Notes under the pieces: generated by a model
Told to the model about the DNA's origin: nothing
What the model saw: only the letters and a program-made list of their open reading frames with translations
Database searches by the model: none
Shown: positions 1 through 64,000 of the stretch, piece after piece
How the letters are laid out: each line of letters starts with the position of its first letter
Position numbering within the stretch: position 1 is the first letter of the stretch
NCBI GenBank assembly: GCA_026417115.1
Contig: JAOADW010000034.1
Span: 1 to 64,000, forward strand
Direction of reading: 5' to 3'
Length of the DNA stretch: 64,000 bases
DNA from: Rhodocyclaceae bacterium
GTDB taxonomy: Bacteria; Pseudomonadota; Gammaproteobacteria; Burkholderiales; Rhodocyclaceae
Program-made: the position numbers and the translations under genes

Positions 1-664
1 TATCTGAAACGGCTACCCGCCGATACGATCAAGATCGATCAAAGCTTCGTGCGCGATGCGCTTTATGAGCCCGACAGCCTTGCCCTCGTCGAAGGCGTGA
101 TCGGTCTGGCCTCTGCATTCGAGCGAGCCGTCATCGCGGAAGGCGTGGAAACGAACGAGCATGCACGCCTGCTGTTGATGCTGAACGTAGACCAGATGCA
201 AGGGTATGCCATCGCACCGCCGTTGCCGGCCAACGAGCTCGCCGCCTGGGTGCGCACTTGGCAGCCTGAGCCTTCCCTCTTGCCTTATCGGCGGCGACGC
301 TGGGATGAAAGCGTACGCATGCTGGTCACCGCCGAAACTTCCGTTCGGCATTTCGTCGCGAACATCGAGCGCGCTCCAACTCGATCGTGCGCTGCCAACG
401 GGTCTCACCGATATAGACGCCTGTTTCTTTGGCCGATGGTATGCGGGCACGGACTGGACTCAGCATGCGCAAAAAGACCTTTTCCTGGCCCTTGCCCCCC
501 TCCATGCGGCGCTTCACGAGGCGGCCACACGGCTTTGCCATGCCGTTTCTTCAGAGGCCACCCAAGGCCTCTTTCGGGAACTCGAAAGCGCGGCGGGCCG
601 CCTCATCGCGCAGCTGCAACGTTGTGAGCTGGCGCTTGGCCGGCCCTCCGGAGAAAGCGCCTAG
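1..664 (+). pseudogene. C-terminal part of an EAL-domain (c-di-GMP phosphodiesterase) protein with CZB-like tail; 5' end outside window; apparent frameshift near 370-376
   Basis: Frame 1 from base 1 reads YLKRLPADTIKIDQSFVRD...IAEGVETNEHARLLLMLNVDQMQGYAIAPPL (EAL motifs), frame 2 continues ALQLDRALPTGLTDIDACFFGRWY...LAPLHAALHEAATRL (CZB-like extension), stop 662-664. Confidence 0.65.
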
Positions 665-870
665 GCGTCGCCTTTCTCCTCGGCGGCTTTCGCCTGGGGT
701 AGAGGGAGGATGAGGTCCATGGAGTCCCAATCTTCGCCGAAGATCTCCACGGGATGCATGGCGCGCTCTGTGCCATTGCCGCAGCTCATGCGCTCTGCCG
801 GACAAAAACGCTCGCAGCCCCAGCAGATGCGCTCGGGATGTTTGGGCGCCCGCGGAAAGGATTTCTTCAT
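661..870 (-). CDS. DUF3079 family small Cys-rich protein (69 aa)
   Basis: MKKSFPRAPKHPERICWGCERFCPAERMSCGNGTERAMHPVEIFGEDW matches the DUF3079 pattern; start at 868-870. Confidence 0.8.
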   Translation of the reverse strand: MKKSFPRAPKHPERICWGCERFCPAERMSCGNGTERAMHPVEIFGEDWDSMDLILPLPQAKAAEEKGDA

Positions 871-2627
871 TCCCGCATTTTGCCAGGCGGCTCGATCCCC
901 TTGGCGACCACCCGCGCGCCCTCGAAGACGAGCCAGCCTTCCCGTCCGTAGTGGGGCAAGGGGCGCACCAAGGCCGAAAGCGCCGCCTCGTCGCGCACGC
1001 GTATCGCGAGATAGGGCGTTTTTTGCTTCGTGCGTCCTGCCCAGACTTCGGCGCTGCCGGCAGAGGGCAAACGCGGCGGCGCAGGCAAATGATGGCGCGC
1101 CAACCACGCCTCGAGGCTTTTCGGCATGCCGATCACCACGAACGGCCGTACTCCCGGCGCACTCACCCGCTGGGGCGTCTGATCATCGAGAAGCCGGGGC
1201 AGCAGCGCTTGGCTTGCCGCTTCGAGTTCCGCATCGAGCACGACGACTTCGACGCGTGGCGCGATCAGGGTCTCGCGCAAGATGGGCGGCAACTCTTCGG
1301 CCGGCAGCTTGCGCCAAAGCCGATAGTCGCGATCGCGCGCTATCGCCTCGGCGGAAAAGGAAGGCGCTTCGGCTTTTTCCACCCATTGCGCGAAGAACGA
1401 TCGCAGATCCTGCTGTGCCGCCTCCGAAAAAGCGGCTTCGAGATCGCGCCAGCTCGCGGTTTGGAAACGATGTCGTTGCCAAAAGAGCCTTATCCCCCGC
1501 TGGAAGGCTTCCGCTCCGATCATGTCGCGCAGCATCAAGAACACCATCGCTGCCTTGTTGTAACCGATGATCGAAGCGATACCGTGGCCGCGTGCGGTGA
1601 AATCCTTGAGCGCAAACTCCTCTTTTGCGGGCAAAGCGGCGTAGTCGCGAAGCCAGCCAAGCCGCATCTCACGCGCCGCCAGTTCGCTTTCTTCTTCCTT
1701 GAAGGCATGATCGGCCATCAAGGTGGTCAAGCCCTCGCTCCAGTTCCCTTGTCGCCAATCCGGATAGACGCCATTGCCCCACCAGTTGTGCAGCACCTCA
1801 TGCCTGAGGGAGCTTTTCCGGATGAACGGCAATTTCACCACCTCGCGTCCGAGATACGTCAGCGTCGGCATGCCAAAGCCCGTGGGCGTCGGGCTTGAGA
1901 CGATGGAAAAGCTTTCGAAGGGGTATGGCCCGATTTCTCGACTGTAACGCTCCAGATAGCGCGCCGCATCGTCCAGATAAGCCCGCGCGAGATCGCGAAG
2001 CTCGGCATGGAAATAAGTGCGCAAACGAATCTTTCGCCCCTCGAGCGCAAGCCAGCTTTCCTCGATGACATAGGGGCCCGCCATGAGCTCTATGCCATCC
2101 GCCGGCCATGGAAAGTCAAAGCGCGCGCGATACCCTTGCCCCGTCTCTCGTTCTTCCAGCAACGTGCCCGGCACGAGGCCTTTTTGGCCTTTGGGCAAGG
2201 AAAGCGACACCCGATAGGTGAAGAATCCTTCTACTTGGGGATACCAGGCGGACGAAGCCGGCAAGAAGCTGCCTTCCGGCGCGCTCGTCGCCAAGGGCCG
2301 CAGCGCCTGGCGATGATCAAGCACGGGCGTTGCAGGCAGTTGTGCGCGGTAGCGCAATTCGATGCGGCGCACGCCGGCAGGCACCGAATACCAGCCCATG
2401 CGGTCAGGAGAGGGCCGTATGCCCTGGGGCCGGCCTTCGGTACGAAGCTCGATGATTTCGAAAGCGGGGGACAGCCGGAAGGCGCTGATCGCCTGCTCGT
2501 CCGTCAGGATCGCATGCGCCGTGAAATGGCGCGTTTCCGGGTCCAAGCGCAGATCGAGCTCAAGCCTAGGCAACGCCTGGGCGCCGATAGTCCACGTCGC
2601 GAATAGGCAAAGAAAAATGCGCTTCAT
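867..2627 (-). CDS. M1-family metallopeptidase, secreted
   Basis: HEVLHNWWGNGVYPDWRQGNWSEGLT = HExxH-x18-E; signal-peptide-like MKRIFLCLFATWTIGAQA start at 2627; overlaps the next gene by 4 nt. Confidence 0.85.
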   Translation of the reverse strand: MKRIFLCLFATWTIGAQALPRLELDLRLDPETRHFTAHAILTDEQAISAFRLSPAFEIIELRTEGRPQGIRPSPDRMGWYSVPAGVRRIELRYRAQLPATPVLDHRQALRPLATSAPEGSFLPASSAWYPQVEGFFTYRVSLSLPKGQKGLVPGTLLEERETGQGYRARFDFPWPADGIELMAGPYVIEESWLALEGRKIRLRTYFHAELRDLARAYLDDAARYLERYSREIGPYPFESFSIVSSPTPTGFGMPTLTYLGREVVKLPFIRKSSLRHEVLHNWWGNGVYPDWRQGNWSEGLTTLMADHAFKEEESELAAREMRLGWLRDYAALPAKEEFALKDFTARGHGIASIIGYNKAAMVFLMLRDMIGAEAFQRGIRLFWQRHRFQTASWRDLEAAFSEAAQQDLRSFFAQWVEKAEAPSFSAEAIARDRDYRLWRKLPAEELPPILRETLIAPRVEVVVLDAELEAASQALLPRLLDDQTPQRVSAPGVRPFVVIGMPKSLEAWLARHHLPAPPRLPSAGSAEVWAGRTKQKTPYLAIRVRDEAALSALVRPLPHYGREGWLVFEGARVVAKGIEPPGKMRE

Positions 2628-3772
2628 GGTTCGGCGGGAAATTTCGCCACGAGCTCGAGGGTGACCCCACCCCGCTTGACCGTCAGGGGCAGCCAGGCGC
2701 CAGCCGGCATCGCGCGCACCATTTGACGCAAGGTTTCGATCGATTTCGCCGGCTGACCTGCCACGCGCGTGATCACGTCGTTCTTCGTAAGCCCTGCGGC
2801 TTGGGCGATGCTGCCTTCGCTGACCTCGCGGATGCGCAAGCCTTCGTCTTTGTCTGCCTCGAGCGTGACGCCCAGACGCGGCGCATCGCTTTTCGTCGGC
2901 GCAATCATGAACAGCGCATCCGCGAGCGTCGGTTCGAGTTCTTGGCAGTCCTGGCCGCGTTCCCACGGCAACAAGGCGCCCACGTCAACGATACCGAGAT
3001 CCTTGAGCTGATGAGCGATCCCGTGGCCATGGCGCACATGGCCGGCGCCGACGATCCCGACCACCAAGGCGTTGGGCGTTTTCCGCAAAAAATCGGCGAT
3101 GCCCTCGGCCATTGCGCGATCCCAGGCCGTTTGTGCTTCCACGAAAAAGGGGAAGGCTTCCTCCCCGCGCGCTTTCGCGGGATGGTGATCGAAGACTTGG
3201 CGTAGCGCCTTGCGGTAAGACTCGCTGGGCGGCGCCGGCCGCGTAAGACCTTCTTTTTGGGACGTGGGCACTCCTTCCCAGCCTTTTTGCCCAATCGCCT
3301 CGATCAAACTCCGGTCGACATTGACGGCGAGCATCGGCAGCCGCTGCATGCGCGCGAAATGGAAAAGCGGCAAATAATCACGCGCATCATAGCCCCAAAC
3401 CTTCTTCCATTCGCTTTGACGCAAAAACTCTTCCTCCGAAAGCTCGCCCGCCACCCAGCGATCGAGCACGGGTTGCAGCCGGCGCGGAAACATCTCCAAA
3501 GCCAGAGCCATCGTGGGGCGGCGCGCATGCAGTTGGATCAGGGTATAGAGCTGCCAGCGATGATCCTCGGCGCTGTCATGGCGCTCTCCGAGCAAGACGA
3601 CTCTTTTTCCCGCCATGCGCTCGAAGAGCACCGACGGCGAAAGAAGGGCGCCGCTGGCGGGGGCAAACCACTCCCCCGGTTTCGCCTGGCAGGTATTCGA
3701 TCTTGCCTGCAAACCGAGGACCCCCATCAGCAAAGTCGCCACCGCGGCAGCGATGAGAACGATTAGGCGCAT
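2624..3772 (-). CDS. ChaN-like haem-binding uptake family protein with C-terminal PDZ domain
   Basis: VVLLGERHDSAEDHRWQL...LALEMFPRRLQPVLD typical of ChaN; C-term GVTLEADKDEGLRIREVSEGSIAQAAGLTKNDVITRVAGQPAKSIETLRQMVRAM is PDZ-like. Confidence 0.8.
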   Translation of the reverse strand: MRLIVLIAAAVATLLMGVLGLQARSNTCQAKPGEWFAPASGALLSPSVLFERMAGKRVVLLGERHDSAEDHRWQLYTLIQLHARRPTMALALEMFPRRLQPVLDRWVAGELSEEEFLRQSEWKKVWGYDARDYLPLFHFARMQRLPMLAVNVDRSLIEAIGQKGWEGVPTSQKEGLTRPAPPSESYRKALRQVFDHHPAKARGEEAFPFFVEAQTAWDRAMAEGIADFLRKTPNALVVGIVGAGHVRHGHGIAHQLKDLGIVDVGALLPWERGQDCQELEPTLADALFMIAPTKSDAPRLGVTLEADKDEGLRIREVSEGSIAQAAGLTKNDVITRVAGQPAKSIETLRQMVRAMPAGAWLPLTVKRGGVTLELVAKFPAEP

Positions 3773-3887
3773 CGTGGTCTAATGGATGAAAGACTCGTCA
3801 AACGGTGTGGGGGCATGGCCATTCGATTTCAATCCTCGGCAGGGGAAAGCGGGCTAGGCCCTCACCCTTTCGCGCTTTGAATCTTGA

Positions 3888-5141
3888 ATGAAGCAAATCG
3901 TTCTGATATGGCTTTGCGGGGGGATCATCATGAGCACGCACGCCGCCATGGAAACCATCGTCCTCGGCATGGGCTGTTTTTGGGGCGCCCAGCGCCGCAT
4001 GGAGCAACTTTCGGGGGTGGTGGCCGTCGAGGTCGGTTACGCCAATGGCGACATCGAGGGCCGCTATGAAGCGATCTTGCAACACGAGCGGCTGCTGCGC
4101 CAAGGATTGACGCACAAGCGTAACCACGCTGAAGTGGTGAAGGTCACCTTCGACCCCGCCCGCGTCAGCCTCGCACGGGTACTTGCCCACTTCTGGGAAA
4201 ACCATGATCCGACCCAAGGCGACCGGCAGGGAAACGACATCGGCAGTAACTACCGCAGCGCCATCTATACGACGGACAAAAGGCAGCTTTCGATCGCTTT
4301 GGAGACGCGCGAGGTCTATCAGTCGGCGCTCACACAGGCTGGCTTCGGGCCGATCACCACGGAAATCGCGCCGCTTTTGCGTTATGTGCGCGCCGAAGAC
4401 TACCACCAAGACTATTTGAAGAAAAATCCCGGCGGCTACTGCGGTCTCGGCGGCACCGGCGTGCGTTATCCCTGGCGTCAGGAGGAGGCGACGCCGCCCT
4501 CGGCTTCCCCGCTCGTGGGCGAGAAGCTCGCCTACGCGCGTCAGCTCGTCGTCTTCGAAGCCGAAGCATGCCCCCATTGTCGGCGATTTGCCCAGGAGAT
4601 CCTCGCCGATTGGCGCGCCCCCGTCCCGCTCGCCCGAACTCTCTCGACCCAGGCGCCGAACGGCTGGACACTGGAAAAACCCCTGTTCGCGACCCCGACC
4701 ATCGTGCTCTTCGAGAATGGGCGGGAGGTTTCGCGTTTCACGGGCTACAGCAGCGAAAAAGAGCGTTTCTGGCAATGGCTCGGCCACCATCTGCTCACGC
4801 CAGAGCAACGCAAGATTGCATTCGCAGGGGGCACCGAGCGGCCCTGGACTGGCTCGCATCTCGACGAAAAGCGGCCGGGGACCTTCGTCGATCCGATCAC
4901 CGGCGCACCGCTCTTTCGCTCGCAAGCAAAGTTCGACAGCGGCACCGGCTGGCCGAGTTTTTTCGAGCCCCTCCCCGGTGCCCTCACCTACCACGAGGAT
5001 CATTCCTTTGGCATGAGGCGCATCGAGGTCCGCAGCGCTTCTTCGGGCATTCATCTCGGCCATGTGTTCGACGACGGTCCTCCCCCCACCGGCAAACGCT
5101 ACTGTATCAACGGCAACGTGCTGAGATTCGTGCCCGATTGA
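3888..5141 (+). CDS. msrAB: Peptide methionine sulfoxide reductase MsrA-(thioredoxin-like)-MsrB fusion, predicted exported
   Basis: GMGCFWGAQRRME (MsrA), CPHC thioredoxin-like centre, DSGTGWPSFFEP...RYCINGNVLRF (MsrB); N-term MKQIVLIWLCGGIIMSTHA resembles a signal peptide. Confidence 0.9.
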   Translation: MKQIVLIWLCGGIIMSTHAAMETIVLGMGCFWGAQRRMEQLSGVVAVEVGYANGDIEGRYEAILQHERLLRQGLTHKRNHAEVVKVTFDPARVSLARVLAHFWENHDPTQGDRQGNDIGSNYRSAIYTTDKRQLSIALETREVYQSALTQAGFGPITTEIAPLLRYVRAEDYHQDYLKKNPGGYCGLGGTGVRYPWRQEEATPPSASPLVGEKLAYARQLVVFEAEACPHCRRFAQEILADWRAPVPLARTLSTQAPNGWTLEKPLFATPTIVLFENGREVSRFTGYSSEKERFWQWLGHHLLTPEQRKIAFAGGTERPWTGSHLDEKRPGTFVDPITGAPLFRSQAKFDSGTGWPSFFEPLPGALTYHEDHSFGMRRIEVRSASSGIHLGHVFDDGPPPTGKRYCINGNVLRFVPD

Positions 5142-5164
5142 AGGCGCGCCTTGCCTCCTCTCCC

Positions 5165-7390
<2,226 letters not shown>

Positions 7391-7416
7391 CTAGCCAAGA
7401 CCTTGTGATTTCTTAA

Positions 7417-7453
7417 ATTGATCTTTTATTTTGTTTGAATTGTTCGAAACTAT
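7417..7453 (-). promoter_or_regulatory. Degenerate OxyR-like operator upstream of katG
   Basis: Minus strand ATAG-N7-CAAT-N7-AAAT-N7-CAAT, 12/16 to ATAG-N7-CTAT-N7-ATAG-N7-CTAT with exact spacing. Confidence 0.45.
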
Positions 7454-7462
7454 TGGCAATCC

Positions 7463-7493
7463 CAAAAAAACGGCGTCGCCGCCGCGACGCCGT
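7463..7493 (-). terminator. Rho-independent terminator downstream of the cytochrome c peroxidase gene
   Basis: Minus strand ACGGCGTCGC-GGCG-GCGACGCCGT followed by T7. Confidence 0.9.
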
Positions 7494-7521
7494 ATCCACT
7501 CGAGAGAGTAGGCGAGAATCT

Positions 7522-8523
7522 TCACTTGCCGAAGGGCTGTGGCCTGGGTGTCTTGTCAGAAGACGGGGGCAAGATGGGCAAGGTGAATCTGGGTTGTTCG
7601 CCGGTCAGAGTTTTCAAGAAAGCCACGATCTGGGCGTTTTCCTTCTCGGTGAATTTGCGACCCAGTTGCAATCTCCCCATGATGTCGACGGCTTCTTTGA
7701 GCGTCCATACGGCGCCGTCATGGAAATAGGGATAAGTCAGCTCCACGTTACGCAAAGTGGGTACCTTGAAGCTGAAGCGATCGGCATCTTTGCCGGTCAC
7801 CGCTACACGGCCTTCCGCTGGGCTCTTCGCTTTATAGGGTTCGACGATGCCCATCTTCTGGAAAGAAGTGCCGCCGAGGTTTTCACCGTTGTGGCAAGCC
7901 ACACAGCCGCTTTCCTTGAAGAGTTTCCAGCCGGCGAGTTCATCTGCCGTCAGCGCATCCTTTTTGCCGAGCAGCCATTGATCGAACCGCGAGTTGGGAG
8001 TGACCAGCGTTTTTTCGAATTCGGCGATCGCGGTCGTGACTTGGTCGATGTCGATCTTGTCTTTCCCGAACACCATCTTGAATTCGCGCACGTATTCTGG
8101 GATGGTTTCGAGCACATGGACCGCGAGCTCATGGGTGAATGCCATCTCGCCCGGGTTCGCGATCGGGCCGCCGGCCTGAGCCTTGAGGTCGGGGGCCCGC
8201 CCATCCCAAAACTGCGCCACGTTGAGGCTCGAATTGAGCACGGTGGGGGCATTGATCGGCCCTTGCTGCCAATTGTGGCCGATCGAAGTCGGCAGGTTAT
8301 CGGCGCCGCCCATCGACAAGTTGTGACAGGAATTACAGGAAATGAAGCCGGATTTCGATAGGCGAGGATCGAAATACAGCTTCTTGCCGAGTTCGGCCAT
8401 GCCGAGATTGATCGATTTTGGTGGCTGTATGGGCTTGACCAGTTCTTCGGCCGCGAAAGTCGGTGCGCCGATGGCGCCGATCAGGGTCATGGAAATGGCC
8501 AGGGTACGCAATTTCACTTTCAT
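7522..8523 (-). CDS. ccp: Di-haem cytochrome c peroxidase
   Basis: Two CxxCH motifs (CNSCH, CVACH), signal peptide, MauG/Ccp family architecture. Confidence 0.93.
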   Translation of the reverse strand: MKVKLRTLAISMTLIGAIGAPTFAAEELVKPIQPPKSINLGMAELGKKLYFDPRLSKSGFISCNSCHNLSMGGADNLPTSIGHNWQQGPINAPTVLNSSLNVAQFWDGRAPDLKAQAGGPIANPGEMAFTHELAVHVLETIPEYVREFKMVFGKDKIDIDQVTTAIAEFEKTLVTPNSRFDQWLLGKKDALTADELAGWKLFKESGCVACHNGENLGGTSFQKMGIVEPYKAKSPAEGRVAVTGKDADRFSFKVPTLRNVELTYPYFHDGAVWTLKEAVDIMGRLQLGRKFTEKENAQIVAFLKTLTGEQPRFTLPILPPSSDKTPRPQPFGK

Positions 8524-8592
8524 GAGGGTCCTCCTTCCAAGGTGAAAAAACTTGTCGCAGCCGGAAAGATACCCTTACAATGAATGGGGATG

Positions 8593-8606
8593 TTGACATA
8601 AGTCAA
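8593..8606. promoter_or_regulatory. FNR/CRP-family-like dyad upstream of ccp
   Basis: TTGAC-ATAA-GTCAA, perfect 5-4-5 inverted repeat. Confidence 0.5.
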
Positions 8607-8616
8607 TGATTTTATT

Positions 8617-8653
8617 ATAGTTTTTGACTATTCGCCGTATAGTCCCCCGCTAT
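8617..8653 (+). promoter_or_regulatory. OxyR operator in the ccp-oxyR divergent region
   Basis: ATAG-tttttga-CTAT-tcgccgt-ATAG-tcccccg-CTAT: four perfect tetramers with exact 7-nt spacing. Confidence 0.85.
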
Positions 8654-8657
8654 AGCC

Positions 8658-9563
8658 ATGAAACTTTCTGCCCTCCGCTATCTCGTCGCCTTCGCCGACG
8701 AAGGCTCCATGATCCGCGCCGCCGAACGTTGCCAGGTGAGCCAGCCAACCCTCTCGGTCGCCCTGCAAAATCTCGAGCACGAGCTCGGGGTGGCGCTCTT
8801 CGAACGCCAGAAGGGACACGTGGCGCTGACCGATCTTGGCTGGCAAATCGTGGCTCAGGCACGCAAGACGCTCGATGAGGCGCGGCGCATCGAACTCGTT
8901 GCCCAGCAAGGCAAGAACCCCTTGGCCGGCGTTTTCCGCCTCGGCGTCATCCACACCATCGGTCCTTACCTGTTGCCCGAACTGATCGCCGCCTTGAAAC
9001 AGACAGCCCCAGAACTCCGCTTGTTCGTCGAGGAAAGCATGACCGCGTTATTGGCGGACGCTCTGAAATACGGCACGATCGACGCCGCCCTCATCGCCCT
9101 GCCTTTCGACATTGCGGGCATCCGCATACATCCTCTCTATGACGAGCCTTTCGAAGTGATCGTCCCACGCGGCCATCCGTGGGGCCAGCGCAAGGCCATT
9201 TCTGCGCGTGAGATCAAAGGCGAACACGTGCTGGTTCTGAAGGCGGGCAACTGTTTTCGCGAGCAAGTCCTCGATGCCTGCCCGGAGATCAGCCATGCCG
9301 AAGGCTCCACGCACGAAGGACATTCGATCGAAACCGTGCGCGCCATGGTGGCCTCTGGTTATGGCGTCTCCGTGCTGCCGGCAAGCGCGCTTTCTGGCGT
9401 TTTCCGCAATGATTGGATCGTCGCAATTCCCTTCGAAGAGCCAGCACCCTCCCGCCGTGTCGCGCTCGCCTGGCGTCAAGGCTATACCCGTCCACAAGCG
9501 ATCGAAGCGATCATCGAGGCCGTGCGTCGCATCGACAATCCTGCCTACCGGCCTGTCTTATGA
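8658..9563 (+). CDS. oxyR: LysR-family hydrogen-peroxide regulator OxyR
   Basis: N-term LysR HTH; GNCFREQVLDAC matches the OxyR redox cysteine pair (C-x8-C). Confidence 0.92.
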   Translation: MKLSALRYLVAFADEGSMIRAAERCQVSQPTLSVALQNLEHELGVALFERQKGHVALTDLGWQIVAQARKTLDEARRIELVAQQGKNPLAGVFRLGVIHTIGPYLLPELIAALKQTAPELRLFVEESMTALLADALKYGTIDAALIALPFDIAGIRIHPLYDEPFEVIVPRGHPWGQRKAISAREIKGEHVLVLKAGNCFREQVLDACPEISHAEGSTHEGHSIETVRAMVASGYGVSVLPASALSGVFRNDWIVAIPFEEPAPSRRVALAWRQGYTRPQAIEAIIEAVRRIDNPAYRPVL

Positions 9564-9593
9564 GCCTCGGGCATCCCCCTCTGGCAGCGGTGT

Positions 9594-10379
9594 TCAAAAT
9601 TCCCAAGCAAAACCGAGCTGTCCGAAACGCCGGTCGTTGCCGCGCCCCAGCGCGCCAGAAAGCTTGAATCCTTCGCCGAGCGCATAGCGCATGCCAATGG
9701 CTCGATCTGGCCGTGATTTTTCTTGCCCGAAGATTTCCGCGACAAGCTGCCATCGATGCGTCAAAGGCCATTCATAGCCCAGACCCCAGAGGGCAAGCAC
9801 GCTGCGCTCGGCCTGCAGGCGCGCACGCATCAAACCGAGATTGGCGTGCAATTTCTCGCCCTCGGGGCGCACCCACGTCGCCAGCGCCATAAGACTCGCG
9901 TTTTTTTCATTCCAACGGTCTTGGCTGACGCGACGATCGATGTGCGAATGTTCCCAGAGCGCGCTCATGGCAAGCGACCACCCCGTCTCTTGTCGCCAGA
10001 ACGCCCACTTTACGCCCAGGGCCGCGCTGGTTCGCTGCGTCGCTGGGCTTTCGCTGTGATCGTGAGTCTGCGCAACACCCAGCAGCAGTTCGAGATCTGC
10101 GCGCGGAGAAACGCCAAGCAGGGCTTCTGGGCCACGAATCCGCCCATTGCGCACCATCGCCGCTTCGATTTTCCTTTTGCCGCTATCCATCACGGCGGCA
10201 TCATCGACGTTCATGGGCGGCTCCGCCTTCGCTGCCGCCATCCACAAGACAAGGAACACAGCAAGAAGCCGCCAAGAGCCGGTAGGCCTCCTCTCCCTCG
10301 GCCCAGCCCCCTTCTGCCGGCTGCTTACGCCAAACTGGCAAAGCCCATACCCGCCTTGGCGCCTTCTCAGCATTCGCAT
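9594..10379 (-). CDS. Putative outer-membrane beta-barrel/secreted protein of unknown function
   Basis: Signal-peptide-like hydrophobic segment ending AAAKAEPP; alternating amphipathic strands; C-terminal GFAWEF (aromatic terminal residue). Confidence 0.6.
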   Translation of the reverse strand: MRMLRRRQGGYGLCQFGVSSRQKGAGPRERRPTGSWRLLAVFLVLWMAAAKAEPPMNVDDAAVMDSGKRKIEAAMVRNGRIRGPEALLGVSPRADLELLLGVAQTHDHSESPATQRTSAALGVKWAFWRQETGWSLAMSALWEHSHIDRRVSQDRWNEKNASLMALATWVRPEGEKLHANLGLMRARLQAERSVLALWGLGYEWPLTHRWQLVAEIFGQEKSRPDRAIGMRYALGEGFKLSGALGRGNDRRFGQLGFAWEF

Positions 10380-10400
10380 GGTCGCACCCCTTGAAAAAAA

Positions 10401-10435
10401 GAGAATGATTCTCATTCTATATGAGAATCATTCTC
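10401..10435. promoter_or_regulatory. Fur-box-like element
   Basis: GAGAATGATTCTCAT-tctat-ATGAGAATCATTCTC perfect 15-bp inverted repeat containing two 6-1-6 GAGAAT-N-ATTCTC units. Confidence 0.8.
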
Positions 10436-10540
10436 GATTGCAAGCGACTCCCCAGTATAGTCAGGCTTTATGACAGAAATCGAGAAGATTCACTGGCGCT
10501 TTCCCTAAGCGCTCCCTAGACTGCTAGCGTGGAGGTCAAA

Positions 10541-10630
10541 ATGCGTTTCTTGTCCGTGCGTTTCTGGTTGGGTTGTGGCATCGAGCTCGCCGGCCTCTGG
10601 GCGCTTTTGAGCCTTTTGCTTTTTTCCTAG
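10541..10630 (+). CDS. Putative 29-aa single-TM microprotein upstream of the ZIP transporter
   Basis: ATG preceded by GGAGG with 5-nt spacing; MRFLSVRFWLGCGIELAGLWALLSLLLFS; stop 8 nt before the ZIP start. Confidence 0.55.
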   Translation: MRFLSVRFWLGCGIELAGLWALLSLLLFS

Positions 10631-10638
10631 GCAACGGC

Positions 10639-11568
10639 ATGAACCCGGAAGCGCGCACTCTGCAGGGCGGCTATGGCGCTGAAGCCCGCGCCGAGGCCGT
10701 GCATCGCCCTTGGCTTGCCGGCGGCTTGGGCATCAGCGCGCTCGCGCTCTGCGGATTGCTGATCGCAAGCCTATTCTCCGCGACGGGAACCGGCCATCCC
10801 TCGGGTTTAGCTTGGGGCATGGCAGGAAGTTTGCTGGGTTTTCTCGCCACGACGACAGGCGCCCTGCCGGCGCTGATTCTACGCCGCTTATCGACGCTTG
10901 CCGAAGACGTCTTGCTGGGCGCCGCCGCCGGCATGATGCTGGCCGCAAGCTTCTTTTCTCTGCTGGCGCCAGCGCTCGCCGCCGCCCAGCGGATCGAGGC
11001 AACCACCGCTCTAGCCGTCGCCTGGGTCGTCGCGGGATTGGCGCTGGGCGCCTTACTGATGCTGGGATTGGATCATTTCATCCCCCACGAGCACGACAAA
11101 AGCGGCCCCTGTGGCCCCGCGCACGAACGCTGTCCGCGCCTCTTGCTCTTCGTCTTCGCCATCGCCTTGCACAATTTGCCCGAAGGCTTGGCCGTAGGGG
11201 TCGGCTTTGCGCGCGCGGATTTCGAGGTTGGCCTGCCCCTGGCGCTCGCCATCGCCGTGCAAAACATACCCGAAGGGCTCGCCGTCGCCATCGCGCTGCA
11301 AGGCGCCGGCCTCTCGCCCGGGTGGTCCGTGTCGATTGCGGCCGCCACGGGGCTCATGGAACCTTTGGGCGCGCTGCTTGGCTTTTGGCTCACGGGCGGC
11401 TTTTTAGCCGCCTATCCCCTGGGTCTGGCGCTCGCCGCAGGGGCAATGATCTTCGTCGTTTCCCACGAGGTGATTCCCGAAACCCATCGCAATGGCCACC
11501 AAACGCCCGCAACCCTGGGGCTTTTGGCCGGCTTCGCGCTGATGCTCGTCCTCGATCAGCTGCTCTAA
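10639..11568 (+). CDS. ZIP-family metal transporter
   Basis: HNLPEGLAVGVGF...AVQNIPEGLAVAIAL ZIP signature motifs, His-rich loop. Confidence 0.9.
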   Translation: MNPEARTLQGGYGAEARAEAVHRPWLAGGLGISALALCGLLIASLFSATGTGHPSGLAWGMAGSLLGFLATTTGALPALILRRLSTLAEDVLLGAAAGMMLAASFFSLLAPALAAAQRIEATTALAVAWVVAGLALGALLMLGLDHFIPHEHDKSGPCGPAHERCPRLLLFVFAIALHNLPEGLAVGVGFARADFEVGLPLALAIAVQNIPEGLAVAIALQGAGLSPGWSVSIAAATGLMEPLGALLGFWLTGGFLAAYPLGLALAAGAMIFVVSHEVIPETHRNGHQTPATLGLLAGFALMLVLDQLL

Positions 11569-11570
11569 GG

Positions 11571-14222
11571 CTAGCCCCCGAGCAAATTGGCCACCACCTC
11601 CGCCACTTCGCTGGCCAAATCCGGCTGGCGTGCCAGCGCGTCGAGTGCAGCCTGCGCTTTTTCGCGCCGCCCAGCGTCATAGATGCGCCAGCGATCGAAG
11701 GCGCGCACGATGCGCGCCGCCACTTGCGGATTGAACTGGGCGAGCTGCGCCACGACCTCGACGGCTAGCGCATAGCCGCTGCCGTCGGCGGCATGAAAGG
11801 CGCGCAGATTTTGTGCGCAAAAACTGCGCACCAAGGCATAGACTTTGTTCGGATTCTTGAGTTCGAAGGCGGGATGCGCCATCAGCGCTCGCACCGTGGC
11901 GGCCGTGGCAAGCCGTGAGACGGCTTGCACCGAGAGCCATTTATCGACGACCAAGGCTTCCTCGCGCCAACGCTCGTAAAACGCCGACAACGCTCTCTCG
12001 CGCGCCGGCAGATCATAATGCGTGAGGATCGAGAGCGCAGCATAGACGTCTGTCATGTTGTCGGCGCAGACAAGCTGCGTCCATAGCCGCTCTTCCTGCG
12101 CCTGGGCATCGGCTTCCGCCAGCAGCGCAAGCAGGGTATTGCGCAGTGCGCGCCGACCGACGTCGGCGCTCGTGAAACGATAAGGCCCTACCGGAGCCAG
12201 CCTCTGCCAAAGCGTTTCCATCCGCTCGTAAAGCCGCTGCGCGAGAACGCGCCGCAAGGCGATGCGGGTCGCATGCACCGCATCGGGATCGACGATTTCG
12301 CCGCGTGCGGCGATTTCCTCGCTCAAGATCGATTCGCTCGGCAATTGCAAGGCTTCGGCGACGAAGGCCGGATCGCACTCGCCATCGTCGAGCAGGCGCG
12401 CGCAGGCGTCGATGAGGCGGGACGGAACCCAATCGCTGTCTGCGCCGCCTCTCGAAACGCCGGCAAGCAACACACGCGTCATCAAGCGTTGGCCGGCATC
12501 CCAGCGGTTGATGGCGTCCGCATCGTAGGCGAACAAGCAAGCGAGCTCCTCTTCGCTTTGCTCGAATTCGAGATGCACGGGCGCCGAGAAATCCCTGAGC
12601 ACCGAGGCCACGGGCGTCTTTTCGACGCCCTCGAAGACGAAGGTTTCTTCCTCCGCAGTGAGGGAAAGCACCCGCGTGCCTTCGGGCAAGAGCTCTTCGC
12701 CCGCGGGGCCTACGAGCCCTACCGCCACGGGGATATGCAGAGGGCCTTCCTCGACGGGCAGCCCAAGCTCGACAAGCCGTCGCTCATAGGCCGTGGGACT
12801 ATGCTTTTGCCGCAGGGTCAAGAAATAGCGCTGGCTTGCCGCATCATAACGTCCCGAAACGATGAGCCGTGGGGTGCCCGCGCGCCCATACCAGCGCCGG
12901 AATTGCGCAAGATCCATGCCGGATGCCTCTTCCATGGCGGAGACGAAATCTTCGCAGGTCGCCGCCGCGCCATCATGCCGCCTGAGGTAAAGGCGCAAGC
13001 CCCGGCGAAACGCCTCGCGTCCGATCAGGGTCTCGAGCATGCGCACCACCGCCGCCCCTTTTTCATAGACGGTGGCCGTATAGAAGTTGTCGATTTCGGC
13101 ATAAAAGGCTGGACGCACCGGATGCGCCATGGGCCCGGCATCCTCTGGGAACTGGGAGGTGCGTAGGAGCCGCACTTCTTGGATGCGCGAAACCGCGCGC
13201 GCATGCACGTCCTCGCCGAAACGCTGATCGCGATGGACGGTCAATCCTTCCTTGAGCGTGAGTTGGAACCAGTCGCGACAGGTCACGCGGTTGCCCGTCC
13301 AATTGTGGAAATATTCGTGTGCGACGACACGGTCGATGTTCTGATAATCGGTATCGGTCGCCGTATCAGGGCGCGCCAGCACATATTTGGTGTTGAAGAC
13401 GTTCAGCCCCTTGTTCTCCATGGCCCCCATGTTGAAGTCGCCGACTGCGACGATCATGTAATGATCGAGGTCGCATTCCAAGCCGTAGGTCTCTTCATCC
13501 CAACGCATCGCCTTCTTGAGCGCGGCCATCGCATGCTGGCATTGATCGCTCTTCCCTGGCTCGACATAGACAGCAAGCCGCACACGTCGGCCAGAGGCCG
13601 TCACATATTCGTCCTCCAGCACATCCAGCTTCGCCGCAACCAAGGCAAAAAGGTAACTCGGCTTGGGGAAAGGATCGATCCACAACGCCCAGTGGCGGCC
13701 CTGGGGCAACGTGCCCGTCCCCGCGAGGTTGCCGTTGGACAGCAACACCGGTAGCTTTTCGCGGTCCGCTTCGATGCGGCAGGAAAAGCGCGCCATCACA
13801 TCGGGCCGGTCAGGGTAAAAGGTAATCCGACGGAATCCTTCCGCCTCGCACTGGGTGAAATAGCCGTCTTTCGAGCGATAGAGGCCGGAAAGCGCGAAGT
13901 TGTGGTCGGCGTCGACGCGCACGACCGTCGTGAGCATGAACGCATCGGGCAAGGGCCCCGCAAGTCGCAACCCCTCCTCGGAAAGCACGTAGCGCGAAGG
14001 GGCGAGCGGCTGACCATCGAGCGCGATCGCTTCGAGCTGCAGGGCCTCGCCGTGCAAGCGGCAATCTTCTTGCGGGTTCAGGGGATTGCGCACGAGTCTC
14101 AGCCGGCTTTCGATGCGCACATAGCCAGAAAGGAACGAGACATCGAGCTCGATCGTATCCACGCGCCACGCCGGCGGCTCGTAGTCTTTGAGAAACACGA
14201 GTGGAGGAGGATTCTGCGTCAT
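11571..14222 (-). CDS. pepN: Aminopeptidase N (PepN, E. coli type)
   Basis: GAMENKGLNVFN and HEYFHNWTGNRVTCRDWFQLTLKEGLT motifs; start MTQNPPPLVFLKDYEPP. Confidence 0.95.
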   Translation of the reverse strand: MTQNPPPLVFLKDYEPPAWRVDTIELDVSFLSGYVRIESRLRLVRNPLNPQEDCRLHGEALQLEAIALDGQPLAPSRYVLSEEGLRLAGPLPDAFMLTTVVRVDADHNFALSGLYRSKDGYFTQCEAEGFRRITFYPDRPDVMARFSCRIEADREKLPVLLSNGNLAGTGTLPQGRHWALWIDPFPKPSYLFALVAAKLDVLEDEYVTASGRRVRLAVYVEPGKSDQCQHAMAALKKAMRWDEETYGLECDLDHYMIVAVGDFNMGAMENKGLNVFNTKYVLARPDTATDTDYQNIDRVVAHEYFHNWTGNRVTCRDWFQLTLKEGLTVHRDQRFGEDVHARAVSRIQEVRLLRTSQFPEDAGPMAHPVRPAFYAEIDNFYTATVYEKGAAVVRMLETLIGREAFRRGLRLYLRRHDGAAATCEDFVSAMEEASGMDLAQFRRWYGRAGTPRLIVSGRYDAASQRYFLTLRQKHSPTAYERRLVELGLPVEEGPLHIPVAVGLVGPAGEELLPEGTRVLSLTAEEETFVFEGVEKTPVASVLRDFSAPVHLEFEQSEEELACLFAYDADAINRWDAGQRLMTRVLLAGVSRGGADSDWVPSRLIDACARLLDDGECDPAFVAEALQLPSESILSEEIAARGEIVDPDAVHATRIALRRVLAQRLYERMETLWQRLAPVGPYRFTSADVGRRALRNTLLALLAEADAQAQEERLWTQLVCADNMTDVYAALSILTHYDLPARERALSAFYERWREEALVVDKWLSVQAVSRLATAATVRALMAHPAFELKNPNKVYALVRSFCAQNLRAFHAADGSGYALAVEVVAQLAQFNPQVAARIVRAFDRWRIYDAGRREKAQAALDALARQPDLASEVAEVVANLLGG

Positions 14223-14493
14223 GGCTGTCCTTTGTCGCCCTTGCTTTGTCGCCCTGGAAAGGCGCAAGTGTAATGGGAAACCCTGCGGCCCCGCGTTCTT
14301 GCGCCGGAAAACCCGGCGAAACGCCGTACGTGGGCTAGAAAGGCAAGGCGATTTAGGAAAGCGATAGAAACCCACGAGAAGCTCATGAGAGAGAAAAGCG
14401 GCGCCATGCGAAAGGTCCCCGGACGCTGCCGGCTTCGCCGCCGCGTTGCGAAAAGACCCTGTTTCCGCGCATGAATTGAGGTTAAATTGCGCC

Positions 14494-16035
14494 ATGCGCC
14501 TTTTTCGCCTCGCCAAGATCGTCCGCGTGGGCCTCAAATACGGCCTCGACCGTTTGATCGTCGAACACGATCCCACCGGCCGGCTTGCCTGGCCCTTGTC
14601 ATTTCTCGCCGCCGCCTTGTTCTGGCGCGATCTCTCCGCGCCGCGCGCGCTTCGCCTACGGCGCGCCCTCGAAGAGCTCGGCCCGATCTTCGTCAAGTTC
14701 GGCCAAGTGCTCTCCACGCGACGGGATCTTTTGCCCGAAGACATCGCCGACGAATTGGCGCTCCTGCAGGACCGCGTCCCCCCTTTTCCAAGCGAGGCGG
14801 CGATCGCGACCATCGAGGCGAGCTTCAAGAAGCCGCTCTCCGAACTCTTCGCCGAATTCGAGCGCGAGCCGGTGGCGTCGGCTTCGGTGGCGCAAGTCCA
14901 TTTCGCTCGCCTGCACGACGGCCGCGAAGTCGCAGTCAAAGTGCTTCGCCCTGGCATCGAGCCCGTGATCGCGCATGATCTCGCCTTGCTCGACGCCTTC
15001 GCCGGCTTGCTCGAACGCTTCTGGCGCGATGGCAAACGGCTCAAGCCGCGCGAGGTGGTCGCCGAATTCGCCAAGCACCTCGCCGACGAACTGGATCTCA
15101 TGCGCGAGGCCGCCAACTGTTCGCAACTGCGGCGCAATTTCGCCGATTCCGCATTGCTGCTGGTGCCCGAGGTGTATTGGGATTACTGCGCGCGTGCGGT
15201 GATGACCATGCAGCGGATGGCGGGCATCCCCATCAGTCAGCGCGAACGCCTCCTCGAAGCAGGCGTCGATTTGAAGAAGCTTTCCCGGGCGGGCGTGGAG
15301 ATCTTTTTCACCCAGGTCTTTCGCGACGGCTTCTTCCACGCCGACATGCATCCCGGCAACATCCTGGTGTCCATCGACGCGGCCACTTTCAACCGCTACA
15401 TCGCGCTCGATTTCGGCATCGTCGGCACGCTTACCGAGCGCGACAAGAATTATCTCGCAATCAATTTTCTTGCTTTTTTCCGGCGCGATTACAAGCGTGT
15501 GGCCGAAGCGCACATCGAATCGGGCTGGGCGCCTGCAGAGACGCGCGTCGATGAACTCGAATCCGCCGTGCGTGCAGTCTGCGAACCGATCTTCGATCGT
15601 CCCCTCAAGGATATTTCCTTTGGCAAGGTGTTGTTGCGGCTGTTCCAGACCTCGCGCCGCTTCAATGTCGAAATCCAACCACAACTCGTGCTGTTGCAGA
15701 AAACCTTGCTCAACATCGAAGGCCTCGGTCGCCAGCTCGACCCCGAGCTCGATCTCTGGGCCACCGCCAAGCCTTTCCTCGAACGCTGGATGGCCGAGCA
15801 GGTGGGGTGGCGCGCTTTGCTTCATCACCTTCGTCATGAGTCCCCCCACTGGGCGAAGATCTTGCCCCAACTGCCTAGGCTTGCCCATCAAGCGCTCACG
15901 AACGGCGCCCATCTCGCCAACGGCGTCCATGAAGAGATCGGTCAATTGCGCACGGCGCTCATACGCCAGCGGCGTCTTGCCTGGGCGGCCTTGGTGCTTG
16001 CTCTTCTCTCGTTGCTCCTGCCCCTCCTCACCTGA
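14494..16035 (+). CDS. ubiB: UbiB-family atypical kinase (ubiquinone biosynthesis)
   Basis: [43 protein letters not shown]-terminal TM. Confidence 0.95.
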
Positions 16036-16052
16036 CCCTCCTGGAAGCCCCT

Positions 16053-17549
16053 ATGCTGCTCTGGTTCGTGATCCTCTACCTGCTGGTTTCAGTCGGCATC
16101 GGCCTTTTCGCCGCCACCCGCGTGCATAACGCGAAAGACTACGCGGTCGCAGGTCGCTCCCTCCCGCTGCCCGTGGTCACGGCGACGGTGTTCGCCACCT
16201 GGTTCGGCGCGGAAGCCGTCTTCGGCGTCTCCGCCACCTTCGTCAAGGAAGGGCTAACCGGCGTCGTCGCAGACCCCTTCGGCTCTTCGATGTGTCTGAT
16301 CCTCGCCGGAATCCTCTTCTCCCGTTATCTCTATCGCCTCAACCTGCTGACGCTGGGCGACTTCTACCGCCTGCGTTACAACCGCACGGTCGAGGTGCTC
16401 ACGACGATCTGCATCGTCGCCTCCTATCTGGGCTGGGTCGCCGCCCAGATCAAAGCCTTGGGGCTCATCTTTTACATCGTCACCGATGGCGCCGTCTCCC
16501 AGGAGACCGGCATGATCCTGGGCGCGGCGATCGTGCTCACCTATACGACCTTCGGCGGCATGTTCTCGGTCGCCTTCCTCGATTTCGTGCAAATGGCCGT
16601 CTCGATGGGAGGGCTTCTCTTCATCGCCTGGGTTGCCTCCGGCAAAGTCGAGGGAGGCACTGCGGCCGTGATCGATCACGCGGCGCTCGCCGGCAAGCTC
16701 GATTTCTTCCCAGAAGCCGACCCTTGGAAATGGATCGCCTTCCTGGGTGCCTGGGTGACCATGATGCTCGGCTCGATCCCCCAGCAAGACGTCTTCCAGC
16801 GCATCACCTCGGCGAAAAGCGCGCGCGTCGCGCTTTGGGGCTCGGTGATCGGCGCCTCGATCTATTTTTGCTTTACCTTCGTGCCGATGTTCATCGCCTA
16901 TTCGGCGACCCTCATCGACCCCACTTCCTTCAACAGGCTCGTCGAAGAAGATTCGCAACTCGTGCTGCCCACGCTCGTGTTGCAGCACATGCCGCTCGCA
17001 GCCCAAGTGCTCTTCTTCGGCGCTGTGCTCTCGGCCATCATGAGCTGCTCTTCGGCCACTTTACTCGCCCCGTCCGTCACCTTCGCCGAAAACGTGATCC
17101 GCGCATTTTGGCCGAGAATGAGCGATCGGCAATTCCTCTGGACGATGCGAGTCACGCTCGTCTGTTTCGCCGCCACCGTGCTCGCTTTCGCCCTGCACTC
17201 CGATTCGACGATCTTCGAAATGGTCGAAAACGCTTACAAGGTTTCCCTCGCTGGGGCTTTCGTGCCACTCGTCGTCGGCATTTTCTGGCGGCGAGCGACG
17301 ACGCAAGGTGCCCTGGCGGCGACTTTCGGCGGGCTTGCCGCTTGGATCCTCGTGGAAATCCTCGTCGGCGAGAAAAGCCCCGTGCCGCCGCAACTCATTG
17401 GCCTTGCCGTCTCTTTCCTCGGCATGTTCGCAGGTTCCTTGTTGCCCCAATGGGTCGGCCACAAGGTCCCTGGCCGGCCCTTGCACGAACTCGCGCATCA
17501 GGCGGCAAGGGGAACCCACCATCTCGAGGGACGGCCACATCGCCATTGA
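16053..17549 (+). CDS. Sodium:solute symporter (SSS) family protein
   Basis: Multi-TM, SSF features DYAVAGRSLPL, QDVFQRITSAKS, AIMSCSSATLLAPS. Confidence 0.88.
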   Translation: MLLWFVILYLLVSVGIGLFAATRVHNAKDYAVAGRSLPLPVVTATVFATWFGAEAVFGVSATFVKEGLTGVVADPFGSSMCLILAGILFSRYLYRLNLLTLGDFYRLRYNRTVEVLTTICIVASYLGWVAAQIKALGLIFYIVTDGAVSQETGMILGAAIVLTYTTFGGMFSVAFLDFVQMAVSMGGLLFIAWVASGKVEGGTAAVIDHAALAGKLDFFPEADPWKWIAFLGAWVTMMLGSIPQQDVFQRITSAKSARVALWGSVIGASIYFCFTFVPMFIAYSATLIDPTSFNRLVEEDSQLVLPTLVLQHMPLAAQVLFFGAVLSAIMSCSSATLLAPSVTFAENVIRAFWPRMSDRQFLWTMRVTLVCFAATVLAFALHSDSTIFEMVENAYKVSLAGAFVPLVVGIFWRRATTQGALAATFGGLAAWILVEILVGEKSPVPPQLIGLAVSFLGMFAGSLLPQWVGHKVPGRPLHELAHQAARGTHHLEGRPHRH

Positions 17550-17570
17550 CGAGGGAAGGGGCTCGACGCC

Positions 17571-18662
17571 ATGGCGCTCCTCGAACTCCGAAACATCACG
17601 CGCCGCTTCGGCGCGCTCGAAGCGGTCAAAGATGTGTCGCTGGCGATCGAAGCCGGGGAGTTCTTCACGCTGCTCGGCCCTTCGGGCTGCGGCAAGACGA
17701 CGATCTTGCGCATGATCGCGGGCTTCGATGCGCCCGATGCCGGTGACATCTTGCTCGACGGCGCCTCGCTTTCTGGCGTCCCCCCAGAAAAACGTCCGCT
17801 GCATACGGTATTCCAAAGCTATGCGCTCTTTCCGCATATGACGGTGGCCGGCAACCTCGCCTTCCCGCTCGAAATGGCCGGCGTGGGGCGTGCTGAAATC
17901 GCGCGCCGCGTCGGCGAGATGCTCGCCCTGGTGCATCTCGAGGACAAAGCGGATCGCTATCCCCACGAGCTTTCGGGCGGTCAGAAGCAGCGCGTGGCGC
18001 TGGCGCGCGGGCTCATCAATCGGCCACGCCTGTTGCTGCTCGATGAGCCCCTCGGCGCCCTGGACGCCAAGCTGCGCCTCGAAATGCAAGGCGATCTGAT
18101 TCGGCTGCAACGCGAGGTTGGCATCACCTTCGTGTTCGTCACCCATGCGCAGCAGGAAGCGTTGGCCTTGTCACACCGCATCGCCGTGATGCGCGCCGGG
18201 CGCATCGAGCAATGCGCCACGCCAGACGTCCTCTACACCCAACCGGCCAACCGCTTCGTCGCCGACTTCATCGGCCGCATCAATCTGATCGAGGCAGAAG
18301 TCATCGCTCTGACGCCTGAGGGCGCACGCTTGCGCAGCGCGACGCTGGGCGAGCTCCTCGTCGCTCCTCCGCCCGCCTGTGCGCTGGGCGACCGCGGCGC
18401 CTTCGCACTGCGGCCCGAGCGTGTATGCATCGCCGCGCCGGGCGAAAGCGTCGAACTCGACCAACGCTATGCGGGGCGTATCCGGTCCGCGCTTTATGTC
18501 GGCGAAACCACCCTCTATCAGATCGCCCTCGAAAGCGGGCAGATCATCGAGGCGTTGGAGGCCAATACCTCGCCCGGCCGCGCCAGGCGTTATGAGGCCG
18601 GAGATCCCGTCATCATTGGCTGGGCGAAAGAGGCAGGGGTGTTCCTCCATGACGAAAGCTGA
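17571..18662 (+). CDS. potA: Spermidine/putrescine-type ABC transporter ATP-binding protein
   Basis: GPSGCGKTT, LSGGQKQRVALAR, LLLLDEPLGALD plus TOBE-like C-term. Confidence 0.92.
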   Translation: MALLELRNITRRFGALEAVKDVSLAIEAGEFFTLLGPSGCGKTTILRMIAGFDAPDAGDILLDGASLSGVPPEKRPLHTVFQSYALFPHMTVAGNLAFPLEMAGVGRAEIARRVGEMLALVHLEDKADRYPHELSGGQKQRVALARGLINRPRLLLLDEPLGALDAKLRLEMQGDLIRLQREVGITFVFVTHAQQEALALSHRIAVMRAGRIEQCATPDVLYTQPANRFVADFIGRINLIEAEVIALTPEGARLRSATLGELLVAPPPACALGDRGAFALRPERVCIAAPGESVELDQRYAGRIRSALYVGETTLYQIALESGQIIEALEANTSPGRARRYEAGDPVIIGWAKEAGVFLHDES

Positions 18663-19470
18663 ACGCGCGATGCGCTGGTTCGTCACCTTGCCGCCGGCAG
18701 CATTCTTGCTCGTCTTCTTCCTTGCGCCGGCGCTGATCGTCGTCGTTGCAAGCTTCCGCGAACCCGGAGAGTTTGGCGGGCTTGCGCCCTTCACGCAGCC
18801 CACGGTCGAGGCCTATGCTTTTTTGCTCGGCGACCTGGTGTATGCCGAGATCTTCGCCCGCTCTTTCTTCGTCGCCACGCTGACCACGCTGATCTGTCTC
18901 GCGCTTGCCTACCCCTTGGCGTGGCTGATCGCGCAAAGCCCTAAGAAACGCCGCGACCTCCTCGTGCTCCTCGTGATCCTACCCTTCGCGAGCAACTTCC
19001 TCGTGCGCATCTACGCCTGGATCATCCTGCTGGGCCCACTCAATCTCCTCTATACGCCGATCGCCGTCGTCCTGGGCATGGTCTATGTCCATCTACCCTT
19101 CATGATCCTGCCGCTTTATGCAAATCTCGAAAAGCACGACGCCGCGCTCCTCGAAGCGGCGCAGGACCTCGGCGCTTCGGCCTGGACTCGTTTTTGGCGC
19201 GTGACTTTCCCCCTTTCGTTGCCCGGCATCTTTTCTGGCTCCGCCCTGGTGTTCATCCCAGTGCTGGGCATGTTCGCAGTGCCCGAACTCTTGGGCGGCA
19301 CGGGCGACATCTTGATCGGCAATCTGATCAAAGAACAATTCCTCGATAACCGCGACTGGCCGCTCGGCTCGGCCCTTTCGATCTTGCTCACCGTGCTGGT
19401 GCTGGCGCTGGCAGGCGTGGCCGCCTGGGCTGCACGGCGCGGCATCAAAGGCGCGGAGGCGCTGACATGA
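18649..19470 (+). CDS. potB: Spermidine/putrescine-type ABC permease
   Basis: BPD-type permease EAA motif EAAQDLGASAWTRFWRVTFPLSLPGI; overlaps potA. Confidence 0.9.
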   Translation: MTKAERAMRWFVTLPPAAFLLVFFLAPALIVVVASFREPGEFGGLAPFTQPTVEAYAFLLGDLVYAEIFARSFFVATLTTLICLALAYPLAWLIAQSPKKRRDLLVLLVILPFASNFLVRIYAWIILLGPLNLLYTPIAVVLGMVYVHLPFMILPLYANLEKHDAALLEAAQDLGASAWTRFWRVTFPLSLPGIFSGSALVFIPVLGMFAVPELLGGTGDILIGNLIKEQFLDNRDWPLGSALSILLTVLVLALAGVAAWAARRGIKGAEALT

Positions 19471-20237
19471 AACCGTGGCTGTGGGCGGCGACGCTTCTCG
19501 TCTATGCTTTTCTCTATGTGCCATTGGCCATCGTCGCGCTTTTCTCGTTCAACGATTCGCTGCTCAACGCGCAATGGGTCGGCTTCACGCTCGACTGGTA
19601 TCGCAAGCTGTTCGCCGACGAGGCAATGCTCACTGCCGCTGCCAATTCGCTTTTCATCGCCTTGCTGTCCTCTTCGATCGCTACCGTGCTCGGCGCAATG
19701 GCTGGCATCGCCATGCACCGTTGGCGCACCCGCTGGCTGCCCCTGCTCGTGATCACGCCGGTGGCGATGCCCGAGATCCTGCTTGGCGTCTCCTTACTGC
19801 TCTTTTTCCGCCAAGTGCTCGATCTCACGCTCGGCTTCTTCTCGATCTTGATCGCCCACATCACCTTCTCGATTGGCTTCGTCGCCATCGTGGTGCGCGC
19901 ACGGCTCGCCGGCATGGACGAAAGCCTCTTCGAAGCAGCGCGCGACCTCGGCGCCACCCCGTGGCAGACCTTTCGCCACATCACCCTGCCGCTGATCCTG
20001 CCTGCCCTCACCGCTGGTTTTCTGATGAGCTTCACCCTTTCGATCGATGATTTCGTCATTACCTTCTTCGTCGCGGGCGTCGGCGTCACGACGCTGCCCT
20101 TGCAGATCTACTCGATGATCAAGGTAGCCGTCAGCCCCGAAGTCAATGCCGTTTCGACGCTTCTGATGGCGCTCACGGCTACCCTGATCTTTTTCGCCAC
20201 GCGCCTCGCGCCAGAGCTCCTCAAGGGGCAACGATGA
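19467..20237 (+). CDS. potC: Spermidine/putrescine-type ABC permease
   Basis: EAARDLGATPWQTFRHITLPLILPALTAGFLMSFTLSIDDFV; ATGA overlap. Confidence 0.9.
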   Translation: MKPWLWAATLLVYAFLYVPLAIVALFSFNDSLLNAQWVGFTLDWYRKLFADEAMLTAAANSLFIALLSSSIATVLGAMAGIAMHRWRTRWLPLLVITPVAMPEILLGVSLLLFFRQVLDLTLGFFSILIAHITFSIGFVAIVVRARLAGMDESLFEAARDLGATPWQTFRHITLPLILPALTAGFLMSFTLSIDDFVITFFVAGVGVTTLPLQIYSMIKVAVSPEVNAVSTLLMALTATLIFFATRLAPELLKGQR

Positions 20238-21289
20238 AGCTCGGCTGGCTTGCTTTGTTTTTTTGGTTTGCGCTGGCGCAGGCCGAAGACGTCCTCTACC
20301 TCTACAACTGGAACAATTACATCGGCGAAGAGACGCTTGCGCGTTTCGAGGCGCGCTGCCGCTGCCGCGTCAAGCAGGATTACTACTCCGACAATGAAGA
20401 GATGCTCGCCAAGCTCGAAGCCGGCGCGGAGGGATATGACATCATCGTGCCAACGGGCAATGCCGTCGAATCGCTGATTCGGCGCGGCGCTTTGCGACCG
20501 ATCGACAAATCGCGCCTGCCCCATTTCGAGAACGTCAAACGCGAATTTCGCGATCTCTGGTTCGACCCCGGCAACCGTTACTCGGTGCCCTACGCAACGT
20601 CAATCACCTTGCTCGGCTACAACATCGAAAAAATGCGAGAGCTCAACCTCCCCACCGACACCTGGGCGCTCATTTTCGAGCCGAAATATCTCGCCAAGAT
20701 CAAGGGCAAGGTGACGGTGCTCAACTCGCAGCGTGAGCTGATGGCGGCGGCGATGAAGTATCTCGGTCATTCTGTGCACACCACCGACATCGCCGCCTGG
20801 GAAGCGGCCAAGCGCTTGATCCTCGCCGCCAAGCCCTATTGGGCGACCTTTTCCAATAGCACGTATATCAAGGATTTGGCCATTGGCAACATCTGGGTCG
20901 CCCATGGTTACTCCAATGACATGTTCCGTGCGCGCGCCGACGCCCAGGCGGCAGGTCGCCCATTCACCATCGGCTTCTCCACGCCGAAGGAGGGCGCAGT
21001 GCTCGCCGTTGACAGCTTCGTTTTGCACAAGAGCGGGCGGCGTCCCGACCTGGCGCACCGTTTCATCGATTTCATGCTCGAAGGCGAAAACGCCGCTGAC
21101 GTTTCGAACGTGATCGGCGCCGGCAACACCAATGCCGCGGCCATGCCCTACATCAAGCCTGAGATCGCGCGCGAGCCCGCGATCTTTCCGCCGCCAGAAA
21201 TCCTCGGCCGGCTCGAAATGCTGCGCGATTTCGACCCCAAAATGCGGCGGACGCTTGCGCGCATGTGGACGGAGATCAAAGTGCGCTAA
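20234..21289 (+). CDS. potD: Spermidine/putrescine-binding periplasmic protein
   Basis: Signal peptide; LYNWNNYIGEETLARFE and DIIVPTGNAVESLIRRGAL. Confidence 0.92.
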   Translation: MKLGWLALFFWFALAQAEDVLYLYNWNNYIGEETLARFEARCRCRVKQDYYSDNEEMLAKLEAGAEGYDIIVPTGNAVESLIRRGALRPIDKSRLPHFENVKREFRDLWFDPGNRYSVPYATSITLLGYNIEKMRELNLPTDTWALIFEPKYLAKIKGKVTVLNSQRELMAAAMKYLGHSVHTTDIAAWEAAKRLILAAKPYWATFSNSTYIKDLAIGNIWVAHGYSNDMFRARADAQAAGRPFTIGFSTPKEGAVLAVDSFVLHKSGRRPDLAHRFIDFMLEGENAADVSNVIGAGNTNAAAMPYIKPEIAREPAIFPPPEILGRLEMLRDFDPKMRRTLARMWTEIKVR

Positions 21290-21347
21290 ACGCCTTGGCG
21301 ATGACATAGAATGAAGCCTCCATGTGCCGACCACGAAGGAGCCTCCC

Positions 21348-21629
21348 ATGAGAAAGACCCTCGCTGCCATTACTCTCGTCTTCGCCAGCTCTGTCGCATT
21401 CGCCGATGCAAAAAGCGAGTGTGAGGCCAAAGCCGTCGGCAAGGACGGCAAACCGCTCGCCGGCGCCGCGCGCTCCTCCTTCATGAAGAAATGCATGTCG
21501 GAAGCGACCGCTGAGATCCATGCAGCATGCGAAGCCAAAGCCGTGGGCAAGGACGGCAAACCGCTCGCCGGCGCCGCGCGCTCTTCCTTCATGAAGAAAT
21601 GCGTCGCCGAAGGCAGTGCGGCGAAGTAA
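21348..21629 (+). CDS. psiF: PsiF-repeat protein with two tandem near-identical repeats
   Basis: C-EAKAVGKDGKPLAGAARSSFMKKC occurs twice; signal peptide. Confidence 0.88.
   Translation: MRKTLAAITLVFASSVAFADAKSECEAKAVGKDGKPLAGAARSSFMKKCMSEATAEIHAACEAKAVGKDGKPLAGAARSSFMKKCVAEGSAAK
21418..21608 (+). repeat. Tandem direct repeat inside the psiF-like gene
   Basis: About 80-nt units tg(t/c)ga(g/a)gccaaagccgt(c/g)ggcaaggacggcaaaccgctcgccggcgccgcgcgctc(c/t)tccttcatgaagaaatgc. Confidence 0.9.
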
Positions 21630-21630
21630 A

Positions 21631-22512
21631 TCAGCGCCCCTCGACAAACGCCGCCCGCGCGGGCGGCACCTCCGTGTCGAAGGCGATATCGCCATCGGCG
21701 CGGGGTTCGCCGTCCGCCCGCAGATGCACGAAATCGTAAAGCCGCGCATCCAGGAGGTGTGAGGGCGCCACATGGGCCAGCGCGCGGAACATCGTCTCGA
21801 TGCGCCCGGGATATTTTTTCTCCCATTCTTTGAGCATGCGGCCTACTGCTGCGCGTTGCAAGTTGGGTTGGCTGCCGCAGAGATTGCACGGAATGATGGG
21901 GAAATCACGGATTTTCGCCCAGGCGGCGAGATCTTCTTCCGCGCAGTAGGCGAGCGGCCGGATCACGATGTGCCGGCCGTCGTCCGAGACAAGCTTGGGC
22001 GGCATCGCCTTGAGCTGGCCGCCGTAGAAGAGATTGAGAAAGAAGGTGGCGAGAATGTCGTCGCGATGATGGCCGAGGGCGATCTTGCTGGCGCCGAGCT
22101 CGCTGGCGACCCGATAAAGGATGCCGCGGCGCAGCCGCGAACAGAGCGAACACGCGGTCTTTCCTTCCGGGATCACGCGCTTGACCACAGCATAGGTGTC
22201 TTCTTCGACGATGCGATAAGGCACGCCGCGTTCTTCGAGATAACGCGGCAGCACCTCGGCCGGAAAACCAGGCTGCTTCTGGTCGAGATTGACAGCGACG
22301 AGCTCGAATTTGACCGGCGCGCGGGTCTTCAACCCCAACAAGATGTCGAGCAAGCCATGGGAATCCTTGCCGCCCGAAAGCGCGACCATCACCAAATCGC
22401 CATCCTCGATCATCCGGAAATCGGCGATCGCCTGCCCAACCTGGCGATAGAGCCGCTTGGCGAGCTTGTTGGCCTCGAATGAGGCCTTGTGGAAGGCTTT
22501 GTAGGTCGTCAT
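21631..22512 (-). CDS. ttcA: tRNA 2-thiocytidine(32) synthetase TtcA
   Basis: SGGKDS PP-loop, [23 protein letters not shown]. Confidence 0.95.
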
Positions 22513-22997
22513 CGACACCCCTCGGGCATCCACGCGAGCGCATAAAAGAGCGCAATCGGCAGAAAAATCGCCAAAGCCCCATAGATATGCTTGAAGAACC
22601 GCACGGAAGGTGGCTCGGGAACTGGCAGCAGCGCCATCTCTTGAGGCAACAATGCGCCGCCGTGCCCCAGACGCGCGCCAGTGTCTTCGTCATAACAGCC
22701 CAGCGTCTTTTCGAAGCCGATCATGCGTTCGATGGTTCGCGCATAGAGGCGGAAGAGCATACGCACGAGCATAAAGCCTACGACTGCGAGAAAAGCGGCG
22801 ATGATCAGCGCGGCGACGCGCTCGAAATGGACGGCCCGCTCCGAAGAAAACGCATAGGCTACAAACCCCAGGACAATGGGCACGATGAGGACATTCGTCT
22901 GCACTAACAACGCTTCGTAATGACGCGCCCATTGCTCGGCTTCTGCATAGAGCTGCCGCACCAGCGCCTGTCCCTCCGCGCTTTTTTCCTTCGTCAT
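22509..22997 (-). CDS. Hypothetical protein with TM segments (two internal, one C-terminal)
   Basis: TM segments [52 protein letters not shown]; 4-nt overlaps with both neighbours. Confidence 0.75.
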
Positions 22998-23734
22998 AGA
23001 TGCGCCGTCCTCCCGCCGTCGACGTTGATCGTCTGCCCTGTCACATAAGGGGCGTCGAAAATCAAAAACCGCACGGCCTTCGCAATATCCTTCGGCGAGC
23101 CGATGCGTTTCAACAAGGTGTGCTCGATGATCGCATGGCGCTCCTCCGGCGGAAAATCGATGGTGTTTTCCGGCCATTCGATGGCGCCCGGCGCCACGGC
23201 ATTGACGCGCACGTCTGGCGCCAGCTCGATGGCGAGCGCGCGCGTCAAGCCCGACAAGCCTGCTTTGGCGAGGCAATAAACCGAATAACCTTTGAGCGGA
23301 CGCTCGGCGTGGATGTCCGTGATGTTGATGATCGTTCCCTGTGTCTCTCGTAGATGCGGCGCGGCTGCTTGCGACAAAAACAGCGGGCCTTTCAGATTGC
23401 TGCCCACGAGTTCGCTCCAGGCATGCTCGTCGATGCGCCCGAACGGCGTTGCGAAAAAACTCGACGCATTATTGACCAACGCGTCCAAGCGGCCGAAATG
23501 CGCGACTACCGCTTCCACGAGCGCCGGCAAAGCCTGGGTATCCACCAAATCGCCGCGGAATGTCGCCGCCGATCGCGGGCGCTCTCGATTGAATACGCTC
23601 GCCAGCCGCTCCGCCTCTTCGCTCGACGAGCGGTAATGCAGCGCAATGTTGGCTCCCGCGGCGAAGAGCGTGCGCGCGATTTCCGCGCCTACTCGCCTGG
23701 CCGCGCCTGTGATCAAGACAACGTGCGCCGTCAT
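22994..23734 (-). CDS. SDR-family oxidoreductase, pteridine reductase-like
   Basis: [43 protein letters not shown]. Confidence 0.88.
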
Positions 23735-24321
23735 TCGATGCGACACGCCTCTGCAAACGACAGGCGCGGATTGCGCGGAAAGAGCTTGGCGGGGTCGCCG
23801 TGTCCGAGATTGACGAGAAACACGGATTTCACGGAGGTGCCCGCGAAGAAAGCGGCATCGACGAGCGCCTTGTCGAAGCCGCCCATCGGCCCGCAATCCA
23901 GACCCAAGGCGCGCGCTGCGAGGATCAGATAAGCGCCCTGCAAGGCGGCATCACGCAAGCTCGTCTCCTCGATCAGCGCTTCATTGCCGACGAACCAGGA
24001 ACGGGCATCGGTGTGGGGAAACAAATAAGGCAGCTTTTCATAAAAGGCGAGATCGCGACCAATGATCACCGTCACGGGCGCGGCCATCGTCTTCTCGACG
24101 TTGCCATGAGCAAGCGCCGGCCTGAGCTTTTCCTTCGCCTCCTTCGACTTCACGAAGACGAAACGGGCTGGACAGCCGTTGGCCGCCGTCGGCCCCCATT
24201 TGAGAAGATCATAAAGGGCGCGCAACGTCTCGTCGGAAATCGGCTCCGGAAGAAAGCCATTGTGCGTGCGTGCAGCGGTAAAAAGCTGAGCCTGCGCAGC
24301 GAGAGAAAGCGGCGTGCTCAT
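23731..24321 (-). CDS. Nitroreductase-family protein (RutE/malonic semialdehyde reductase-like)
   Basis: [32 protein letters not shown]. Confidence 0.85.
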
Positions 24322-25112
24322 GGCGCGGTGCTCCTTTTGTCACGGGAAGCAAGCAGTATACCGAGCGCGCGTGCCGCAGCCGCGAGGCCGAAGGCCGCCG
24401 TCACCGTCATCGCCGAACCAAGGCCCGCGCAATTGAGCCCATGCAGGCCCGCCGGATGGTCGTCGATTTCGCAGGCGGCGTTTGGCCTGACGAGGGCTTC
24501 CGGCGAAAACACGCAGGGTACGCCAAAGGCGGCATGAGGCGCGCGGGGAAAGCCATGGTCGCGACGCAGCGCCGTCCTGAGCTTCGCACATAACGGATCG
24601 CCATGGGTCGCCGCGAGGTCCGCGCAGCGAATCTGCAAGGGGTCTTTCTTGCCGCCTGCCCCACCCGTGGTCACGATCGTTTGCCCCATGCGCACGCAAT
24701 GCGCGATCAGCGCCGCCTTCGCACGCACCGCGTCGATGCAGTCGAGCACGAGCGATTGCGGAGGAACGAGCGCCGCGACATTCTCGGGGGTAATGAAGTC
24801 CTCGACGAGAAAGACCCTGCATTGCGGATGAATTTCGGCGATGCGCCGACGCATGGCCTCGACTTTCGCCATCCCGAGGGTCGATTCCAGCGCATGGGCC
24901 TGGCGATTGATATTGCTCTCCGCCACGTGATCGAGATCGATCAAGGTAAGCGCTCCCACGCCCGAGCGCGCCAACGCTTCCGCCGCCCACGATCCCACGC
25001 CGCCGAGGCCGACCACGCAGACATGTGCGGCGGCAAGTCGCATAAGGCTGCCTTCGCCATAGAGCCTTTCGATGCCGCCAAAGCGGCGCTGGGGCGCCAT
25101 TTCATGCGTCAT
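24318..25112 (-). CDS. tcdA: tRNA threonylcarbamoyladenosine dehydratase (TcdA/CsdL)
   Basis: E1-like [23 protein letters not shown]...[18 protein letters not shown]. Confidence 0.92.
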
Positions 25113-25120
25113 GAGTCTCC

Positions 25121-26044
25121 TCATTCGACGTCGATGCGTCTCACACACAATCGTCCGCGCCCATCATAGTAAAGCCAATGGAGGCGGCCTGCCGCATCGA
25201 CCGTGAGCGGAGCGAAGATCTCTATGGTTTCCTTGCTCGAAGGCAGCCGCACCTCTTTGAGCGTCTCGCCGCGCGGTGAAAGCGCCAAGAGCCGCTCGCT
25301 CTGCCGCCGCCCTTTTTCGAAACGACCGACGAGCCAAATGCGCTCGTTGCGATCGAGCCAAAGGCCATGAATCAAGGCCAAGCCGGGCAAACGGAAAGCC
25401 AGCGTCTTCCCTTCGGCAAACCTGCCTTGCGGATACAGCGTCAGCTCCAAACGGTCGCGCGCGAGCCAGAAGTCTACCGGCAGCCGGCCATCGGCGCTGA
25501 AACCCGCGGGCACCCCGATAGGGCTTACCGGACTGCCCTCGGCATCGGTCATGCGGAGCGCACGGCGCCTCCCTGAAGCGGTCGCGAGTTCGAGCCAGAT
25601 CCCCTCCCAACCAGGATAAGCCACCGCCCTCACGGCCAATACGGCGCCTGGCTCATCGATGTGCTTCGCGCTCAGCGGAAGGCGAGACAAAATCTTGCCG
25701 TCGGCCTCCAGGATGGTCAATTCGCGGCGAACCCAGAGATCGAGCAGTGCAAGGCGGCCATTGGGCAACACCGCAAAGGCTTCATCGCTGTCGCGTTCGA
25801 GCGCGATCACAGAAATCGCGCCGCCCCCGAACACCTGGATGCGGCGATGAAGCGCATCGAGCAAGTAGAGCCGATCGCCATGCGCATGGAGGCCGCGGGG
25901 TCCCTCCGGATTCGCTTCGGGCTGCCGAACGACGCCGATCTCGCCCAAGCCTGCGCCGGCAGGAAAACAAAGATCCTCCCCCGCGCGCCCCTCGGCGGCG
26001 ATGGCGAACACGCTGAAGAAAAGACAAGCCCACTTGCGGTGCAT
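25121..26044 (-). CDS. Secreted beta-propeller (NHL-like) protein of unknown function
   Basis: Signal peptide; repeated LLDALHRRIQVFGGG / LALLDLWVRRELTILEADGK segments. Confidence 0.6.
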   Translation of the reverse strand: MHRKWACLFFSVFAIAAEGRAGEDLCFPAGAGLGEIGVVRQPEANPEGPRGLHAHGDRLYLLDALHRRIQVFGGGAISVIALERDSDEAFAVLPNGRLALLDLWVRRELTILEADGKILSRLPLSAKHIDEPGAVLAVRAVAYPGWEGIWLELATASGRRRALRMTDAEGSPVSPIGVPAGFSADGRLPVDFWLARDRLELTLYPQGRFAEGKTLAFRLPGLALIHGLWLDRNERIWLVGRFEKGRRQSERLLALSPRGETLKEVRLPSSKETIEIFAPLTVDAAGRLHWLYYDGRGRLCVRRIDVE

Positions 26045-26107
26045 GGCTGAAACAGGCGCGTCTTATGCCATCATAGGGCCCTCTTCCCCCTTTGAATCTC
26101 GATCATC

Positions 26108-26554
26108 ATGCGATCCGTCCTGCTCTTCCTTCATTACGCGGGCGCCATCATATGGATCGGCGGCATGTTTTTCGCCCATTTCTGCTTGCGCCCAGCAGCG
26201 CTTGAACATCTTACGCCGGAACATCGTTTGCCCCTGTGGCAAGGCGTCCTTTCCCATTTCTTACCGCTCGCGGGCCTGGGCGTCTCAATGCTCGTGATCT
26301 CGGGCGTCATGCTCCTTGCGTCGGTGGGATTGGACGCGGCGCCAATCGGCTGGCAGGTCATGGCAGCCGTCGGCGCGCTGATGGCCGCCCTCTATTGCCT
26401 CGTCGCCTTCGTCTTCTTCCCGGCTTTCTCGCTCCAATGCATACATTCCGACTGGGTCAAGGCGGCCGCGGCGCTCGACCGCATCCGGCGCCTCGTGCTC
26501 ACCAATCTCGCCTTGTCACTCGTCGTGCTCACGGCCGCCACCGCCAGTGGATGA
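26108..26554 (+). CDS. CopD-like integral membrane protein
   Basis: Four TMs; FLHYAGAIIWIGGMFFAHFCLRPAALEHL. Confidence 0.75.
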   Translation: MRSVLLFLHYAGAIIWIGGMFFAHFCLRPAALEHLTPEHRLPLWQGVLSHFLPLAGLGVSMLVISGVMLLASVGLDAAPIGWQVMAAVGALMAALYCLVAFVFFPAFSLQCIHSDWVKAAAALDRIRRLVLTNLALSLVVLTAATASG

Positions 26555-26560
26555 CTTCAG

Positions 26561-27724
26561 ATGTCCATCCTGCCCGAACCCACCCCAGAGGGAAAAGCCA
26601 TCAGTCAACAACTGGTCGGCGCGATCGCCGCAACGATCCGCCGCGCCGGCGGCTGGATCTCCTTTGCGGAGTACATGCAGATGGCGCTCTACGAGCCCAG
26701 CCTCGGTTATTATGCGAATGACCTCGCGAAATTCGGCGACGCGGATGCGGGTGGCGATTTTCTCACCGCACCCGAGATCACGCCGCTGTTCGCTGGCGCG
26801 CTTGCGGAGCAGATCGCCCAGATCTTGGGCGCGCTCCCCGCGCCCGTGTTGCTCGAGGTAGGCGCCGGCACTGGACGGCTTGCGGCAGACCTTCTGCTGG
26901 CCCTGGAAACGAAGCGGCGCCTGCCCGCCCAGTATGCGATCCTCGAAGTCTCCGCGACGTTGCGCGCGCGGCAAGAAAAAACCCTGCGCGCAAGCGTCCC
27001 GCATTTACTGGATCACGTCATCTGGCTCGAGCGGCTGCCCGAGCGCTTTTCGGGCCTCGTGCTCGCGAACGAATTCCTCGATGCGCTGCCCACCCATGCC
27101 GTTGCCTGGCGAGAATGCGGGCTCATGGAGCGAGGGGTCGCTTTCGACCCCCAAACGGGTTTTCTCTGGAAAGAACGGCCAGCCCCTTCCCATTTGTCCC
27201 GCATCATGGCCGCGCTGGCGGTCGCGCCCTATTACGAAAGCGAAGTCAGCCTCGCTGCGCGCCATTGGATCGCTGCTTGGGGCACGCGCCTGGAACGCGG
27301 AATCTTGCTCTTGATCGACTATGGCCTGCCTGCCCACGAGCTCTATCATCCGCAACGCCAGCGTGGCACGCTCCGTTGCCATTACCGTCAGCATACGCAC
27401 GAAAACCCTTTCTGGTGGCCGGGGCTTTCCGACATCACGAGCCACGTCGACTTCACCGCCGTGGCGGAAAGCGGTTATGAGGCAGGCCTAGACGTGCTGG
27501 GCTTCACCAATCAGGCAAACTTCCTGATCGATTGTGGTCTTGGCGAATTGCTCGCCGAGCGCATGCGACGCGGCGGCCAGCAGTCGCTGCGCGCCCATGC
27601 CGCCGTGCAAATGCTCATTTCCCCGGCGGAAATGGGCGAGCTCTTCAAGGTCATTGCGCTCGGCCGCAACCTGCATCTGCCGCTCATCGGTTTTACGCGC
27701 GCCGACCGCCGTCATGCGCTATGA
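26561..27724 (+). CDS. SAM-dependent methyltransferase, MidA/NDUFAF7 family
   Basis: FAEYMQMALYEPSLGYY...DFLTAPEITPLFAGALAEQI; LLEVGAGTGRLAADLL. Confidence 0.92.
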   Translation: MSILPEPTPEGKAISQQLVGAIAATIRRAGGWISFAEYMQMALYEPSLGYYANDLAKFGDADAGGDFLTAPEITPLFAGALAEQIAQILGALPAPVLLEVGAGTGRLAADLLLALETKRRLPAQYAILEVSATLRARQEKTLRASVPHLLDHVIWLERLPERFSGLVLANEFLDALPTHAVAWRECGLMERGVAFDPQTGFLWKERPAPSHLSRIMAALAVAPYYESEVSLAARHWIAAWGTRLERGILLLIDYGLPAHELYHPQRQRGTLRCHYRQHTHENPFWWPGLSDITSHVDFTAVAESGYEAGLDVLGFTNQANFLIDCGLGELLAERMRRGGQQSLRAHAAVQMLISPAEMGELFKVIALGRNLHLPLIGFTRADRRHAL

Positions 27725-27733
27725 GCGCCGGCG

Positions 27734-27946
27734 TCAAAGCGCAAGACGATACAGACGCGCAAGAAACCCTTCCACATCGGCAGGCTGTGCTTCCTCTTTT
27801 CTCTCGACGAGCTCGAGGCCAAGCGGCTGCGGCGGCAAACATTCGGCATACATCACCTCTTCCGCGTAGGCCCCGAATTCGTCCCGTTCAGGAGCTTCTG
27901 TGAGCGCTTCTTTTTCACCACTCGCCATATCCATCATGATCACCAT
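27734..27946 (-). CDS. Hypothetical acidic small protein (70 aa)
   Basis: ORF with GAGGAGG Shine-Dalgarno just upstream of ATG at 27946. Confidence 0.6.
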   Translation of the reverse strand: MVIMMDMASGEKEALTEAPERDEFGAYAEEVMYAECLPPQPLGLELVERKEEAQPADVEGFLARLYRLAL

Positions 27947-28021
27947 CTCTCAACCTCCTCTCACGAGGCATATTCAAAATAACGCATGCACCCGAAAAAA
28001 GTTGAGCCGCCCTTGCATTTT

Positions 28022-29299
28022 TTAGCCAGCACACGAGGGGCTGTCGCTTTTTCGCCACGGCGCCACCTTGATGAGCAACAGCATGCCGGGCACGGCCAAG
28101 GCGGCGCAAAGGAGGAAGAAGGCCGTCCACCCCATCGCCTCGACAAGCCAGCCGGTCGTCGCATTGATGAAGGTGCGCGGCGCCGCCGCCAGACTCGTAA
28201 AGAGCGCGAACTGCGTGGCCGTATAAGCCGGATGGGTCGCGCGCGCGATGAAGGCGACGAAAGCCGAGGTGCCCAAGCCCACGCCCAGGTATTCGAAGGC
28301 GATCACGCCCGCCAGACGCGCCCGCGCCGACCAATCCACCATTTCTTGCGGCCCCAGCCAGGCCAGCCAAGCAAAGCCGAAAATCGACACGAGTTGGACG
28401 AAACCAAAAACCCAGAGCGCCCGGTTGATCCCTAGACTCACCATCCAAAGGCCGCCGAGCAAGCCGCCGAAGATCGCGGGCCAGAGGGCCGCATGCTTGG
28501 CGATCAAGCCGATATCCGACTTCGCGTAGCCGAGATCGAGATAAAAAGGCGTGGCAAGCGCCGTGGCCATCGAATCGCCGAGTTTGTAAAGAAACAAGAA
28601 AGCCAAGATCATCAGCGCCTCTTTCCATCCTGCGCGCTGGACGAACTCGGCGAATGGCTCGACGACCGCGGCGCGCAGCGTCTTGGGCGCATCCCGGGCA
28701 AGCGCCGGCTCGGCGACGAAAAGCGCAAGCAGCATGCCGGGCAACATGAAGACCGCCGTCAGCGCAAACACGATCTCCCAGGGCCAATGATCCGCAAGGA
28801 TCAGCGACAAAGAGCCTGGCACCAAGCCGGCGATGCGATAGGCATTGATATGCACCGCATTGCCCAGGCCCAGCTCCGCCTCGGACAGCAACTCGCGTCG
28901 ATAAGCGTCGAGCGCGATGTCGGCAGTCGCCGAGACGAAAGCCAAGAGCGAAGCAAGCCACACGATCGCGCCCAAATGCGCCGTGGGCGAGAACCGCCCC
29001 AAAAGCGCAATCAAAACGAGCAGCGCAAGCTGTGTGATGAAAATCCATCCGCGCCGACGTCCTCGCGGCCAGATCGGCAACACATAACGATCCAGGAAAG
29101 GCGCCCAAAGAAACTTCCAGGTATAGGGAAACTGGATCAGTGCGAACAACCCGATCGTCGCCAGGCTCACCCCTTCGCTGCGCAACCACGCAGGGACGAG
29201 ATTGACGAGCAAAAAGAGCGGCATGCCGGAGGAAAAGCCCGTGACCACGCAAATCAGCATGCGGCGAGAAAACAACACGGAATACCAGGCAGACGGCAT
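28022..29299 (-). CDS. MFS transporter, AmpG muropeptide permease-like
   Basis: GFSSGMPLFLLVNLVPAWLRSEGVSLATIGLFALIQFPYTWKFLWAPFLDRY. Confidence 0.9.
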   Translation of the reverse strand: MPSAWYSVLFSRRMLICVVTGFSSGMPLFLLVNLVPAWLRSEGVSLATIGLFALIQFPYTWKFLWAPFLDRYVLPIWPRGRRRGWIFITQLALLVLIALLGRFSPTAHLGAIVWLASLLAFVSATADIALDAYRRELLSEAELGLGNAVHINAYRIAGLVPGSLSLILADHWPWEIVFALTAVFMLPGMLLALFVAEPALARDAPKTLRAAVVEPFAEFVQRAGWKEALMILAFLFLYKLGDSMATALATPFYLDLGYAKSDIGLIAKHAALWPAIFGGLLGGLWMVSLGINRALWVFGFVQLVSIFGFAWLAWLGPQEMVDWSARARLAGVIAFEYLGVGLGTSAFVAFIARATHPAYTATQFALFTSLAAAPRTFINATTGWLVEAMGWTAFFLLCAALAVPGMLLLIKVAPWRKSDSPSCAG

Positions 29300-29423
29300 G
29301 AAGCGATGCTAACAGCTTCCCCTGGGCCTCGGCGATAATGGAGCAAGAAAGATCCCCTTCTTTTTGGGAATCCGCCTGCTTGCCGCTACCCTTCACGTAA
29401 AAAAACGCGATACGGAGCCGCCC

Positions 29424-30329
29424 ATGCGCCTGTCCGACGCTTTTCCCGTGCGTTACATCGAACCCGTTTGGCGCCCTCCCTCCGAGGCCGCGTCCCTGAT
29501 CCTGCCCGTCACCGACGGCTGCTCATGGAACCGTTGCACCTTCTGCGAAATGTATACTGCGCCGCAAAAGAAATTCCGCGCCCGCAACGAGGCCGAAACG
29601 CTCGCAACGATCCGTCGCTGCGGCGAAGTCTTCGGTGCCGAAGTGCGCCGCGTCTTCCTCGCCGACGGAGACGCTCTCGTCCTGCCTACGCGCAGGCTAC
29701 TCGCCATCTTACATGCAATCCGCATGTATCTGCCCGCCGTGCGGCGTGTCTCCTGCTATTGTTTGGCGCGCAACTTGCGCAAGAAAACGGTAGCCGAACT
29801 CACGGCGCTCGCCGAAGCGGGTCTCACCCTCGTCTATCTCGGCGCCGAATCGGGCGACGACGAAGTGCTCGAAAGCGTCTGCAAAGGCGAGACCTACGCC
29901 AGCACGCTCGAAGCCCTGCTCAAGCTCAAAGAGGCCGGCATCACGCGTTCGGTCATGATCCTCAATGGTCTCGGCGGTCGTCGCCTGTCGCAGCGGCACG
30001 CCGAAAACTCGGCGCGGCTCATCAACGCAGCCCAGCCCGAATACCTCGCCACCCTGGTCGTCAGTTTCCCTTACGGCGACGCCCGCCTTCGCGCGCATTT
30101 CCCGGGTTGGGAGCCTCCCTCCCTGCGCGAGCTGTTCCAGGAAATGGAAACCTTCCTCGCAGGATTGCAACTGACGCACACCGTCTTCCGCGCCGACCAC
30201 GCCTCCAACTGGCTCGTGCTCAAAGGCGTCCTCGACGCCGACAAAGAGCGCTTGCTTGCGCAGGTGCGCCAGGCGATAGCGAACCCGGAGGAAGCGGGCC
30301 TGCGCCCCGCATGGGCGCGTGGGCTATAA
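29424..30329 (+). CDS. Radical SAM protein
   Basis: VTDGCSWNRCTFCEMY (CxxxxCxxC-type cluster), YLGAESGDDEVLESVCKG. Confidence 0.88.
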   Translation: MRLSDAFPVRYIEPVWRPPSEAASLILPVTDGCSWNRCTFCEMYTAPQKKFRARNEAETLATIRRCGEVFGAEVRRVFLADGDALVLPTRRLLAILHAIRMYLPAVRRVSCYCLARNLRKKTVAELTALAEAGLTLVYLGAESGDDEVLESVCKGETYASTLEALLKLKEAGITRSVMILNGLGGRRLSQRHAENSARLINAAQPEYLATLVVSFPYGDARLRAHFPGWEPPSLRELFQEMETFLAGLQLTHTVFRADHASNWLVLKGVLDADKERLLAQVRQAIANPEEAGLRPAWARGL

Positions 30330-30330
30330 T
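30325..30330 (+). promoter_or_regulatory. -10 element of the tRNA-Arg promoter
   Basis: TATAAT 8 nt before the tRNA 5' end; overlaps the radical SAM stop codon. Confidence 0.6.
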
Positions 30331-30338
30331 GAACGCAC

Positions 30339-30415
30339 GCGCCCGTAGCTCAGTTGGATAGAGTACAGCCCTCCGAAGGCTGGGGTCGGACGTTCGAATC
30401 GTCTCGGGCGCGCCA
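30339..30415 (+). tRNA. tRNA-Arg (anticodon CCG)
   Basis: GCGCCCG...CGGGCGC acceptor stem, CAGCC-CTCCGAA-GGCTG anticodon arm, GTTCGAATC T-loop, encoded CCA. Confidence 0.95.
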
Positions 30416-30542
30416 AACGCATGAGCTAATAGCGACTCGGCTTCCACACCGAGAGAAGGCAGCGCCCTCGGGAACTTTCATACTCGTTATAATGACGAGA
30501 TTTGCCGCCCTAGAGGGCACATTCTTACGAGGGTCTGACGAA

Positions 30543-30965
30543 ATGAACAAGCTGATTCGGCCGGCAATCATCACGGGGCTGGCGCTTCTCCCTGTCGTCG
30601 TCATCGCCATGGGCAGACCGCCGAAAATGGACGAGGAAGCGGCGAACTTACGCATTCAACCGGTCGCGAAGGTCAAGCTTGCGCCGGCGACGAGCGCAGC
30701 TTCCGCCGGCAACCGGAGCGGCGAGGAGCTCTACAAGGCGGTATGCGCCGCTTGTCATGACGCGGGAGTTGCCGGTGCGCCTCGGACGGGAAACGCTGCG
30801 GACTGGAAACCACGCATTGCGACGGGACTCGACCATCTGATGGAAACCGCCCTCAAAGGCAAGGGCGGCATGCCGCCGAAAGGGGGTTCGGACGCCACCG
30901 ACGAAGAGCTGCGCCGCGCCGTGATTTTCCTCGCCAACAAGGCGGGCGCGAATTTCAAGGAGTAA
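30543..30965 (+). CDS. Cytochrome c5-family protein
   Basis: CAACH motif in YKAVCAACHDAGVAGAPRTGNAADW; N-terminal membrane anchor. Confidence 0.9.
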   Translation: MNKLIRPAIITGLALLPVVVIAMGRPPKMDEEAANLRIQPVAKVKLAPATSAASAGNRSGEELYKAVCAACHDAGVAGAPRTGNAADWKPRIATGLDHLMETALKGKGGMPPKGGSDATDEELRRAVIFLANKAGANFKE

Positions 30966-31273
30966 AGCGCCTCCCCCTAGCGGGTAGGCGCGCCTCAAAT
31001 CCTCGACATCTGCAAGCGCCTTGACCTCGGCCCATGACGGTCGCGTCTGCATGTCTCGTTGCCGAGGCCTTCGCCTCGCTGCAAGAGCGTTATTCTGCAT
31101 AGCCGATCTCGCCCAAAAAGATCGAGGCGATGCGTGCGCATCAAGCAAACGCGCACCGCAACATCTTGCGGCGATAGCTTATTTCTGGGCAAGTAACAAG
31201 GCGCCATCCTGCTGCGCGTCTAGCGCCCAGAACTCGTAGGCTAAGCGTGCAGGCGCCGGCATCGCGCTGTGCC

Positions 31274-31309
31274 AAAAAACGCTGCAGGGATTTGCGCATC
31301 AAACCCTGC
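31274..31309 (-). terminator. Probable terminator downstream of gyrB
   Basis: Minus strand GCAGGGTTTG-ATGCG-CAAATCCCTGC (one bulge), AGCG, then T6. Confidence 0.5.
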
Positions 31310-31342
31310 TTCCGCGCCCGACGGTCGGGTGAAGGGGGGTGA

Positions 31343-33817
<2,475 letters not shown>

Positions 33818-33853
33818 TCATGAATATGCCAAGACGATTTCTACGGTCTTGCG

Positions 33854-34987
33854 TCAGATGCGCATGGGCATCACCACGTATTTGAACTGCCTCTCGTCTG
33901 GCATGACGATCAAGGCGCTGGAGTTGGCGTCTAAAAGACGCATCTCGATGCGCTCGGCGCTCACGTTCGCGAGCACGTCGAGCAAGTATTTGACGTTGAA
34001 TCCGATTTCCATCGCGTCTGCCGCGTATTCGACTTCGAGCTCTTCGAGGGCTTCTTCGTTTTCCGTGTTGGTCGCCGAGATCTTCAGGCTTCCCGGCGCA
34101 AGCATGAGCCTGACGCCGCGGAATTTTTCGCTCGTCAAAATCGCCGCACGCTGCAACGCATGCAGGAAGAGGTTCCGCTCCAGGACTACGACGCGGTTGT
34201 GTTGCTGAGGAATGACTCTTTCATAATCTGGGAATTTTCCATCGATGAGCTTGCTGATGAATTCGATGTTGGCGAAGGTGAATTTCGCCTGCGTGGGAGA
34301 AAGAGTGATCTCGAGCTCATCGTCTTCATCGGAAAGCTGGCGGAAAAGCTCGAGCACCGTTTTTCTCGGCAAGATGGCCTCGATGCGCTGGGCGTCTTGC
34401 TCAAAGCGCTCGATCTCATTATCGCCCAACGGCTCCGCTATGTAGGCAAGACGGTGTCCGTCGGTTGCGACGCATCTGAGCTCGTTGTCTTGCACCGCCA
34501 GAAGCATGCCATTGAGATAATAGCGAATGTCCTGGCTCGCCATCGCATATTGCACGCGTCCGATCAGATGCCGCAGGCGCGCCGCGGAAAGGCGCAAGCG
34601 CGCTAAGGTCTCTTGCGTTTCGGAAATCTTCGGGAAATCCTCGGCCGGCAAAGTCTGAAGGGCGAAACGGCTCTTGCCGGCCATCAACAACAAACGCTTG
34701 TCATCGAGCTTCAAGGTGATCTCTGCGCTCTCGGGCAGAGACTGTAGGATGTCTTGCAATTTGCGCGCGGCAACCGTCACTGCGGCTGTCTCGCCCATCG
34801 CCGCTTCTGTGCGCGCGCGGATCTGCATTTCGATGTCGGTGGCTAGCAGAGTCAGCACCGAGTCGTTTTTTTCGATCAGGACATTCGAAAGGATCGCCAG
34901 CGTGTGGCGTTTTTCGACGATGCCAGCGACGGCTTGCAGCGGTTCCAGGAACTGATCGCGAGGTCCTTTGAAGAGGAGCATGATCAA
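33854..34987 (-). CDS. dnaN: DNA polymerase III beta sliding clamp
   Basis: DnaN domains through C-terminal YVVMPMRI; start may be 34981. Confidence 0.97.
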   Translation of the reverse strand: MIMLLFKGPRDQFLEPLQAVAGIVEKRHTLAILSNVLIEKNDSVLTLLATDIEMQIRARTEAAMGETAAVTVAARKLQDILQSLPESAEITLKLDDKRLLLMAGKSRFALQTLPAEDFPKISETQETLARLRLSAARLRHLIGRVQYAMASQDIRYYLNGMLLAVQDNELRCVATDGHRLAYIAEPLGDNEIERFEQDAQRIEAILPRKTVLELFRQLSDEDDELEITLSPTQAKFTFANIEFISKLIDGKFPDYERVIPQQHNRVVVLERNLFLHALQRAAILTSEKFRGVRLMLAPGSLKISATNTENEEALEELEVEYAADAMEIGFNVKYLLDVLANVSAERIEMRLLDANSSALIVMPDERQFKYVVMPMRI

Positions 34988-35188
34988 AAACTCCTTTTAA
35001 TGAGAAGCGGCGCGAAACGCTGTGGAAAACGAATGAAAGTCATTATGGATCAGACTGTTGTCCCTGAGGAAAGAAGGTGGATAACGGCTTGGAGAGCGAG
35101 TGGAAGACGGTGGAGCATTGTGCGTTGAGAAAACGCCGGCGCAAGTTATCCACAAAGTGTTCGGTCGTTTGTTCACGTTCGATTCACT
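34988..35188. other. dnaA-dnaN intergenic region, candidate oriC segment
   Basis: Perfect DnaA box TTATCCACA 35146-35154; one-mismatch TGTGGAAAA 35021-35029 and GGTGGATAA 35076-35084. Confidence 0.5.
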
Positions 35189-36544
35189 TTAGCCTTTGAT
35201 GGTTTGCGTGAGCACGAGCAAGTCATGGTTGAGGCGGGCTTCCTTGTTGCGCAGTTCGTTGATTGTGCGGCAGGCGTGCAACACGGTCGTGTGGTCGCGG
35301 CCACCGAATGATTCGCCGATTTCGGGAAGGCTGTGGATCGTCAGTTCGCGCGCAAGCCACATGGCGACCTGACGCGGGCGCGCGATGGCGCGCGTGCGCT
35401 TGTGCGAATACATGTCGGAAACCTTGATCTTGTAGTAGTCGGCGACTGTTTTTTGGATCAACTCCAAGGTGATTTGGCGATTGTGCGCGCCGAGTATGTC
35501 CTTGAGCGCCTCTTTGGCGAGGTCGAGGGTGATCTCGCGGCCATGGAAACGTGCGTAGGCAAGCACCTTTTTCAGGGCGCCTTCGAGCTCGCGCACGTTG
35601 GAGCGAAGGTTCTTGGCGATCAGGAAGGCGACGTCATCGCCGAGCGCGATGCGCTCGAGCTCTGCTTTCTTTTTCAGGATGGCGACCCGCATTTCGAGCT
35701 CGGGCGGCTCGATCTGCACGGTAAGCCCCCAGTCGAAACGCGAGATCAGGCGCTCTTCGATGCCTTGGATGTCTTTCGGATAGGTGTCGCAGGTGATGAC
35801 GATCTGCTTCTTCGCTTCTACCAAGGCATTGAAAGCATAGAAGAACTCTTCCTGCGTACGCGCCTTGCCATTGAAAAACTGGATGTCGTCGATCAGGAGC
35901 AAATCGAGGGAGCGATAGGCGCGTTTGAAGCTATCGAAGGATTTCTGCTGATAGGCGCGCACGACGTCGGAGTAGTAGTCTTCGGCGTGAATATAGCGCA
36001 CGATCTTTTCCGGCGACAGGCGCAGGACTTCGTTGCCGAGGGCATGGATCAAGTGCGTTTTGCCTAAGCCCACGCCACCATAGATGAAGAGGGGGTTGTA
36101 GGAAACGCCCGGATTGGCGGCGACTTGCAAGGCGGCGGCGCGGGCCATTTCGTTGGAGCGGCCGGTGACGAGGGTATCGAAGGTGAAGTCGGGATTCAGA
36201 CGCGTGCGCTCGTAATCGGGGGCCGGAATCGGCGTCGAGCACGCATGGGTTTCGACCGTCGCGGCATCTTCCCTGCAGGCCGCTTCGTTTTCTTTGCTTT
36301 CGTGCGCATCCACGAGGAGCTCGACCGTCATGGGCGCAGAGTAGTATTGATGCGCCAAGGATTCGATGCGCGCAAGGTATTTGTCGCGCACCCAGCGCAA
36401 GATGAAGCCATTGGGCGCGATGATGCGCACGCGGTGCTGGATTTCGTCGGTCTCTACGCGTAAGACACGCATCCAGGCGTTGAATTGTTGGGCGGGGAGT
36501 TCGGCTTCGAAACGGGATAAGCAATCCGTCCAAAATGCGCTCAT
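35189..36544 (-). CDS. dnaA: Chromosomal replication initiator DnaA
   Basis: [25 protein letters not shown]-term [14 protein letters not shown]. Confidence 0.98.
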
Positions 36545-36735
36545 GGTCGGCGGCGATCACCAAAAAAGAAAAGGAAGCCGAAAACGACGGCTCGGCAGTG
36601 CAGCGAGTGGGGGAGAACTTTGCCATTCTAGTCGAAATCGGGAAAAGTTATCCACAGCGGCAAGGCCTTTTGCAAGCTTGACAAGGAAGCAGCAACAGGC
36701 TGTAATTACATGCTTTTTTTCGAAAGGAAACAGAC
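36545..36735. other. dnaA-rpmH divergent intergenic region; DnaA box and candidate oriC/dnaA control region
   Basis: TTATCCACA 36648-36656; gene orientation switches here. Confidence 0.5.
36678..36706 (+). promoter_or_regulatory. Sigma70 promoter of rpmH
   Basis: TTGACA-17 nt-TGTAAT. Confidence 0.75.
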
Positions 36736-36870
36736 ATGAAACGCACGTATCAGCCTTCCAAGGTTCGCCGCCAGCGCACGCATGGCTTTCTCGTGCGCAT
36801 GCGCACTCGCTCTGGACGCGCCGTGATTCGCGCGCGTCGCGCGAAGGGGCGGCATCGTTTGGCCGTTTGA
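36736..36870 (+). CDS. rpmH: 50S ribosomal protein L34 (44 aa)
   Basis: [44 protein letters not shown]. Confidence 0.98.
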
Positions 36871-36995
36871 GTCTCTGGCTGGGCCTCGGGCTTTGCAGCG
36901 GTGGCCCATTGCCGAAGGGTGCGCGCCGGCCGCAGACCCTGCAGGAAAAGGGGCTTAGGCGTAATACCGAAGGCTCAGACGGGTCTTGCGCGAAA

Positions 36996-37379
36996 ATGCA
37001 TGCGCGCTTGGGTTTGGGAAAGGACCATCGGTTACGCAAGAGCGCGGATTTCGATCGGGTATTTGCGGGCAAGCGCACTCATCGCGCAGAGCATTTTTGC
37101 CTGCATGTGCGGGACAATGATCAAGGACATGCGCGCTTGGGCTTGGTCATTCCCCGTCGTTATGCGAAAAGCGCCGTCTTGCGCAACGCCATCAAACGGC
37201 AGGCGCGCGAGGCCTTTCGCTTGCATCAGCATGCCTTAGGCGCCCATGACCTGGTGCTGCGCCTCGTCAAGGCTTGGCCCGAGGAGCTGGCCAAACCGCG
37301 TAGCCACGCGGCGCGGTCGGCCTGGCGTGGGGAGATCGAGGGCTTGCTGCAGAAGATTGCCGTCGCAGAAGAACGATGA
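36996..37379 (+). CDS. rnpA: Ribonuclease P protein component
   Basis: [15 protein letters not shown]...[30 protein letters not shown]. Confidence 0.93.
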
Positions 37380-37603
37380 GGCTTTCGAAGCTTCTGGCCA
37401 AGCCACTGATCGGGCTCGTGCGGCTATATCAATGGTTGGTTTCCCCTCTTCTGCCGCCGTCTTGCCGTTTTTCGCCCAGCTGCTCTGAATATGCGGCGGA
37501 AGCCTTGTCTCGCCATGGCCTCTTCAAGGGGCTCTGGTTGAGCCTGCGCAGGCTTTTGCGCTGCCATCCCTGGCATCCGGGAGGATACGATCCCGTGCCG
37601 TAG
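37376..37603 (+). CDS. yidD: Membrane protein insertion efficiency factor YidD
   Basis: [28 protein letters not shown]...[13 protein letters not shown]. Confidence 0.97.
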
Positions 37604-37636
37604 AATGCCGTTTTCGACTCATCCTTGCGGAGCATC

Positions 37637-39232
37637 ATGGATAACCAACGCCTGATTCTGCTGCTGGTTTTTTTCTTCTCTTTGATGATGCTGTGGAGCA
37701 ACTGGCAGCAATGGCAGCAGCCCGCCCAGAAGGCGGCTTCTGCCCCGCCAGGCGCCTTGCCGCTGCCCTCGCCCACCGCTTTGCCTGCGGGAAGCCCTGA
37801 AGCGCCCACGCCGTCTTCTCCCTCGGAAACCGCCAAAACGCTTAGAGTGCGCACCGATCTCGTCGTCGCGGACATCGCCGAGGTCGGTGGCGATCTCGTG
37901 CGCCTGGAATTGTTGCGCCATAAGGCCACGGGCAAAAAAGACGAGAATTTTCTGCTCTTCGAACCCAAGCATGCCTATCGCGCGCAATCTGGTTTGATTG
38001 GTTCCGGTTTGCCGAACCATAAGACGCGCTGGCAATTGCCGCAAGAGGGGGAGCTGAGCCTCAAAGAAGGCGAAAATACGCTGCGCGTGGCGCTCTTCGC
38101 CCCGCTCGAAGGAGGAGGCAAGGTCGTCAAGACCTATGTCTTCCGACGCGGAAGCTATCTGGTCGATGTCGAGCATCGCTTCGAAGGAGCCTTTGCGCCG
38201 GCACCCGTGTATGCCTATTACCAGTTTGTGCGCGACGATCAGCCGCCCGAAGGCGTCGAAGGATTCGGCATCGCCACTTTCACTGGCGCGGCGATCTATA
38301 CCGAACAGGAAAAGTTCAAGAAAGTCGAATTCAAGGACTTCGGCGACGTCAAGAAACATCCCGCGCGGGCGGACAATGGCTGGCTCGCGATGGTTCAGCA
38401 CTATTTCTTCGCCGCTTGGTTGCCACAGGGTGAGCGCGAATATTTCACGCGCAAGCTCGACGGCAAGCTCTATGCCGCCGGCGTGATCGTGCCCATCGTA
38501 GGCGACGCCGTCACCGTGCCGCTCTACGCCGGGCCGCAAGAGCAATCCACGCTCGACTCGATTGCGCCAGGACTTTCGTTGGTGGTCGATTATGGTTGGC
38601 TGACCTTCATCGCCGCGCCGCTTTTCTGGGTGCTCGAATGGCTCTACCAGTTGGTGGGCAATTGGGGATGGGCGATCATTTTGCTCACCGTCTTGATCAA
38701 AGCAGCTTTCTATCCGCTCTCGGCGGCTTCCTATAAATCGATGGCCAAGATGCGCGTGCTCACGCCCAAGCTCATGCAAATCAAGGAAACCTATGCCGAT
38801 GACCGCATGCGCATGAACCAGGAAATGATGGAGCTTTACAAGCGCGAGAAGGTCAACCCCTTGGGCGGCTGCTTGCCGATCCTCGTGCAGATTCCCGTCT
38901 TCATCGCGCTTTACTGGGTGTTGCTCGGCACCGTCGAGATGCGCGGCGCGCCTTGGCTAGGTTGGATCGAGGATCTTTCCGCGAAGGACCCCTATTTCAT
39001 TCTGCCGATCTTGATGGGCGCCACCATGTTCGTGCAGACCAAGCTCAACCCAACGCCGCCGGATCCGATCCAGGCCAAGGTGATGCTGTGGATGCCGATC
39101 ATCTTTACCGTCATGTTCTTGTGGTTCCCTTCCGGCCTCGTGCTCTACTGGACGGTCAACAACCTCCTTTCGATCGCCCAGCAGTGGCAGGTCAATCGCA
39201 TGATCGAGCGTGCCGGACTCAAGACCTATTGA
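37637..39232 (+). CDS. yidC: Membrane protein insertase YidC
   Basis: [44 protein letters not shown]. Confidence 0.97.
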
Positions 39233-40577
39233 CGCCATCGCCGCCGTGGCCACCCCGCCGGGCAAAGGGGGGGTGGGCATCGTGCGCGTTTCCGGCCGCC
39301 ATCTGCTCGGCCTCGCCAGCCGTTTGACGGGCAAACCCGAAAGCGCCTTTCCGCCGCGCAAGGCCATATTGGCCAACTTTTGCGCCGAAGACGGGAGTGT
39401 CTTCGATCAGGGGCTCGTGCTTTATTTCCCCGCGCCGCACTCTTTTACCGGCGAAGAGGTGCTGGAGCTTTCCGGACACGGCGGGCCGGTGGTCATGCAG
39501 ATGTTGCTTGCGCGCTGTTGCGCGCTTGGCTGCCGGCTTGCAAAACCCGGCGAATTCAGCTACCGCGCCTTTTTGAACGGAAAGATCGATCTCGCCCAGG
39601 CCGAGGCCGTCGCCGATTTGATCGACGCCGCTTCGCAGCAGGCGGCGCGTTCGGCGATGCGCTCGCTTTCTGGCGAGTTTTCACGCGCCGTGCATGAAAT
39701 CGTCGAACGCCTGATCGCCTTGCGCGCGCTGATCGAGGCAAGCCTCGATTTCCCGGACGAGGAAATCGAAGCCGAAGAGCTGTTGGCCGCCATCGATGCG
39801 CGGGCGCAGCTTGCGGAAATCGGCGCCGCGATCGAGCGGCTCATCCGGCGCGCACGTCAAGGCGCGGTCCTACGCACCGGACTGCACGTCGTCCTCGCGG
39901 GCCTTCCCAATGTCGGCAAGTCCTCACTGCTCAATCGGCTGGCGGGCGAGGAACGCGCAATCGTCACCGAGATCGCCGGCACCACGCGAGACGCCTTGCG
40001 CGAGACGATCACGGTCGAGGGCATTCCCCTGCACATCATCGACACCGCGGGCTTGCGCGAGACCGACGACGCCGTCGAGAAAATCGGCATCGAACGCACC
40101 TGGCGCGAGATTGAGCGCGCCGACGTGGTGTTGCAAATCGTCGATGCGCGCACTGGCGTCACCCCAGCCGACCATGCGATCGCCGTGCGGTTGCCCACCT
40201 CGGTCGAACGCATCGTCGTCGAAAACAAATGCGATCTCGCCGGCATCGCGCCCGCGCGCCGCGAGCGCGATGGCCGCGTCCATCTCGTGCTTTCGGCCAA
40301 GACGGGCGCGGGGGTGGAGCTTTTGCAAGCGGAGCTTTTGCGCGTGGCTGGCTTTACGAGCCATGGGGAAGATGCGATTCTTGCGCGCGAGCGGCATCTC
40401 GCAGCGCTTGCACGTGCGGCCGTATGCCTTGCGCGCGCCGCCGATGAGCTTGCGCGCCTCGAACTTGCGGCGGAAGAACTGCGCTTAGCCCAGGAAGCGT
40501 TGTCGGAAATCACCGGCGAATACACGTCCGATGACTTGCTGGGCGAGATCTTCGGACGCTTCTGCATCGGCAAGTGA
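39210..40577 (+). CDS. mnmE: tRNA modification GTPase MnmE (GTG start overlapping yidC)
   Basis: [33 protein letters not shown]-terminal CIGK. Confidence 0.97.
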
Positions 40578-40580
40578 GTC

Positions 40581-41528
40581 ATGGATGCGACCCTGAAAGC
40601 CAGCATCGCGCGTCAGAGAAAGGCGTTGATGCGTCTTTTGCGCCGGCCATTGGCGGAGTTGGCTGAGCGCTGCCGCGCCGTCTGGGGCGACCGGCTGGCG
40701 CTGGATCAGGCGCTTGCCGAGACGCTCGAGCGCCTTCCTTATTGCCGACATCTCTATGTCGTCGACCGTTTCTATCGCCAGATCAGCGACAACGTCGATC
40801 ATGCAGGCGCGCAACCCGGGTTCGGGCGCGATCGTTCCGATCGCCCCTATATGCAAGGCCTGGTGGAAGGCGCTTCCTTGTTGCTTTCCGATTCGTATCT
40901 GAGTCTGCGCGAAAGACGGCCGTCCTTGACGGCCTTGCGCGCGGTGCGCGATGGAGAGGGTCGCCTCTTGGGATGGATCGGCGCCTATTTCGCCTTGCGC
41001 GATCTGCCGCTGACGCGCGAGCTCTATCCGGAGCCGCGCGCCTGGCGCCAGATCAAGGGCGATCCCTCGATACGCAGCACGGTGTTCCATCAAGCGCGCG
41101 TGGAAAGCGAATTGGATCGCCGCATGGATGCGGCGATCGGCGTGCTCGTCGAATTGATGCGTTACCACGGCGTTTATCACGTGATGTTGCATTTCGCGAG
41201 CTCCCGCGCCGTGATCTGGCAGATCGACGACCCTTTGCGCTATCGCTTGCTCTCGCTCGAGGAGCTCACCGACCCCGACACCTGTCTTGCCTATCCGCGC
41301 CATCCTTATCCAGCGGAGGCGCTGGTGCCGGAAGAAGCGGTTTTGCGGGTGTTCGAACTTTTCAAAGCGTTGCGCTTGATGGACGAGACCTTTTATTTGC
41401 GCTCCGGCACTTTGAATCTTTATAACGGCATCGTGGGTCTGACTTTTTCCTGCGATGGCTCGCATTACGTGCCCTGCGAAGATTTCCTCGCCCAGGGTAA
41501 GGAATTTTGGCTCGGGGCCAGCGTGTGA
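40581..41528 (+). CDS. PDC/Cache-like sensor-domain protein without TM
   Basis: DRSDRPYMQGLVEGASLLLSDSYLSLRERRPSLTALRAVRDGEGRLLGWIGAYFALRDL is Cache/PDC-like; no hydrophobic TM. Confidence 0.65.
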   Translation: MDATLKASIARQRKALMRLLRRPLAELAERCRAVWGDRLALDQALAETLERLPYCRHLYVVDRFYRQISDNVDHAGAQPGFGRDRSDRPYMQGLVEGASLLLSDSYLSLRERRPSLTALRAVRDGEGRLLGWIGAYFALRDLPLTRELYPEPRAWRQIKGDPSIRSTVFHQARVESELDRRMDAAIGVLVELMRYHGVYHVMLHFASSRAVIWQIDDPLRYRLLSLEELTDPDTCLAYPRHPYPAEALVPEEAVLRVFELFKALRLMDETFYLRSGTLNLYNGIVGLTFSCDGSHYVPCEDFLAQGKEFWLGASV

Positions 41529-41559
41529 GGTCTCGGCCTCTTTTCGTGCGGAGCAGGAG

Positions 41560-42339
41560 TTGAGCGGGTTCGAGGCCGCCTGGTTTCTGTTGATTGGGGC
41601 GGCGGCCTGCGCTGGCTTCGTCGATGCCATTGCGGGCGGCGGGGGTTTGATCCAAGTGCCGGCACTTTTCGCTGCCTTGCCGACGGAAGCGCCGGCGACG
41701 CTTTTCGGCACGAACAAGACGGCCTCGATCTTCGGCACCCTGCAGGCCGCGCGCCGTTACCTGCGCGCCATTCCTCTCGATTGGGGGGTGGTGCGGCCCA
41801 TGGCGGTGTCGGCGTTTTTCGCCTCGTTCCTGGGCGCGGCGGCGGTCGCCTGGCTGCCGAAGGAAATCGTGCGCCCTTTGGCGGTCGTCTTATTGATCGC
41901 CGTCACGCTCTATACCTTGAGTCGCCCTGATTTCGGCAAGCAGCTTGGCAAACCTTCAGTGTCTGCGCGCCATACGCGGCTGGCGGCGAGCCTTGCGGGC
42001 GCCGCCCTGGGTTTCTATGACGGCTTTTTTGGGCCGGGCGCCGGCAGCTTCATGATCTTCGCCGCGGTGCGCTTGTTCGGCATGGATTTTCTGCGCGCCT
42101 CCGCCTGCGCGAAGATCGTCAACGCCACGACCAATGCCGGCGCGCTCGCCCTTTTTACGCCCAGCGGGCACGTGCTGTGGCCGCTGGGCTTGGCGATGGC
42201 GGCTGCCAACATCCTCGGCGCGCAGGTGGGCAGTCGTCTTGCGCTTGCGCGCGGCGCTGGCTTCATCCGCGTCGTTTTCATCGTCATGACGGTGGCCTTG
42301 ATCGCAAAGCTCGTCTGGGATCTCGTCCATTTCCCCTGA
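41560..42339 (+). CDS. TSUP (TauE/SafE)-family permease
   Basis: GFVDAIAGGGGLIQVPAL, FYDGFFGPGAGSFMIF; probable TTG start preceded by GGAGCAGGAG. Confidence 0.85.
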   Translation: MSGFEAAWFLLIGAAACAGFVDAIAGGGGLIQVPALFAALPTEAPATLFGTNKTASIFGTLQAARRYLRAIPLDWGVVRPMAVSAFFASFLGAAAVAWLPKEIVRPLAVVLLIAVTLYTLSRPDFGKQLGKPSVSARHTRLAASLAGAALGFYDGFFGPGAGSFMIFAAVRLFGMDFLRASACAKIVNATTNAGALALFTPSGHVLWPLGLAMAAANILGAQVGSRLALARGAGFIRVVFIVMTVALIAKLVWDLVHFP

Positions 42340-42419
42340 GCGCGCTGGGGGCATGGACGAACGCAAGCGGCGATGATAGAGTTCGCCGCTGGATCTGCCA
42401 CGACAATGGAGGAAGGAGC

Positions 42420-43568
42420 ATGAAGTCCCTGAAAAAATGGTGCGCCGCCCTCGGCGCCGTAATGTGGACGTGCGCCGCAAGCGCCGACATCACCGTCGGC
42501 GTCGTCGTCTCCGCCACGGGCCCCGCCGCATCCCTGGGCATTCCTGAGAAGAATACGATTGCGCTCTTGCCGACGACGATTGCGGGAGAGAAAGTCAACT
42601 ACATCGTGCTCGACGATGCGTCCGATACGACCACCGCGGTCAAGAACACCCGCAAGCTGATCGCCGAGGACAAGGTTGACATTGTCATTGGCTCGACGAC
42701 CACGCCCAATTCGCTGGCGATGATCGACGTGGTCGCCGAGGCAGAAACGCCGATGATCTCGATGGCCGCTTCCGCGCGCATCGTGGATGCGGCCAATCCC
42801 AAGACGAAATGGGTGTTCAAGACGCCCCAGAACGACATCCAAATGTCGACGGCGATCGTCGAGCATATGATCAATCAGGGCGTGAAGACGGTCGCCTTCA
42901 TCGGTTTTTCCGACGCCTATGGCGAAGGGTGGTATAACGAGTTTTCCAAGATCGCCGAAGCGAGGAAATTGGCGATCGTCGCCAACGAGCGATACAACCG
43001 CGCGGACACCTCGGTCACGGGGCAGGTGCTGAAGATCATCGCGGCCAAGCCGGATGCCGTGCTCATCGCCGGTTCGGGCACGCCCGCGGCGTTGCCGCAG
43101 AAGACGCTCAAGGAAAAGGGTTACAAGGGGCTGATCTATCAAACCCACGGCGTGGCGAATCGGGATTTCTTGCGCGTCTGCGGCAAGGACTGCGAGGGAA
43201 CCTTCTTGCCTGCGGGGCCGGTGTTGGTGGCCGCGCAACTGCCGGATACGAACCCTGTCAAGAAGAGCGCGCTCGAATATGTCAACAAATACGAGGCAGT
43301 GCATGGCAAAGGCAGTGTCTCGACATTCGGGGCGCATGCGTGGGACGCCGGTCTATTGCTGGCTCACGCCGCGCCCGTGGCGCTGAAGAAGGCGAAGCCG
43401 GGCACCAAGGAATTCCGCGTCGCCTTGCGCGACGCGCTGGAGGGCGTCAAGGAACTCGCCGGCGCGCATGGCATCTTCAACATGAGCGCGAACGATCATT
43501 TGGGGCTCGACCAGCGCGCGCGTGTGATGGTGAAGATCGAAAACGGCGACTGGAAGCTGATCCGCTAA
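42420..43568 (+). CDS. livK: Branched-chain amino-acid-type ABC transporter substrate-binding protein
   Basis: Signal peptide; ADITVGVVVSATGPAASLGIPEKN; periplasmic binding protein fold; GGAAGGAG SD. Confidence 0.9.
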   Translation: MKSLKKWCAALGAVMWTCAASADITVGVVVSATGPAASLGIPEKNTIALLPTTIAGEKVNYIVLDDASDTTTAVKNTRKLIAEDKVDIVIGSTTTPNSLAMIDVVAEAETPMISMAASARIVDAANPKTKWVFKTPQNDIQMSTAIVEHMINQGVKTVAFIGFSDAYGEGWYNEFSKIAEARKLAIVANERYNRADTSVTGQVLKIIAAKPDAVLIAGSGTPAALPQKTLKEKGYKGLIYQTHGVANRDFLRVCGKDCEGTFLPAGPVLVAAQLPDTNPVKKSALEYVNKYEAVHGKGSVSTFGAHAWDAGLLLAHAAPVALKKAKPGTKEFRVALRDALEGVKELAGAHGIFNMSANDHLGLDQRARVMVKIENGDWKLIR

Positions 43569-43585
43569 CCTCGAGCCATGGCTCC

Positions 43586-43611
43586 GAGGGCGCCGGCAGA
43601 CCGGCGCCCTC
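43586..43611 (+). other. Intercistronic hairpin between livK and livH
   Basis: GAGGGCGCCGG-CAGA-CCGGCGCCCTC perfect 11-bp stem, 4-nt loop, followed by GTCGTTTT. Confidence 0.8.
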
Positions 43612-43628
43612 GTCGTTTTGCGCTGACG

Positions 43629-44663
43629 ATGGACTTGCAGATTGCGTTGTTGCTGGCTCAGGATGGCGTCGTCTCCGGCGCCATCTATGCGCTCTTGGCG
43701 CTCGCGCTGGTCTTGGTCTTCGCGGTGACGCGCGTGGTGTTCATTCCTCAAGGCGAGTTCGTCGCCTATGGCGCGCTCACCCTCGCGAGCTTCCAGATGG
43801 GCAAGATCCCCGGCACTCTCTGGTTGTTGCTGGCGCTTGCGTTCGTCATCCTGCTTGTCGATGGGCCAGCCGCCTGGCGTCAGGGTGGCCGCGGCTTTTT
43901 GCTCTTTCTTGCGCAGGTCGTGCTCTATCCAGCGCTGATGGCGGCAGCCGTGCTCCTCGGGCAGCCGCACGCGTGGCCGCTGTGGGCGCAAAGCCTACTC
44001 GCGCTTGCGCTCGTGGCGCCCCTCGGTCCTCAGCTCTATCGCCTCGTGTTTCAGCCGGTGGCCGAAGCCTCCGTGCTCATGCTCTTGATCGTCGCGGTGG
44101 CCTTGCACCTGGCGTTGGTAGGTTTGGGACTCGTCTTCTTCGGCGCCGAAGGTTCGCGCACGCCGCCCTTTTCCGAAGCGAGTTGGGAAGTCGGCAGCCT
44201 CGTCGTCAGCGGTCAGAGCCTATGGGTGCTCGGCGCGAGCGCTGGCTTGATCGTGGCCCTTTATCTCTTTTTCGAGAAGACCCTCTATGGCAAGGCCTTA
44301 CGCGCCACGGCGATGAATCGCATCGGCGCTCGGCTGATGGGGATCTCCACCACCTTTGCCGGCAAGATCGCGTTCTTGTTCGCGGCCGTGATCGGCGGCG
44401 CGTCGGGCATCTTGATCGCGCCCATCACGACCATCTATTACGACACGGGCTTTTTGATCGGCTTGAAGGGTTTCGTGGGCGCCATCGTCGGCGGGCTCGC
44501 GAGCTATCCGGTGGCGGCGGCAGGTGCCCTGCTCGTCGGGCTGTTGGAATCCTTTTCCTCCTTCTGGGCCTCAGCCTATAAGGAAGTGTTGGTCTTTACC
44601 TTGATCATTCCCGTGCTGCTCTGGCGTTCCTGGCAAAGCCACCAGGTGGAGGAAGAGGAATGA
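43629..44663 (+). CDS. livH: Branched-chain amino-acid ABC permease LivH-like
   Basis: GVVSGAIYALLALALVLVFAVTRVVFIPQGEF; GLKGFVGAIVGGLASYP. Confidence 0.9.
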   Translation: MDLQIALLLAQDGVVSGAIYALLALALVLVFAVTRVVFIPQGEFVAYGALTLASFQMGKIPGTLWLLLALAFVILLVDGPAAWRQGGRGFLLFLAQVVLYPALMAAAVLLGQPHAWPLWAQSLLALALVAPLGPQLYRLVFQPVAEASVLMLLIVAVALHLALVGLGLVFFGAEGSRTPPFSEASWEVGSLVVSGQSLWVLGASAGLIVALYLFFEKTLYGKALRATAMNRIGARLMGISTTFAGKIAFLFAAVIGGASGILIAPITTIYYDTGFLIGLKGFVGAIVGGLASYPVAAAGALLVGLLESFSSFWASAYKEVLVFTLIIPVLLWRSWQSHQVEEEE

Positions 44664-46456
44664 GACGTTGGCTGCCCGCCGGGCTGCTGGCTTTTCTTGC
44701 GGCTGGGCCGCTCGTCTTGTCCGAGTTTTATGTGACGCTGTTCAATTACATCGGCCTTTCGGCGCTCGTCGCGCTCGGCCTCGTGCTGCTCACGGGCGTG
44801 GCGGGGCTGACCTCCTTTGGGCAGGCGGCGTTCGTCGGCGTGGGCGCCTATGCCACGGCGTGGCTGACGACCGCGGGGGCAGCGGCGGGCTGGCCGGCGC
44901 TGCTGACTACGCCCTGGGCAGGCCTTGCGTTGGGCCTCATGCTCACGATGCTGGTCGCCGCCGGGCTTGGCGCCATCACCTTGCGCCTTTCCGGCCATTT
45001 TTTGCCGCTATCGACAATCGCCTGGGGGATTTCTCTCTATTTCCTCTTTGGCAATCTGGAATTCTTGGGCGGTCACACGGGCTTGAGCGGCGTCCCGCCG
45101 CTGTCATTCGCGGGCTGGGAGCTGCGCGATCCGCGCTGGTTTTATTATTTGATTTGGCTGAGCCTGTTGGCTGCCCTTTTCGGTGTGCGCAATCTGCTCG
45201 ACTCGCGTCCCGGGCGCGCCATTCGCGCGCTCAAGGGAGGCGCGCTGATGGCCGAGGCGATGGGCGTTGACACGGCGCGCGCCAAGCTCATGGTCTTTTT
45301 GCTCGCCGCGATCCTCGCCAGTCTGTCTGGCTGGCTCTATGCTCATCTGCAGCGTTTCGTCAACCCCACTCCTTTCGGACTGCCGATCGGCATCGAATAT
45401 CTGTTCATGGCGGTGATCGGCGGCGCCAGCGAAGTATGGGGCGCCCTCGTCGGCGCCGCCGTGATCACGGTGCTCAAGCACTGGTTGCAGGACTGGCTGC
45501 CGCATCTCTTCGGGGCGAGCGGCAATTTCGAGATCATCGTCTTCGGCTTCCTCATGATCGCGGTGTTGCATCGAGCGCAGGGGGGGCTCTGGCCCTATCT
45601 GTCTCGTGGGTTTCCCCAGCCGGCAGTGCGCGGCGAGGCGGCTTCCCGGCGGGATGCATCCTTGCCGCCCATGCCGCAGCGCGCACGGCCCGAAGCGGGC
45701 GTTTTGCTACTCGACGTCAAGGATGTCGTCAAGCGCTTCGGCGGCCTCGTCGCCAACGATCGCATGAATCTCGCCGTGCATGCAGGCGAAATCACGGCGT
45801 TGATCGGGCCCAATGGCGCGGGCAAATCGACGCTGTTCAACGTCATCTCGGGCGTCGAACCTGCGACGTCCGGCGAGGTGCGTTTTCTCGGGCAGCGCAT
45901 CGACGGCTTGCCGGCGCGTGCGATCGCGCGCCTCGGGATGGCGCGCACGTTCCAGCACGTGCGCCTGTTGCCGCAGATGACGGTGCTCGAAAACGTCGCC
46001 TTGGGCGCGCACTTGCGCGGCAAGCGTGGGTATCTTTCCGCCATGCTGCGCCTGTCGCGCGACGAAGAGGCGCGCCTGTTGGCGGAAGCGCGCCGCCACT
46101 GCGAGCGCGTCGGTCTTGCCGATTGCTTGCACATGCCTGCGGGCAGCCTGCCGCTGGGGCGGCAGCGCTTGGTCGAAATCGCGCGCGCCTTGGCGCTTGA
46201 CCCGGTGCTGTTGTTGCTCGACGAGCCCGCGGCGGGTCTTCGTTACCTGGAAAAACAAGCGCTCGCTGCGCTCCTGCGCGTGCTGCGCGCAGAGGGACTG
46301 GGCATCTTGTTGGTCGAGCACGACATGGATTTCGTCATGAATCTCGCCGATTTCGTGGTGGTCATGGAATTTGGCAAGACCATCGCGGCAGGCAGGCCAG
46401 CGGAGGTGCAAAACGATCCTGCGGTGATCGAGGCGTATCTCGGAGGGCTCGAATGA
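44660..46456 (+). CDS. LivM-LivG fusion (permease + ATPase, 598 aa)
   Basis: N-term LivM TMs ([29 protein letters not shown]) then ABC ATPase GPNGAGKST...[11 protein letters not shown] in one ORF. Confidence 0.9.
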
Positions 46457-47196
46457 GCGAAGCTTTGCTCGAAGTCAGCGACCTCTCCGTCGCCTATGGC
46501 CAAATCGAGGCGGTGCATCATGTGAGCCTGCGCGTGCTGCCGGGCCAGATTGTCACCGTGATTGGCCCCAATGGCGCCGGCAAGACGACGCTGCTTTCGG
46601 CGATCATCGGGCTCTTACCCTGCAAGGGCGGCATGGTGCGCTATGCCGGGGAGGCGTATGCGCGCGTGACGCTCGAAAAGATGGTGGCGGCCGGCATGGT
46701 GTTGGTGCCGGAGAAGCGTGAATTGTTCGCGGAAATGAGCGTGCTCGACAACCTGCTCTTGGGCGCTTTCATGCGTCGCCGCCTCGGATTTCGTGACGAG
46801 CGGCAAACCTTGGCGACCGTCTTTGCGCTCTTTCCGCGCCTCAAGGAGCGTGCGCAGCAGCGCGCGGGCACGCTCTCGGGCGGCGAGCGGCAAATGCTTG
46901 CCATCGGGCGGGCGCTGATGGCGCGGCCACGACTGCTGATGCTTGACGAGCCGAGCCTGGGGTTGGCGCCGCTCATCGTGCGCGAGATTTTCCGCATTTT
47001 GGCCGACCTCGCTGCCGAGGGCGTGGCCATCTTGCTCGTCGAGCAGAATGCGCGTGCGGCGCTGCAGCTCGCGGATTACGGCTACGTGCTGGAGACTGGA
47101 GAGATTGCGCTTTCGGGGCGCGCAGACGAGCTGAGTGAGGATGCGCGCGTGGCGGAATCTTATTTGGGCCAGGCCGCTGGGTGCCCGGTCGCCTGA
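46453..47196 (+). CDS. livF: Branched-chain amino-acid ABC ATPase LivF-like
   Basis: [42 protein letters not shown]. Confidence 0.93.
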
Positions 47197-47197
47197 A

Positions 47198-47213
47198 TGT
47201 TTCACGTGAAACC
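47198..47213. other. parS: parS site 1
   Basis: TGTTTCACGTGAAACC; 15/16 to TGTTTCACGTGAAACA. Confidence 0.92.
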
Positions 47214-47235
47214 ACGCGCGCGCGGGCATGTGCAT

Positions 47236-47251
47236 GGTTTCACGTGAAACA
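47236..47251. other. parS: parS site 2
   Basis: GGTTTCACGTGAAACA; 15/16 to consensus. Confidence 0.92.
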
Positions 47252-47325
47252 AGAGCGCTGGCGCGCCTGCGCGCCTCGGCGTATCATTCGCAGCCTTTCC
47301 TTTTCCTTTCTGGTGTCCCTCGCTC

Positions 47326-49221
47326 ATGCGCTATCCCGAGCGCTTCCAGGTCATCGTCATTGGCGGCGGCCATGCCGGTACCGAGGCCGCACTCGCGGCT
47401 GCGCGCGTCGGCGCGAAGACCCTGCTGCTCACCCACAACATCGAAACGCTGGGCGCCATGTCGTGCAATCCGTCGATCGGCGGCATCGGCAAAAGCCACC
47501 TCGTGAAGGAGATCGATGCGCTCGGCGGCGCGATGGCGCTCGCGGCCGACGAGGCGGGCATCCAGTTCCGCATTCTCAACGCTTCGAAAGGGCCGGCTGT
47601 GCGCGCCACGCGCGCGCAGGCAGACCGGCAGCTCTATCGGCAGGCCATTCGTAGGCGTCTCGAAAACCAGCCTGGGCTGACGCTCTTCCAGCAGGCGGCC
47701 GAGGACATCGAGGTGGTCTCTGGGCGCGTCGCGGCCGTGATCAGCAAGCTGGGCATCCGCTTCGAGTGCGATGCGGTCGTGCTGACCGCTGGCACCTTCC
47801 TCAACGGCCTGATCCATGTCGGGCTCGAGCATTATCCTGCCGGGCGTTTTGGCGATCCGCCCTCGCGCTCGCTGGCCGCGCGGCTACGCGAACTCAAGTT
47901 GCCCGTGGGGCGCTTGAAGACCGGCACGCCGCCACGGATCGACGGGCGCACCATCGACTTTTCGCGCTTGCAAGAGCAGCCCGGCGATACGCCCACGCCG
48001 GTGTTTTCCTTTCTGGGTAGGCCGGAGATGCATCCGCGCCAGATCTCCTGCTGGATCACGCACACCAATGCGCGCACGCACGAGATCATCCGCCGCGGAC
48101 TCGATCGCTCGCCCCTCTACACGGGCGTGATCGCCGGCGTCGGGCCACGGTATTGCCCTTCGATCGAGGACAAGATTCATCGTTTCGCCGACAAAGAGCG
48201 CCATCCGGTCTTTCTCGAGCCAGAGGGGCTAGCGACGCACGAATATTATCCGCAGGGCGTGTCGACCAGCCTGCCCTTCGACGTGCAGCTTGCGCTCGTG
48301 CGTTCGATCGAGGGCTTGGAAAACGCGCACATCACGCGTCCCGGCTATGCCATCGAATACGATTATTTCGATCCGCGCGCGCTTTACCCGACGCTGGAGA
48401 CGAAGGCCATCGCGGGGCTGTTCTTCGCGGGCCAGATCAATGGCACGACAGGTTATGAAGAAGCGGCGGCGCAGGGCTTGCTCGCAGGCCTCAATGCCGC
48501 GCGCAAGGCGATGGGGCAGGAAGGTTGGTGGCCGCGTCGCAATGAAGCCTATCTAGGCGTGCTCGTCGATGATCTCGTCACGCGCGGCGTGACCGAGCCT
48601 TATCGCATGTTTACGAGCCGCGCCGAATACCGTTTGAGCCTACGCGAAGACAATGCCGACCTGCGCCTCACCGAAATCGGCAGGCGCTTGGGGTTGGTCG
48701 ATGACGCGCGCTGGGATGCCTTCAATCGCAAACGGGATGCGATCGCGGCCGAGATCGAGCGTTTGAAGAGCGTCTGGATTGACCCGCAGGTCATCGACCG
48801 TCATCGTCAGATCGAGGCGCTCGGGCAGCCGCTGGAAAAGCCGCAAACCTTGTTTGCTCTTCTGCGCCGTCCCACGACGCGCTACCGACAACTCATGACT
48901 TTGCCCGGGGCAGGGACGCCCAGCACGGACGAGGCCGTGATCGAGCAGGTGGAGATCGAGGCCAAATACCATGGCTACATCGAGCGGCAAAAAGAAGAGG
49001 TCGAACGCCTCGCGCAGCTCGAGCATCTCGCGATACCAGAAGCTCTCGATTATGAGTCGCTCCAGGGCCTGTCGATCGAGGTGCGCCAACGCCTCAAAGA
49101 GGCGCGGCCTCGCACGGTGGGTCAGGCGAGCCGCATCCAAGGGGTTACCCCTGCGGCGATCGCCGTGCTCGTCGTGCATCTCAAACGCCAGCGCGGCCGT
49201 GCGGCGACGGGTGCGCCATGA
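47326..49221 (+). CDS. mnmG: tRNA uridine carboxymethylaminomethyl modification enzyme MnmG
   Basis: [45 protein letters not shown]. Confidence 0.98.
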
Positions 49222-49844
49222 CGCTCGACGAAGGCATCGCCCAACTGGGCTTGACGCTTCCGGCTGAAGCGATCACCCGTCTTGAGGTCTTCCTGGCCTT
49301 GCTGGAAAAATGGAACCGCGTCCATAATCTGACGGCGCATCGCACGCGAGAGGCCATGATCGTCCATCATCTGCTCGACGCGCTGGCAGCGCTGCCGACC
49401 CTTGCCCTGAGGCATGGGCGTGGCGCTCGCATCGCCGATGTGGGAAGCGGTGCGGGGGTGCCGGGGCTCGTGCTCGCCATGGCGCGTCCCGACTGGCGCA
49501 TCGTCTCGATCGAGGCGAGAGGCAAGAAAGTCGCCTTTCAGCGCCAGGCGGCGATCGAGCTTAAGCTTGCCAACGTTGAAATCCTTGGCGCGCGCGTCGA
49601 GCAGGTAGACGCGCGTTGCGACGCCGCCATCAGCCGCGCCTTTTCTGCCCTGGATGCCTATGTGCGCTTGGCGGGCCATCTCGCCGGCCGTCTATGGGCG
49701 ATGAAAGGCGTCTATCCTGCCGAGGAAGTGGCGCGGCTTCCTGCGCCTTGGCGCCTTGAGTCGTGGCGCGCCTTGTCCGTGCCGGGCATGGCGGCGCCGC
49801 GTTGTCTGCTGGAGCTTACGAAAGCATGCACATCTTCGCCATAG
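49218..49844 (+). CDS. rsmG: 16S rRNA (guanine527-N7) methyltransferase RsmG
   Basis: [27 protein letters not shown]. Confidence 0.96.
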
Positions 49845-50629
49845 CCAATCAAAAAGGGGGGGTCGGCAAGACGACGACCGCGGTCAATCTGGCGGCCGCG
49901 CTTGCGCTCTCCGGCCACCGCGTCCTGCTCGTCGACCTCGATCCGCAGGGGAATGCGACGATGGGCGTGGGCATCGACAAGCGCACCTTGTCGAAAAGCC
50001 TCTATCATTTACTGCTCGGGTTGGCGAGCGTTCGCGAAGTGCGGCAGCGCGCACCCACCTGCGCGATCGATGTGTTGCCCACGAATCGCGATCTCGCTGG
50101 CGCCGAAGTAGAGCTCGTGGATCTGCCGCGGCGGGAATCGAGGCTCAAGGATGCCCTGCTTGCCCATGCCGAGGCCTACGATTTCGCCCTCATCGATTGC
50201 CCGCCTTCCTTGTCGCTTTTGACGCTCAACGGCCTATGCGCGGCGCACGGCGTCATCATTCCGATGCAATGCGAATACTATGCGCTCGAAGGTTTATCCG
50301 ACCTCGTCAATACCATCAAGCAAGTGCATCGCCACTTCAACCGCGACCTCAAAATCATAGGTCTGTTGCGCGTGATGTTCGACCCGCGCTCGATGCTCTC
50401 CAACCAGGTCTCGCTCGAGCTGGAAACGCATTTCGGCGACAAAGTCTTCAAGACCGTGGTGCCGAGGAATGTGCGCCTGGCCGAAGCGCCTTCCCACGGC
50501 GTGCCGGGGGTGTTGTTCGACAGAAGCGCGAAAGGCGCGCAGGCTTATCTCGCCTTCGGCGCGGAGCTCGCCGAGCGCGCGCGACAATGGATGGGCGCGC
50601 CAGGCGCACAGACGGAGGGCAGGTCATGA
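49826..50629 (+). CDS. parA: Chromosome partitioning ATPase ParA
   Basis: [21 protein letters not shown]; overlaps rsmG end. Confidence 0.97.
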   Translation: MHIFAIANQKGGVGKTTTAVNLAAALALSGHRVLLVDLDPQGNATMGVGIDKRTLSKSLYHLLLGLASVREVRQRAPTCAIDVLPTNRDLAGAEVELVDLPRRESRLKDALLAHAEAYDFALIDCPPSLSLLTLNGLCAAHGVIIPMQCEYYALEGLSDLVNTIKQVHRHFNRDLKIIGLLRVMFDPRSMLSNQVSLELETHFGDKVFKTVVPRNVRLAEAPSHGVPGVLFDRSAKGAQAYLAFGAELAERARQWMGAPGAQTEGRS

Positions 50630-51486
50630 ATCCACCCAAAGCCAAGGGATTGGGGCGCGGTTTGGGCGCCTTGCTTGCCGGTGACGGAGGGCTTGGCGAA
50701 GAACGGCAAGACGTCTTGCCCATCGGCGCGCTCCAGCCGGGGAAATATCAGCCCCGCACGCGCATGGATCCCGGCTCCCTCGAGGAGCTTGCGGCTTCGA
50801 TCAAGGCTCAGGGCATGATCCAGCCGATCTCGGTGCGCCCTCTCGGACAAGGGCGTTACGAGATCATCGCCGGCGAGCGACGCTGGCGCGCGGCGCAAAT
50901 CGCAGGACTGACGGAGGTGCCCGTCATGATCCGGGAGATCTCCGACGAGGCGGCGCTAGCGATCAGCCTGATCGAAAACATCCAGCGCGAGAATCTGAAT
51001 CCGCTCGAGGAGGCCGCTGGCCTGCAGCGGTTGATCGACGAATTCGGCATGACGCATCAGCAGGCCGCGGAAGCCGTCGGACGCTCGCGCTCGGCGGCCA
51101 GCAATCTTCTGCGCCTCTTGCAGCTGGCGAAGCCCGCGCAAGACCTGTTGATGGCGGGCGACATCGACATGGGCCATGCGCGCGCGTTGCTCGCCTTGCC
51201 GAAAAGCGAGCAAGGACGGTTCGCGGCGGAAATTGCCGACAAGGGGTGGTCCGTGCGTGAAACCGAAAAACGCATCGCCCAGGCCCTACGTCCGCCGTCT
51301 TCAAAGGCGAAGCAAGAAAAGAGCCGGGATCTTGTGCGGCTCGAAGAAGAGCTTGCGGACGCCTTGGGGGCGCGCGTCGAATTGCGCGCCAACCGCAAAG
51401 GCGCCGGCCAATTGGTGATCCGCTTTGCCACACATGAGCAGCTCGAGGGCATCCTCGAGCGCTTGCGGCTCCCGGGTGGAACATGA
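50626..51486 (+). CDS. parB: Chromosome partitioning protein ParB
   Basis: [38 protein letters not shown]. Confidence 0.97.
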
Positions 51487-51541
51487 GCATGTGCGCATTT
51501 TCTAATCCATTGCATAAAATTTACGAATCGCATCGAATATA

Positions 51542-51570
51542 TTGACTTATTTTCTGGCCTCTTTTATAGT
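51542..51570 (+). promoter_or_regulatory. Sigma70-like promoter for the atp operon
   Basis: TTGACT-17 nt-TATAGT within an AT-rich parB-atpI spacer. Confidence 0.75.
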
Positions 51571-51609
51571 TCCAAGCTTCGTGCGGCCTGCGCCGGTCTG
51601 TAGTGCGCC

Positions 51610-51987
51610 ATGCGCGTTGAGTCTCGGGGTGGCGGCGAGATGAGGGCGCCCATGCTCAAAGTCGTGGCGTTGCAGGCAGGCGCGGTCAGCGTCGCGGCGG
51701 CAACGCTTGCGCTCTTTCGTGGCGGCGAGGAGGCGCGCTCGCTCCTGCTGGGAGGGCTTGCCTATTGGCTGCCAAACCTCGTGTTCGCCTGGCGGCAAAG
51801 CAGGGCGGCGCGGCAAGGGCGGGCAAGCGCGGTCGGCTTCATGATCGCCGAAGCGGCCAAGCTCGCAGCCGTGGTTTGTCTGCTCTATGGCTTGACGCGG
51901 CTTGCTGCGGTTTCGTGGTTGGCCGTCATAGCCGGTTTGTTCGTCGTGATGCTCGTCAATCTGTTTGTCTTGCTCTTGAGAATCTGA
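51610..51987 (+). CDS. atpI: ATP synthase subunit I
   Basis: Small TM protein heading atp operon; exact start uncertain. Confidence 0.85.
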   Translation: MRVESRGGGEMRAPMLKVVALQAGAVSVAAATLALFRGGEEARSLLLGGLAYWLPNLVFAWRQSRAARQGRASAVGFMIAEAAKLAAVVCLLYGLTRLAAVSWLAVIAGLFVVMLVNLFVLLLRI

Positions 51988-52848
<861 letters not shown>

Positions 52849-52892
52849 GCCGTTTTTTCAACCATCCTGCCATTTTCTACTTTCAACAATAA

Positions 52893-53147
<255 letters not shown>

Positions 53148-53180
53148 CGCCGCACGCCAACGCTTTCGAGGAGCGAAACC

Positions 53181-53651
53181 GTGAATCTGAACGCAACGCT
53201 TTTGGCGCAGCTCGTTGTGTTCTTCATCTTGGCGTGGTTCACGATGAAGTACGTGTGGCCGCCCATCATGAAGGCGCTCGATGAACGCGCCGCGAAAATC
53301 GCCGAGGGGCTGGCTGCCGCCGAGCGCGCGAAGACCGACTTGCAGCTTGCCGAGCGGCGGGCAGCCGACGAGTTGCGTCGGGCGCGGGAGGCGGCCAATG
53401 AAATCCGCGCCTCTGCTGAGCGGCAGGGCGCACAAATTCTCGAAGAGGCGCGCATGGAGGCGGCGCGCATCATTGCCGCCGCTCGCGCTGCCGCCGAAGC
53501 GGAGGCTCAAGCCGCAGCACAGCGCGCCAAGGAGGCCTTGCGCGAGCAGGTGGCTCTGCTCGCGGTAGCGGGCGCGGAACGCATCCTGCGGCGCGAAATC
53601 GACGCCGCGCGGCATGCGGAGCTGATCGAACAGCTCAAGGCGGAGCTGTGA
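53181..53651 (+). CDS. atpF: F0F1 ATP synthase subunit b
   Basis: N-term [31 protein letters not shown]. Confidence 0.96.
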
Positions 53652-53655
53652 CGTC

Positions 53656-54189
53656 ATGGCCGAAAACGCGACCCTCGCCAGGCCTTACGCAGAAGCCGCG
53701 TTCGCGCTCGCCAAAGCCACGCAGCGCCTGACTGAGTGGCAGGATGCGCTAGCGCGCCTGGCCATTGCCGCACAGGATGCGCAGCTGTCTGGCTGCTTTT
53801 CCGATCCGCGCTATACGCCAGATGCACTTGCCGAACTCATCTGCGCCGCCGTCGGCGAGATCAGCCCGGAACAGCGCAATTTCATCATGCTGCTGATCGA
53901 AAACCGGCGCCTTGCGGTGCTGCCCGAGATTTACCGACTTTTCGAGGCGCTCAAGGACGCCGATGAGCATGCGCTCAAGGCCGACATTCACACGGCCTTT
54001 CCTTTGACGGACGCACAGCTTGCCGAACTGACCGCGGCCTTGGAGCGGCGCATGCGCGCCAAGGTCAAAGCGCGCATGATCGTCGACCCCCGCCTGATTG
54101 GCGGCGTCAAGATCGCCATCGGCGACGAAGTGATCGACGCCTCCGTGCGCGGCAAGCTCGATGCAATGGCTATCCAGCTCAAGAATTAG
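53656..54189 (+). CDS. atpH: F0F1 ATP synthase subunit delta
   Basis: ATLARPYAEAAFALAK; VDPRLIGGVKIAIGDEVIDASVRGKL. Confidence 0.96.
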   Translation: MAENATLARPYAEAAFALAKATQRLTEWQDALARLAIAAQDAQLSGCFSDPRYTPDALAELICAAVGEISPEQRNFIMLLIENRRLAVLPEIYRLFEALKDADEHALKADIHTAFPLTDAQLAELTAALERRMRAKVKARMIVDPRLIGGVKIAIGDEVIDASVRGKLDAMAIQLKN

Positions 54190-54198
54190 GAGTCTCTC

Positions 54199-55737
54199 AT
54201 GAACCTCAACGCTGCCGAAATCAGCGAACTGATCAAGAGCCGAATCCAGAATCTGGAGTTGGCGCCGACTGCCCGCAATGAAGGCACCGTGGTTTCGGTC
54301 ACCGACGGCATCTGTCGCATTCATGGTCTGGCCGACGTGATGCAGGGCGAGATGTTGGAATTCCCGGGCAATACCTATGGATTGGCGCTGAACCTGGAAC
54401 GCGACTCGGTCGGGGCCGTCGTACTCGGCGAATATGAGCACATCACTGAAGGGGACACGGTCAAATGCACCGGTCGCATTCTCGAGGTGCCCGTCGGCCC
54501 CGAACTCATCGGTCGTGTCGTCAATGCCTTGGGCGAGCCCATCGACGGCAAAGGGCCGATCGACGCCAAGCTCACCGACAAGATCGAGAAGGTGGCGCCT
54601 GGCGTAATTTGGCGTAAGTCGGTTTCCGAGCCCGTGCAAACCGGTCTCAAAGCGGTCGATTCGATGGTGCCGATCGGTCGCGGCCAACGCGAACTGATCA
54701 TCGGCGACCGGCAGACTGGCAAGACCGCGGTGGCCGTAGACACCATCATCAACCAGAAAGGCAAAGACCTGATCTGTATCTATGTCGCGATCGGGCAAAA
54801 GGCCTCGACGGTGGCCAACGTCGTGCGCAAACTCGAAGAGCATGGCGCGATGGACTATACGATCGTCGTCGCGGCGACGGCCTCCGAATCGGCGGCCATG
54901 CAATTCATCGCGCCCTATGCAGGCTGCACGATGGGCGAGTATTTCCGCGATCGCGGCCAGGACGCCTTGATCATCTATGACGACCTCACCAAGCAGGCGT
55001 GGGCGTATCGTCAGATTTCTTTGCTGCTACGCCGTCCTCCTGGGCGTGAGGCGTATCCGGGCGACGTCTTCTATCTGCACTCGCGCCTTTTGGAGCGGGC
55101 TGCGCGCGTCAATGAAGCCTATGTGGAAAAATTCACCCAGGGCGCCGTGAAGGGCAAAACCGGTTCGCTCACCGCTTTGCCGATCATCGAAACGCAAGCA
55201 GGCGACGTCTCGGCCTTCGTGCCCACCAACGTGATCTCGATTACCGACGGACAGATCTTCCTGGAAACCGATCTGTTCAACGCGGGCATTCGCCCTGCCA
55301 TCAATGCAGGCATTTCGGTCTCGCGCGTGGGTGGCGCCGCGCAAACCAAGGTGATCAAGAAGCTGGGCGGCGGCGTGCGCTTGGCGCTCGCGCAGTACCG
55401 CGAGCTCGCCGCCTTCGCGCAATTCGCCTCCGACCTCGACGAGGCGACCCGCAAGCAGCTCGAACGCGGCAAGCGTGTGACCGAGCTCATGAAGCAGCCG
55501 CAGTATTCGCCGCTCACGGTGGCGGAGATGGCCGTTTCGCTTTTCGCGATCAACCAAGGCTTCCTCGACGACATCGAGGCGACCCGCATCCTCGCCTTCG
55601 AGTCGGCCTTACATCAATATATGAAGCAACAGCATGCGGCGCTGATGCAAAAGATCGAAACGACCAAGGACCTCGACAAGGAGTCCGAAGCCGAACTCGC
55701 CGCAGCGATTGCCGCATTCAAGAAGACCTGGGCCTAA
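54199..55737 (+). CDS. atpA: F0F1 ATP synthase subunit alpha
   Basis: [47 protein letters not shown]. Confidence 0.98.
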
Positions 55738-55751
55738 ACGAGGAGAATGCC

Positions 55752-56636
55752 ATGCCCGGCGGCAAGGAAATCCGCGGCAAGATCAAGTCGGTTCAGAATA
55801 CGCGCAAGATCACCAAGGCCATGGAGATGGTCGCGGCCTCGAAGATGCGCAAGGCGCAAGAGCGTATGCGCGCCGCTCGCCCCTATGCGGAAAAAATCCG
55901 CACGCTGGCGGCGAATCTCGCGGCCGCCAACGTCACCGAATATCGTCACCCGTTCATCGGAAAGCACCATGGCCTTGTGGATTCCCCGCAGCGGATCGGG
56001 CTCGTCTTGGTGACTACCGACAAGGGGCTCTGCGGTGGGCTCAATACCAACGTGCTGCGCCTCGTGCTCTCGACGATGCGCAAATGGCAGGCCGAGGGCG
56101 CGCGCGACATTCGCGCTACCTGCATCGGGAACAAGGGCTTAGGCTTCATGCAGAGGCTGGGCGCCAACGTCGTCTCGCAGGTGGTGCATCTGGGCGACAC
56201 ACCGCACCTCGATCGGCTCATCGGCGCGGTGAAGGTCATGCTCGATGCGTTCAGCAATGGCGAGCTCGACGTCGTCTATCTCGCCTATAGCCGCTTCATC
56301 AACACGATGCGCCAAGAGCCCGTGCTCGAACAGCTTTTGCCGCTCACGGGCGAACGCTTGGGCACTCCGCAGGGCTCTTGGGATTATCTTTACGAGCCCG
56401 AGGCGCGCGTGGTGATCGATGACCTGCTCGTGCGTTACGTCGAGGCTTTGATCTACCAGGCCGTGGCGGAAAACATGGCGTGCGAGCAATCGGCGCGCAT
56501 GGTGGCGATGAAAGCAGCTACCGACAACGCCGGCAACGTGATCCGCGAGCTGCAATTGGTCTATAACAAGGCGCGCCAAGCGGCGATCACGAAGGAGATT
56601 TCCGAGATCGTCGGCGGCGCAGCGGCTGTGGCATGA
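55752..56636 (+). CDS. atpG: F0F1 ATP synthase subunit gamma
   Basis: [32 protein letters not shown]. Confidence 0.98.
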
Positions 56637-56711
56637 GCGGGATGGCGGGAAGGCGACGGATGGCGGCGTTGTCGCGCAATCCCCATCGATGAGGAATTTT
56701 TTCGCATTTGA

Positions 56712-58121
<1,410 letters not shown>

Positions 58122-58187
58122 GCGAAAGCGCTCAGCCTTCCTGCGTCGGCGCAGTGAAGGCGGGGGTTCGCCGCAGGAGCATTCACC

Positions 58188-58610
58188 ATGGCCATGACCA
58201 TACATGTCGATGTCGTCAGCGCAGAAGAGCAGATCTTCTCGGGGCTCGCGGAATTCGTCGTCTTGCCCGGAGAAGCCGGCGAGCTCGGCATCCTGCCGGG
58301 ACACATGCCGCTGATGACGCGCATCAAGCCGGGCGCCGTGCGCATCAAGGTGCCGATGCAAGAGAACGAAGAACTGATTTTCGTTGCCGGCGGCATTTTG
58401 GAAGTTCAACCCGGCCGCGTGACGGTGCTTGCCGATACCGCGATACGCGGCAAGGATCTCGACGAAGCCAAGGCGCTCGAGGCCAAACGACGCGCCGAAG
58501 AGGCGATGGCCAACCGCGCCGCGGAGCTCGACTACGCGCGCGCCCAAGCCGAGCTTGCCGAGGCCGTCGCGCAATTGGCCGCCATCCAGAGACTGCGCAA
58601 GAAAGCGTAA
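58188..58610 (+). CDS. atpC: F0F1 ATP synthase subunit epsilon
   Basis: [45 protein letters not shown]. Confidence 0.97.
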
Positions 58611-58632
58611 GAGGCTTACGACGCGATGCCCG

Positions 58633-58658
58633 ACGGCGCCCAAGGCGCCGTTTTTTTT
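58633..58658 (+). terminator. Rho-independent terminator of the atp operon
   Basis: ACGGCGCC-CAA-GGCGCCGT followed by T run. Confidence 0.92.
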
Positions 58659-58693
58659 GTAAGCTGCGCCTTGAGACTGGAAGGCCGCCGTCC

Positions 58694-59653
58694 ATGGACC
58701 GCCACAAACGCCAAATCCGCGAAGAGGCCGCCGCGCGTATGCGCGAAGGGAAGACGCCGCTGCTCGAACTCGCGCGGGAGTATGGCGTATCCACCAACAC
58801 CCTGCGCGCCTGGCTCAGAGAAAGCGATGCGCGGCAGAAAGCGCTCGATGCCGCCAAACGCGTGGGGGCGGCACTCTCGAAGGAAAAGCTGAATTTAGCA
58901 AGCCAGCGGCAAAGATTGTTGATGCACGCCCTCGAACAGAGCCCGGCGACGATCATCGTGACCGACGCCGAGGGGCGCATCGTCTATGCCAATCCGCGCT
59001 TCGTGGAGACCACAGGCTATCAGGTCGCAGAGGTGCTGGGCAAGAACCCCCGCCTCCTGAAATCGGGAGAAACACCGCCTGAAGAATACCAGCGCTTGTG
59101 GAAAACCATACTCTCGGGCAAGGTATGGCGCGGCGTGTTTCACAACAAGCGCAAGGACGGAACCCTTTATTGGGAGCGTGCCTCGATTTCTCCGGTGTTC
59201 GATGCGCGTGGAAAAATCGCCCATTTCATGGCCGTCAAGGAGGACATCACAGCCTTCGTCGAAGCCGAGAAAGCGCGCCGCCGTATCGAGGCGCGTTTTT
59301 CCGCCGTGTTTGCGGCCCTTTCTCAAGCCATCGTGCTGCTCGATCGGGACGGACGCATCCTGCTCGCCAATCCGGCGGCGGCCGCGCTCTTCGGGCAAGC
59401 GCTCAAGCCGGGGGAGGCGTTTGCCGAGCTCAATCTGCGCTGGCTCGACGAAAAAAAACATGCGCTGCTGTGCCGGGAATTGCCGCTTTTCGACGTGCTC
59501 ACGAAGGGCAGAGAAAAAGTCGTGATGCCGAAGGTGGGCGTCATTCCGCCGACCGGCGGTGAGCGCTGGGTAAGCGCGAGCGCCCAGGCGCTCGCGCTGC
59601 CGGAAAGCCTCGAAACGGCGATGCTGATGGTCTTCGAAACGTCGCACCCCTAG
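58694..59653 (+). CDS. N-terminal HTH-like segment fused to two PAS domains
   Basis: LLELAREYGVSTNTLRAWLRE (HTH-like); PAS1 ATIIVTDAEGRIVYANPRFVETTGY...ISPVFDARGKIAHFMAVKEDIT; PAS2 QAIVLLDRDGRILLANPAAAALFG; no output domain. Confidence 0.75.
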   Translation: MDRHKRQIREEAAARMREGKTPLLELAREYGVSTNTLRAWLRESDARQKALDAAKRVGAALSKEKLNLASQRQRLLMHALEQSPATIIVTDAEGRIVYANPRFVETTGYQVAEVLGKNPRLLKSGETPPEEYQRLWKTILSGKVWRGVFHNKRKDGTLYWERASISPVFDARGKIAHFMAVKEDITAFVEAEKARRRIEARFSAVFAALSQAIVLLDRDGRILLANPAAAALFGQALKPGEAFAELNLRWLDEKKHALLCRELPLFDVLTKGREKVVMPKVGVIPPTGGERWVSASAQALALPESLETAMLMVFETSHP

Positions 59654-59714
59654 GCGGCCAGCCCGGAGAGCTCAAGCCAAGAGGGGGAGTGCGTGATGCG
59701 ATGCCGGCACGTAA

Positions 59715-60293
59715 TCAAAGCGGCTTTTGTGCGGTGATGGCGCCACGGATCTGTCCCGTCCCATAACCCGTCGCCTTATCATCGGGATAAAGTTCCTTGA
59801 GCTTATCGGCGACGCCTGGCGCTAGCTGATGGGTGGGACCATGACATTGGAGACAGAGCGTCTGCGTGGGCAGCGCCTTCATGTAGCGAAAGATCTTTTT
59901 ACCGTCTACCTCCACCACCTCGCCATGATCGATGTTGGCAGGATTTTCGCCGGCGGCGAGGCGGCGCTCGAAGTTCTCCAAGACCGCCCGCTCCCAGGCG
60001 TCTGGCACAGCCAGGGGGTTGCGGTTTTTTAGGCTGACGCGGCGGATTTGCCAACCGGTCTGAGCAGACAAGCCCTTGGCCATTTGCGGGGCTTTTTCAC
60101 GGCAAACCGAGATGGCTTGGGCGTGGCCCCCTTTGGCGATTTCCTCGTTGAGGACCTCGAGCAAGCGCGGCACCATCTTCGCAGGCAAGGTGCGCGCTTC
60201 TTCGAGCAATGCGCCCTCATTGGCCAATGCGCTGTGACCGTAAAGGCAGGCGAGCGCAGCGACGAGGTTCGTGAAGCGGATTTTTTTGTTCAT
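59715..60293 (-). CDS. DUF3365 (Tll0287-like) c-type haem protein
   Basis: Signal peptide; TLCLQCHG haem motif; GDMATGYGTGQIRG-like end (KATGYGTGQIRGAITAQKPL). Confidence 0.85.
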   Translation of the reverse strand: MNKKIRFTNLVAALACLYGHSALANEGALLEEARTLPAKMVPRLLEVLNEEIAKGGHAQAISVCREKAPQMAKGLSAQTGWQIRRVSLKNRNPLAVPDAWERAVLENFERRLAAGENPANIDHGEVVEVDGKKIFRYMKALPTQTLCLQCHGPTHQLAPGVADKLKELYPDDKATGYGTGQIRGAITAQKPL

Positions 60294-60889
60294 GGGCTCC
60301 TCCTCCGAAGGGTCATTGTGGCCAAATGCTCGAGGCGTTTTTCACACGCGTAAAGATGCGCGGCGAATCCCTCGAGCTCGTGGGAAAACGCTCGAAACTC
60401 AGCGGGTGAAACCAGCCATTGGGCTTCATGAACGGCGTATTCGACTCCCTGCTCGAGGAGACGACCGAGGGAGAGGCGCGTGGTCTGGGAGGCCGCGCGC
60501 GCCAGCGCAAAGAGGCGATGCGCGAGGATGTCGCCGCAAAACCGAGCGAGGTCTTCTTCGGCATCCCACGAAAGATGCCGGAAAACCGTCAAGAGCGCCT
60601 GCGCGAAATCGGCTTGCCCGGTGACATGCGCCTCGCTCAAGACGGCGTCTAGGCCTTTGTGCAGCCGTAAGGGCGCCGATGCGGGCAGCTCGATCAAGAC
60701 GTCGGGTGTCGGGCTTTTCTCCTGGGCGACGGGCTCACAGAAGCCGTTGGGAAGGATGACGAAACACAGATCGTAGAAAGGAAGACGCAGCGCCGCCACG
60801 CGCCCGGCATGGGCGGCGAGCAAGGTGCGCGCCCACTGCCCTTGCGCAAGCAGATGGTTGACAAAGCGTAGCAAGACCCCACCAGCCAT
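60290..60889 (-). CDS. ubiJ: SCP2-domain ubiquinone accessory protein UbiJ-like
   Basis: SCP2-like fold features and position directly downstream of ubiE (TGATG overlap). Confidence 0.75.
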   Translation of the reverse strand: MAGGVLLRFVNHLLAQGQWARTLLAAHAGRVAALRLPFYDLCFVILPNGFCEPVAQEKSPTPDVLIELPASAPLRLHKGLDAVLSEAHVTGQADFAQALLTVFRHLSWDAEEDLARFCGDILAHRLFALARAASQTTRLSLGRLLEQGVEYAVHEAQWLVSPAEFRAFSHELEGFAAHLYACEKRLEHLATMTLRRRSP

Positions 60890-61620
60890 CAGAGCTTATA
60901 ACCGCGGTGCAAGGCGACGATGCCGGCGCAGAGGTTGAAGTATTCGACACGCGCAAAGCCGGCATCGAGAAACAGGGCTTTCAAGGTTTCCTGATCGGGA
61001 TGCATGCGGATCGATTCGGCGAGATAGCGATAGCTCGCTGCATCGTTAGCGATGCGCGCGCCAAGCCAGGGCAGCACGGTAAAGGAATAGAGGTCGTAAA
61101 AGGGCGCCAAAGGCTGCCAGATTTTCGAGAACTCCAAGACCAACACGCGACCGCCGGGCTTGAGCACGCGCAGCATCTCGGCAAGCGCGAGATCTTTATG
61201 CGTCATGTTGCGCAGGCCAAAGGCGCAGGTGACGAGATCGAAATGTTCGCTTGGGAAAGGCAATTTTTCTGCATCGCATTGCGCGACGGGGCAGAGGATG
61301 CCCGCATCGAGCAAACGGTCGCGCCCGCGCGCAAGCATGGCGGCGTTGATGTCGGTCAGCCAGACCTCGCCCGTGGGGCCCACGGCGCGGGCGAACGCGC
61401 GCGCGAGATCGCCCGTGCCGCCGGCGATGTCGAGCACTTTTTCGCCCGCACGCGCGCCGGCGAGCGCGACCGTGAAGCGCTTCCAGAGCCGGTGTAGGCC
61501 TAAGGACATGAGGTCGTTCATCAAATCGTATGAAGCGGCGACCGACGAGAACACGCCGGCGACGCGCCGCGCCTTTTCGTGCTCGGGGACGGTTTCGAAG
61601 CCGAAATGGGTTTGCGCCAC
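60889..61620 (-). CDS. ubiE: Ubiquinone/menaquinone methyltransferase UbiE (GTG start)
   Basis: [21 protein letters not shown]-type motif, [39 protein letters not shown]. Confidence 0.96.
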
Positions 61621-61628
61621 GGGAAACC

Positions 61629-62051
61629 TCACTGCGCCTTGCTGCTGCAGCCGGCGGGCTTGCGTCGGGGGGTGGTGTCGACGTCGCGCGAGGCGCCGGC
61701 GGCCTCCAGCCGCGCCAGATAATCGGCCCAGAGGGCCTCCTTGTCGCGGCAGAACGCATAAAGGAGATCCCACGAATAGATGCCGCTGTCGTGGCCGTCG
61801 GAGAATATCGGCCGCACCGCGTAGTTGCCCACGGGCTCGAGTGAGACGATATCGACGTTACGCTTGCCGGTTTGCAGCACTTCTTCGCCCGGGCCATGGC
61901 CGCGCACCTCGGCCGAAGGCGAGAAGACGCGCAGGAACTCGTAGCTTAGGCGCGCCTGTGTGCCGTCGGTGAAGGTGAGCTCCATCTCGCGCGATTTTTG
62001 GTGCAATTTGATTTCCGTCGGGATCGGGGTATGTTTGCCTAGACCAGCCAT
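61629..62051 (-). CDS. DUF971 (gamma-butyrobetaine hydroxylase-like N-terminal) protein
   Basis: [42 protein letters not shown]. Confidence 0.88.
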
Positions 62052-62108
62052 GACGCACGCCGAATGTTGTCGAGATGTTTCAATCATAACCCAAGAGAGC
62101 GCAGCGCG

Positions 62109-62126
62109 ACGTCACGAAACCGTCAT
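62109..62126 (+). promoter_or_regulatory. Pho-box-like direct repeat upstream of phoB
   Basis: ACGTCAC-gaaa-CCGTCAT, GTCA cores 11 bp apart. Confidence 0.5.
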
Positions 62127-62175
62127 CCGGCTGCAATAAACTTGCATAAGCCGAAACTTTCGAGGGGATTGTCCG

Positions 62176-62871
62176 ATGAATCCTCACATTCTGGTGGTCG
62201 AAGACGAACCCGCCCTGCAATTCCTGATCGCGACCCACTTGCGCCGCCAAGGCTATGCGGTGACGACCACGGGCGACGTCCAAGCCGCGCAACAGGCCCT
62301 GCAAAGCGCCTTGCCGAGCCTGATCCTGCTCGACTGGATGCTGCCGGGGGTGTCCGGCTTCGAATTCTTGCGCCGGCTGCGCATGGACGAGCGCACGCGC
62401 GCCGTGCCCGTGATCATGCTCACCGCGCGCGCCGAAGAGCGCGACAAGGTGGCGGGCCTGGACGCGGGCGCCGACGATTACCTCGCCAAGCCCTTTTCGC
62501 CGCGCGAACTCGTGGCGCGCATCGCCGCGGTCTTGCGGCGCAGCGAAAGAAGCCGCGAGGCCGAAGTGCTCGAAGCCGGCGGCCTGCGTCTGGACCGCGC
62601 GAGCCATCGCGTCACGGCCGGCGAGCGGCCGGTGCATCTCGGGCCGAGCGAATTCCGCATGCTCGAATACCTGATGGCGAACGCCGAGCGCGTGCACAGC
62701 CGCGCGCGCCTGCTCGACGCGCTCTGGGGTCATGACGCCGCCATCGACGAGCGCACGGTGGATGTGCATATTCGTCGCCTGCGCGCAGCGCTCGAACCGA
62801 GCGGCCATGACCGGCTGATCCAGACCGTGCGCGGCAGCGGCTACCGCTTCTCGACCGAGGTCGCCGCGTGA
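62176..62871 (+). CDS. phoB: Phosphate regulon response regulator PhoB
   Basis: Receiver VEDEPALQFLI...LDWMLPGVSG; winged-helix DERTVDVHIRRLRAALEPSGHDRLIQTVRGSGYRFS. Confidence 0.93.
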   Translation: MNPHILVVEDEPALQFLIATHLRRQGYAVTTTGDVQAAQQALQSALPSLILLDWMLPGVSGFEFLRRLRMDERTRAVPVIMLTARAEERDKVAGLDAGADDYLAKPFSPRELVARIAAVLRRSERSREAEVLEAGGLRLDRASHRVTAGERPVHLGPSEFRMLEYLMANAERVHSRARLLDALWGHDAAIDERTVDVHIRRLRAALEPSGHDRLIQTVRGSGYRFSTEVAA

Positions 62872-64000
62872 GGCCGTTGAGGACGGCCTTGTTCGCCTTG
62901 GGGATCGCAGGGGCGGGGCTGATCTTCGGCCATTGGGGCGGCCCGTGGGTAGGCGCCGCTGCGGTGGCATTCCTTGCCGCCCTCTGGGCGGGCGGTCACG
63001 AACGTCGGCTCGGCATGTTGCAGCGCTGGGCGCGCGCGCCGATCGACACGCCCGCGCCCAGCGCGGGGGGCGCATGGGGAGAAGCCTTTGCGGCCTTGGC
63101 GCGCCGCATGCGGCAGCTGCAAGCGCAACGGCAAGAGATCGCCCGCCTGGGAATGCGCTTTCGTCAAGTGTTGGAAGCGTTGCCCGACGGCGTCGTGGTG
63201 CTTGCCGGCGAGCAGCATGCGATCGAATGGCTCAACCCGCGCGCCGCCCAGCTCTTGGGGCTCGACCCCGAGCGCGATCGCGGCCTGCCGCTCACCCATT
63301 TCCTGCGTGATCCCGAGTGGGCCGCGTATCTGCAGCGCGCGCGCCAAGAGGCCAGCGAGCCCTATGTCTGGCGCCCACTCGGCGAGGACAAGGTGCTGGC
63401 GCTGCGCCTTGCGCCGTTTCTCGACGAAGGCATGCTCGTGCTGGTGGAGGACATGACGCGCCTGGCGCGCTTGGAGACGATGCGACGCGATTTCGTCGCC
63501 AATGTCTCGCATGAGCTGCGCACGCCGCTTGCCGTGGTGCTCGGCTACTTGGAAACCATCCGCGACGACCTGCAAGAAGGGCGTACGCAGTCGGCGGAAG
63601 CGCTCAAAGGGCTGGCCGTGGCCATCGAATATGCGCGGCGCATGGAGCGCCTGGTGGGCGACCTCTTGACGCTCTCCACGCTGGAAACGGAGGCGCCGCC
63701 GCCGGCGGAAAAAGTCGACGTGCCGGCCCTCTTGGAAGCCGTCGCCGCCGAGGCGAAAGCGCTTTCGAACGGCCAGCATGAAATCACCACGCACTGTGCC
63801 GGCCCGCGTTTTCTGATCGGCAGCGAGCGTGAGCTCGCCAGCGCCTTTGGCAATCTGGCCAGCAACGCCGTGCGCTATACCCCCGCAGGCGGCAAGATCG
63901 CGCTTGCCTGGCGGCCCCTGCCGCAAGGCGGCGCCGTCTTTTCCGTCGCCGACACCGGCATCGGCATCGAGGCGCAGCATTGGCCGCGGCTGACCGAGCG
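62868..64000 (+). CDS. phoR: Phosphate regulon sensor kinase PhoR (GTG start; truncated by window end)
   Basis: Frame from GTG overlapping the phoB stop; PAS then DFVANVSHELRTPLAVVLGYLETI; continues past 64000 and is absent from the ORF track. Confidence 0.93.
   Translation, partial: MRPLRTALFALGIAGAGLIFGHWGGPWVGAAAVAFLAALWAGGHERRLGMLQRWARAPIDTPAPSAGGAWGEAFAALARRMRQLQAQRQEIARLGMRFRQVLEALPDGVVVLAGEQHAIEWLNPRAAQLLGLDPERDRGLPLTHFLRDPEWAAYLQRARQEASEPYVWRPLGEDKVLALRLAPFLDEGMLVLVEDMTRLARLETMRRDFVANVSHELRTPLAVVLGYLETIRDDLQEGRTQSAEALKGLAVAIEYARRMERLVGDLLTLSTLETEAPPPAEKVDVPALLEAVAAEAKALSNGQHEITTHCAGPRFLIGSERELASAFGNLASNAVRYTPAGGKIALAWRPLPQGGAVFSVADTGIGIEAQHWPRLTE

Follow-up and report, generated by a model that had tools for sequence, protein, structure and literature searches.

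The locus considered here raises the question of whether a single OxyR operator, placed immediately before the oxyR start codon, may control both oxyR and the peroxidase gene ccp that is divergent from it. The locus lies in a stretch of 64,000 nucleotides of a Rhodocyclaceae contig, hereafter the window. Its genes are as follows.

5165–7345, minus strand: katG, catalase-peroxidase of 726 aa, scoring above the curated cut-off; it comes after ccp and starts at ATG 7345.
7522–8523, minus strand: ccp, di-haem cytochrome c peroxidase of 333 aa (PF03150, 3e-58), with a strong Shine-Dalgarno box and ATG at 8523.
8658–9563, plus strand: oxyR, LysR-family regulator of 301 aa with Cys199 and Cys208.

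The plus-strand protein is OxyR by sequence, and its activation by H2O2 is predicted. It consists of the LysR helix-turn-helix domain (PF00126) and the LysR substrate-binding domain (PF03466). The redox pair Cys199/Cys208 lies within GNCFREQVLDAC and was aligned to OxyR structures; the best solved relatives are OxyR proteins, the closest of them aligned over residues 1–291. The best model for the product is the NCBIfam OxyR equivalog, at 233 bits, below the cut-off of 329, which probably reflects a divergent branch of OxyR. The translation of ccp contains the CCP_MauG domain and two CxxCH haem sites, CNSCH and CVACH. A second OxyR paralogue, 48% identical and with the same cysteine pair, is encoded at L058:2173-3081 (G000:C34). 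No operator was found upstream of this paralogue, the best candidate having nine mismatches.

The feature from which the analysis starts is the following.

8617–8653, no strand assigned: predicted OxyR operator ATAG-N7-CTAT-N7-ATAG-N7-CTAT, matching at 16/16 positions.

It reads ATAG TTTTTGA CTAT TCGCCGT ATAG TCCCCCG CTAT. The first-pass annotation had reported a four-for-four OxyR motif here, and indeed all four tetramers are exact, with N7 spacing throughout. The reported distance of four nucleotides to the oxyR ATG (8658) is also correct, the gap being 8654–8657, as is the likeness to the E. coli OxyR consensus, which has the same layout of four ATAG/CTAT tetramers spaced by seven (PMC5720770). 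The site is the sole match with 0–2 mismatches in the 2.27-Mb assembly, and a reversed control pattern gave no match with 0–2 mismatches in the same whole-assembly search. Dinucleotide shuffles yield an expectation of 0.01 matches with at most three mismatches per window; base composition predicts about 1e-6 exact matches per window and about 5e-5 per genome.

Conservation was considered in 34 orthologous upstream regions, the window included, from Rhodocyclaceae, Comamonadaceae and relatives. The main clade comprises 29 of them, and its OxyRs group together with full support (100/100). The operator matches at 16/16 positions in 12 of the 34 regions. Within the main clade, the second tetramer is exact in 26/29 regions and the third and fourth in 28/29 each, with mean information of 1.76–1.95 bits, compared with 0.31 bits in spacer 2 and 0.47 bits in spacer 3. 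The first tetramer is weaker (exact in 11/29 regions, mean 0.84 bits) and is lost in the Rhodoferax group; spacer 1 is T-rich and itself partly conserved (1.05 bits). The preservation of tetramers 2–4 against a background of drift in spacers 2 and 3 shows that the operator is under selection. Chance origin is ruled out by the shuffles, the genome-wide uniqueness, the base composition and the conservation in orthologues. Thus the exact operator is a real feature, to which OxyR is predicted to bind. It is well conserved and mostly of a known kind, and its novelty is modest.

Weaker OxyR-like sites were found as well, one of them in the window.

7417–7453, no strand assigned: OxyR-like site upstream of katG, 12/16 positions, the sole four-mismatch site and the second-best match in the window.

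Two tandem sites with 13/16 matches each lie upstream of a gene pair that we take, from our reading of the translations, to be ahpC-ahpF (L003 / G000:C32:15295-15376). These next-best sites, at ahpC and katG, fall where an OxyR regulon would have them. Two more three-mismatch sites, in contigs C9 and C61, resemble chance matches, being located at or within unrelated genes. The weaker katG and ahpC sites and the second OxyR paralogue were absent from the first-pass annotation, as were a sigma-70 promoter and an FNR-type box, described below.

The region between the operator and ccp contains two candidate elements.

8593–8606, no strand assigned: FNR/ANR-type box TTGAC-ATAA-GTCAA, matching 8/10 positions of TTGAT-N4-ATCAA; a putative FNR-binding site.
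8566–8571, minus strand: candidate ccp -10 box TATCTT, with a predicted start near 8558; the block lies at a constant distance from the FNR-type box.

The box sits inside a nearly invariant stretch, TGAYNTAAGTCAATGATT (profile over 26 regions), which is unique in the genome at up to two mismatches. In relatives, the distance from the box to the TATCTT block is constant and the DNA between them varies. If ccp transcription starts at 8558, the box would be centred at about -41.5, which is the class II activator position. The match rises to 9–10/10 in some relatives, and the left half is weaker in Comamonadaceae. A gene for FNR is present in the genome (236.8 bits vs the curated cut-off of 228), and the N-terminal cysteines of its product are in place.

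It is unlikely that TGAYNTAAGTCAATGATT is instead the site of another factor, such as a DNR-like Crp/Fnr protein or IHF, or simply two -35 boxes set back to back (TTGACA on the plus strand, TTGACT on the minus strand). Conservation does run beyond the FNR-type palindrome into TGATT (8595–8611, within the same stretch), the minus-strand AATCATTGACTTA is one mismatch away from the IHF consensus, and the genome carries further Crp/Fnr proteins. However, these readings are opposed by the constant distance between the box, centred at about -41.5, and the ccp -10 block, by the equivalent position in outgroups, which holds FNR boxes that are perfect or nearly so (e.g. TTGATGTAAATCAA in L014), by the presence of FNR in the genome, and by the control of E. 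coli ccp by FNR. As for back-to-back -35 boxes, Rhodoferax relatives retain the stretch although its left half there, ATGA, makes a poor -35. Separately, an inverted repeat CTTGC-N8/9-GCAAG surrounds the ccp -10 box and start in several relatives (L036, L010, L042, L043) and is imperfect in the window.

On the other strand, two candidate oxyR promoters were identified.

8593–8621, plus strand: candidate oxyR promoter TTGACA-N17-TATAGT, -35 at 8593–8598, -10 at 8616–8621, 11/12 consensus matches.
8552–8581, plus strand: weaker second candidate TTGTCG-N18-TACAAT, 9/12 consensus matches.

The former is the best sigma-70 match of the region, nearly identical to the consensus, and its -35 box is overlapped by the FNR-type box. 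From it, oxyR transcription would start near 8627, and hence the operator would cover positions from roughly -10 to +27 of oxyR. Such a position, over the -10 box and the start point, fits autorepression. With either candidate, bound OxyR would obstruct transcription of oxyR. One group of relatives carries an 8-bp insertion that moves the FNR-type box further from the operator; the oxyR -10 box there must presumably differ, and joint action of FNR and OxyR would not be tied to one helical phase.

The best reading of these sequences is a compact divergent version of the FNR plus OxyR logic of E. coli ccp, run by the ccp-paired copy of oxyR. We consider it likely that one operator serves both divergent genes, with FNR supplying an oxygen input; the binding, the direction of the effects, the transcription starts and the identity of the acting paralogue are what we infer. 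OxyR at 8617–8653 would cover the oxyR -10 box and start point and hold down its own transcription, and OxyR oxidised by peroxide would activate ccp from the same operator, which lies upstream of the predicted ccp promoter. Under anaerobic conditions FNR at 8593–8606, centred at about -41.5, would serve as an activator of ccp; on a box overlapping the oxyR -35 it could also restrain oxyR. Production of the peroxidase would then peak at low oxygen in the presence of peroxide. The locus probably works as a switch with both a peroxide and a low-oxygen input, as in E. coli, and is unusually tightly packed. Counted against it are the two positions by which the box departs from the FNR consensus, the weaker left half in Comamonadaceae, the 8-bp difference in the distance from box to operator in one group of relatives and the loss of tetramer 1 in the Rhodoferax group.

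In E. coli the divergent partner of oxyR is the small RNA oxyS, whereas here it is ccp, and the operator ends four nucleotides before the ATG. In that species OxyR acts as repressor of oxyR and as activator of yhjA, that is ccp (PMC4207228), and an OxyR site at the oxyR promoter is common to the E. coli autorepression and to this locus, where repression is predicted. The first-pass annotation had suggested autorepression with possible activation of ccp; both fit the promoter anatomy, the conserved divergent order and this E. coli precedent, and both effects are predictions. Both FNR and OxyR control the E. coli yhjA promoter (Partridge 2007, cited in PMC10301912). The two systems share a cytochrome c peroxidase gene preceded by FNR-type and OxyR sites, with the same logic of low oxygen plus peroxide, and differ in that here a copy of oxyR is divergent from ccp with an operator common to both, and the FNR-type box shares positions with the oxyR -35. 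OxyR induces E. coli ccp under hypoxia, and H2O2 can thereby be used as a respiratory oxidant (PMC8115020). Another parallel is OxyR2-Prx2 of Vibrio vulnificus (PMC8115020), where a second OxyR also serves a peroxidase gene beside the main OxyR; however, the peroxidase there is a peroxiredoxin and here a di-haem cytochrome c peroxidase, and this locus has an FNR-type box in addition. A limited literature search, which is no proof of absence, returned no divergent oxyR-ccp arrangement in Betaproteobacteria.

Another possibility, to which we give a low probability, is that the operator is purely an autorepression site, OxyR repressing oxyR only and ccp being left to FNR or another Crp/Fnr protein alone. 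The position of the operator over the oxyR -10 box and start agrees with this, as do the centre of the operator, which falls at about -77 relative to the predicted ccp start and is separated from it by the FNR-type box, and the 8-bp variation in the distance from box to operator between groups. On the other hand, ccp is the divergent partner at all tested clade loci long enough to tell (L051 is too short, and L059–L061 fall outside the test), ccp of E. coli is an OxyR target, and an alternative ccp promoter candidate read directly from the sequence, TTGACT-N18-CATTGT, would shift the operator centre to about -65.

The position of the operator also bears on the translation of oxyR. Judged by its orthologues, ATG 8658 is the correct start. 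A downstream start, raised in the first-pass annotation, is excluded by the N-terminus MKLSALRYLV, which is conserved across orthologues and whose Met1 lines up with that of P. aeruginosa OxyR. An upstream start was rejected, as the frame, followed upstream from the ATG, closes with a TAG at 8640 before any other start codon appears. There is no Shine-Dalgarno box before this ATG: the duplex energy with the anti-Shine-Dalgarno sequence is +0.8 kcal/mol, compared with -10.0 kcal/mol at the ccp start and a median of -2.7 kcal/mol for random 20-mers of the window. The gap of four nucleotides recurs in G080, a genome of the same genus, most other relatives have 9–20 nucleotides, and outgroups have 25–69 nucleotides, mostly with a clear Shine-Dalgarno box. 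Thus the earlier remark that no room is left for such a box holds for this genus, but not as the full cause: most relatives with 9–20 nucleotides also have no strong box, so crowding alone is insufficient to explain its absence. Several relatives with short gaps have weak to moderate purine stretches before oxyR. On this comparison, the Shine-Dalgarno box is reduced across the clade, and the space for one is missing only in this genus. A leader hairpin as a substitute was rejected, the predicted structures being weak (raw energies of -5.3 and -8.4 kcal/mol). It is very improbable that the box is missing due to a nearly leaderless transcript starting inside the operator, with the second TATAGT (8638–8643) as its -10 and a leader of about 6–8 nucleotides, as there is no -35 at the proper distance, where the sequence is TTATAG by direct reading, the upstream promoter is far better, and most relatives have 9–20 nucleotides past the operator.

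More tentatively, and on balance doubtfully, the locus may be an integrated switch, where FNR and the ccp-paired OxyR are at once competitors and partners within about 60 bp between oxyR and ccp. FNR would shut oxyR off and turn ccp on, the operator would take the place of the oxyR ribosome-binding site in this genus, with translation proceeding without a Shine-Dalgarno box, and the invariant TGATT would belong to a further factor, possibly IHF.

In E. coli, OxyR and FNR are known to be paired in the control of cytochrome c peroxidase, and the locus suggests that this pairing also occurs in Betaproteobacteria, with a ccp-paired oxyR. If true, this would support a role of the peroxidase in respiration on peroxide at oxic/anoxic boundaries. 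The locus also offers a natural operator that is exact at 16/16 positions and, at the level of the genus, an example of an operator in the place of the Shine-Dalgarno box. Finally, a separate intergenic region of the window, between a reverse-strand ORF and a gene resembling ZIP-type metal transporters, contains repeats similar to Fur boxes (GAATGATTCTCATTCTATATGAGAATCATTCTC) at 10396–10440.
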